Shown here: piece by piece, positions 1 to 36,795 of the stretch | Numbering within the stretch: the first letter of the stretch is position 1 | Layout of the letters: each line of letters starts with the position of its first letter | Assembly: GCA_022509025.1 (NCBI GenBank) | Contig: JAFLUB010000028.1 | Span: 1 to 36,795 of the forward strand | DNA from: Oscillospiraceae bacterium | GTDB lineage: Bacteria; Bacillota; Clostridia; UBA1381 | DNA: 36,795 bases | Direction: 5' to 3' | Notes under the pieces: model-generated | The model's database searches: none | Told to the model about the DNA's origin: nothing | Seen by the model: the letters and a program-made list of their open reading frames with translations, nothing else | Translations under genes and position numbers: made by a program

Positions 1-124
1 TTGGTGTCATATTATTGCGTATCATTTTATATCATCTTATATCATACATCATACACTCTATAAAGTGCATAGTCAATATACACATTCACCAAACATACAC
101 GCAAAATAATGTACAAATTGTGCA

Positions 125-153
125 TTGTAAAAGGTGTATGTATGTGGTATAAT
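125..153 (+). promoter_or_regulatory. sigma-A promoter of the first HTH gene
   Basis: TTGTAA at 125-130 and TATAAT at 148-153 are separated by 17 bp, 35 bp before the ATG of the small HTH gene. GTATA and TATAC half-sites flank the -10 region, so autoregulation by the HTH protein is possible but inferred only. Confidence 0.7.
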
Positions 154-188
154 ACATCTATACTAAAACAGGTAGGTGATTTTTTACA

Positions 189-395
189 ATGGGACATATT
201 TCATACGAAAAATTGCGTAGTAAAATGAAGGACGAAGGTTTAACCACATACAGAATACGCAAGGAGAAGATTATATCTGAAAGTACACTCCAACGGATAA
301 GGGAGGACGGTAGTATAACCACTGACGCTATTGCTACTCTGTGTGATGTTCTAGACTGTCAACCAGGGGACATTTTGGAGTATGTAAAAGACTGA
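189..395 (+). CDS. small Cro/CI-type HTH transcriptional regulator
   Basis: A 68-residue protein that is almost only a helix-turn-helix domain of the Cro/CI (XRE) superfamily, YozG-like subgroup. Residues about 19-66 carry the recognition region and the typical ending CDVLDCQPGDILEY. It should bind DNA as a dimer and probably represses its own or a neighbouring promoter. A GGTGAT ribosome-binding site lies about 9 bases before the ATG, and a good promoter is upstream. It has no sensory domain. It resembles the minus-strand regulator at 4144-4365, so this genome carries at least two of this family. Its position next to an excisionase-like gene suggests it belongs to a mobile element; that is inference. 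Confidence 0.8.
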   Translation: MGHISYEKLRSKMKDEGLTTYRIRKEKIISESTLQRIREDGSITTDAIATLCDVLDCQPGDILEYVKD

Positions 396-752
396 TTTAT
401 GCTTAAAATTTGTTGGACTTTTATCGAGGAAAACCTCAACTTCCACTATTTTTTCAACGGCTTTTGCTATAAACACAAAAAGAGGTAAAAAGAGGTGCGG
501 CACATATAAAATGACTATCTTTTTAATAACGTAGTCAATGGTGTATGTGTTAAAAAAATGGGAAGGGCGGCGGCAAAATATTTTATTGTATAATGGATAG
601 AGTATTAATAACAATATATAAAAATACATATACAATAACCTTTATCATATATACAATGTTACCGCCGCTCCGTATGTCCTTTAACCGTCCTATACACCCC
701 ATACACTGTCACCTGATACGTCCTTTTGCAATTAAGGAACAATTTTTGTAGG
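396..752. other. AT-rich intergenic stretch with GC-rich inverted arms
   Basis: No convincing gene is seen here. GGGCGGCGG near 563-571 and CCGCCGCTC near 663-671 are inverted arms (8 of 9 pairs) enclosing about 90 bp of very AT-rich DNA that contains several CAATAAC/ACAATGTTA-like runs. This could be a recombination or replication site of a mobile element, but nothing proves it. A minus-strand open frame here (351-635) has no ribosome-binding site and reads as low-complexity shadow. Confidence 0.35.
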
Positions 753-989
753 TTAGATATCGAGGTGCTTTTCGCTGATACCGTCAAGGTACTGCTCTAA
801 AGCTACTCTGTTTATCATAACTTTACGTCCCGCATTTAAAAACGGCACTGCTTTTGTTGCAACTAATTTTCTAATAGCATACAGTGACAAACCCGTATAT
901 GCGGCACTCTCTTTGATTGAAAGATACATTTTTAAATCTGCGTTATTGGTCTTTTTAGCTACTTTTTTTGATTTAGCTTTAAATTTCAT
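753..989 (-). CDS. excisionase-family (Xis-like) DNA-binding protein
   Basis: A 78-residue protein with a basic N-terminus (KAKSKKVAKKT) followed by a winged-helix excisionase/MerR-like domain at about residues 22-70. The pattern MYLSIKESAAYTGLSLYAIR, then FLNAGRKVMINRVALEQYLD, is typical of Tn916-type Xis and HTH_17 proteins, in which the helix reads DNA and the wing follows the glycine turn. Such proteins direct excision of integrative elements or act as small regulators. AGGAAGTG lies about 7 bases before the ATG. No integrase is in the window, so either the element continues to the left of base 1 or this is an orphan. Family assignment is firm, the role in excision inferred. Confidence 0.8.
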   Translation of the reverse strand: MKFKAKSKKVAKKTNNADLKMYLSIKESAAYTGLSLYAIRKLVATKAVPFLNAGRKVMINRVALEQYLDGISEKHLDI

Positions 990-1018
990 CTTGTATCACT
1001 TCCTTTCTGCTTGGATTG

Positions 1019-1047
1019 GTTATAGTTTACTATACGAAGTTAGACAA
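1019..1047 (-). promoter_or_regulatory. promoter of the Xis-like gene
   Basis: On the minus strand TTGTCT (1047-1042) and TATAAC (1024-1019) are spaced by 17 bp, 30 bp upstream of the ATG at 989. Confidence 0.55.
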
Positions 1048-1104
1048 GTACATATCATTCATCAAAGTGATAGTATCATTTGTTTTTGATAAACCTTGGC
1101 TTAT

Positions 1105-1147
1105 TTGACGAAATATAGAAAATATGGTATAATACAGGACAATACCA
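1105..1147 (+). promoter_or_regulatory. promoter and probable operator of the XRE gene
   Basis: TTGACG (1105-1110) and TATAAT (1128-1133) are spaced by 17 bp. An inverted repeat, TGGTAT (1125-1130) and ATACCA (1142-1147), overlaps the -10 box and the likely start of transcription, which suits autorepression by the HTH protein encoded next. Confidence 0.65.
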
Positions 1148-1168
1148 AACTATGCGGAGTGATACCTA

Positions 1169-1573
1169 ATGAAAAATAAATGCTCGTTTAGCGAGTTTAT
1201 AAAGAAGCTGCGTCAGGATAATGGACTGACACAAGAAAAAATAGCTGAAATTGCAGGTGTCAATACTCTTACTGTCATAAGGTGGGAAAATGAAAAAATA
1301 AAATTCCCAAGACGTGCGGCTATTGAAGCTATTGAAAATAGTTTTGAAATTAATATAGAGGACTTTGTTGATAAAGATATTACAAGAACGAAAGAAAAGC
1401 GCAACGCAAAAAGCGGTAAAGCAGTTCAACCACTCACTGAGGTAGAACCTTCTGAACCGTTAAAGCTATTTGATTTTTCATGTCCAGTCGATACTATCGT
1501 TGCAGACTATGTAGCCAATGATTTAAAAAAGAATTTATATGATATCAAAAAGAATAATTTAGTAAAAGACTAA
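1169..1573 (+). CDS. XRE-family transcriptional regulator
   Basis: A 134-residue protein. Residues about 8-65 form a classical Cro/CI helix-turn-helix (FIKKLRQDNGLTQEKIAEIA, then GVNTLTVIRWENEK). The C-terminal half is charged and unlike a known sensor domain; its last part (about residues 90-134) may mediate dimerisation. CGGAG lies 9 bases before the ATG, behind a near-consensus promoter with an inverted repeat over the -10 box, so autorepression is likely. A clear terminator follows at 1614. With the Xis-like and YozG-like genes it makes a small regulatory cassette between the window edge and the tRNA, as in integrated elements. Target genes are unknown. Confidence 0.8.
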   Translation: MKNKCSFSEFIKKLRQDNGLTQEKIAEIAGVNTLTVIRWENEKIKFPRRAAIEAIENSFEINIEDFVDKDITRTKEKRNAKSGKAVQPLTEVEPSEPLKLFDFSCPVDTIVADYVANDLKKNLYDIKKNNLVKD

Positions 1574-1613
1574 CCAATAAAAATATAATTCATAAAAATC
1601 ACCATATAATAAC

Positions 1614-1641
1614 GGACAAATTTTTGATTTGTCCATTTTTT
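1614..1641 (+). terminator. intrinsic terminator after the XRE gene
   Basis: Arms GGACAAAT (1614-1621) and ATTTGTCC (1627-1634) are followed by a run of T (1635-1641). Confidence 0.85.
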
Positions 1642-1671
1642 GTCCATTTTTTGAGTGATTTTACACAAAAT

Positions 1672-1716
1672 AAAATCCAGTGCTAATCGCCGTAAATGGC
1701 TTAAACACTGGATTTT
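1672..1716 (-). terminator. terminator after tRNA-fMet
   Basis: AAAATCCAGTG (1672-1682) pairs perfectly with CACTGGATTTT (1706-1716), with an inner GCC/GGC. On the minus strand the hairpin lies just past the tRNA 3' end and is followed by TTTTATTTTG. Confidence 0.8.
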
Positions 1717-1720
1717 TAAA

Positions 1721-1796
<76 letters not shown>

Positions 1797-1917
1797 ATAT
1801 ATAATTTTATGCTCTCTTACGAACGCTTAACAATTATAGCATAGTTCAAATTAAATGTCAAGCATTTCCGTAAATTATTTTTTATATTCGTCTGACATAT
1901 TTCTCCAAAAAACACTA

Positions 1918-1946
1918 TTGTTTTTATCCTGTATTTAGTATATAAT
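1918..1946 (+). promoter_or_regulatory. promoter of the gtrA-like gene
   Basis: TTGTTT (1918-1923) and TATAAT (1941-1946) are spaced by 17 bp. AAAGGAG follows at 1961. Confidence 0.7.
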
Positions 1947-1976
1947 ATACTTATCACGTCAAAGGAGATGATAGGC

Positions 1977-2477
1977 ATGGCACAGTTTTTGTCACAGTTG
2001 CGTCAAAAGTTATCCAGGCATCTTTCGCCGGGTGCAATGCGCGCTATAAGACCGTTCCTGACTGTCCAGTTTATCATTTTTATGCTGATGGGGATTCTCA
2101 ACACAGCGGTATTGATATGCACTGCTACGCTTCTGGATATATTTAATCACTATCTTCTGTCTCCGGAGAATACTATTCGCTCTATTGCGGAGCATTTAAG
2201 ACTTAATTTTATTCTTGGCTATGTTATCAGCATTATAACCTCCTTTTTCATGAACTGTAAAATCACATTCAGGCAAAAGCCCACATGGGGAAAATTCATA
2301 ACGTTTCCTATAAGCTATCTGCCGAATTTTATTTTTCAATATATTATGGTATTCATTTTCACATCGCTTAATCTTAATCAGACTATAGCGTATATATGCG
2401 CCGCAGTGATAGGAACACCGCTAACGTTTGCGGCGATGAAGCTGATAGTATTCAGACGAAGGAAAACGGATGATTAA
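1977..2477 (+). CDS. GtrA-family membrane protein
   Basis: About 166 residues with four membrane-spanning segments in the usual GtrA spacing: roughly residues 28-48, 68-92, 103-125 and 132-152. Basic stretches lie at both ends (RRRKTDD at the C-terminus). GtrA-like proteins are thought to move or help present lipid-linked sugars across the membrane for glycosylation of cell-surface polymers. I chose the ATG at 1977, 7 bases after AAGGAG, over the ATG at 1968, which abuts it. The comM leader and comM follow after 10 bp on the same strand, so the two may share a transcript. No partner glycosyltransferase is adjacent; the substrate is unknown. Confidence 0.85.
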   Translation: MAQFLSQLRQKLSRHLSPGAMRAIRPFLTVQFIIFMLMGILNTAVLICTATLLDIFNHYLLSPENTIRSIAEHLRLNFILGYVISIITSFFMNCKITFRQKPTWGKFITFPISYLPNFIFQYIMVFIFTSLNLNQTIAYICAAVIGTPLTFAAMKLIVFRRRKTDD

Positions 2478-2487
2478 AAATAAGAAT

Positions 2488-2549
2488 ACGCGCCGTCTTA
2501 GCGCCCACGATAAGCGCGTTGATAACCATAGTGGGCAGAAAGGCTGTGA
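2488..2549 (+). promoter_or_regulatory. repeated leader RNA element, copy 1 (comM)
   Basis: Hairpin ACGCG (2488-2492)/CGCGT (2515-2519) and CTTA (2497-2500)/TAAG (2511-2514), with loop sequence GCCCAC (2503-2508). The loop is complementary to GTGGGC (2531-2536), which is followed by AGAAAGGCTGTG (2537-2548). The alternative pairing GTCTT (2495-2499) with AAGGC (2540-2544) excludes the upper stem. This is the shortest of four copies and has no upstream domain. Its GTG is in frame with comM. Function is inferred from the other copies. Confidence 0.7.
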
Positions 2550-2557
2550 ATAGTACT

Positions 2558-4090
2558 ATGCTGTCTCATATTTATTCGCACGGGCTGGCGGGAATTGACG
2601 GTTTCACTGTATGTGTGGAAACAGATATTTCAAACGGTATACCGGCTTTTGATATTGTCGGTTTGCCTGATACTGCCGTGAAGGAGGCTAAGGAACGGAT
2701 TCGCTCAGCGATTAAAAACACCGGATTCCAGTTTCCGGCTAAACATATCGTGATAAATCTCGCGCCGGCGGCACAAAGAAAAGAAGGCTCCGGCTATGAT
2801 TTGCCGATGGCTTTATCCATTCTGACCGCAACTGAGCAGGTATACGCCGGTGAGACGGACAAATGTGTGTTTTTCGGCGAGCTGTCGCTTGACGGCTCGG
2901 TTCAGAGCGTGAACGGTATACTTCCGATGGTAATTTCAGCGTATAAGCAGGGATTTAAGGAGGCGTTTGTGCCGGCGGAGAATGCTGATGAGGCATCGGT
3001 TATAGACGGTATGGATGTATATCCGGTCACCTCCTTAAAAGCATTGTGTGACCATTTCTGCGGAATAAAAAGAATTGATATACATAAGACTGATCTAAGC
3101 GATTATTTTTCTTCCGGAGCGTCGGATTTACTCGATTTCTGTGACGTAAAGGGACAGGAACACGTGAAAAGAGCTCTTGAAATAGCCGCTGCCGGAAATC
3201 ATAACGTACTTCTGATTGGCAGTCCCGGCACAGGTAAAACAATGCTTGCGCAGCGTATGCCGGGTATTCTGCCTGACCTCACATTTGATGAGGCTTTAGA
3301 GGTTACAAAAATACATTCAATAGCGGGTATGCTTAATAAAGATGAGCCGCTCATCGTACACCGTCCGTTTCGCAGCCCGCACCATACGATTTCATCATCA
3401 GGTCTTTCAGGCGGGGGAGCGATACCTAAGCCGGGTGAACTATCTCTTTCCCATAACGGAATATTGTTTCTTGACGAGCTTCCGGAATTTCACCGCGATA
3501 CGCTTGAAGTGCTGCGCCAGCCTCTTGAGGACGGCAAAGTAACAATCTCGCGGGTAAACGCGACCCTGACATATCCATGTAACATAATGCTTATCGCGAG
3601 TATGAATCCGTGCAAATGCGGATATTTCGGAGACAGCCGCAGACAATGTACCTGTACGCCTAATCAGATTAACAATTACAGAAGCCGCATATCCGGTCCG
3701 CTTCTGGACAGAATTGATATTCAGGTTGAAGTGGCGGGGGTGGATTACAGCGACCTCAGCTCAACCGAGAAAGGGGAGACAAGCGCTTCAATAAAGGAAC
3801 GCGTCAATAAAACACGAAAAATACAGCTTGAACGCTATAAAGGACTTAATATTTACTCAAATTCGCAGCTTGACGCGGGTATGCTGCAAAAGTTCTGTCC
3901 GCTTGGAGATGAAGAAAATGCGATACTCCGCGCGGCGTTTGACAATCTCGGACTGAGCGCGAGAGCGCACAGCCGCATATTAAAAGTCGCAAGGACAATA
4001 GCCGACCTTGACGGCTCTGAAAACATCAACAGCGCGCATATCGCGGAGGCAATACAATACAGGAGTCTCGACAGGAAATATTTTGAATAA
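2558..4090 (+). CDS. comM: ComM/YifB-type Mg-chelatase-like AAA+ ATPase
   Basis: About 510 residues, full length for the YifB/ComM family. The N-terminal Lon-protease-like fold (SHGLAGIDGFTVCVETDIS, GLPDTAVKEAKERIRSAI) precedes an AAA+ core with Walker A GSPGTGKT (about 221-228), Walker B GILFLDE (about 300-306) and the cysteine cluster NPCKCGYFGD...CTC (about 350-365). The C-terminal Mg_chelatase_C domain is present. In Gram-negative bacteria ComM is a hexameric helicase that promotes branch migration during natural transformation. The ATG at 2558 gives the family's usual MLSxI start. GTG at 2546 is in frame and sits inside the leader element, so the true start is open; a TTG at 2519 lies inside the RNA hairpin and is unlikely. 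dprA and topA are not adjacent. Confidence 0.93.
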   Translation: MLSHIYSHGLAGIDGFTVCVETDISNGIPAFDIVGLPDTAVKEAKERIRSAIKNTGFQFPAKHIVINLAPAAQRKEGSGYDLPMALSILTATEQVYAGETDKCVFFGELSLDGSVQSVNGILPMVISAYKQGFKEAFVPAENADEASVIDGMDVYPVTSLKALCDHFCGIKRIDIHKTDLSDYFSSGASDLLDFCDVKGQEHVKRALEIAAAGNHNVLLIGSPGTGKTMLAQRMPGILPDLTFDEALEVTKIHSIAGMLNKDEPLIVHRPFRSPHHTISSSGLSGGGAIPKPGELSLSHNGILFLDELPEFHRDTLEVLRQPLEDGKVTISRVNATLTYPCNIMLIASMNPCKCGYFGDSRRQCTCTPNQINNYRSRISGPLLDRIDIQVEVAGVDYSDLSSTEKGETSASIKERVNKTRKIQLERYKGLNIYSNSQLDAGMLQKFCPLGDEENAILRAAFDNLGLSARAHSRILKVARTIADLDGSENINSAHIAEAIQYRSLDRKYFE

Positions 4091-4098
4091 ATAAGTAA

Positions 4099-4137
4099 AC
4101 TGCCACATTTTGTGCTGTCTGTACAAAATGTGGCAGT
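4099..4137 (+). terminator. terminator after comM
   Basis: Perfect 15-bp arms: 4099-4113 (ACTGCCACATTTTGT) and its complement at 4123-4137, followed by CTTATATT. It may also serve the convergent gene at 4144-4365. Confidence 0.85.
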
Positions 4138-4143
4138 CTTATA

Positions 4144-4365
4144 TTATGGCTCGTATTTTTTATATTCAATCAACTCACCAACATCAATATCAAAATACCA
4201 GCATAGCTTACAAATTAGTCCCATGTCAAGGCGTTGAAATTCGTCCCGACAATATCTGTTGAAATTGGTTCTTGGTATATCCAAATCTTTGCATACCTTA
4301 TTCTTACTTATGTTATTTTCCTGAAGTATCTCATTTATTCTGAAATGCAAACTACCGTATTCCAT
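4144..4365 (-). CDS. small Cro/CI-type HTH regulator (YozG-like)
   Basis: A 73-residue protein that is essentially one helix-turn-helix domain. FRINEILQENNISKNKVCKD forms the first helices and the end LCWYFDIDVGELIEYKK matches the YozG-like subgroup also seen at 189-395. I start it at the ATG at 4365, with AAGGAG 7 bases upstream; a longer frame to 4395 lacks such a site. It is divergent from a broken small gene at 4465-4743, and both sit as an AT-rich insert between comM and the CDF transporter. Regulator plus small neighbour resembles a decayed phage or toxin-antitoxin-like pair, but no toxin can be recognised. Confidence 0.75.
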   Translation of the reverse strand: MEYGSLHFRINEILQENNISKNKVCKDLDIPRTNFNRYCRDEFQRLDMGLICKLCWYFDIDVGELIEYKKYEP

Positions 4366-4400
4366 ACAAATTCTCCTTGACTTATTTGTATACATTATAT

Positions 4401-4429
4401 ATAATACATGATGATTTAGTAATTCACAA
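4401..4429 (-). promoter_or_regulatory. promoter of the HTH gene
   Basis: On the minus strand TTGTGA (4429-4424) and TATTAT (4406-4401) are spaced by 17 bp, 36 bp before the ATG at 4365. Confidence 0.55.
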
Positions 4430-4464
4430 TATACCCATTCATTATATAGTTAGGTAGCGGCAAA

Positions 4465-4743
4465 ATGACAAAAGAATAATTATTAGAATATCTACAAGAA
4501 GAATGGTATCGCTATAATGATGACGTTACAAGGGAATATTATACGGACGCTATTATTATTTTTGTCGATGAGAACTGTGATGAGATTATGACAACCGATA
4601 ACAATGGGAACGAAATACAGTCTGTTAATTGGGTTCTCGACCATTTTGACTGGAGTAAACCAAAGAATAAAGAGCCGGCAGATTTAGCGAAAATATATAA
4701 ATTGTGGCAAGATTTTTTCGAAGGTGAATTTCAGAAATCTTAA
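4465..4743 (+). pseudogene. small acidic protein gene broken by a TAA at codon 5
   Basis: Starting at the ATG at 4465 the frame reads MTKE, then TAA (4477-4479), then 87 uninterrupted codons to TAA at 4741-4743. The downstream part reads LLEYLQEEWYRYNDD...EYYTDAIIIFVDENCDE...QSVNWVLDHFDWSK...KIYKLWQDFFEGEFQ: acidic, aromatic-rich, with protein-like composition. No ATG, GTG or TTG restores a near-full-length start after the stop. I therefore call it a pseudogene by nonsense mutation. I do not recognise the family; it resembles small phage or immunity-type proteins only in size and acidity. Confidence 0.6.
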
Positions 4744-4760
4744 ATTATGATAATCAAACC

Positions 4761-4796
4761 CAAAGGAACCACTTGATTGTAGTCCCTTTGCGTATT
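4761..4796. terminator. weak bidirectional terminator-like hairpin
   Basis: CAAAGG (4761-4766) and CCTTTG (4785-4790) flank a 18-base loop between the broken small gene and the convergent CDF gene. Short arms and a poor T-run make this only a possibility. Confidence 0.3.
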
Positions 4797-4798
4797 TA

Positions 4799-5983
4799 TC
4801 ATTCAAAATGCGGCAGAGCCGCATAGCTGCGGTCTATATTAATCGTGCATGAATACTGTGGATTAATTGAGGTAATAATGCTTGTCAGATATTGTTTAAT
4901 CTCTTTTTCACCGATTTCCATATCATGAGGAACCATACAGTCAAAAACCACATTCGCGCCGCAGCCCGTTCTGTCAATTTTTAAATCGTGGATTGTCATA
5001 CGCTTATCAAGCTTTTTTATTTCCACGGAAATAGAATTCCTTAAATTGCTCAGTTCTGTATTTTCAGTCTGTATAGGGTCGAAATGCACTATCATATGCA
5101 GACTGTCGTTTTTAAGAAAATCATCTTCAATTCTGTCTATAATATCATGATTTTTTACAACGTCCCCCTCAGCTGCCATTTCAACATGGACGCTGGCGAA
5201 TTGTCTGCCGGGACCGTAATCATGAACAAGCAAATCATGAGTTCCGAGTACACCGTCATAGCTGAGAATTTTTTCTCTTATTTCATCTACCTGTTCCTCG
5301 TCCGGCGCTTTTCCGAGCATCGGGTCAAGAGTGTCGCGAACCAGGTCAAAGCCGCTGTACAGTATGAACAGCGCGACCGCCGCACCCATAAATCCGTCCA
5401 GTTCGATATGTGCAAAGCGGGATATGATTGCAGCCAAAAGTACGGCGCCTGTCGCGATAACGTCGTTGCGGCTGTCGGCGGCGGTGGCAATGAGTGTTTT
5501 GGAATTTATAGCTTTTCCGACCTTTTTGTTAAATACCATCATCCATAGCTTTATAAGTATTGAAAACGCGAGTATCGCGGCGGAAAGATATCCGAATTCC
5601 ACACTTTCAGGGTGTATTATTCTGCCTATGCTGCTTTTCAGCAGTTCAAAGCCTATCACCATAATTATAAACGCTACCATAAGTCCGGAAAGATATTCGT
5701 AACGTCCATGACCGTAAGGATGCCCCTCGTCAGCGGGACGGCTTGCCAATTTGAAGCCAACAAGACTTATCACGCTTGATGATGCGTCTGATAGGTTGTT
5801 CACCGCGTCAGCCGTAATTGAAACCGAGCAGGACAGTATTCCCGCAAGAAGTTTTATGATGAATAAAACCGCGTTACACAGTATTCCGACAACACCGGCA
5901 AGCTTTCCGTATGCTCCGCGCACGTTATTATCGCGTGTGTTTTTATAGTCCTTCACAAAGTGTCTGATAATTATATCAGTCAT
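4799..5983 (-). CDS. CDF-family divalent cation efflux transporter
   Basis: A 394-residue cation diffusion facilitator. Six membrane helices occupy about residues 25-215. Metal-site motifs are visible: DAVNNLSD (59-66), the family signature HPYGHGR (88-94) and DSRND (170-174). The cytosolic C-terminal domain (about 220-300) holds the usual histidines (HDLLVHDYG, VHVEM, HMIVHFDP). A second ferredoxin-like extension follows at about 310-390, which clostridial members often have. These proteins export Zn, Mn, Fe or Co by proton antiport; the metal cannot be decided here. GGGGAG lies 6 bases before the ATG. It is transcribed alone. Confidence 0.93.
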   Translation of the reverse strand: MTDIIIRHFVKDYKNTRDNNVRGAYGKLAGVVGILCNAVLFIIKLLAGILSCSVSITADAVNNLSDASSSVISLVGFKLASRPADEGHPYGHGRYEYLSGLMVAFIIMVIGFELLKSSIGRIIHPESVEFGYLSAAILAFSILIKLWMMVFNKKVGKAINSKTLIATAADSRNDVIATGAVLLAAIISRFAHIELDGFMGAAVALFILYSGFDLVRDTLDPMLGKAPDEEQVDEIREKILSYDGVLGTHDLLVHDYGPGRQFASVHVEMAAEGDVVKNHDIIDRIEDDFLKNDSLHMIVHFDPIQTENTELSNLRNSISVEIKKLDKRMTIHDLKIDRTGCGANVVFDCMVPHDMEIGEKEIKQYLTSIITSINPQYSCTINIDRSYAALPHFE

Positions 5984-6223
5984 TAACTACTCCCCTTTTT
6001 TCTTTGATATATATTATTTTATGCAATTTATTTGATTTTTCTCATTTTATCACACAAATTGAGTATTGGCAACACATGGCAAATATAAACTTTTTTATCA
6101 TATGATAATGCGTGTTAGTGCCAAGTAAATATAGTGCTTATCCGATGATTTATCCTCGAATTTTCATCACATAAAACCGAGTATCATTTCATATATATGT
6201 TGTACAGAAAGGTCGGTGGGATA

Positions 6224-6481
6224 ATGAAGGATTATATTGAAAAGCGTGCTGTCGAGTTGGCGAATTACATAATTGAAAATAATGCCACAGTCCGAAAAAC
6301 AGCAAAGGTCTTTAATATCAGCAAGTCAACCGTACACAAGGACGTACACGAAAGACTTTTGAAAATAAACCCTGCATTATATAAAGAGGCACAGGCGATA
6401 CTCGAGCTTAACAAGGCTGAACGCCATATACGCGGCGGCATGGCGACAAGAGAAAAATATTTGATGGAAAAGGTAAGATAA
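6224..6481 (+). CDS. spoIIID: sporulation transcription factor SpoIIID
   Basis: An 85-residue DNA-binding protein that in Bacillus and Clostridium acts in the mother cell to switch gene expression between the sigma-E and sigma-K stages. The diagnostic block VRKTAKVFNISKSTVHKDV (helix-turn-helix, about residues 23-43), followed by ERLLKINPALYKEA and RHIRGGMATREKY, matches the family along its length. I start it at the ATG at 6224 after GGTGGGAT; the frame open to 6197 has no better site. It is flanked by about 240 bp of AT-rich upstream DNA, where a sigma-E promoter would be expected but which I cannot place with confidence, and by a strong terminator. Confidence 0.95.
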   Translation: MKDYIEKRAVELANYIIENNATVRKTAKVFNISKSTVHKDVHERLLKINPALYKEAQAILELNKAERHIRGGMATREKYLMEKVR

Positions 6482-6484
6482 ATA

Positions 6485-6522
6485 AAAACAGCGGCGCAGG
6501 TCAGAACCCGCGCCGCTGTTTT
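6485..6522 (+). terminator. terminator after spoIIID
   Basis: Perfect 13-bp arms AAAACAGCGGCGC (6485-6497) and GCGCCGCTGTTTT (6510-6522). Confidence 0.9.
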
Positions 6523-6660
6523 GCGTATAAAATTAATACGGAAAATTTAGAATTTATTTATATTTGTTTAGAAAAAGTTTATAATTCCATTATATAATGT
6601 TTATAAAGGACAGGTAAAATATAACCATAGGGTACCTTATAGAGAATATAGGAGAAAGGA

Positions 6661-7626
6661 ATGAAGATTATGAAACAGTCAAAGAAAAAGCTATTTATGG
6701 CGATAGGATTGATAACGGGTGTGACGATACTTACGAGTGCGGCTCTTGCGAACTATACCACCTCAAACGGCTATGAAGTGGGAAAGAAATCTGTTAAGGG
6801 TCTCTTTAAGAACGAGAACTATACTGCGCACACAGAGTTTGCATTGTCTGTTGACGGCACTGTTATATCAAAGGATATAAGCGATGAGCTTTACGATAGA
6901 AACGGCGACGTGAGAATAAACAGGGAAGAAGTCGGCTATTCAAGCTTTCAGGGTGATGGGTCTGAAAGGAGATACAAATTCTATCAGCAGGACGATATTT
7001 CCATATCATATTACAGTGATTCCACAGATGACGCTGAAGGTTCAACCTATGTGCATAAGGGCATATACGGAAGAAGCGGTATGTTCGACGGAATGTACAC
7101 CAATGATGAACAAGAGAATGAAACAATTGGAAAGATAATCAGATTTGTGGAGCTTGCAGGCGACACGGTGGTGGGAGATCTCAAAAACAATATAGTCTAC
7201 GTGTCGGGTGACGATGACAGCGCTTCATACGAGATAAACCTTGACGCAATCCAGATTCCGGAGCTTGCGAACGCTGGACTTTCAGCGTTCTTCTCCACAC
7301 TGGCGCAGAACACCTATAATCAGGATGACCCATATATGATACTCGGCACAGACCCGATTGTAAAGGGTGCGTTCCTGCACTTCACTGTGGATAATGAGGG
7401 CAGACTGACTGAGGCAAAAGGAAACGTGACAGTGAGCGGCAACGGTCATGAAGCGGCTGTTGACTTGTATCTGACAATGTCAGACTACGGTACAACTGTT
7501 CCGCAAAGAGTAGATATTTCATCTATGCCGAATGTTACGACATATGATGAAGATGGACACGAAAAAATTGTAACCAAAACTACCGAAGAAGGCGAAACAG
7601 TTGAAATAGAATATCCGGTAGGTTAA
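6661..7626 (+). CDS. secreted or membrane-anchored protein of unknown function
   Basis: A 321-residue protein with a signal sequence (basic KQSKKK, hydrophobic core to about residue 30, SAALA). The rest is soluble, acidic and rich in beta-type sequence, without cysteines or a lipobox. Long regions with alternating charge (residues 50-110 and 190-270) resemble periplasmic LolA/LppX-like or sigma-regulator-type sensor folds, but no family is certain. It is the first gene of an operon: 18 bp later come an ABC ATPase, then a permease, a histidine kinase and a response regulator. That context suggests an extracytoplasmic partner or sensor for the transporter. AGGAG lies 6 bases before this ATG; a second ATG at 6670 is possible. 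Confidence 0.7.
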   Translation: MKIMKQSKKKLFMAIGLITGVTILTSAALANYTTSNGYEVGKKSVKGLFKNENYTAHTEFALSVDGTVISKDISDELYDRNGDVRINREEVGYSSFQGDGSERRYKFYQQDDISISYYSDSTDDAEGSTYVHKGIYGRSGMFDGMYTNDEQENETIGKIIRFVELAGDTVVGDLKNNIVYVSGDDDSASYEINLDAIQIPELANAGLSAFFSTLAQNTYNQDDPYMILGTDPIVKGAFLHFTVDNEGRLTEAKGNVTVSGNGHEAAVDLYLTMSDYGTTVPQRVDISSMPNVTTYDEDGHEKIVTKTTEEGETVEIEYPVG

Positions 7627-7644
7627 TTTTCGGGAGATAAGGGT

Positions 7645-8373
7645 ATGAACGTAATCGAGACAAAAAATCTGACAAAGGTATATAAAAACAACCGCGGCGC
7701 GCGCAATGTTTCGCTGACGGTTGAAAAGGGCGATATAATGGGATTGCTGGGACCGAACGGTTCCGGCAAAACCACTGTCATGAAAGCAATATTAAATCTT
7801 GTTCATTCCGAAGGTAAAGTTAAAATTTTCGGAATGGATTTGCATGAGGATTTTGAAAAAATCATGAGCCGCACAGGCGCGCTGATTGAGGCTCCGGCAA
7901 TATACAAGGACATGACGGCATATCAGAATGTTAAAATGCATGCGGCAATGTATCCCGGTACAGACAAGGAGCGTATTGAGCATATTCTTGATGTTGTGCA
8001 TCTGCTTCCCTATAAGAATGACAAGGCGGGAAAGTTCTCTCTTGGTATGAAGCAGAGACTTGGACTGGCAATAGCGTTCGTCTCTGACCCGGAGCTTATT
8101 ATACTTGACGAGCCTGTAAATGGTCTTGATATCGAGGGTGTAGTTGAGATAAGAGAAATTATAAAGAAACTCAATCAGGAAAAGGGAGTAACATTTCTTA
8201 TTTCAAGCCATATGGCGAGTGAGATTGAAAAAACCTGCAACAAGGTTGCAGTTATGTATGAGAGCGAGCTGATAGCCCGTTCGACTACGGAGGACGCTTT
8301 GAGGCTTCATCCTTCGATGGAGGATTATTTCCTGAGCGTTGTTAAAGAGAAGAGGGGTGAAGTAATACTGTGA
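7645..8373 (+). CDS. ABC transporter ATP-binding protein (BcrA/lantibiotic-protection type)
   Basis: A 242-residue ATPase subunit with all motifs: Walker A GPNGSGKT (36-43), signature FSLGMKQRLG (131-140), Walker B LIILDEP (151-157) and the H-loop ISSHM. The wording GALIEAPAIYKDMTAYQN is typical of bacitracin/lantibiotic self-protection ATPases (BcrA, EpiF, MutF types), which pair with about 250-residue ABC-2 permeases. The permease follows at 8536, separated by the repeated leader element; a two-component system lies behind it. The pair probably exports an envelope-active peptide or lipid. The stop codon lies inside the first hairpin of the leader. Confidence 0.92.
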   Translation: MNVIETKNLTKVYKNNRGARNVSLTVEKGDIMGLLGPNGSGKTTVMKAILNLVHSEGKVKIFGMDLHEDFEKIMSRTGALIEAPAIYKDMTAYQNVKMHAAMYPGTDKERIEHILDVVHLLPYKNDKAGKFSLGMKQRLGLAIAFVSDPELIILDEPVNGLDIEGVVEIREIIKKLNQEKGVTFLISSHMASEIEKTCNKVAVMYESELIARSTTEDALRLHPSMEDYFLSVVKEKRGEVIL

Positions 8374-8532
8374 TAAATCACAGTATCATGATTTGATTGC
8401 CCGTGCGAGTACTTTCTCGCAGGCTTCGAAAATCGCACATGGGCATAATATCCATTTAACGCCTTATCCGCCCACGATAAAGGTGTTAAAATTTTCAATT
8501 GGGTTTTGTGGGCAGAAAGGCTATGGATATTA
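8365..8532 (+). promoter_or_regulatory. repeated leader RNA element, copy 2 (ABC permease)
   Basis: Domains in order: palindrome ATACTGTGAT (8365-8374)/ATCACAGTAT (8377-8386); a hairpin closed by TGCCC (8398-8402)/GGGCA (8441-8445); outer stem TAATATCCAT (8446-8455)/ATGGATATTA (8523-8532); inner hairpin TTAACGCC (8456-8463)/GGTGTTAA (8482-8489) with TTATC/GATAA; loop GCCCAC (8470-8475) complementary to GTGGGC (8508-8513); then AGAAAGGCTATGG (8514-8526). GCCTT (8461-8465) can alternatively pair with AAGGC (8517-8521), giving a long hairpin that would cover the ribosome-site-like AGAAAGG. Its place inside an operon suggests separate control of the permease. Confidence 0.75.
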
Positions 8533-8535
8533 ATA

Positions 8536-9279
8536 ATGAGTGCTTTAATAATAAACACAAAAAGCGAGTTAAAAAAACTACTCAATAAGAAAAAATATCT
8601 TGTTATCACTATTTTATCGGCGCTTGTATGCCTTATGCGTCTTGGCGGAAACATGCTTATAGCAAAGGTTTCCCGCGGTGAGATGGTTATAAAGTCTAAC
8701 CTCATTATGGAAATGATTGGTTTCGTGACCGATATAGTTGTTCCTCTCGTGGTGTTTATGGCTGTGACAGACCTTTTTGCAAGCGAGATTCAGGAGGATA
8801 CTCTGAAAGCGTCGCTTATGCGTCCGCTGACAAGATTTAAGGTTATGCTGTCAAAATCGCTTGCCGCATTTTTCCTGGGCTGCGCGGTTATGGCCGCTAT
8901 GTTTATAATCTGCCTTATAGTTCAGATTGTATCCGGAAACGGACTTGCGTCAGCAGGGCAGGGCGCGGCGGCGTACCTGATAGATATGCTGCCTGTTATG
9001 GCGCTTGTGTCTATGGCAGTTCTTATCAATATGCTTTCCAAAAGCCCGACTTTGTCAATGCTTTTATGTATCGTTGTATACATACTCTTTAAATATCTCA
9101 ATCTCTATGTTTCGCCGGTGGGACAGATGATTTTTACCGCCTATTCACAGTGGCACCGGATATGGATAGGCTCGCTTCTGCCTTTGGGCGCGATGCTTTC
9201 AAAGATTGGTATTTTATTCGGTTCCGTCTTGATTTTATATACTTTATCGTATATAATATTTGACGGAAAGGATTATTGA
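8536..9279 (+). CDS. ABC-2 type permease of a BcrB-like transporter
   Basis: A 247-residue membrane protein with six helices: about residues 20-40, 60-84, 110-137, 150-172, 178-195 and 215-240. The cytoplasmic motif FASEIQEDTLKASLMRPLTR between helices 2 and 3 is the usual coupling segment of BcrB/lantibiotic-protection permeases. It works with the ATPase at 7645-8373. I start it at the ATG at 8536, just after leader copy 2; an upstream in-frame start at 8506 would lie within the leader pairing. The only ribosome-site-like sequence, AGAAAGG, is 15 bases away, so translation probably depends on the leader. Its stop overlaps the TTG start of the kinase. Confidence 0.88.
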   Translation: MSALIINTKSELKKLLNKKKYLVITILSALVCLMRLGGNMLIAKVSRGEMVIKSNLIMEMIGFVTDIVVPLVVFMAVTDLFASEIQEDTLKASLMRPLTRFKVMLSKSLAAFFLGCAVMAAMFIICLIVQIVSGNGLASAGQGAAAYLIDMLPVMALVSMAVLINMLSKSPTLSMLLCIVVYILFKYLNLYVSPVGQMIFTAYSQWHRIWIGSLLPLGAMLSKIGILFGSVLILYTLSYIIFDGKDY

Positions 9280-10442
9280 TTACCGTCATGAAAATCAAGA
9301 ATAAATTTGCACTGTACAATATAATTATGCTGATAACACCTATTGTTCTGATAGGTGTTATTTCAGTGTGTTTCTTAATTATTTTTATATTGAAATTCCC
9401 TGTGGAGGAGCTTAATATAACGCGCGCTGCGCTGCTTGATCCGAAGGTGTTTTCTCAGGCGCTGGGCGAATTTTTCAAGCAGAACCCGGGCGCGATAATG
9501 TACTTTGTACTGTGGGGGATAATATGTATTACTATTGCAATCCTGTCTACTACCATTGTTACGCATTTCATGACAAAAAGCGTTGAAAAGCCTATCAGAG
9601 ACCTTGCCCGTGCGGCGGACTATATCAGAGAGGGTAATCTCGACTTTGAGGTTATGGGCAGTGACTATGAGGAAATAGACAGCTTATGCAGTAATTTTGA
9701 CACAATGCGTAAGGAACTCAGGATGGCGCAGGAACGGGAAAAGTATATGCAAAAGGAACGCAGTATGCTGCTTGCTAATATTTCTCATGATTTGAAAACA
9801 CCGGTTACTTCTATCAAGGGTTATGTTGAAGGTATACGTGACGGCGTTGCTGACACACCCGAAAAGCTTGAACGCTATCTTGACACGATACACGCGAAGG
9901 CGGAGACGATTGATGAACTGGTAAATAATCTGTCCATGTTTTCAAAGCTTGAACTGTCAAAGATGATATTTGATTTTGAAACGGCTGATATAAACGCTTT
10001 TCTTCGTGGTTTTCTGGAGGATTACAGGCTTGATATTGAAAAGAATGGCGTAGAGTTAAGGACAGATATATCAGACGAAACTGCGTTTGTGAAGCTGGAC
10101 TATGAGAAAATGAGCCGTGTATTTTCTAACATAATAGACAATGCGGTAAAGTATAAGAGTGAGAATAATCCTACTCTTGAGGTAAGCGCTTTTAAGCGGG
10201 ACAAGGGCGTGTATATCAGCGTGAGTGATAACGGTATCGGTATCGACGAAAATGAAATAAAAAACGTGTTCGAGGGCTTTTACCGCGCAGACGCGTCACG
10301 CAGTATTAAGGGCAGCGGTCTGGGACTCGGCATTGTAAAACAGATTGTGGAAAAACACGGCGGTAAAATCTGGCTAAAAAGCGACGGTATCGGAAAAGGC
10401 ACTACCGCTGTGATCTATTTACCAATTGCGGAGGAGAAATAG
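9276..10442 (+). CDS. sensor histidine kinase with HAMP domain
   Basis: About 388 residues. Two membrane helices (about 14-40 and 75-97) flank a short extracellular loop of only about 35 residues, so it probably senses the membrane, a ligand near it, or the transporter. HAMP follows at 98-150. HisKA has its phosphorylated histidine in ANISHDLKTP (about H171). HATPase boxes are complete: NIIDNAVKY (N box), DNGIGID (G1) and GSGLGLGIV (G2). TTG at 9276 overlaps the permease stop and has GGAAAGG just upstream; ATG at 9288 is the alternative. The cognate regulator is at 11027, with one small gene in between. Confidence 0.93.
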   Translation: MITVMKIKNKFALYNIIMLITPIVLIGVISVCFLIIFILKFPVEELNITRAALLDPKVFSQALGEFFKQNPGAIMYFVLWGIICITIAILSTTIVTHFMTKSVEKPIRDLARAADYIREGNLDFEVMGSDYEEIDSLCSNFDTMRKELRMAQEREKYMQKERSMLLANISHDLKTPVTSIKGYVEGIRDGVADTPEKLERYLDTIHAKAETIDELVNNLSMFSKLELSKMIFDFETADINAFLRGFLEDYRLDIEKNGVELRTDISDETAFVKLDYEKMSRVFSNIIDNAVKYKSENNPTLEVSAFKRDKGVYISVSDNGIGIDENEIKNVFEGFYRADASRSIKGSGLGLGIVKQIVEKHGGKIWLKSDGIGKGTTAVIYLPIAEEK

Positions 10443-10443
10443 A

Positions 10444-11010
10444 ATGAAAAAAATACAGATTATCATTAGTGTAATATGCTATGTAGTATTTATTGCGTTA
10501 TGGTGTATTATTGGAATAGCAGGATGGTTTTTTATTACTTTTGGTAACGATATTATTCCTGGATTTGTTATCCCGATTATGATTGTGACGGCTATTGTAG
10601 TTGTAGCATATCCGCTATATTCAAAACTCAAATATTCGAAAAGAGCTTATGTATCAATATTATTGACGCTTGCTTTTTGTGTAACAGTCGCTACAACATA
10701 CTTTGTTTTTGAGAAGTATTATTCCGTTTTCACGTATCAAAAGTGGCATGAGGACAGGGAACATAGATATATGATGGTTAACTCGCTGGAAAATAAATAT
10801 AAAATTGACGGTATGACGGGTGAGGAAGTGATTGAAATTTTGGGTGAACCGGAGAATATCGCGCCGGGATATAACGCAGCCAATATACCGAGCCAGTATA
10901 TGTATGAATATTATGCCGGATATAAAGATAATTTTAGGATTGATCCTATGATATACAGAATAATATTTGAGAATGGAATTGCAGTAAGAATGGAATGTAT
11001 AGAATCATAA
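10444..11010 (+). CDS. small membrane protein with C-terminal SmpA/BLIP-like segment
   Basis: A 188-residue protein with N-terminal hydrophobic helices at about 8-30, 38-58 and 72-93. The extracytoplasmic part contains NKYKIDGMTGEEVIEILGEP (about 124-143), the pattern seen at the start of SmpA/OmlA and BLIP-like domains. It lies between a kinase and its response regulator, 1 base after the kinase stop, with GGAGGAG before the ATG. This position suggests a modulator of the signalling pair or of the transporter, by analogy only. Codon use is more AT-rich than in its neighbours, which may mean later acquisition. Function unknown. Confidence 0.7.
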   Translation: MKKIQIIISVICYVVFIALWCIIGIAGWFFITFGNDIIPGFVIPIMIVTAIVVVAYPLYSKLKYSKRAYVSILLTLAFCVTVATTYFVFEKYYSVFTYQKWHEDREHRYMMVNSLENKYKIDGMTGEEVIEILGEPENIAPGYNAANIPSQYMYEYYAGYKDNFRIDPMIYRIIFENGIAVRMECIES

Positions 11011-11026
11011 ACACTCGGAGGTAAGA

Positions 11027-11698
11027 ATGAAAAAAATACTTATTATAGAGGACGACAAGGAAATTGCGGAACTGGAACGCGACTATCTTGAAATAAATGA
11101 TTTCACATGTGATATTGCGTCACGCGGCACAACAGGGCTTGACAAAGCGATGGCGGAGGATTATGATTTAATCATAATCGATATAATGCTGCCGGGAATG
11201 GACGGGTTTGAGGTTATAACGGAACTCAGGAAGAAAAAGCAAACTCCCGCAATATTCCTGTCTGCCCGGAACAGTGACATTGATAAAATACGCGGGCTTG
11301 GACTTGGCGCGGACGATTACATGACAAAGCCGTTTTCGCCCGGTGAGCTTGTCGCGAGAGTGAAGGCGCATATAGCGCGGCATGACGCGCTCACCAATAT
11401 GCAAAGCGATATAATAACTGTCGGTTCGCTTGTTATTGACAAGGACGCGCATAAGGTGACTGTGGGAGATAAAGAAATACAGCTTACCGCAAAGGAGTAT
11501 GATTTACTTCTGTTTCTGGCGGAGAATCCGAACCGAACATACTCAAAAGAAGTTTTATTTGACCGCATATGGGGTATGGACGCACTCGGTGATGTGTCAA
11601 CGGTGACGGTGCATATTCAGCGCGTCAGAGACAAGATAAATACCGAAAATGAAAAGCATATTGAAACCGTATGGGGCGTAGGCTACAGATTTTCATAA
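11027..11698 (+). CDS. OmpR-family response regulator
   Basis: A 223-residue two-domain regulator. The receiver has the acidic pocket IIEDDKE, phosphoacceptor D52 in IIIDIMLPGMDG, and K101 in MTKPFSP. The winged-helix output domain occupies about residues 130-223 (LTAKEYDLLLFLAENPNRTY, then VTVHIQRVRDKI and WGVGYRF). It is the partner of the kinase at 9276-10442 and most likely controls this transporter operon. GGAGG lies 7 bases before the ATG. About 48 bp later comes mnmA, possibly on the same transcript. Confidence 0.95.
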   Translation: MKKILIIEDDKEIAELERDYLEINDFTCDIASRGTTGLDKAMAEDYDLIIIDIMLPGMDGFEVITELRKKKQTPAIFLSARNSDIDKIRGLGLGADDYMTKPFSPGELVARVKAHIARHDALTNMQSDIITVGSLVIDKDAHKVTVGDKEIQLTAKEYDLLLFLAENPNRTYSKEVLFDRIWGMDALGDVSTVTVHIQRVRDKINTENEKHIETVWGVGYRFS

Positions 11699-11746
11699 TT
11701 TAATCAGATGATGTGATTTTTCACGCTATAAACCGGAGGGGAAAAG

Positions 11747-12817
11747 ATGAACGGAAAAAGTGTTCTTATAGGTATGTCGGGCGGAGTGGACAGCTCTGTC
11801 GCGGCGGCGCTTTTAAAGGAGCAGGGATATAAGGTAATAGGCGCAACCATGCGCCTTTGGACATACTCGGACAGTGATAATATGAAGCATGAGGGCTGCT
11901 GCGCCGAGAGTGCGGTTGAGGATGCAAGACGGGTATGCGACAAGCTTGGTATAGATTTTTATGTGATGAATTTCAAGGATATGTTCCGCGATAAGGTCGT
12001 GGATTATTTTGTTGACGAATACACTCACGGCAGAACGCCTAATCCGTGTATAGCCTGCAATAAGTATCTGAAATTTGACGCGATGTTAAAAAAGGCTCTT
12101 GCGATGGATATTGATTATGTCGCAACGGGACATTACGCGAAGATTGAACAGGGTTTGGACGGTAAGTATATCCTCCGCGCGAGTGAGGCGGCAAAGAAAG
12201 ACCAGAGCTATGTTTTATACAACTTTACGCAGGAGCAGCTTAAGCATACGCTTATGCCTTTGGGAGATTATAACAAAGACTGGGTAAGGAAAAAGGCTGA
12301 GGAATTGGGACTTGGAGTTGCCAACAAGCCGGACAGTCAGGAGATATGCTTTGTCGAGGATGATGATTACGCAAAGTTCATAATAGACTATTCGGGGTAT
12401 GAGCCGCGTCCGGGTAGTATCCTGGACGTGAACGGAAATGTTATCGGAGAGCATCGCGGTCTTATTTACTATACAATAGGACAGCGCAAGGGGATAGGCG
12501 CATACGGCAGACCTATGTTTGTTATGAAAATCGACGCGGGTAACAACACAATAACGCTTGGCGAAAAGGGTATGGAGTTTTCTTCTGAGCTTATTGCAAA
12601 TGATGTTAATTTTATTTCGGGTGAGATACCGAATGAAGATATAAAAATAACCGCAAAGGTGCGCTATCAATCTTTTCCTGCCGGAGCGACGCTTTCTTCT
12701 CTTGGCGGTGGTCGGATAAAGCTTGTTTTCGATGAGCCGCAGAGAGCCGTGACTCCGGGACAGGCTGTTGTGCTCTATGACGGCGACATCGTCCTCGGCG
12801 GCGGTACTGTGGAATAA
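11747..12817 (+). CDS. mnmA: tRNA-specific 2-thiouridylase MnmA
   Basis: A 356-residue enzyme that makes 2-thiouridine at the wobble position of Lys, Glu and Gln tRNAs, using ATP and sulfur relayed from a cysteine desulfurase. The PP-loop SGGVDSS (11-17) binds ATP. The catalytic cysteines are in TPNPCIACNKYLK (about C102) and SQEICFV (about C199). The C-terminal beta-barrel domains are present and length is normal. GGAGGGG lies 7 bases before the ATG. In many Clostridia mnmA follows iscS/iscU behind an Rrf2 gene; here it follows a response regulator and the Rrf2 gene is far off at 36148. Confidence 0.96.
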   Translation: MNGKSVLIGMSGGVDSSVAAALLKEQGYKVIGATMRLWTYSDSDNMKHEGCCAESAVEDARRVCDKLGIDFYVMNFKDMFRDKVVDYFVDEYTHGRTPNPCIACNKYLKFDAMLKKALAMDIDYVATGHYAKIEQGLDGKYILRASEAAKKDQSYVLYNFTQEQLKHTLMPLGDYNKDWVRKKAEELGLGVANKPDSQEICFVEDDDYAKFIIDYSGYEPRPGSILDVNGNVIGEHRGLIYYTIGQRKGIGAYGRPMFVMKIDAGNNTITLGEKGMEFSSELIANDVNFISGEIPNEDIKITAKVRYQSFPAGATLSSLGGGRIKLVFDEPQRAVTPGQAVVLYDGDIVLGGGTVE

Positions 12818-12859
12818 GAGCAGCAACAGGCGGACAAATAAGACAGTGCGGTAAATTAT

Positions 12860-12896
12860 AAACGGTCTGTCGTTTTCAAGACGATAGACCGTTTTT
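12860..12896 (+). terminator. terminator after mnmA
   Basis: AAACGGTCT (12860-12868) pairs with AGACCGTTT (12886-12894), extended inward by GTCGT/ACGAT, followed by TTATG. Confidence 0.85.
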
Positions 12897-12946
12897 ATGT
12901 ATATATTGTGAAATGGTGAGAGTTATTTCTTATTCATATCTCTTTA

Positions 12947-13132
12947 CTAAAACCATCGTCCATGAACAAAAATATGTGCCATGGCATGGAGTTGTTCCGT
13001 ACTGTTATTTGAAGGATTATTTTTAGTATTTTCTTTTGATTTTTTCTTTTTACTATTTTTCTTTGGACTCTTTGTTAAGCGTGTTACCGGATTAAATATT
13101 TTGCCTGCCCGTGTTTGATTACCGCTATTCAT
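12947..13132 (-). CDS. small lysine/asparagine-rich protein, unknown
   Basis: About 61 residues directly downstream of the AraC-type gene on the minus strand. It begins MNSGNQTRAGKIFNPVTRL, has a strongly basic middle (SPKKNSKKKKSK) and ends HAMAHIFVHGRWF. The ATG at 13132 is 8 bases after GAGAGGAT, which lies inside the regulator's 3' end; an ATG at 13138 overlaps the regulator's stop as ATGA. The tight coupling and ribosome site support a real gene, while composition looks like a small nucleic-acid-binding or spore-type protein. I recognise no family. Confidence 0.45.
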   Translation of the reverse strand: MNSGNQTRAGKIFNPVTRLTKSPKKNSKKKKSKENTKNNPSNNSTEQLHAMAHIFVHGRWF

Positions 13133-13134
13133 TT

Positions 13135-13977
13135 TCATATCCTCTCAACCGGTATCCAAATTTCGCAGTAATCGTCATCCGGGTCATCATTGGTCGATTC
13201 AAAATAAGCTTCAATATTATAATTCCCCGCAAGCTTGTATTCCCTACAGTTGGGAAGCCATTCTTTCCATATCCGTGTATTTGTGCTTTGCAGAGTTTCG
13301 ACCATAGGACCTCTGCACGGGAAGACTGCCCATGTTCCGGCAGGCAGCGTAATAGCAGTGTACCTGCCCGGAATATCTTTTTGCGGACAATAATTATCCG
13401 CGATGTAATACTCAAAATCCTTATCCCCGGTATCAATGCAAAGCCCGTACATACCCATAATATCCGCCGCTTCGGGACTGTTCATATGCTCCTGCCAGAA
13501 TTTCGGGATTTCCTGATATGAATTTTCACACAGAAAACGCCTTGATATTCCGATTAACGTAAATTCCGTCTTTTCAACGATTTTGTAATTCATGACAGTA
13601 CCACCTTCCAATGTCAGTTTGATTTTCAATGGCGCAAATGATTTGAGATTCGCACCCTTTTCTTTTGCGGCTGAGGGAGAAAAGCCATGGAATTTTGTGA
13701 ATGCGCGGGTAAAACTGTCATGGGATTCGTAGCCGTATTTCAGGGCAATATCAATAATCTTAACATCAGACCGGGACAGCTCCTGCGCTGCGGCGGTAAG
13801 CCGCCTGCTTCGTATATATTCTCCTACTGTGAACCCGCAAAGAGCGCTGAATATCCTCTGAAAATGGAATGATGATACATAAGCTTTCATCGCAATGTCA
13901 TCAATATTCAGTTCCTCTGTGAGATTGTCATCTATGTACTGTATTGCATTCTGAATACCTTCTGCTAAACCGTTCAT
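13135..13977 (-). CDS. AraC-type regulator with GyrI-like effector domain
   Basis: A 280-residue protein. Two helix-turn-helix motifs lie in residues about 8-105 (IDDIAMKAYVSSFHFQRIFS; IDIALKYGYESHDSFTRAF, the AraC signature). A GyrI-like/AraC_E_bind domain fills about 125-280 (MNYKIVEKTEFTLIGISRRF ... YCEIWIPVE), the fold that binds hydrophobic or drug-like ligands in Rob and SoxS-type multidrug regulators. HTH first and effector domain second is the usual order. GGGAGG lies 10 bases before the ATG. No efflux pump is adjacent, so its target is unknown. Confidence 0.92.
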   Translation of the reverse strand: MNGLAEGIQNAIQYIDDNLTEELNIDDIAMKAYVSSFHFQRIFSALCGFTVGEYIRSRRLTAAAQELSRSDVKIIDIALKYGYESHDSFTRAFTKFHGFSPSAAKEKGANLKSFAPLKIKLTLEGGTVMNYKIVEKTEFTLIGISRRFLCENSYQEIPKFWQEHMNSPEAADIMGMYGLCIDTGDKDFEYYIADNYCPQKDIPGRYTAITLPAGTWAVFPCRGPMVETLQSTNTRIWKEWLPNCREYKLAGNYNIEAYFESTNDDPDDDYCEIWIPVERI

Positions 13978-14120
13978 GTGGTCATGCCTCCCTTGTGCTA
14001 TTGTTTTTGTGCCGTGATTTTATTATGCCATAATTGACTATAGTTTACCCGACCTTTTGTGCTTTGAGGTGTAGAATTTTCTGATATGCAAGTTTTATAT
14101 TTCTTTGTACTCTTTAAAAC

Positions 14121-14155
14121 GAACAACAGCATAGTTTCAGTCTATGCTGTTGTTC
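14121..14155 (-). terminator. terminator after hydF
   Basis: Perfect 14-bp arms GAACAACAGCATAG (14121-14134) and CTATGCTGTTGTTC (14142-14155), followed on the minus strand by GTTTTAAAG. Confidence 0.75.
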
Positions 14156-14192
14156 CGAAACTGATGACTGCTGTCTTAACAGTGTTCGTTTA

Positions 14193-15380
14193 TTATTTGT
14201 TTTTTCTGAAAATTTCTGCGCTTCTTTGGAGTATTCCGTTCACCAATGCGAGAATGACACCGTAATTTGTGACGGGGACACCGTTTTCTTCGCAAAATTC
14301 AATTCTGTTATTCATTGACCGTGCGTTAATCATACATCCGCCGCAGTGAATGACAAGATCATACTCTGATAAATTATCCGGAAAATCCTGATGGACATAA
14401 TAATCAAATTCTAATCTTTTGCCCGTGAACTTTTGCAAAAGCTTCGGGATTTTAACTCTTCCTATATCCTCATGCGAGCTGTTATGCGTGCATGCCTCAG
14501 CCATGAGTATTCTGCTTCCGTCCCTGAGGCGGCTTACTGCGTCCGCGCCGTTTATAAGCTTTACAAGATCGCCTTTCATACTCGCCATCATCATTGAAAA
14601 TGATGTAAGCGGGATACTTTCGGGTAGTATTTCAGCCACATATCCGAAAGCCTGTGAATCCGTTACAACAAGGTCGATTTTTTTCTGTTCGTTAAGCGTT
14701 TCCCGGAGCTCTGTGTCACGCACTACAATAGTTTTCATGCCGTGGTCGAGACAGTCGCGAAGGAACTGCACCTGAGGAAGGATAAGTCTGCCTTTAGGCG
14801 CTTCAGAGTCAATAGGAACAACCATTACCACGTTGCTGCCTTTTTCCAGAAGCTTGCCTATCATGGTTGTGTCCTGCGGTGTTATTTTAGAAAGCCGCTC
14901 CATTAGCGCGGTACGCAAACTTTCTATTGAGTCGCTGTTATTCACGGACACAAATACAGCTGCCGGATATCTTTGTCTTAAACCGCCGTCAGTTAAATCC
15001 GATTTTGTAAATACAAGCAGATGCTCAATATGTTTTTTTTCAAACTGTTTTTTCATGTTATTATATGAATTCTCGTCAAAATCATCCGCCGCTGCGGCAT
15101 ATATGGCAAAATCTGTTTGTTCAAGTATTTTTTCCGTCTTTGCCATGCGTTTTCCGCCAATATCGCTGCTGTCACCAAGTCCTGCCGTGTCGGTAAGCGC
15201 TATCGGACCGTACGGAATAAGCTCCATAGCCTTTGTGACAGGGTCTGTAGTAGTTCCTGCCTTTTCAGATACTATCGCCATGTCCTGACCGATAAGCATA
15301 TTAAAAAGCGTGGATTTACCCGCGTTGGTATTACCGAAAATTGATATATGAGTTCTCATTGCGAGAGGCGTTTTTTCCAT
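14193..15380 (-). CDS. hydF: [FeFe]-hydrogenase maturation GTPase HydF
   Basis: A 395-residue Era-like GTPase and Fe-S scaffold on which HydE and HydG assemble the two-iron part of the H-cluster before delivery to hydrogenase. The G1 loop is FGNTNAGKST (about 15-24). G3 is DTAGLGD and G4 is FTKSDL. The C-terminal cluster site HCGGCMIN and a histidine upstream (YYVHQDF) supply the Fe-S ligands of the family. I start at the ATG at 15380, 8 bases after GGAG; a GTG at 15389 is in frame. It stands alone; hydE, hydG and hydrogenase genes are not in the window. It implies hydrogen metabolism. Confidence 0.95.
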   Translation of the reverse strand: MEKTPLAMRTHISIFGNTNAGKSTLFNMLIGQDMAIVSEKAGTTTDPVTKAMELIPYGPIALTDTAGLGDSSDIGGKRMAKTEKILEQTDFAIYAAAADDFDENSYNNMKKQFEKKHIEHLLVFTKSDLTDGGLRQRYPAAVFVSVNNSDSIESLRTALMERLSKITPQDTTMIGKLLEKGSNVVMVVPIDSEAPKGRLILPQVQFLRDCLDHGMKTIVVRDTELRETLNEQKKIDLVVTDSQAFGYVAEILPESIPLTSFSMMMASMKGDLVKLINGADAVSRLRDGSRILMAEACTHNSSHEDIGRVKIPKLLQKFTGKRLEFDYYVHQDFPDNLSEYDLVIHCGGCMINARSMNNRIEFCEENGVPVTNYGVILALVNGILQRSAEIFRKNK

Positions 15381-15416
15381 ATTTTTCACTCCATTCTAAA
15401 ATAAATCGGCTGTTTA

Positions 15417-15444
15417 GAAAAACAGAGCGTTCAAAATAGAACGC
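15417..15444 (-). terminator. terminator after the stalk-type secreted gene
   Basis: On the minus strand GCGTTC (15444-15439) pairs with GAACGC (15432-15427), followed by TCTGTTTTTC. Confidence 0.65.
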
Positions 15445-15467
15445 CCTTGTCTGCATTTATAATCATA

Positions 15468-16475
15468 TTATTCCGCCACACGGTTTACCCATACAGGTTC
15501 TGTGTCAATAATCAAATCGTTACCGGAGTATACTTTAGATACAAAGCCGGAGTTTTCGCTCATTTCGTCAAGCTTTAATGTGGTCTTATATCCCATTGCA
15601 GTATCGTACAGATTTGTAAGAGCGAATTCACCCTCGCCGCCGTTCAGAGAGCGGAATGTGAGTCTCAGGACACTGCCGTCTGTTCTTGCCGCTGCCGCTG
15701 AATCTGTGGTAACGAAAACAGCCAAAAGACTATCATCATAAGTTTTGGTATTTACCGCGTTTGCGACACTGTTAACAGGTATGTCACCGTCTACAAGAGA
15801 ACCCTCAACAAATTCAAAATTCTCCTTGTTGTATTTTACCATTGCGGTTACAGCAGCGACATACGAATTCGTAGGAATGTTATTTGCGCTTATGTAAACA
15901 TCTACTGTTTCCCCTTCAGCTATTGTATCGGCGACTGTCGAAAGTGAATAGCCGGGGATTCCTGTGGCATTCATCGGGATATCGTTTGTGGTGATTGAAA
16001 TCGTATATTCAGCTCCGTCCCACTGTACGTCTGCATTGAGAGCTTCGCTTATTGCGCGCAGAGGAATCATTGTTCTGTCCGCAATAATCTGAGGAGGAAC
16101 GTCAAGATTTATGAGAGTTTCGGGAATGTCCAAGTCGTCTGATATGAGAAACGAATCAAGCATATTGCTCATATCATAAACTCTCATTGTGCTGTCATCA
16201 ATAGCAAGTTTTATAACAGTGTTATGGTCTTTGCTTGCGACTTCAACCGTTCTTGTTTCTTCGTACCACTCAACGTTAGCGCCCATAGCCTCGAAAACGC
16301 CTCTTGCCGGAACGACCGTGTAACCCTCGCCGAGAATGACCGGTTCCTGGTCTGCGAACATAATTTTTACAGAGTTAACAAACACCTCCGGTGCTTTGTT
16401 TTCTGCCATGGCTGCTGTGCCTGATGCTGAAACTACAGCTGCCGCAGCAACGATGCTTATTAGCTTTTTCTTCAT
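15468..16475 (-). CDS. secreted protein with stalk (copper amine oxidase N-like) and cohesin-like domains
   Basis: A 335-residue exported protein. The signal peptide covers MKKKLISIVAAAAVVSASG to AMAEN. Residues about 30-165 are one stalk domain of the Cu_amine_oxidN1 type, with the signatures VILGEGYTVVPARGVFEAMG and DRTMIPLRAISEALNADVQW. Residues about 175-320 look like a cohesin-type beta-sandwich (TVDVYISANNIP, then VTAMVKYNKENFEFVEGSL, and DGSVLRLTFRSL). No sortase or SLH anchor is seen. It probably acts at the cell surface; cohesin-like folds bind protein partners, but dockerin binding is not shown. Leader copy 3 ends directly at its ATG. It is divergent from cdaA. Confidence 0.8.
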   Translation of the reverse strand: MKKKLISIVAAAAVVSASGTAAMAENKAPEVFVNSVKIMFADQEPVILGEGYTVVPARGVFEAMGANVEWYEETRTVEVASKDHNTVIKLAIDDSTMRVYDMSNMLDSFLISDDLDIPETLINLDVPPQIIADRTMIPLRAISEALNADVQWDGAEYTISITTNDIPMNATGIPGYSLSTVADTIAEGETVDVYISANNIPTNSYVAAVTAMVKYNKENFEFVEGSLVDGDIPVNSVANAVNTKTYDDSLLAVFVTTDSAAAARTDGSVLRLTFRSLNGGEGEFALTNLYDTAMGYKTTLKLDEMSENSGFVSKVYSGNDLIIDTEPVWVNRVAE

Positions 16476-16641
16476 AAATATCCATAGCCTTTCTGCCCAC
16501 CAATAGTAATGAAAATCTTAACGCGCTTGTCGTGGGCAGACAAGGCGTTAAATGGATATTTTGCCCATGCGCCTGTTTTCGAAGCTTGCGAGAAAAAACG
16601 CAAGGGCAATTAAATCTGATAACGTGATTTTTCGCGTTATC
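16476..16641 (-). promoter_or_regulatory. repeated leader RNA element, copy 3 (stalk-type gene)
   Basis: Same order of parts as copy 2, on the minus strand: palindromic hairpin 16641-16618 (10 pairs, one G-U); hairpin closed by TTGCCC/GGGCAA (16609-16561); outer stem AAATATCCAT/ATGGATATTT (16561-16552 with 16485-16476); inner hairpin TTAACGC/GCGTTAA (16551-16545 with 16524-16518) and CTTGTC/GACAAG; loop GCCCAC (16537-16532) complementary to GTGGGC (16500-16495); then AGAAAGGCTATGG. The upper stem has G-C where copy 2 has A-T, a compensated change. The element ends at the base before the ATG. Confidence 0.75.
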
Positions 16642-16795
16642 ACCATAGTATTTTTAATCAACGTAACATCATTGTAACATAAAAATCTGAAATATACAAT
16701 AAAAAAATAAAATTTTATATAGCATTGGCAAAGAAAATGTAGTATAATAATAGAAACATGTACAACTTCTCAAAAATACAGAAAGGAAACGGGAT
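16642..16795. other. intergenic region between divergent stalk gene and cdaA
   Basis: AT-rich DNA holding the promoters of both genes. For cdaA a TATAAT-like box is seen near 16743-16748 but without a convincing -35 box; for the minus-strand gene no clear promoter was placed. GAAAGGAAACGGG supplies the cdaA ribosome site. Confidence 0.4.
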
Positions 16796-17638
16796 ATGAG
16801 CGCATTTTATGACTATGTAGTAAAATATATTCAGCTGCTCAGAATAAGCGATTTTATAGACGTTATCATAGTGGCGATTATATTATATTATCTTATAAAT
16901 CTGATACGGGAAACAAGAGCGATGCAGCTTGTAAAGGGTATTATACTTCTGTTTGTGGTATTCTTTATAAGCCAGTGGTTAAATCTGAACGCTCTTAATT
17001 ACATACTCGGCGGAGCAATGCAGATAGGAGCATTTGCAGTTATCGTCATCTTCCAGCCGGAGCTTCGGAATCTTCTTGAAAGAGTCGGACGAATTAATGT
17101 CGGAAATTTCATTGACCTTGCCGCGGACACGGCAGACGAAGCTGCAAGCCGCGTCATTGACTCAATATCAACCGCCGCGGCGAATATGGCGGAGAGTAAA
17201 ACGGGAGCGCTCATTGTTGTTGAGCGTTCGACAAGACTGGGTGAATTTATAAGCACGGGAACCATGCTTGATGCGAATGTATCAAGCGGACTGTTGGAAA
17301 ATATATTTGTTCCCAATACTCCTCTCCATGACGGCGCGGTTATAATCAGGAATAATAAAATCGTAACTGCGGGATGTCTTCTGCCGCTTACCGCCAACAA
17401 CAATCTTTCGAGGGATTTGGGAACGCGACACAGAGCTGCAATAGGTCTGAGCGAGGTGACTGATGCGGCGGTAATAGTAGTCAGCGAGGAAACAGGGAAA
17501 ATATCAATAGCCTTAAACGGTTCACTGACTCGTAATCTGTCAAAGGAATCTCTCTCAAAGGCGCTCAGGAAAATAATCAGTCAGCGCACAGAGGCACCGC
17601 ACAAGATAGATAAATTCATTTTCTGGAGGTCAAAATGA
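16796..17638 (+). CDS. cdaA: diadenylate cyclase CdaA
   Basis: A 280-residue membrane enzyme that makes c-di-AMP from two ATP. Three N-terminal helices (about 22-38, 45-62, 74-87) are followed by the DAC domain with catalytic DGA (179-181, in PLHDGAVII) and RHR (211-213, in GTRHRAAIG). The product controls potassium and osmolyte uptake and wall homeostasis in Bacillota. AGAAAGGAAACGGG precedes the ATG. cdaR overlaps its end by four bases (ATGA), so the two are translationally coupled. The usual third gene, glmM, is absent; hslO follows instead. Confidence 0.95.
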   Translation: MSAFYDYVVKYIQLLRISDFIDVIIVAIILYYLINLIRETRAMQLVKGIILLFVVFFISQWLNLNALNYILGGAMQIGAFAVIVIFQPELRNLLERVGRINVGNFIDLAADTADEAASRVIDSISTAAANMAESKTGALIVVERSTRLGEFISTGTMLDANVSSGLLENIFVPNTPLHDGAVIIRNNKIVTAGCLLPLTANNNLSRDLGTRHRAAIGLSEVTDAAVIVVSEETGKISIALNGSLTRNLSKESLSKALRKIISQRTEAPHKIDKFIFWRSK

Positions 17639-18825
17639 TAAAAAGCAAATCAAATAACAGACCGCATGCAAAAAAATTAAAGACAATAGCGCTGTCGATT
17701 TTTCTGGCGGTGGTTGTCTGGTTCATGGTGATGTCGCTTACCGACCCGGATATTACGACTACCATATCAAATCTTCCGGTAAGATTCACCGGAGAAAGCG
17801 CGCTTCGGGAGAAAGCCCTTGCTGTAACCGGCAGAAGCTCTATTCCGCCATTGTCTATAGTCATCACGGGAAAAAGAAGTGATCTTATGAGCAATATAGA
17901 CGGAATATACGTGCAGGTTGATTTAAGTGAAATAAACGCCGAAGGCGAGTATAACATGGAGGGGACTGTATCTGTACCGGGTAATCGTATAAAGGTGGAA
18001 AAGGAAAAGTACGGCGATATTCCGGTGAAGATAGAGCCGCTTGCGGCAAAGGAAATAGCTGTTTCAATAAAGCAAAGCGGCAGTTTAAAGGATAAGCTTG
18101 TTGAATCGGTTGTGACAAGCCCGAAAATTACGATTATGGGCGCGGAGAGCGAAATAGATAAGGTAAGCGGAGCAGTGGCGACCGTTGACATATCAGAAAT
18201 GGACACCGATAATGTAATCGAAGCGCCGTATTTACTGACTGACGAGAGCGGAGCGTTGATAAATGAGAATGAAACTTTAGAAAGCGCTCGTTCAAATGTG
18301 GAGATTACAAATACGATTTATGATACGGCGACTCTTCCTGTCAGGATAGAACTTTCAGAAGAGCTTCGTGGAGCTTATATATTAAAGGCAAATTCTTCAA
18401 CCGTAACACCTGCGACAGTTACGGTGGGGGTAAAAGAAGGCGTAAGCGTCGAAAGCGTTGCGGCGCGTATTAATAAACCGGACGTCGGTGATGGTGATGA
18501 ATATGCGCTTGTTGCCGTGCCCGGAGTATATATACCGCCGGAAAACCGAATGGTAAAGGCAAAGGCGGATATCGCGAGAAAGGAATCTATACAGCTGGAA
18601 CTTCCGGTTCGCTTGGATAATGTTCCCGATGGACTTAGTGCTTCGGCTGAAGGAAATGTCGTAATCATTGTATCGGGCGAGGCGGGTATGGTCAATAATG
18701 AAACTGTGACGGCATCTGTGGATTTGGCGGGACTGTCAAAAGGAACACACACGCTTCCCGTAGTGATTTCGGGAGAAAATGTGAGCGCCGAAGGATACTA
18801 TACAGTTAATGTTAACATAGAATAA
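17635..18825 (+). CDS. cdaR: CdaA regulatory protein CdaR (YbbR domains)
   Basis: A 396-residue protein with a short basic cytoplasmic N-terminus, one membrane helix (about 14-35, ALSIFLAVVVWFMVM), and an extracellular part made of about four YbbR repeats (roughly 45-120, 125-210, 215-300, 305-395). Each repeat ends with the family's VTVxV or VxVxIE-type strand. CdaR binds CdaA through the membrane and adjusts c-di-AMP synthesis. The start overlaps the cdaA stop by four bases; GGAGG lies 5 bases before it. Length fits the family. Confidence 0.93.
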   Translation: MIKSKSNNRPHAKKLKTIALSIFLAVVVWFMVMSLTDPDITTTISNLPVRFTGESALREKALAVTGRSSIPPLSIVITGKRSDLMSNIDGIYVQVDLSEINAEGEYNMEGTVSVPGNRIKVEKEKYGDIPVKIEPLAAKEIAVSIKQSGSLKDKLVESVVTSPKITIMGAESEIDKVSGAVATVDISEMDTDNVIEAPYLLTDESGALINENETLESARSNVEITNTIYDTATLPVRIELSEELRGAYILKANSSTVTPATVTVGVKEGVSVESVAARINKPDVGDGDEYALVAVPGVYIPPENRMVKAKADIARKESIQLELPVRLDNVPDGLSASAEGNVVIIVSGEAGMVNNETVTASVDLAGLSKGTHTLPVVISGENVSAEGYYTVNVNIE

Positions 18826-18875
18826 ACGACTTTCTCTCAAACTTAGATTTTGTGAAAGGATTAAACGGTGATAAA

Positions 18876-19763
18876 ATGAGTGATAAATTAGTCAGAGGAA
18901 ACAGCATGGACGGCGCAATAAGAGTGTTTGCGGCGGTGACTACGGATCTTGTGAACGAAGCGCACAGAATCCACGGGACATATCCCGTTGCGACAGCGGC
19001 GCTCGGAAGACTTCTTACAGGCGCTGCCATTATGGGCGCGGCAGGACTCAAGAGCGAAACGGACAGCATAACGCTTCAGATAAAGGGCGAAGGCGAAATA
19101 AAGGACCTTGTTGCAGTTTCTGATTGTATGAGCCATGTGCGCGGGTATATCTCGAATCCGTATATCGACAGACCGCTAAATAAAAACGGCAAGCTCGATG
19201 TTGGCGGCGCGATTGGCGGAGGATACCTGAGTGTAGCGCGTGATCTGGGGCTCAAGGAGCCGTATATAGGGCAAATACCGCTCACAACAGGAGAAATTGC
19301 GGAGGATTTGACATATTATTTTGCCAAAAGTGAGCAAATCCCGACTTCCATTGCTCTCGGCGTGCTTGTGGATACAGACAACAGTGTAATAGCGGCCGGA
19401 GGATTTATGGTGCAGCTTATGCCTGAAGCAACTGAGGAGATGGCGGAAAGCTTAGAGGAAATACTGAGAGCCGCGCCTCCTGTCACATCTATGATTCAGG
19501 AGGGAATGACTGCGGAGGATATACTTTTCCGCGTCACAGAAGGATTCCCTATGTTATGTGAGAATAAATCCATTACTCCCGAATACAGATGCACCTGCTC
19601 CAAGGAAAGAATGGAAAGAGCGCTTGTATCTATCGGCAAGGAGGAATTGCAGGGTATTATAGACGAACAGGGCGAGGCGGAATTAACATGTCGTTTCTGT
19701 GATAACAAGTATCTGTTTAACAAACAGGATCTTCTGGAGCTTTTAGAGCAGGCAAAAGGCTGA
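18876..19763 (+). CDS. hslO: redox-regulated chaperone Hsp33
   Basis: A 295-residue holdase chaperone that is activated when oxidation releases zinc from four cysteines. These are visible near the end as CTCSKERM and CRFCDNKY (CxC and CxxC). The N-terminal core (DKLVRGNSMDGAIRVFAAVT, then RLLTGAAIMGAAGLK) is typical. I start at the ATG at 18876, which has GGTGAT just upstream; a GTG at 18852 is in frame without a ribosome site. It lies 50 bp after cdaR on the same strand. In an anaerobe it would serve protection from oxygen or hypochlorite. Confidence 0.95.
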   Translation: MSDKLVRGNSMDGAIRVFAAVTTDLVNEAHRIHGTYPVATAALGRLLTGAAIMGAAGLKSETDSITLQIKGEGEIKDLVAVSDCMSHVRGYISNPYIDRPLNKNGKLDVGGAIGGGYLSVARDLGLKEPYIGQIPLTTGEIAEDLTYYFAKSEQIPTSIALGVLVDTDNSVIAAGGFMVQLMPEATEEMAESLEEILRAAPPVTSMIQEGMTAEDILFRVTEGFPMLCENKSITPEYRCTCSKERMERALVSIGKEELQGIIDEQGEAELTCRFCDNKYLFNKQDLLELLEQAKG

Positions 19764-19800
19764 AATGCAAGAAAGAATTTAAAATCTTAGCAAAAAATGC

Positions 19801-19829
19801 TTGACAACATGAAATAAAATCTGTATAAT
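19801..19829 (+). promoter_or_regulatory. strong sigma-A promoter of the rpmH operon
   Basis: Consensus TTGACA (19801-19806) and TATAAT (19824-19829) with 17-bp spacer. Confidence 0.92.
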
Positions 19830-19841
19830 AGATGAGGTGTC

Positions 19842-19861
19842 TAACGTGATAAATCACGTTA
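19842..19861 (+). promoter_or_regulatory. palindrome in the rpmH leader
   Basis: TAACGTGAT (19842-19850) and ATCACGTTA (19853-19861) around AA, 12 bases after the -10 box. The core GTGATAAATCAC is identical to the first hairpin of leader copy 2 and nearly that of copy 3. It could be an RNA hairpin or a Crp/Fnr-like operator (TGTGA-type half sites); sequence alone does not decide. Confidence 0.55.
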
Positions 19862-19928
19862 TAAAAATTTAAATAGTATTCAAGACGGTCAATCGGGACC
19901 GGAGATAAGCAGAGGAGGTGCTGTAACA

Positions 19929-20063
19929 ATGAAAATGACTTTTCAGCCGAAAAAGCGTCAGAGAGCTAAGGAACACGGCTTCAGAAAGAGAATGTCTACA
20001 AAATCAGGTAGAAAGATTTTATCACGCAGAAGACAGAGAGGCAGAAAGAAGCTGTCTGCATAA
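19929..20063 (+). CDS. rpmH: 50S ribosomal protein bL34
   Basis: A 44-residue protein beginning [18 protein letters not shown], then [20 protein letters not shown], ending GRKKLSA: a complete, very basic bL34. AGGAGGTG precedes the ATG by 8 bases. It opens the conserved rpmH-rnpA-yidD-yidC-jag order found near oriC in Bacillota; dnaA is not upstream here (hslO is), so the origin region has been rearranged or the block moved. It has its own consensus promoter and a palindromic leader, and is followed by a terminator-like hairpin before rnpA. Confidence 0.97.
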
Positions 20064-20077
20064 TATATGAAAGGCTT

Positions 20078-20120
20078 GGGCAGGAAGTGAGGAGGAAATC
20101 TTTGCTTGCTGTCCTTTTTT
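20078..20120 (+). terminator. terminator/attenuator between rpmH and rnpA
   Basis: GGGCAGGAAG (20078-20087) pairs with CTTGCTGTCC (20105-20114) with one mismatch, followed by six T. It should lower transcription into rnpA relative to rpmH, as needed for a ribosomal protein versus an RNase subunit. Confidence 0.75.
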
Positions 20121-20143
20121 CTATAGTATGATGAGGTTTCAGA

Positions 20144-20476
20144 ATGAAAAACACTCAGAGTTTAAAGCTCAATAAGGATTTCAGGCGCGTATATAAAAGC
20201 GACAGTTTCGTTGGCGGATATACGGTTGTATATGTTAAAAGAAACAGATATCCGTTCAACAGACTCGGACTCACAGCCGGTAAGACTATTGGAAAGGCGG
20301 TAGTAAGAAACCGCTTAAAACGTCTTATGCGTGAAAGCTACCGGCTAATGGAGGATGATATAAAAAGCGGGTACGATTTTATAATAGTCGCGCGTGGAAG
20401 AGCGGTAGGGAAAACGCTCGATCAGATAAGGAAAGACATAGATTACGCTATGACAAAACTGGAATTGAAGCGTTAA
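20144..20476 (+). CDS. rnpA: ribonuclease P protein component
   Basis: A 110-residue protein that binds the catalytic RNA of RNase P and aids 5' maturation of tRNAs. The signature KAVVRNRLKRLMRESYR (about 51-67) and the N-terminal LNKDFRRVYKSD are present, and the length is normal. No strong ribosome site is visible (TGAGGTTTCAG before the ATG). yidD follows after 43 bp. Confidence 0.96.
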   Translation: MKNTQSLKLNKDFRRVYKSDSFVGGYTVVYVKRNRYPFNRLGLTAGKTIGKAVVRNRLKRLMRESYRLMEDDIKSGYDFIIVARGRAVGKTLDQIRKDIDYAMTKLELKR

Positions 20477-20519
20477 TCTGACAGTTTCCGCACAGTTATT
20501 TATATAATAAGGAAATAAA

Positions 20520-20762
20520 ATGAAAAAAATTCTAATCGCAATGATTGATTTTTACAGACACCACATTTCACCGTATAAGGGAGGAAGCTGCTGCCGCTTT
20601 GTTCCGACCTGTTCACAGTACGCAAGAGAGGCGATTCTGAAATACGGTGCCCTGTACGGGACATACCTTGCAATAAGACGGCTACTCAGATGCCACCCTC
20701 TGCATGAGGGAGGATATGACCCTGTACCGGACAAATATAAAGGCAGCGGAGAGGAACAGTAA
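20520..20762 (+). CDS. yidD: membrane protein insertion efficiency factor YidD
   Basis: An 80-residue protein with the family hallmark [20 protein letters not shown], followed by [11 protein letters not shown] and [18 protein letters not shown]. It lies at the inner face of the membrane and assists YidC-dependent insertion. AAGGAAATAAA precedes the ATG; yidC follows after 5 bp. Confidence 0.96.
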
Positions 20763-20767
20763 GACGT

Positions 20768-21769
20768 ATGTTTAAGTATCTTATAACCATGCCGATGGGC
20801 TTTATCATAGAGCAAATCTATAATCTTGTAGCAAACTACGGTATTGCGATAATAATATTCACGGTTATTATCAAGATGATATTGATTCCGCTTAATATAA
20901 AGTCGCAGAAGGCTATGAAAAAACAGCAGAAGATACAGCCTGTTATTGCGGAGCTTCAGCAGAAGTATGCTAACGACCAGGAAAAGCTTCAGCGTGAAAT
21001 GATGAAGATTTATAAGGATAATAACATAAGCATGATGGGGGGCTGTCTCCCGATGCTTATCCAGTTCCCTATTCTTATCGGTCTGTATCAGGTTATCCAG
21101 AAGCCTTTGACGTATCTGCTCCATGTTAACTGGGGAGATTTGGAGGATATGGCAAATCCGCTTGTAACTGAGGTGTTGAGACTTCGTGACGGAATGATAA
21201 ATCTCGGCTACAATCTTGGAAACTACGCTCAGGCAAACGCGAATATGATTGTTAAGTCAGCTCAGATTCAGCTTTCAAAATGGGCTGAAACTATAGGCGC
21301 AAGCGGAAGCGCGCTTGAAGGTGTTACAGGCGGAACACATCCGTGGATAATAAATTTTAATTTCTTCGGAATGGATCTTTCAAATGCTCCGTCAGCGGCA
21401 TTTTCGAGAATTATGGCGCTTGATTTTTCACAGTGGAGTATTATTGCACTGCTTATAATTCCGATTCTGGCGATTACTGCAACTGTAGTTTCACAGAAGC
21501 TTATGCAGGCTCAGTCGGGACAGAATAAGTCATCAGGAAATGATCAGGCTGCTCAGATGACAAAATCAATGAACTTTATGATGCCTGTCATGACAGGATT
21601 TTTCACACTCACTTTGCCGGCAGGTCTCGGACTTTACTGGATAATCAGCTCAGTAGTACAGATTGCACAGCAGCTGGCGTTAAATTATTATTTTGAAAAG
21701 AAAGGGGAAGATGTCGTTGTCACAATTCCTGAAAAAAAACAAATACACGGAAAAAAGCGGAAAAAATAA
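20768..21769 (+). CDS. yidC: membrane protein insertase YidC/OxaA
   Basis: A 333-residue YidC of the Gram-positive type. The hydrophobic groove helices are at about 20-45 (YGIAIIIFTVIIKMILIPL), 95-118, 220-240 and 270-300. The cytoplasmic hairpin KAMKKQQKIQPVIAELQQKY and the motif GGCLPMLIQFPILIGLYQ are characteristic. It lacks a lipobox signal of the Bacillus SpoIIIJ type, as in many Clostridia. The C-terminal tail is basic (KKQIHGKKRKK). Its end overlaps jag by 59 bases in another frame. Confidence 0.96.
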   Translation: MFKYLITMPMGFIIEQIYNLVANYGIAIIIFTVIIKMILIPLNIKSQKAMKKQQKIQPVIAELQQKYANDQEKLQREMMKIYKDNNISMMGGCLPMLIQFPILIGLYQVIQKPLTYLLHVNWGDLEDMANPLVTEVLRLRDGMINLGYNLGNYAQANANMIVKSAQIQLSKWAETIGASGSALEGVTGGTHPWIINFNFFGMDLSNAPSAAFSRIMALDFSQWSIIALLIIPILAITATVVSQKLMQAQSGQNKSSGNDQAAQMTKSMNFMMPVMTGFFTLTLPAGLGLYWIISSVVQIAQQLALNYYFEKKGEDVVVTIPEKKQIHGKKRKK

Positions 21770-22643
21770 GGAAGCTGCAATAGAAGCAGCTTTAAAAGAG
21801 CTTAATGTATCGCGCGAAGAGGTTGAAATTGAAGTTCTCGATGAAGGCTCAAAGGGATTTTTAGGTATAGGCGCAAGAGACGCACGCGTTAAAGTGACTT
21901 TAAAGAATGATACAGTAAGCGATGCTGTAGGCGAAACTACAGAAGATAAAAAGCCGCGTCCGGTGGTTAAGTCAGAAAGAGTTAAAAAACAGCCGTCCCA
22001 AAACGGTATAGAAGAGGATGCGAAAAAGTTCCTCGCTGATATATTTGAAGCTATGAATCTCGGAGTTGATATTGATGTAACATTAGACGAGCAGTCATTG
22101 ACGATTAATCTCTCGGGTGAGAACATGGGTATAATTATAGGTAAAAGAGGAGATACCCTTGACAGCCTGCAATATCTGACGTCACTTGTTGTTAATCAGC
22201 GTTCACAGGATTATATCAAGGTTTCAATTGATACGGAAAATTATCGTGAAAAGCGTTCAGACACACTTCTGGCTCTTTCAAAACGTCTTGAGGAAAAGGT
22301 TACGAGAACAGGAAAGAAATTCACTCTTGAGCCGATGAATCCGTATGAAAGACGTATAATCCATTCCAATCTTCAGAACAGCGAAACGGTAACAACGTAT
22401 TCTATAGGTCAGGAGCCATATAGAAAGGTTGTAATTGCGCCGAAGAACGCAAAGTACAAGAAGGACGGTTATAGAAAGAGAAATCAAAGATCGCCGAGAA
22501 AGGAAAAAACCGACGAGGAAAAGCTCGAACCGGGTTACGCAACAACGTACAAAGCGGATTTCAAGCCTCAGCAGCATAAAGCTGAATATAAGAATTTTGA
22601 GGATTATCTTGCAGCTCACCAGAGCGACGATACTGAAGAATAA
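21711..22643 (+). CDS. jag: RNA-binding protein Jag/KhpB
   Basis: About 310 residues in the usual three domains: Jag-N (KNKEAAIEAALKELNVSREE, GFLGIGARDARV, about 18-62), KH-II (about 120-175, with GKRG in MGIIIGKRGDTLDSLQYLTS) and R3H (about 185-245, MNPYERRIIHSNLQ). A basic tail of about 65 residues follows. KhpB forms an RNA chaperone complex with KhpA and affects cell division and elongation. The ATG at 21711, after AAAGGGG, lies inside yidC; an in-frame TTG at 21693 is less likely. A long overlap of this kind implies tight coupling with yidC. Confidence 0.94.
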   Translation: MSLSQFLKKNKYTEKSGKNKEAAIEAALKELNVSREEVEIEVLDEGSKGFLGIGARDARVKVTLKNDTVSDAVGETTEDKKPRPVVKSERVKKQPSQNGIEEDAKKFLADIFEAMNLGVDIDVTLDEQSLTINLSGENMGIIIGKRGDTLDSLQYLTSLVVNQRSQDYIKVSIDTENYREKRSDTLLALSKRLEEKVTRTGKKFTLEPMNPYERRIIHSNLQNSETVTTYSIGQEPYRKVVIAPKNAKYKKDGYRKRNQRSPRKEKTDEEKLEPGYATTYKADFKPQQHKAEYKNFEDYLAAHQSDDTEE

Positions 22644-22758
22644 CGTGAAAAATGAGCGGCGCATATCACCCTTTTTCGGAACCCCATGTATCCACATACA
22701 TCAGCGTTCCTCAAAATGGCAATCTGCTTGCTTCTTTTCCACGTTATAATATGTGCCG
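22640..22758 (+). other. structured region after jag with interleaved complementary arms
   Basis: ATAACGTG (22640-22647) is complementary to CACGTTAT (22740-22747), and CGGCGCATAT (22657-22666) to ATATGTGCCG (22749-22758, one G-U). These two helices cross each other, i.e. would form a pseudoknot or alternate. Inside is hairpin GGAAC/GTTCC (22678-22710) with ATGTA/TACAT, and GCAA/TTGC at 22719-22731. No ORF fits. It may be a 3'-UTR RNA or a small RNA. Confidence 0.45.
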
Positions 22759-22787
22759 TAAGACGGCAAAATGAAGAATAATATGTG

Positions 22788-22830
22788 AAATGAGATGTGT
22801 CAAAACATAAATTTTGATACATCTCATTTT
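22788..22830 (+). terminator. terminator after jag
   Basis: TGAGATGT (22791-22798) pairs with ACATCTCA (22819-22826), extended inward by TCAAAA/TTTTGA; A- and T-runs flank the arms, so it could work in both directions. Confidence 0.85.
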
Positions 22831-22845
22831 AATTATAAAGATAAA

Positions 22846-22874
22846 TTGACAAAGATTGACTGTAGAGGTATAAT
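22846..22874 (+). promoter_or_regulatory. sigma-A promoter of fbp
   Basis: TTGACA (22846-22851) and TATAAT (22869-22874), 17-bp spacer. Confidence 0.9.
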
Positions 22875-22904
22875 TAAAGAAAAAGCATCGCGGAGATGAA
22901 GAAA

Positions 22905-24860
22905 ATGAAAGTTGAATTAAGATATTTAGAACGTCTGTCGGAGCTTTATCCGACAATAGACAGCGCCGCAACAGAAATAATAAATTTACAGTCAATACTC
23001 AATCTGCCGAAAGGAACAGAGCATTTTCTTTCCGACCTGCACGGCGAATATGCCGCGTTTTCTCATGTGTTAAGAAACGGTTCGGGAGCAGTAAGGAAAA
23101 AAATAGACGATGTTTTCGGTCATACGCTGAGCCGGAAGGACAAGAGAGAACTCGCGTCACTTATATACTATCCGTCACAGAAAATGGACTATATGAAAAG
23201 TCTTGACGCGGATACGGAAAACTGGTACAGGATAATGCTATACCGGCTTATTGAAATATGTAAGGTCGTTTCATCAAAATATACGCGTTCAAAGGTAAGA
23301 AAGGCACTGCCTGATGAATACGCGTATATAATTGAAGAGCTTATAACTGAAAAACCTGAGGTTCTTAACAGAGGTGCGTATTTTGACACTATAGTTGATA
23401 CTATTCTCGAGGTTGGCAGCGCGGAAAAATTCATTTTCGCAATGGCTGAACTGATACAGCGTCTGGTTGTAGACCATCTGCATATTCTCGGCGATATATA
23501 CGACCGTGGCAGCGGCGCGCATAATATAATGGACAAGCTTTGCAATTATCATTCGCTGGATATCCAATGGGGAAATCATGATGTTATGTGGATGGGCAGC
23601 GCGGCGGGAAATACGGCGTGTATAGCCAATATAATACGCAATAGTCTGCGATACGGTAATATTGACGTTCTTGAGGACGGATACGGTATAAATATGATAC
23701 CGCTTGCAACATTTGCGATGAGTACTTATGATGATGACGACTGTTCATGCTTCACAATCAAACGGGTCGGTAAACGCGCGGGTGACGCGGCGGATAACGA
23801 CCTGGAAATGAAAATGCACAAGGCAATTACGATAATCCAGTTTAAGCTTGAAGGACAGCTTATATCAAAATATCCTGATTTCAATATGGATGACAGAAAG
23901 CTTCTGCATAAGATTGATTTTGATAATGGAACGGTGGAAATTGACGGTAAGGTTTATCCTATGCGCGATATGAATTTCCCGACGATTGACCGCGAAAATC
24001 CGTATGAACTGAGCGAGCGTGAAAAAGAGGTTATGGAAAAGCTCAGAACCGCGTTCATAAGATGCCAGAAGCTGCAGCGTCACACGGAGCTTCTGATGAA
24101 AAAGGGCAGCCTGTATAAGGTGTATAACGGTAATCTTCTGTTTCATGGCTGCGTGCCTCTTAATAAAGACGGAAGCTTCCGTGAGGTAAAGATTGACGGA
24201 AAAATGTACAGCGGAGTAAAGCTTTATAATGCATTTGAATCAAACGTGCGAAAAGCCTTGAGGTCGCTTGACCGCCGTGACCGCATAAGCGGCGGGGATA
24301 TCTTGTGGTATCTCTGGAACGGTCCCGACTCGCCTCTTTTCGGACGTGATAAAATGACTACTTTTGAACGTTATTTCATTGAGGATAAAGAAACCCACAA
24401 GGAGGGTAAAAACGCTTATTATACATTTATTGAGAACGAAGAGATTGCAAATAAAATTCTCCGTGAGTTTGGTCTGGACGAAACGGGACATATAATAAAC
24501 GGTCATGTTCCGGTGCATCAGAGCGAGGGTGAAAATCCTCTCAAATGCGGCGGAAAGGTGATTATGATTGACGGCGGTTATTCCGAGGCATATCATAAAC
24601 TGACGGGTATAGCCGGATATACTCTTACATATAACTCCTACGGACTTACTCTTACAGCCCACGAGCCTTTTGAATCGGCTGAACAGGTTTTTATGAACGA
24701 TAAAGACATTGTTTCAAATCAGGTTGCCGTACGGCAGACGGCTAACCGTATGCTTGTGGGTGATACGGACAGCGGAAAGAGATTGATGGAAAGTATAGCG
24801 GAATTAAAAGAGCTTATCAAGGCTTACAGACATGGCACGATAAGCGAGAGAGTGCAATGA
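22905..24860 (+). CDS. fbp: fructose-1,6-bisphosphatase class III
   Basis: About 651 residues, normal for the class III (Firmicutes) enzyme, which removes the 1-phosphate of fructose-1,6-bisphosphate in gluconeogenesis. Metallophosphatase-type motifs are seen: FLSDLHGEYAAF (about 41-52), HILGDIYDRG (about 194-203) and WGNHDVMWMG (about 220-229), with GHVPVHQ near residue 532 (about 24503-24523). I prefer the ATG at 22905, 9 bases after GGAG, to the ATG at 22896 that abuts it. It has its own consensus promoter and is monocistronic; an inverted-repeat element starts 2 bases after its stop. Confidence 0.95.
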   Translation: MKVELRYLERLSELYPTIDSAATEIINLQSILNLPKGTEHFLSDLHGEYAAFSHVLRNGSGAVRKKIDDVFGHTLSRKDKRELASLIYYPSQKMDYMKSLDADTENWYRIMLYRLIEICKVVSSKYTRSKVRKALPDEYAYIIEELITEKPEVLNRGAYFDTIVDTILEVGSAEKFIFAMAELIQRLVVDHLHILGDIYDRGSGAHNIMDKLCNYHSLDIQWGNHDVMWMGSAAGNTACIANIIRNSLRYGNIDVLEDGYGINMIPLATFAMSTYDDDDCSCFTIKRVGKRAGDAADNDLEMKMHKAITIIQFKLEGQLISKYPDFNMDDRKLLHKIDFDNGTVEIDGKVYPMRDMNFPTIDRENPYELSEREKEVMEKLRTAFIRCQKLQRHTELLMKKGSLYKVYNGNLLFHGCVPLNKDGSFREVKIDGKMYSGVKLYNAFESNVRKALRSLDRRDRISGGDILWYLWNGPDSPLFGRDKMTTFERYFIEDKETHKEGKNAYYTFIENEEIANKILREFGLDETGHIINGHVPVHQSEGENPLKCGGKVIMIDGGYSEAYHKLTGIAGYTLTYNSYGLTLTAHEPFESAEQVFMNDKDIVSNQVAVRQTANRMLVGDTDSGKRLMESIAELKELIKAYRHGTISERVQ

Positions 24861-24861
24861 C

Positions 24862-25072
24862 GGGCTGCCCGATTTAGCGCAGAACGCTACACTACGGGGC
24901 TGTGACAAAATGATTTTTAAATAGAAAAATGCACAAAAAAGCCCCATATAAATGACGAAAAACTTTTGAAATCAAGCCTTAAAAGCCTGATTTCAAGAGT
25001 TTTATTTATGCAGCTTTTTATTGCGGAGCTGTTTTGTCACAGCCCCATTCTGCATCTAAATCGAATCAGCCC
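24862..25072. repeat. nested inverted-repeat element (MITE-like or double terminator)
   Basis: Inner perfect 15-bp arms GGGGCTGTGACAAAA (24896-24910) and TTTTGTCACAGCCCC (25032-25046). Outer arms GGGCTG..CGATTTAG..GCAGAA (24862-24884) and their complement (25048-25072) are also inverted. The middle folds on TTGAAATCA/TGATTTCAA (24966-24996). Transposon-like ends and no coding frame suggest a non-autonomous element. Its outer end recurs at 36646-36670. Position between convergent genes also fits a terminator role. Confidence 0.6.
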
Positions 25073-25103
25073 ATCAAGGCTGTTTGTTAATGATACAACA
25101 GCC

Positions 25104-26147
25104 TTATTTCTTTCCCAGTACCATCACTGACAATGGCGGGATTTTTCGTATTATAAACCTTGAAATAACATACGGAAGCGTTATTCCTATAACAAGCACC
25201 GCCGCGCAGCACACGGGCGCGGGGAACGATGAATAGGAAAGGAGTATTCCCATCGAGCCTGAAACGAGAAACGGCGCGTGCATGAGGTATATATCGTATG
25301 AGTACAGACCTGTTTCTTTAAACAGTTTTGATTCCGGCTTTGATGAAATGTATTCCGAAAGCGTGCATACAAGGCTGATTCCCGAAACGGACGAAACACT
25401 TCGTATTATGTATAGTATTGCCTTCAGTGCGCCGCCGGGCATACCTGTTACATAAAAATAACTGTATATGCAATTTGATGTGATAAATACCGCAATGGCG
25501 GCGGCTATGGAAAGAGGCGATTTCAGAGTAATCTGCTTTTTTTCTGTGTACATAACTCTTGCAAGCGAGAAAAACAGCAGGTCGCTTGCGGTATAGTCCA
25601 GTATGCCGTAGTAATGCACGAACGCCTTTGAAACGTAGAGTATAAGCAGCAGAATAAGCGTTGGTTTTGATTTCATCAGCTTTGGAAAAAGTATGTTTAT
25701 CAAAAATACAATAAATAGTGAAAACACAAACCACAAATGCTGGTCTATGTGTTCGTTATATGTAATTATCTGAAAAACTGCTTCCTTTACAGGCGTCGCG
25801 GCATATCCTCCGCCTTTAAGAACTGATGCGAGAATGTTGATTTTGAGAGCAGAATTTATAAACACGTACGCGAATACTGAAAATGTAAGATATGGAAGCA
25901 TAAGATATTCCAGCTTACCCAGTATAAATTTTACTTTATTATTATAGCGTTCAAGTCCTTTTTCAAAGAGCCAGCCGGACAAAAAGAAAAAAAGCGGCAT
26001 ATGGAAATTGTATATAAATATCCATAAAAAGCCCGCAAAGCTACTGTTTTCGCGTATCTGCGGCACAAGCGTATGCGCGAAAACAACTAAAATAATACCT
26101 ATCCCCTTGGCTATATCGATATAGTCAAGCCGCTTTTGGTTCGTCAT
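25104..26147 (-). CDS. membrane acyltransferase, acyltransferase-3 family
   Basis: A 347-residue integral membrane protein with about ten helices. The N-terminus RLDYIDIAKGIGIILVVFAH carries the family's conserved Asp-Lys-Gly and active His; NFHMPLFFFLSGWLF forms the second conserved block. Such enzymes transfer acetyl or succinyl groups onto surface sugars, lipids or macrolides. It is divergent from the polysaccharide operon, with a shared promoter region, so it probably O-acetylates the exported polymer or a wall sugar. GGGGG lies about 10 bases before the ATG. Substrate not known. Confidence 0.9.
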   Translation of the reverse strand: MTNQKRLDYIDIAKGIGIILVVFAHTLVPQIRENSSFAGFLWIFIYNFHMPLFFFLSGWLFEKGLERYNNKVKFILGKLEYLMLPYLTFSVFAYVFINSALKINILASVLKGGGYAATPVKEAVFQIITYNEHIDQHLWFVFSLFIVFLINILFPKLMKSKPTLILLLILYVSKAFVHYYGILDYTASDLLFFSLARVMYTEKKQITLKSPLSIAAAIAVFITSNCIYSYFYVTGMPGGALKAILYIIRSVSSVSGISLVCTLSEYISSKPESKLFKETGLYSYDIYLMHAPFLVSGSMGILLSYSSFPAPVCCAAVLVIGITLPYVISRFIIRKIPPLSVMVLGKK

Positions 26148-26179
26148 TTTGGTAATGCCCCCTTAAACTAACTGAAATA

Positions 26180-26209
26180 ATTATATAATGAGTGTCATAA
26201 TATTGTCAA
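26180..26209 (-). promoter_or_regulatory. promoter of the acyltransferase gene
   Basis: On the minus strand TTGACA (26209-26204) and TATAAT (26185-26180), spacer 18 bp. Confidence 0.75.
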
Positions 26210-26219
26210 GTCTTGTTAT

Positions 26220-26248
26220 TTGATTTGCAATAATAAATCTGCTATAAT
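26220..26248 (+). promoter_or_regulatory. promoter of the polysaccharide operon
   Basis: TTGATT (26220-26225) and TATAAT (26243-26248), spacer 17 bp, back-to-back with the acyltransferase promoter. Confidence 0.7.
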
Positions 26249-26299
26249 TAGCATATATGTTATGCTCTATATATTATGATAGGTGAGAAAGGTGATGTC

Positions 26300-27493
26300 A
26301 TGCGGATTTTGATGATAAATAAGTATCTGTGGCCGAAAGGCGGAGCGGAGACATATGTTTTAAAGCTGGGGAATCACCTTGCCTCTCTCGGACATGAGGT
26401 GGAATATTTCGGCATGGCGGACGAGAGAAACGTTGTCGGAAACATAGCCGGTATATATGCCGACAACATTGACTTCCATAAAGCCTCAATAGAGCATCTG
26501 ACATATCCGTTCAGAGTAATATATTCGCACTCCGCAGAGAAGAAAATTCATGCGGTGCTCGAAGCATTCAAGCCGGATATAGTGCATCTGAATAATTTTA
26601 ACTATCAGCTTACGCCGTCGATAATATACGAAATAAAAAAATATAACATTCCTATTGTGTATACGGCGCATGACGTGCAGCTGGTCTGCCCTAACCATAA
26701 ACTCAGAAATGAGCATACAGAGGGGCTATGCCGCAAATGCTACGGCGGTAAATATATGAACTGTGTAAAAAACAACTGTATTCATTCCTCCAAAATCCGG
26801 AGTATTCTCGGTGCGGCGGAAGCGTGGTTTTATAGGAAACTTCATGCATATTCCCTTATTGATGAGGTTATATGTCCGTCAAAATTCATGGAAATGGAAA
26901 TAGAACACAACATTGACATTGAGGGAAAGACAAAAACGCTGTATAATTTCATTGAGGAGATAGAACCGGAAGGAAAAGAGCGCGAGAATTATGTGCTGTA
27001 CTTCGGAAGATACAGTGAGGAAAAAGGCATACGTACGCTTATAAAAGCTGCTAAGGCGCTTCCTAAGATTCAGTTTGTTTTCGCAGGCGCCGGAGATATG
27101 GAGAATGAAATTAACAAGGTGGAAAATATCCGCAACATGGGCTTTAAATCAGGTAATGAGCTTCATGATATTATAGAAAAGGCGGCATTTACCGTACTTC
27201 CGTCCGAGTGGTCGGAAAATTGTCCGTTCACTGTCATGGAATCTCAGACACTCCTCACCCCTGTGTTAGGCGCGCGGATAGGAGGCATACCCGAGCTCAT
27301 AGATGAGGGTGTTACCGGTATGCTTTTTGAAAGCGGAAACGCCGAAGAGCTTACGGAAAAGATTGAATATTTATATAATAATAGAGAACTTTGCCGTGAA
27401 ATGAGCAAAAACTGCGCTTCGATTTCGTATGATACGGTTTCTGCTTATGCCGAAAGGATACTGAAGATATACTCAAATCATATAAAGGAATGA
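26300..27493 (+). CDS. GT4-family glycosyltransferase
   Basis: A 397-residue retaining glycosyltransferase with GT-B fold. The N-terminal acceptor lobe begins with the Gly-rich loop NKYLWPKGGAETYVLKLG. A cysteine-rich insert (LVCPNHK...LCRKCYGGKYMNC) lies at about 133-160, as in some Clostridial family members. The nucleotide-sugar lobe has YFGRYSEEKG and the late block LPSEWSENCPFTVMESQ with the donor-binding EX7E-type region. I start at the ATG at 26300 after AAAGGTGAT. First gene of the plus-strand polysaccharide operon, 4 bp before the next. Sugar specificity cannot be read. Confidence 0.92.
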   Translation: MRILMINKYLWPKGGAETYVLKLGNHLASLGHEVEYFGMADERNVVGNIAGIYADNIDFHKASIEHLTYPFRVIYSHSAEKKIHAVLEAFKPDIVHLNNFNYQLTPSIIYEIKKYNIPIVYTAHDVQLVCPNHKLRNEHTEGLCRKCYGGKYMNCVKNNCIHSSKIRSILGAAEAWFYRKLHAYSLIDEVICPSKFMEMEIEHNIDIEGKTKTLYNFIEEIEPEGKERENYVLYFGRYSEEKGIRTLIKAAKALPKIQFVFAGAGDMENEINKVENIRNMGFKSGNELHDIIEKAAFTVLPSEWSENCPFTVMESQTLLTPVLGARIGGIPELIDEGVTGMLFESGNAEELTEKIEYLYNNRELCREMSKNCASISYDTVSAYAERILKIYSNHIKE

Positions 27494-27497
27494 TAAA

Positions 27498-28598
27498 ATG
27501 AAAATCGCAATGATTGGTCACAAGCGCATTCCATCGCGTGAGGGCGGCGTGGAGGTTGTTGTCGAGTCGCTTGCTGTAAGGATGGCTGATATGGGACATT
27601 CTGTGACCGCGTACAACCGCCGCGGAAAGCATGTATCCGGTGGAAAAAGCGTCAAGACAAAAGAATACAAGGGAATCAGAATAAAAAACGTGCCGACCTT
27701 TGAAAACGGTAAGCTGAATGCTGTTGTCTATTCAGCTATAGCAACGTTTCTGGCGATTTTCGGAAGATATGATGTTATTCATTTTCATGCCGAAGGTCCG
27801 TGCTCAATGCTTTGGCTGCCTCATTTTCTCGGCATACATACTGTTGCGACCATACATGGTCTTGATTGGCGCAGAGCAAAATGGGGAGGCTTTGCAACAA
27901 AATTCCTGAAATTTGGTGAAAAGACGGCGGCAAAATACGCCGATAAGATTATTGTCCTTTCCGAGGGGACAAAAGATTACTTTAAAGAAACATACGGGCG
28001 GGAAACTGTATTTCTTCCTAACGGCGTTGATATACATGAGTATTTGCCGCCTGAAATAATAAATGAAAAATACGGTCTTCAAAAGGATAAATACATTCTG
28101 TTTCTGGCGCGTATAGTACCGGAAAAAGGGCTGCATTATCTCATAGAGGCATTTTCAGAAACAGATACAGATATAAAGCTTGTTGTTGCAGGCGGAGCGA
28201 GCCATACTGCCGGATATGAAGAGGAAATCAGGAAAATGGCGGCTTCGGATAATCGTATCATATTCACAGGCTTTGTGGAGGGAGACGAGTTATGGGAGTT
28301 ATACCATAATTGCCGGCTTTATGTTTTGCCGAGCGATGTAGAGGGTATGCCGCTCACACTCCTCGAAGCGATGGGCTGTGGCTGTGACTGCCTTGTGAGC
28401 GATATAGAAACAGTAAAAAGTGTTGAAAACGGTTACGGACATACGTTTAAAAGCGGAGATGTCCGGGATCTTAAAGAGAAATTAACAGAAATATTGAATT
28501 CCTCTGTGAAAGATAAAACAGAGCAGATTAAATATATAAGAGAAAATTACAGTTGGGATAATGTTACCGGTAAAACTGTTGAAATATATAAGGAATGA
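27498..28598 (+). CDS. GT4-family glycosyltransferase
   Basis: A 366-residue GT-B enzyme. The start MKIAMIGHKRIPSREGGVEV with HGLDWRRAKWGG at about 114-125 is typical of the DUF1972/rhamnosyl-type subgroup. The C-terminal lobe has LARIVPEKGLHYLIEAF and LPSDVEGMPLTLLEAMGCGC, in which the two glutamates are the donor-binding EX7E. GGAATGATAAA gives a weak ribosome site. The next gene overlaps its stop by four bases. It should add one sugar to the lipid-linked repeat unit on the cytoplasmic side. Confidence 0.93.
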   Translation: MKIAMIGHKRIPSREGGVEVVVESLAVRMADMGHSVTAYNRRGKHVSGGKSVKTKEYKGIRIKNVPTFENGKLNAVVYSAIATFLAIFGRYDVIHFHAEGPCSMLWLPHFLGIHTVATIHGLDWRRAKWGGFATKFLKFGEKTAAKYADKIIVLSEGTKDYFKETYGRETVFLPNGVDIHEYLPPEIINEKYGLQKDKYILFLARIVPEKGLHYLIEAFSETDTDIKLVVAGGASHTAGYEEEIRKMAASDNRIIFTGFVEGDELWELYHNCRLYVLPSDVEGMPLTLLEAMGCGCDCLVSDIETVKSVENGYGHTFKSGDVRDLKEKLTEILNSSVKDKTEQIKYIRENYSWDNVTGKTVEIYKE

Positions 28599-29191
28599 TT
28601 GAATTGAAGAAGCGAATATCGCTTTATATGCGGAGTGTTCTGTCACTTTTGCGTATAGCGTTTATTAAAATATTTAACATACGTGCCTTTTCATCTTCCG
28701 CGTTTGAGGACTTTTCCTTGTCTACGAGAATTTTTGTTTTCGATAAAGGACAAATGCGGTTAAAACGACGGATACACACAAGAAGTAATGTCGTTTTTGA
28801 AGCTGACGGAGGAGTTCTGGAGATTGGAGAAGGATGCTTTTTTAACAACGGCTGTATGGTCGTTGCCAAAGAACATGTGAAAATAGGAAATTATACATCC
28901 TTTGGACCAAATGTTCTTGTGTATGACCATGACCATAGAATAGACTCTGACGCTCTTATTCATGACAGCGGCTTTGATACTGCTCCGGTAGTGATAGGCG
29001 ACAACGTATGGATTGGAGCGAACACTGTAATTTTGCGCGGTACTGTGCTTGGAAATGGCTGTGTTGTCGGAGCGGGAAGTGTCGTTAAGGGCACCTATCC
29101 TCCGGATACGGTAATTATTCAGAAGCGCAGTGAGATCTTGCGCGATCGTGTTAGTAATTTTGAGAAGGATGTGGACAACGCTTATGGATAA
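28595..29191 (+). CDS. hexapeptide-repeat (LbH) acetyltransferase
   Basis: A 198-residue protein. After a basic, partly hydrophobic N-terminus, residues about 70-185 form a left-handed beta helix with hexapeptide turns (LEIGEGCFFNNGCMVVAKEH, VKIGNYTSFGPNVLVYD, VIGDNVWIGANTVILRG, GNGCVVGAGSVVKG). The catalytic histidine is probably in YDHDHRID. It resembles Wzb/WcaF-like O-acetyltransferases of polysaccharide loci. Start and stop overlaps with both neighbours show an operon. Acetylation of the repeat unit is inferred. Confidence 0.9.
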   Translation: MIELKKRISLYMRSVLSLLRIAFIKIFNIRAFSSSAFEDFSLSTRIFVFDKGQMRLKRRIHTRSNVVFEADGGVLEIGEGCFFNNGCMVVAKEHVKIGNYTSFGPNVLVYDHDHRIDSDALIHDSGFDTAPVVIGDNVWIGANTVILRGTVLGNGCVVGAGSVVKGTYPPDTVIIQKRSEILRDRVSNFEKDVDNAYG

Positions 29192-30476
29192 TGAAACAGA
29201 AAAACGCAGAATAGTTCTGCAAATTGTCTACATATTCATATTTGCCGCGGCTGCAATGGGTGATATGCCCGCATTCACGATGGGTATTGCGCGAATGATG
29301 AAAGGTATAAGTTTGCTTATCGTGGTAATCGGGGCTACTATGCTTTTTGTTTCCGGCGATTTGAGAAGAGTAAGAACAGGCGCGAACTTTGTTTTCGTCT
29401 ACGCTTTTATTCTTGTAGGTATAATCGTGTGGTCGATATTCTTGTGGATAATTAATCTCGAAACAGTTGATTTTATTATTCGCGGCGCGACGAAGTTCAT
29501 GTACCAGTTTATGGTACTTATGATAATATTTGCAGGCACATATATATTCGGTGAACGAGCAATATATACTACATTTTACGGACTTGCTCTTGCAAACACA
29601 ATAATGCTTGTGATGAATGTCGGAATATACGGGCCTGTGGAGAGTTTCAACTCCATACTGGCAATGTTTCAGGGCACAGATGCTCAGACAGGATTCAGCC
29701 GAGCGATGGAAATTCATGATATAACCTTTACTTACGGGTTTTTCATAATATATTTCCTATTCTTTGCCCAGCATACAAAGGAAAGAGTATTTGATATAAT
29801 TGTATCGGTATTCTACTTCATACTCGGCTGGAAGCGTATCGCGTTAGCTGCGCTGCCCGTCACAATATTTTTTGCGCTCGTAATGGGAAGGATGCAGACC
29901 AAAACAAGGGTAAGGCTCATGCATTTTTTGGCGTGGGTATTAGTTGCTGCGGCATTCACTTATGTTGTCATAACCAGAGTAGGTCTTTTTGAAGCGCTAA
30001 CTCAGCGTTATGATATAGATACAATGGGAAGAAACGAAGTATACAGATATATTGAAAAATACTATAGAATCAGTCTCGGATTCCTCGGGTACGGATTTGA
30101 GTACACAACGGTAATTCTGCAGCGGATATCCGCGGCTAATCCGGAAGCGCATATAGGAGTTCTGGCGCTTCATAACGATATTCTGACGATATATATTGAG
30201 CTTGGATTTGTAGGATTCTGGGCATGGATGCTCTATACATGGATATTCCAGTTGAGATGGATGCTTAATCACTGGGGAGAAAAGGTAGCAATGCTGTTTT
30301 TCTTCTGTGAGTTATACGTGTTTATAACTTATATGACAGATAATACTCTGTATTATTTCTACACCAGTCTTGTGCTAAGGCTTATGCCTATGGCTTATGC
30401 TTTTCACGAAACCACGGAACAGGATATACGGCTATGGCCGTGGGTGAGAGCGCAAAAAGGCTTTAAAACAGGCTGA
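29184..30476 (+). CDS. Wzy-like polysaccharide polymerase
   Basis: About 430 residues with roughly eleven membrane helices, one larger extracellular loop (about 275-325, ALTQRYDIDTMGRNEVYRYI then GYGFEYT) and the late pattern HNDILTIYIELGFVGFWAWM, which is characteristic of O-antigen ligase/polymerase families. It should link repeat units outside the membrane. The ATG at 29184 overlaps the acetyltransferase stop by 8 bases; an ATG at 29169 abuts GAGAAGG. It is followed by 164 bp holding leader copy 4. Sequence in this family is poorly conserved, so the call rests on topology, loop and context. Confidence 0.82.
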   Translation: MDNETEKRRIVLQIVYIFIFAAAAMGDMPAFTMGIARMMKGISLLIVVIGATMLFVSGDLRRVRTGANFVFVYAFILVGIIVWSIFLWIINLETVDFIIRGATKFMYQFMVLMIIFAGTYIFGERAIYTTFYGLALANTIMLVMNVGIYGPVESFNSILAMFQGTDAQTGFSRAMEIHDITFTYGFFIIYFLFFAQHTKERVFDIIVSVFYFILGWKRIALAALPVTIFFALVMGRMQTKTRVRLMHFLAWVLVAAAFTYVVITRVGLFEALTQRYDIDTMGRNEVYRYIEKYYRISLGFLGYGFEYTTVILQRISAANPEAHIGVLALHNDILTIYIELGFVGFWAWMLYTWIFQLRWMLNHWGEKVAMLFFFCELYVFITYMTDNTLYYFYTSLVLRLMPMAYAFHETTEQDIRLWPWVRAQKGFKTG

Positions 30477-30489
30477 GATTATAGACTGA

Positions 30490-30527
30490 TATCACTGAAA
30501 AACATTGCAAAAATTCAGTAAGTGATA
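30490..30527 (+). promoter_or_regulatory. hairpin upstream of leader copy 4
   Basis: TATCACTGAA (30490-30499) pairs with TTCAGT..GTGATA (30514-30527), with a small bulge. It holds the place of the palindromic hairpin in copies 2 and 3 but its sequence differs. No T-run follows, so it is not a clear terminator. Confidence 0.5.
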
Positions 30528-30554
30528 TAAATATTACGGGAGATGGTTAACGTT

Positions 30555-30633
30555 TTCCCGATAACGTCTTATTCGCTCACGATAAGAACGTTAGCACTAT
30601 TTTATATAATTGTGGGCAGAAAGGCTATGGGAG
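30555..30633 (+). promoter_or_regulatory. repeated leader RNA element, copy 4 (Wzz-like gene)
   Basis: Hairpin TAACGT (30562-30567)/ACGTTA (30588-30593) and CTTAT (30568-30572)/ATAAG (30582-30586). Loop GCTCAC (30575-30580) pairs with GTGGGC (30612-30617) through one G-U. AGAAAGGCTATGGG follows (30618-30631). TTCCC-G-ATA (30555-30563) can pair with TATGGGAG (30626-30633), replacing the different outer stem of copies 2 and 3. GTCTT (30566-30570) can alternatively pair with AAGGC (30621-30625). The ATG inside it opens a 5-codon frame that ends overlapping the gene's own ATG. Confidence 0.75.
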
Positions 30634-30640
30634 ATAGGAC

Positions 30641-32020
30641 ATGAAAAAGGAAAGGGAATGGTTTCGTCGTTTTTTCAGGCGAAGCGAGGAAAAGTTTACC
30701 AGTGTGGACTTACGGGATGCGAATATTTTTAAAAAAGCATACTGTGCTATCGCAAGCAATATAAAGACCATAATATTTCTGATGTGCATTTTTATAATTG
30801 CTTGTACAGTTGTTATGTATTTTGGTCGCCGAGACTCAAAGAGTATTGTGCTTTCTCTGAATTATGAACAGGCATCCAAGGGACAGAACCCGAATCTGAC
30901 TCGTTATAATATCTATGAACTGAAATCCGAGGAGGTTATGCAGAAGGCTCTCGCATATGCGGGCTTGCAGGATGTGCTTACGCCGTCTGAGCTTTCAGAA
31001 AACATAGATATAGCAGAAAATAACAGCGGAAAGGTTATTGACCCTCTGGATGAAAATACATACTATATATCGACGAGCTATACTATTAAATACAGAAGAA
31101 ACAGAGAAATCAAGAATATCTCAACCGATGATATGGTAGCGCTGATATGTAAAGCGTATAATGATGTATTCCATGAGGAATATGTCGGAACAACATCTGT
31201 ATTGCAGTATGACCTTGGTGATATAGACGGTATGGAGTATATCGAGATTGCAAGGTTGTTCAATAATAAGGCGGATCAGATGATACGATATATTGAGCAG
31301 AGAATACAGGAAAATGCAACGTACCGTTCTAACCTTACAGGACAGAGTTTCCAGACAATAAGAAGAATGCTTCAGAATGTTGAGGCGTACAGTATAAAGA
31401 AATATTACTCGTTTGCTCTTGAATCAGGGCTTTCAAGAAACAGGGACCATTATATAAGAACTCTGAATTATCATAATGAAGATGTGCTTGGTATCAAATA
31501 TCAGAAGTTTATGATTGACTATAACATCAGAAAAGAGACAGTGCAGAATTATGACAGCGCTATGATAGGTACAGTCATGGTTCCTTCGGTAAATGAGCGT
31601 AATGAATATTATATGTCAAGGACAAATATAGGTACCGACTATCTTACACGTGACGCGGATTTCAGCTTGCAACAGGGCAGCCTTGTTGAGCGTGATATTC
31701 TTGAAAACAATGATATTATTGCAAAGGTTTCAGCGTCTAATGTGGAGGAAAGCGAGTATCAGAAGGCGGAAGAACTTATAGTCAATGTCGATAATGAGCT
31801 TAAAAATGTGGCAAATATAGCAGATACGACGGATAAGGATTATATAAAGCATACAACAAAGGATTACCTGACTTTCTCTGATTATGAGAATTCTGACGGG
31901 GCAATGTTTGTTCTCCAGTCTGTAATAGGATTATCCATAGTATTCTTCATTATCCTATGTTTTACATACTATTTTGTAGATGGATATATCAGGAGAAAGG
32001 AGGATAAGACAGATGAGTAA
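30641..32020 (+). CDS. Wzz-like polysaccharide co-polymerase
   Basis: A 459-residue protein with a membrane helix near each end (about 42-60 and 425-448) and about 360 extracellular residues rich in helix and coiled-coil (for example 190-300). That is the layout of Wzz/CapA-type co-polymerases, which set chain length. The basic N-terminus EREWFRRFFRRSEEK and the C-terminal RRKEDK tail are cytoplasmic. No kinase domain is attached. GGGAGATAGGAC precedes the ATG. The next gene overlaps by 8 bases and has the same layout, so the two probably form a hetero-complex. Confidence 0.75.
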   Translation: MKKEREWFRRFFRRSEEKFTSVDLRDANIFKKAYCAIASNIKTIIFLMCIFIIACTVVMYFGRRDSKSIVLSLNYEQASKGQNPNLTRYNIYELKSEEVMQKALAYAGLQDVLTPSELSENIDIAENNSGKVIDPLDENTYYISTSYTIKYRRNREIKNISTDDMVALICKAYNDVFHEEYVGTTSVLQYDLGDIDGMEYIEIARLFNNKADQMIRYIEQRIQENATYRSNLTGQSFQTIRRMLQNVEAYSIKKYYSFALESGLSRNRDHYIRTLNYHNEDVLGIKYQKFMIDYNIRKETVQNYDSAMIGTVMVPSVNERNEYYMSRTNIGTDYLTRDADFSLQQGSLVERDILENNDIIAKVSASNVEESEYQKAEELIVNVDNELKNVANIADTTDKDYIKHTTKDYLTFSDYENSDGAMFVLQSVIGLSIVFFIILCFTYYFVDGYIRRKEDKTDE

Positions 32021-33899
32021 ATTTAATCTTCTTGGATATCTGAGCAAATGGAAGTATCTTATTTTCATTGTCTGCGTGCTTGGAGCGTTCCTTGTTTACA
32101 AGTATGCTATGTACAATCAGGAATACACTGCAAGAACGGTAATCAGCTATACGAGTCAGGAAGCGGCAGACGGAAAAGCACCGAGCGGAGACAAGCTGGA
32201 TGTTTCGGAAATTTACTCTGCCGCGGTTATAACGAATGTGCTTGAGGATTTGAATCTTAATATAGGAGCGGATGCAATCCGCTCAAACTGTCGTGTGGAA
32301 TCTATCACTCCTCCTGATGAAGAAGTCAGAAAAGAAGCGATTCTGGAACAGGGTGAGGAATATGAATATTTTCCGACAGATTATATTGTTTCATTCTCTG
32401 TTGGCAGCGAATACGGACAGGATTTTGCGCGTACAGTTCTGGACTCAATTATCAAGAATTATTTCGCAACATACGGCGAAAAGTATATAAACCAGCAGAC
32501 ACTGCCCAATAACAGTGTGCGCGGTACTGACGGACAGTATGATTATATAGAGCGCGCAGAAATTCTGGATGCATGGGTAACTAATATCCATGACTATCTT
32601 GCGGCGAAAAAGGAAACTCAGCCTGATTACAGAAGTGCGGCTACGGGATACTCCTTTACTGACCTGTATGAAATATACGATTCATATATGAATTACGATT
32701 TGCCGCAGATATATTCTCTTATCCTTGAACAGGAGGTTACAGAGGACAGAGATACGCTCATAAAGAAATATCAGAGCGATATCAGCATATATGAGCTTGA
32801 TTTGCAGAATATGCAGACAAGACTGGATAATATGGCTGACCTTATTCAGAAATATTCAGATAAAAATAAGGAGGGCGCTGAATATCACTACGGAACCGGT
32901 GCCGAGGAAGGCAGTACATCAAGTGATTATATATTGAAAGATGTATATGAGGAAAGAAGAGAAGAGGTTCAGATTGCAAGTCAAACAACATATGACTCGT
33001 TAATAAACGAATATGTATATCTTGAAGCCGACAAGCAGAAGCTTCAGGTGGATCTTGATCATAAGCGCCGTATTCTGAATGTGTTCATAGACGGTGTTGA
33101 ATCTGAGGATAAGAGCAATACCGGAACAATAGAGGAAGACCTTGATACACTGTCAAAGACTCTTGACGATATGTATGCAATCGTATCTGATACTGTTGAT
33201 GAATACAATCAGTATGTGGGAGCATATAATGTTTCTACGCTTGCAAGTATCAGCACCACCGAGAAAATCAATGTAAAGATGTACATCTTCCTTGCGGTTA
33301 TAATATTCTTCTTCGGAGGATGTATCGGAGCTATTATACTTGGACGTTCAAAGGAATTCCTTGATTATATTATGTACACCGACCGAAAGACAGGACTTCC
33401 GAACAGAGCTATGTGTGATATTGAGATTGAGAAATATGCGTCAGAGAAGCTCAAGGATTCGTTCGTATTTGCGCTTATCAAGATTGATAACCTGAAGTAC
33501 GTAAACGAAAAGGGCGGCAGAGAAGCCGGAGACTCATTGCTCAAGGCATTCGGTAAGATATTGAAACGCGCAGCGTCAAGCTACGGTTTCGCCGGATACA
33601 ACGGAAGCGACCAGTTCATCGGTATGTTTGAGGAATGTACGCTTGAAAGAGCAAACGATTTCAAGTCATATCTTGAAGAGCTTGTGCGCTATCATAACGT
33701 ACAGTCACCAAGCTCCAATATTCAGCTGAGTGTATTTGTTTCCGAGACGAATGACGAGGAGGTTTACGATATAAGAAAGCTGATGGGAGCAACATTCCGC
33801 AAAGCTGCGGTATCAAATATCCGTGACACAAAGCCAAAGACAGGCGATGCAGATGGAAAAAAGAATGATAATGCTTCTCAGGAAGCACCGAAAAGATAA
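32013..33899 (+). CDS. Wzz-like protein fused to a degenerate GGDEF domain
   Basis: About 628 residues. Helix 1 is at about 12-32 (WKYLIFIVCVLGAFLVYKYA), followed by an extracellular coiled-coil-rich region (about 35-420) and helix 2 at about 425-447. The cytoplasmic part (about 455-605) has the GGDEF fold: DRKTGLPNR, FALIKIDNLKYVNEKGGREA and GDSLLKAFGKIL. The active-site motif is changed to YNGSDQF, so the catalytic glutamate and second glycine are lost and no RxxD inhibitory site is seen. It probably senses a nucleotide or only scaffolds rather than making c-di-GMP. AAAGGAGG precedes the ATG by 9 bases. Confidence 0.8.
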   Translation: MSKFNLLGYLSKWKYLIFIVCVLGAFLVYKYAMYNQEYTARTVISYTSQEAADGKAPSGDKLDVSEIYSAAVITNVLEDLNLNIGADAIRSNCRVESITPPDEEVRKEAILEQGEEYEYFPTDYIVSFSVGSEYGQDFARTVLDSIIKNYFATYGEKYINQQTLPNNSVRGTDGQYDYIERAEILDAWVTNIHDYLAAKKETQPDYRSAATGYSFTDLYEIYDSYMNYDLPQIYSLILEQEVTEDRDTLIKKYQSDISIYELDLQNMQTRLDNMADLIQKYSDKNKEGAEYHYGTGAEEGSTSSDYILKDVYEERREEVQIASQTTYDSLINEYVYLEADKQKLQVDLDHKRRILNVFIDGVESEDKSNTGTIEEDLDTLSKTLDDMYAIVSDTVDEYNQYVGAYNVSTLASISTTEKINVKMYIFLAVIIFFFGGCIGAIILGRSKEFLDYIMYTDRKTGLPNRAMCDIEIEKYASEKLKDSFVFALIKIDNLKYVNEKGGREAGDSLLKAFGKILKRAASSYGFAGYNGSDQFIGMFEECTLERANDFKSYLEELVRYHNVQSPSSNIQLSVFVSETNDEEVYDIRKLMGATFRKAAVSNIRDTKPKTGDADGKKNDNASQEAPKR

Positions 33900-33919
33900 C
33901 AGACAGGAGGGTATGAATA

Positions 33920-34903
33920 ATGGCTGATAATGAGAATATGGGGCATTATGAGGAACAGGTATTTGAGGAAATAACAGAAGATACTGAAGATATTTCTGAA
34001 GACAATGAAGAGATTTCCGAAGATGAAGATACTGAAGAAATACCTGAAATAAAATATAAAAAGAAAAAAAGTAAAGTGTGGATACCTGTCATCTTTGTTA
34101 TACTACTGCTTATCGGTTTCGGAACTGTAATGACTATGTATCAGAATACACAGCTTGAAAAATGCTTTTATCAGATACAGTCAAATAAGGTTGTTGACAA
34201 TATGAGAATTGTCGCTATTTCTGATTTGCACTTAAAAGAATTCGGAGAGAACAACGAAAGGCTGGTGACTGAGATAAAAAATCTCAGTCCCGACATCATT
34301 GCCGTAGTCGGCGATATGAATATGGAAAGTGACCCGGATAATTATACAGTGGTAATAAACTTAGTGCAGAATCTTAACAAAGTTGCTCCTGTTTATTACA
34401 GTCTCGGCAACCATGAAATAGACGCGATGCTTTTCAAGAGTTCAAATATTTATAAAGATATAAAAACGGTAGGCATCAATATTTTCAATAATGAGATGGA
34501 AACGCTGAATGTCAACGGAAATATTGTTGATGTTATAGGGCTTACGCAAAATCCTGAGCAATATTATGAATACGGACAGAAGTTCTTCGACAAGGTTATG
34601 AATGAGAATCCATCTAACTTCAAGCTTGTGCTTACGCATTATCCGGAGAATTTCCAGGGTGTTCTTGATGACTATTATATAGACCTCGCCCTTTCCGGTC
34701 ACGCACACGGCGGACAGGTAAGACTTCCTGTTATTGGAGGACTGTATTCGGCGGATCAGGGGATTTTGCCTGAGCTTTGCGACGGTGAGCATGATATAGG
34801 CAACAGTAAACTGATTATTAGCCGCGGACTTGGCAAGTCAGGTCTTGTGCCGAGAATAAATAATAAACCTGAGATAACAGTAGTAGATGTAGGCTGGTAT
34901 TAA
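33920..34903 (+). CDS. membrane-anchored calcineurin-like metallophosphoesterase
   Basis: A 327-residue protein. The first 50 residues are very acidic (EEITEDTEDISEDNEEISED), then comes KKKKSK and one membrane helix (about 57-76). The catalytic domain outside has all metal motifs of the YkuE/YaeI type: AISDLHLKEFG, VVGDMNM, SLGNHEID, LTHYPENF and SGHAHGGQ. Related enzymes act on lipid-linked or sugar phosphates at the outer face. In this operon it may recycle or hydrolyse a polyprenyl-phosphate intermediate; that is inference. AGGAGGG lies before the ATG; an ATG at 33912 is out of frame. Confidence 0.9.
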   Translation: MADNENMGHYEEQVFEEITEDTEDISEDNEEISEDEDTEEIPEIKYKKKKSKVWIPVIFVILLLIGFGTVMTMYQNTQLEKCFYQIQSNKVVDNMRIVAISDLHLKEFGENNERLVTEIKNLSPDIIAVVGDMNMESDPDNYTVVINLVQNLNKVAPVYYSLGNHEIDAMLFKSSNIYKDIKTVGINIFNNEMETLNVNGNIVDVIGLTQNPEQYYEYGQKFFDKVMNENPSNFKLVLTHYPENFQGVLDDYYIDLALSGHAHGGQVRLPVIGGLYSADQGILPELCDGEHDIGNSKLIISRGLGKSGLVPRINNKPEITVVDVGWY

Positions 34904-34920
34904 TAAGAGAGTGAGATAAA

Positions 34921-35592
34921 ATGATAGCGCAAGAGACGAACAGACCCAAAGTAAAAAAATCAACAATAACATCAGAGGACTTGCATAAACCTGTGTATGA
35001 GTTTGTGAAGCGTATTTTTGACGCGATTTGTTCCTGTCTCGCACTTGTAGTGTTATCTCCGGTTTTCCTTATAACGGCGATAGCCGTAAAAGCCGAAGAC
35101 GGAGGAAGCGTGTTCTACTCACAGGACAGAGTGGGTCAGGACAATGAAATATTTCGGATGTATAAGTTTCGAAGCATGTGCCCGAATGCCGAAGAGCTTC
35201 AGCAGGAATTAATGAAGTACAATGAAATGGACGGACCGGTATTTAAAATAAAAAAAGACCCTCGCATAACAAAGGTGGGTAAATTTATACGGAAATACAG
35301 TATAGACGAATTGCCTCAGCTTGTGAATATCTTGAAAGGCGATATGTCGATTGTAGGTCCGCGTCCGCCGCTTCCCGGTGAGGTGGAGCAATATAACGAG
35401 TATCAGGCACAGCGTTTGCTAATAAAACCCGGACTCACCTGCTTCTGGCAGGCATACGGACGAAGTGACTTGTCATTTGTTGATTGGGTAGAAATGGATA
35501 TGCGGTACATAAAACAAAGAAGCTTCCGGCTTGACGCGAAGCTGATAGTAAAAACCGTATTTTCGGTTTTGTTTAAAAGAGGAGCATATTAA
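34921..35592 (+). CDS. initiating sugar-phosphate transferase (bacterial sugar transferase family)
   Basis: A 223-residue monotopic phosphoglycosyl transferase that starts each repeat unit by moving a sugar phosphate onto undecaprenyl phosphate. The reentrant helix is at about 27-48. Conserved blocks follow: QDRVGQDNEIFRMYKFRSM, then DPRITKVGKFIRKYSIDELP, with the catalytic Asp-Glu in SIDELPQL, and VGPRPPLPGEVEQY and PGLTCFWQAYGRSD. This is the catalytic-domain-only form, without the CoA-binding-like N-terminal domain of WbaP. Last gene of the operon, 17 bp after the phosphoesterase. Confidence 0.95.
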   Translation: MIAQETNRPKVKKSTITSEDLHKPVYEFVKRIFDAICSCLALVVLSPVFLITAIAVKAEDGGSVFYSQDRVGQDNEIFRMYKFRSMCPNAEELQQELMKYNEMDGPVFKIKKDPRITKVGKFIRKYSIDELPQLVNILKGDMSIVGPRPPLPGEVEQYNEYQAQRLLIKPGLTCFWQAYGRSDLSFVDWVEMDMRYIKQRSFRLDAKLIVKTVFSVLFKRGAY

Positions 35593-35598
35593 TAAATG

Positions 35599-35623
35599 GG
35601 GGTGTTGCGCTAAGCAACACCCC
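35599..35623. terminator. terminator between polysaccharide operon and mntR-like gene
   Basis: Perfect 10-bp arms GGGGTGTTGC (35599-35608) and GCAACACCCC (35614-35623) between convergent genes. The same hairpin core recurs after the Rrf2 gene. Confidence 0.85.
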
Positions 35624-35627
35624 TTAG

Positions 35628-35993
35628 TTATTCTTCGTTCATTTTTCTTTTTAACAGCGAAAATGTTTCATCGCTTATAACGTGTTCAATTTTGCACGCG
35701 TCACGGTCTGCGGTTTCCTTGCTGACACCTATAGAAGTAAGGAATTTTGTTAGGATATTATGCCGTTCATAAATCTTTTCCGCAACGCTGTTACCGCTCT
35801 CTGTCAGTAAAATCATGCCGTTCGGATCAAATGTAATATATCCGTTATCCTTTAAAAGCCCCACCGCGCGGCTGACGCTTGGCTTAGACACTCCCATTTC
35901 ATTTGCAATATCTATTGAACGAACGTATCCGAAACGGTTTTTCAGCACAAGCATTGTTTCAAGATACATCTCTCCTGACTCATGTAATTCCAT
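35628..35993 (-). CDS. DtxR/MntR-family metal-dependent regulator
   Basis: A 121-residue protein with a winged helix-turn-helix (VRSIDIANEMGVSKPSVSRA, about 24-43) and the metal-binding dimer domain (about 70-121, with ERHNILTKFL and CKIEHVIS). It lacks the SH3-like third domain, as MntR does. MntR represses manganese uptake genes, and some clostridial relatives control iron uptake; the metal cannot be set here. GAGGAG lies about 12 bases before the ATG. An 18-bp perfect palindrome overlaps its -10 box, so it probably represses itself. Confidence 0.9.
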   Translation of the reverse strand: MELHESGEMYLETMLVLKNRFGYVRSIDIANEMGVSKPSVSRAVGLLKDNGYITFDPNGMILLTESGNSVAEKIYERHNILTKFLTSIGVSKETADRDACKIEHVISDETFSLLKRKMNEE

Positions 35994-36010
35994 TTTCCTG
36001 ACTCCTCATC

Positions 36011-36054
36011 AATAATATTAATATTATTTTACCACAAATTTTAAAATATTTCAA
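36011..36054 (-). promoter_or_regulatory. promoter and palindromic operator of the mntR-like gene
   Basis: Minus-strand TTGAAA (36054-36049) and TAAAAT (36031-36026) are spaced by 17 bp. AATAATATT/AATATTATT at 36011-36028 is a perfect 18-bp palindrome at the start of transcription, a plausible site for the encoded regulator. Confidence 0.7.
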
Positions 36055-36070
36055 GTGCGGAATGTATGTA

Positions 36071-36099
36071 TTGACAAACTTAGTAAGCAATGATATAAT
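36071..36099 (+). promoter_or_regulatory. promoter of the Rrf2-type gene
   Basis: TTGACA (36071-36076) and TATAAT (36094-36099), spacer 17 bp. Confidence 0.9.
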
Positions 36100-36147
36100 T
36101 CATAGTGTATAGATAGGAAAACGGTATGTTAAAAAGGACTGAGTTAT

Positions 36148-36588
36148 ATGAAAATTTCTACAAAGGGAAGATATTCTCTGCGTCTTATGATTGACATAGC
36201 ATTACATGGGGTTGATAGTAATGTTTCTATAAGGGATGTGTCCGAGCGTCAGAATATATCAACTAAATATCTGGAACAGCTTGTAAGTATGCTTGTGCGT
36301 GTAGGGTATTTAAAGAGTATACGCGGCGCGCAGGGCGGATATCGTCTTGCAAGAAAACCGTCAGAGTACACTGTAGGAGATATCCTCAGAATCACGGAGG
36401 GTTCTCTTGCACCTGTCGCATGTTTAGAGGACGAAGTGAATAATTGTCCGCGCGTCAGTGAGTGCCCCACGATAAATCTGTGGGAGGGGCTTTATAATGC
36501 CATTAATGATTATCTTGATAACGTTACTCTTGAAGACTTGATGAATGAAGAACTTAAGGGAAATGATTCGTTGGATTTCTGTATTTAA
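36148..36588 (+). CDS. Rrf2-family (IscR/CymR-like) regulator
   Basis: A 146-residue winged-helix regulator: STKGRYSLRLMIDIALHG, then SIRDVSERQNISTKYLEQLV and SIRGAQGGYRLARKP (the wing). Cysteines in CLEDEVNNC and SECPT (about C91, C99, C105) match the Fe-S cluster spacing of IscR-like proteins, so it may sense Fe-S or cysteine status. In Clostridia such genes usually open an iscS-iscU operon; here a terminator follows at 36612 and the window ends before any partner. AAAGGA precedes the ATG. Confidence 0.92.
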   Translation: MKISTKGRYSLRLMIDIALHGVDSNVSIRDVSERQNISTKYLEQLVSMLVRVGYLKSIRGAQGGYRLARKPSEYTVGDILRITEGSLAPVACLEDEVNNCPRVSECPTINLWEGLYNAINDYLDNVTLEDLMNEELKGNDSLDFCI

Positions 36589-36611
36589 GAAACCAAATGC
36601 ACACGTAGAGG

Positions 36612-36643
36612 AAGGGGGGTGTTGCGTTAAGCAACACTCCCTT
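36612..36643 (+). terminator. terminator after the Rrf2-type gene
   Basis: GTGTTGC (36619-36625) pairs with GCAACAC (36631-36637), extended outward by AAGGG/CCCTT. Its core and loop nearly match the hairpin at 35599-35623. Confidence 0.8.
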
Positions 36644-36645
36644 TG

Positions 36646-36670
36646 GGGCTGAATGAATTTAGATGCAGAA
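36646..36670 (+). repeat. third copy of the 25-bp repeat end
   Basis: GGGCTGA at 36646-36652 and ATTTAGATGCAGAA at 36657-36670 match the right outer arm of the element at 24862-25072 (22 of 25 bases). Confidence 0.65.
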
Positions 36671-36795
36671 CGGACGAAACGAAGCATAATGCGGGAAATC
36701 CCGCATTATGCCTTGCCCGAAGTCGTACGTGGGTACGTCGAGTGGTGAGTTTCGTTCGTAATAGAAAGGCATAGAAACGAAGAATTTCGCAAAAT
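36671..36795. repeat. palindrome-rich tail without a recognised gene
   Basis: GCATAATGCGGGA (36684-36696) and its perfect complement (36699-36711) form a 13-bp stem with a 2-base loop. GACGAAAC near 36673 and GTTTCGTTC near 36749 are imperfect inverted arms around it. No gene is seen up to the window end. Together with the repeat just before it, this looks like a dispersed intergenic repeat. Confidence 0.5.

Follow-up and report, generated by a model that had tools for sequence, protein, structure and literature searches.

The window analysed here, a stretch of 36,795 nucleotides, comes from the genome of an Oscillospiraceae gut bacterium (G000; 2,489,293 bases or 2.49 Mb, 87.55% complete) and holds four copies of one element, each in sense orientation just before a start codon (ATG at 2558, 8536, 16475 on the minus strand and 30641). 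The sequence GTGGGCAGAAAGGCTRTG occurs four times exactly in the window, at 2531, 8508, 16500 (minus) and 30612, where shuffled sequences lead one to expect 0.02 occurrences. The initial annotation had placed four copies before gene starts, in a fixed internal order and with an orientation that follows the gene, and all of this holds. Copies 2 (8365-8531) and 3 (16641-16477, minus strand) are full-length, with a hairpin H1, a stem B and a last domain C made of helices P1, P2 and PK; copies 1 and 4 are worn remnants of the last domain.

Anatomy of the element

Copy 2 lies on the plus strand, where an ATPase gene (7645-8373) gives way to an ABC-2 permease gene (8536..9279) whose start codon lies 13 nt past the AGAAAGGCT of the copy. 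Upstream of the element, inside the 3' end of the ATPase gene, is the Shine-Dalgarno (SD)-like sequence AGGGGTGA (8353..8360), presumably the native SD of the permease gene. Hairpin H1, ATACTGTGATAAATCACAGTAT, follows at 8365..8386 and supplies the ATPase frame with its stop codon, TGA. Stem B (TGCCC-GTGCG ... CGCAC-AT-GGGCA) occupies 8398..8445. Domain C (8447..8531), identified by its score with model R1 (97.9 bits), pair counts and folding, begins with the 5' arm of P1 (8447-8455) and continues with P2 (8456-8468 with 8476-8489), which contains a potential anti-SD, GCCTT (8461-8465), and closes on the loop GCCCAC (8470-8475). This loop pairs with GTGGGC (8508-8513), which is followed by the SD of the element itself, AGAAAGG (8514-8520), and by the returning arm P1', ATGGATATT (8523-8531).

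Copy 3, on the minus strand, has H1 at 16618..16641, stem B at 16562..16608 and domain C at 16477..16560 (104.7 bits), ahead of the secreted-protein gene that starts at 16475. Copy 4 (plus strand) comprises a worn domain C at 30552..30635 (61.0 bits), with an SD-like GGGAGATGG upstream (30538-30546) and the start codon at 30641. Copy 1, also on the plus strand, is the worn domain C at 2485..2554 (30.9 bits, E 0.0017) before comM, which starts at ATG 2558 or GTG 2546. R1 was built from 49 complete G000 copies, copies 2 and 3 among them and copies 1 and 4 left out. The gene assignments first made for these four places stand for the ComM-like Mg-chelatase and the ABC-2 permease; the supposed stalk-type secreted protein carries a copper-amine-oxidase N1 domain, and the protein called Wzz-like has no Pfam match at E 0.001.

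The full element, about 165 nt long, has a constant order: an SD-like sequence, 3-8 nt, H1 (of the TTAACGTGATAAATCACGTTAA type), about 9 nt, stem B, the P1 5' arm, the P2 hairpin with loop GCCCAC, an A/T-rich linker, GTGGGC, AGAAAGGCT, P1', 1-7 nt and the start codon. Stem B is TGCCC-GTGCG/CGCAC-AT-GGGCA, and in other genomes its sequence varies with the pairing kept, as judged by eye. AGAAAGG is nearly invariant and shortened copies retain the 3' end. B, or C, or both are absent by motif in 24 of 73 places, so that H1 and B are dispensable in many copies; those without B are also without the P1 5' arm, which makes the full rod described below impossible in them. P1' is often SD-like (GGAG, GGUG, GGAU, GGAA) 6 nt ahead of the start. 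Since this form is missing in other orders (AATGATACTT), the pairing of P1' seems to count for more than its sequence. The arms of H1 pair with the flank specific to each copy (mean 3.13 bp in 46 copies, against 1.98 with shuffled flanks, maximum 2.48 of 2000), an excess that either selection or template-switch repair of imperfect palindromes could produce.

Other hairpin repeats lie nearby. One, a 106-nt imperfect palindrome (TAACGTGAAAAAT...TTTTCCACGTTA; window 22641-22746, plus strand), sits right at the stop codon of a Jag/KhpB-like gene. Its BLAST pieces number 46 in G000, 37 in G006 and 28 in G002, and the loci read hold 27 copies with both arms (28 rows, one being an opposite-strand reading). 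It has the outer ends of H1, and some copies end in a GC-rich hairpin and GGAGATTnnnATG before genes. We considered it as a larger variant of the same cassette and rejected this, because in G000 it occupies mixed intergenic places and also gene ends. A lone H1-type hairpin, TAACGTGATAAATCACGTTA (19842-19861, plus strand), stands between a sigma-70-like promoter and what by eye looks like rpmH. A third repeat, the GC-rich hairpin CCCGACCCGC...GCGGGTACCCCGGAACCTTGTTGTT, is found in the H1 loop of several copies, upstream of the element (L008, L010, L036 with two copies, L060), and within the second repeat family (also L261, L264).

Insertion between the native SD and the start codon

The family was first described as having four copies; the genome holds far more. 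In G000, GTGGGCAGAAAGGCT has 59 exact matches and 87 with up to two mismatches (reversed control, 3), and R1 gives 93 matches at E 0.1 in 83 distinct places, the other 10 being opposite-strand readings. We examined 86 places, 73 found by motif and 13 by model; the 7 of the 87 pattern matches outside this set all have two mismatches and none is an R1 match at E 0.1. A reading frame that has 50 codons or more, or that runs open to the end of the locus, starts 8-19 nt past AGAAAGGCT in 80 of the 86 places and exactly 12 nt past it in 52, by a script that favoured ATG and the start nearest 12 (offset 8 once, 10 twice, 11 five times, 12 in 52, 13 in 8, 14 in 7, 15 in 3, 16 once and 19 once). Of the six places that do not fit, one is a chance match within coding sequence, one is a weak match, and four have frames that are short, absent or unclear. 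In other genomes the best R1 match is followed by a start at 8-14 in 29 of 29 cases (L072-L100). The tie to gene starts first noticed in the window is supported. The 57 matches to an exact pattern in named genomes are not independent evidence on position, since that pattern demanded ATG at its end; they fall in 56 stretches, all metagenome-assembled, of which 54 are titled as Clostridia or members of the class and two as 'bacterium'.

Two coding explanations were rejected. The element might be read in frame as the true gene start (P1' is often ATGGATATT, and it is in frame 0 in 47 of 73 places), yet the remaining genes have starts out of frame with it, at offsets 10-16, and a preferred distance of 12 accounts for the excess. 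A conserved leader peptide from the GTG of H1 was discarded for this element, with frames and stop positions that vary among copies.

Host genes are unrelated. NCBIfam searches on 20 downstream genes show no common theme and so none of the functional coherence expected among the targets of a riboswitch. Cut-offs were passed by DegV, DnaX, TrkA, AspS, QueC, SpoVAD, CMP kinase, Apt and NrdG; best matches below cut-off, several of them in genes cut by the locus end, were inorganic diphosphatase, ClpB, AddB, HAD hydrolase, PurC, aconitase, MurG, ZigA/CobW, aspartate-semialdehyde dehydrogenase, PrmA and DnaN.

Comparison with congeners places the element between the native SD and the start codon. 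Sixteen host genes were compared, with gene names recognised by eye; 13 have orthologues in congeners and each of the 13 has element-free orthologues with an ordinary SD. In G000 itself a clear old SD lies just upstream of the element in 11 of these 13 genes, the TetM-like gene having a weak one and comM an unclear one. At recN, 13 of 14 congeners have no element, and the argR stop, the SD and the recN start are close together; G000 has the same TAAGGAG, with H1 next and the recN start beyond the element. Fifteen further genes were queried in G013 and G006. Twelve yielded orthologues, at 23 sites, and Apt, Hpt and the CobW-like gene yielded none. Twenty-one of the 23 sites are element-free with a purine-rich SD, one (purC of G013) is a 3' stub, CAGAAAGGCTATGGTGATTACTATG, and one (comM of G006) carries another hairpin. 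An SD match of at least 4 nt is present in the 16 nt before H1 in 41 of 48 copies against 41 of 192 control windows, and one of at least 5 nt in 31 of 48 against 13 of 192; this set dropped 7 places without a simple H1, the H1 loop of five of these holding a large insert, and retained one chance match and three doubtful places. The same holds in a second genome from another genus, G090, where three of three genes are element-free in all relatives that have them (6, 7 and 8 genomes); the yaaA flank AACCACAAATTAGGAG is identical with and without the insert.

The recN (L159) and comM (L188) genes of G006, the fourteenth congener, carry other hairpin inserts in this same interval. Because of them, it may be that more than one element lands in the SD-start interval. 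At yaaA of G017, one of the relatives compared with G090, AGAAAGG and a GC-rich hairpin precede the start.

Dispersed copies that are present or absent at orthologous sites are what a mobile small interspersed repeat would show, and the original statement that the element is not a DNA repeat is not supported. Copies have multiplied within genomes. When 46 copies were compared, the closest relative came from the same genome for 36 of 45, and still for 18 of 27 when G000 is left out (shuffled mean 4.7, maximum 15); identity is 0.78 within genomes and 0.60 between them, and loops are similar within a genome and dissimilar between genomes. Among the 49 complete G000 copies the average similarity is 80%, and the closest pairs, at different genes, reach 97% and 95%. 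A head-to-tail array (L122:1505-1950, minus strand) contains two complete copies and a shortened one, each next copy following the SD-like end of the one before.

The element is spread unevenly over its order (47 of 95 genomes with a match at E 0.001) and, by model R2 at E 0.0001, has matches in 37 of the 391 genomes of the class, and 28 of these 37 belong to 12 families outside the order; among 25 loci inspected from this class search, four have no central motif and several of the other 21 are weak. Copy numbers from these searches are lower bounds, as 47 (order) or 11 (class) candidates were scored per genome, and G000 itself gives at least 47 and at least 11. One viral contig in IMG/VR has a full copy, preceded by GGAGG and followed by a gene; phage and plasmid collections gave no match to the 168-nt copy 2. 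No mobilising gene was found in a test that took in Y1 transposases: IS200-type Y1 genes do not track copy number in the order. By eye, no target duplication or terminal inverted repeats are seen at the copies inspected, and no fixed target tetranucleotide is seen.

An RNA fold around the element's own SD

The element folds as RNA into H1, B, P1, P2 and the GCCCAC/GTGGGC helix (PK). Within G000 (49 copies), 96.7% of the cells of P1, P2 and PK hold standard pairs, against 93.7% when shuffled, with two-sided changes in 30 cells against 9.0; PK alone has none. Across genomes (50 sequences, six from G000, aligned with MAFFT), 93.1% of cells are paired against 89.3%, with 38 two-sided changes against 8.8 (slid controls at most 8). 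P1 contributes 97.0% pairing and 24 two-sided cells to this set; PK has three pairs with two-sided changes, and an extra pair adjoining it fails in 18 of 50. In other orders, as read by eye, P1 is wholly recoded (AAGTATCATT/AATGATACTT and AATTCACAT/ATGTGAATT), as is PK (GGCTCAC/GTGAGCC and GCCTAC/GTAGGC). Between the arms of P1 and of PK lie 50-70 nt. The outer helix of P2 averages 4.67 bp in 63 sequences from other genomes, against 3.70 with shuffled partners (maximum 4.16 of 500); there is no excess within G000 (6.33 against 6.09, maximum 6.44) or in the 13 sequences from other orders alone (4.31 against 3.88, maximum 5.0). The compensating changes reported at the outset are correct for P2, and so is the pairing of the loop GCYCAC with GTGGGC; P1 and GCCCAC/GTGGGC stay paired as their bases change, both within and between genomes. 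The conserved, aptamer-like fold with covariation that a riboswitch would have is therefore present.

Nested folding of 14 copies yields one long rod of P1, GCCUU:AAGGC and GCCCAC:GUGGGC. Exact GCCUU is present in 11 of the 14, and all 11 pair it with AAGGC (0.67-1.00 per base pair), by a program that weighs nested folds and leaves a pseudoknotted alternative outside its reckoning. GCCUU:AAGGC is nearly invariant and so has no support from covariation.

Proposed function and comparison with known systems

We propose that this is a small dispersed element that acts as RNA, replacing the ribosome-binding sites of the genes it enters and bringing its own SD, which can be sealed; we put the probability of this reading at about three in four. 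Read from the anatomy, each insertion would part the native SD from its start codon and supply a new initiation site, AGAAAGG-CU-(P1')-nnn-AUG. The element opens with a GUG, spaced from the old SD as a start codon would be, and closes with SD-like sequence at start-codon distance from the old AUG, so that it can be seen as a 'start codon ... SD' cassette. The new SD would be under a translational switch. In the sealed state, the lowest-energy nested fold, GCCUU:AAGGC, GCCCAC:GUGGGC and P1 would form a rod over the SD and start region. In the open state P2 would capture GCCUU, GCCCAC:GUGGGC would become a pseudoknot and AGAAAGG would lie free between the pseudoknot and P1. Translation might then be set by folding kinetics, by ribosomes or factors that open the rod, or by initiation at the old SD and the GUG; a constant low setting is a further possibility. 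The element would have spread as a mobile element with the SD-start interval as its target. The tandem array and the 'GTG ... SD' layout prompt the guess that its joined-end form resembles an SD-start site.

A more far-reaching version is tentative and, in our view, has somewhat less than an even chance: a new class of mobile RNA cassette that integrates at the start of translation, recognises the SD-start interval, rebuilds two initiation sites, stacks in tandem on the ends of earlier copies and gives each host gene a bistable switch. Recognition might rest on a likeness of its own joined ends to an SD or a start, or on the mRNA or the ribosome. If this is true, the start of translation has been rewired for about 80 genes in one species, by an element whose copies also occur on a viral contig and across several clostridial orders.

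Three other accounts were weighed. Were this a purely selfish, MITE-like DNA repeat, with hairpins that serve DNA transposition and an RNA fold of no translational role, the dispersed copies, empty sites, tandem array and palindromic H1 would all be expected, and other palindromic repeat families do inhabit the same genome. Such a repeat has no need of strict sense orientation or start spacing, however, and P1 and GCCCAC/GTGGGC pair over 50-70 nt and are recoded in other genomes around a nearly invariant AGAAAGG; we consider it improbable. The initial annotation called the element riboswitch-like, and two competing folds around its own SD agree with that in one limited sense; no finding suggests a ligand, and no function is common to the host genes. 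A true riboswitch would couple a ligand-binding aptamer (H1-B-P2/PK) to a translational expression platform and control a large regulon, and it would account for the conserved multi-helix fold with its pseudoknot, the sealed SD and the sense orientation at gene starts. Against it, 20 host genes have no theme, the same genes are element-free in congeners, many copies manage without H1 and B, and loops that are similar within a genome differ from one genome to another. We give this account little credence, and a regulon answering to one ligand is disfavoured.

The presence of the element in several orders of Clostridia would also fit ancient selected leaders, lost patchily from relatives by precise deletion. 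This would require independent precise deletions that each restore the SD spacing, and recN is element-free in 13 of 14 congeners and several genes are so in all relatives examined; copies of the same genome, moreover, resemble one another. This history is very hard to credit.

Genes are known to gain promoters or terminators from mobile elements. An element that settles ahead of the start codon and puts a foldable ribosome-binding site in place of the old one, as favoured here, would offer a direct route to rewiring translation in many genes together, among them housekeeping genes, and one may ask how a mobile element finds translation start sites. The roughly 80 near-identical structured leaders, each in front of a different gene, also make up a natural library for which relatives with empty sites can serve as controls.

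The element had been said to lack the signatures of several known riboswitch classes, and comparison with Rfam 15 finds no family for it. In the window only a tRNA is at or above its gathering threshold, 13 loci with copies from several genomes match no family, and copy 2 at E up to 5 has three minus-strand matches far below threshold. The literature searched, in which subscription journals are thinly covered, has no description of SD-start-interval repeats or of the element sequence. Translational riboswitches of the preQ1 type have a pseudoknot beside the SD and an anti-SD strand with two possible partners. The folds proposed for the present element resemble them in both respects; the element differs in its lack of an Rfam match and of a common gene function and in being dispersed as insertions. 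Non-autonomous elements of the IS200/IS605 type have a hairpin at the 5' end and leave no visible target duplication, as here, but here Y1 genes do not track copy number and no fixed target tetranucleotide is seen. Bacillus cereus bcr1 is a short, RNA-foldable interspersed repeat in many copies, of the same kind as the pneumococcal BOX and RUP. As one account describes them, BOX, RUP and SPRITE are, like the present element, short, non-coding, modular, RNA-foldable, numerous in a genome, different between relatives and sometimes transcribed in 5' untranslated regions (PMC3049150). They insert intergenically and also within genes, and terminal inverted repeats and target duplications are features of BOX and RUP, according to the same account (PMC3049150). 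Unlike BOX, RUP, SPRITE and bcr1, the element described here occupies the interval between SD and start codon, where its 3' end would become the new ribosome-binding site.
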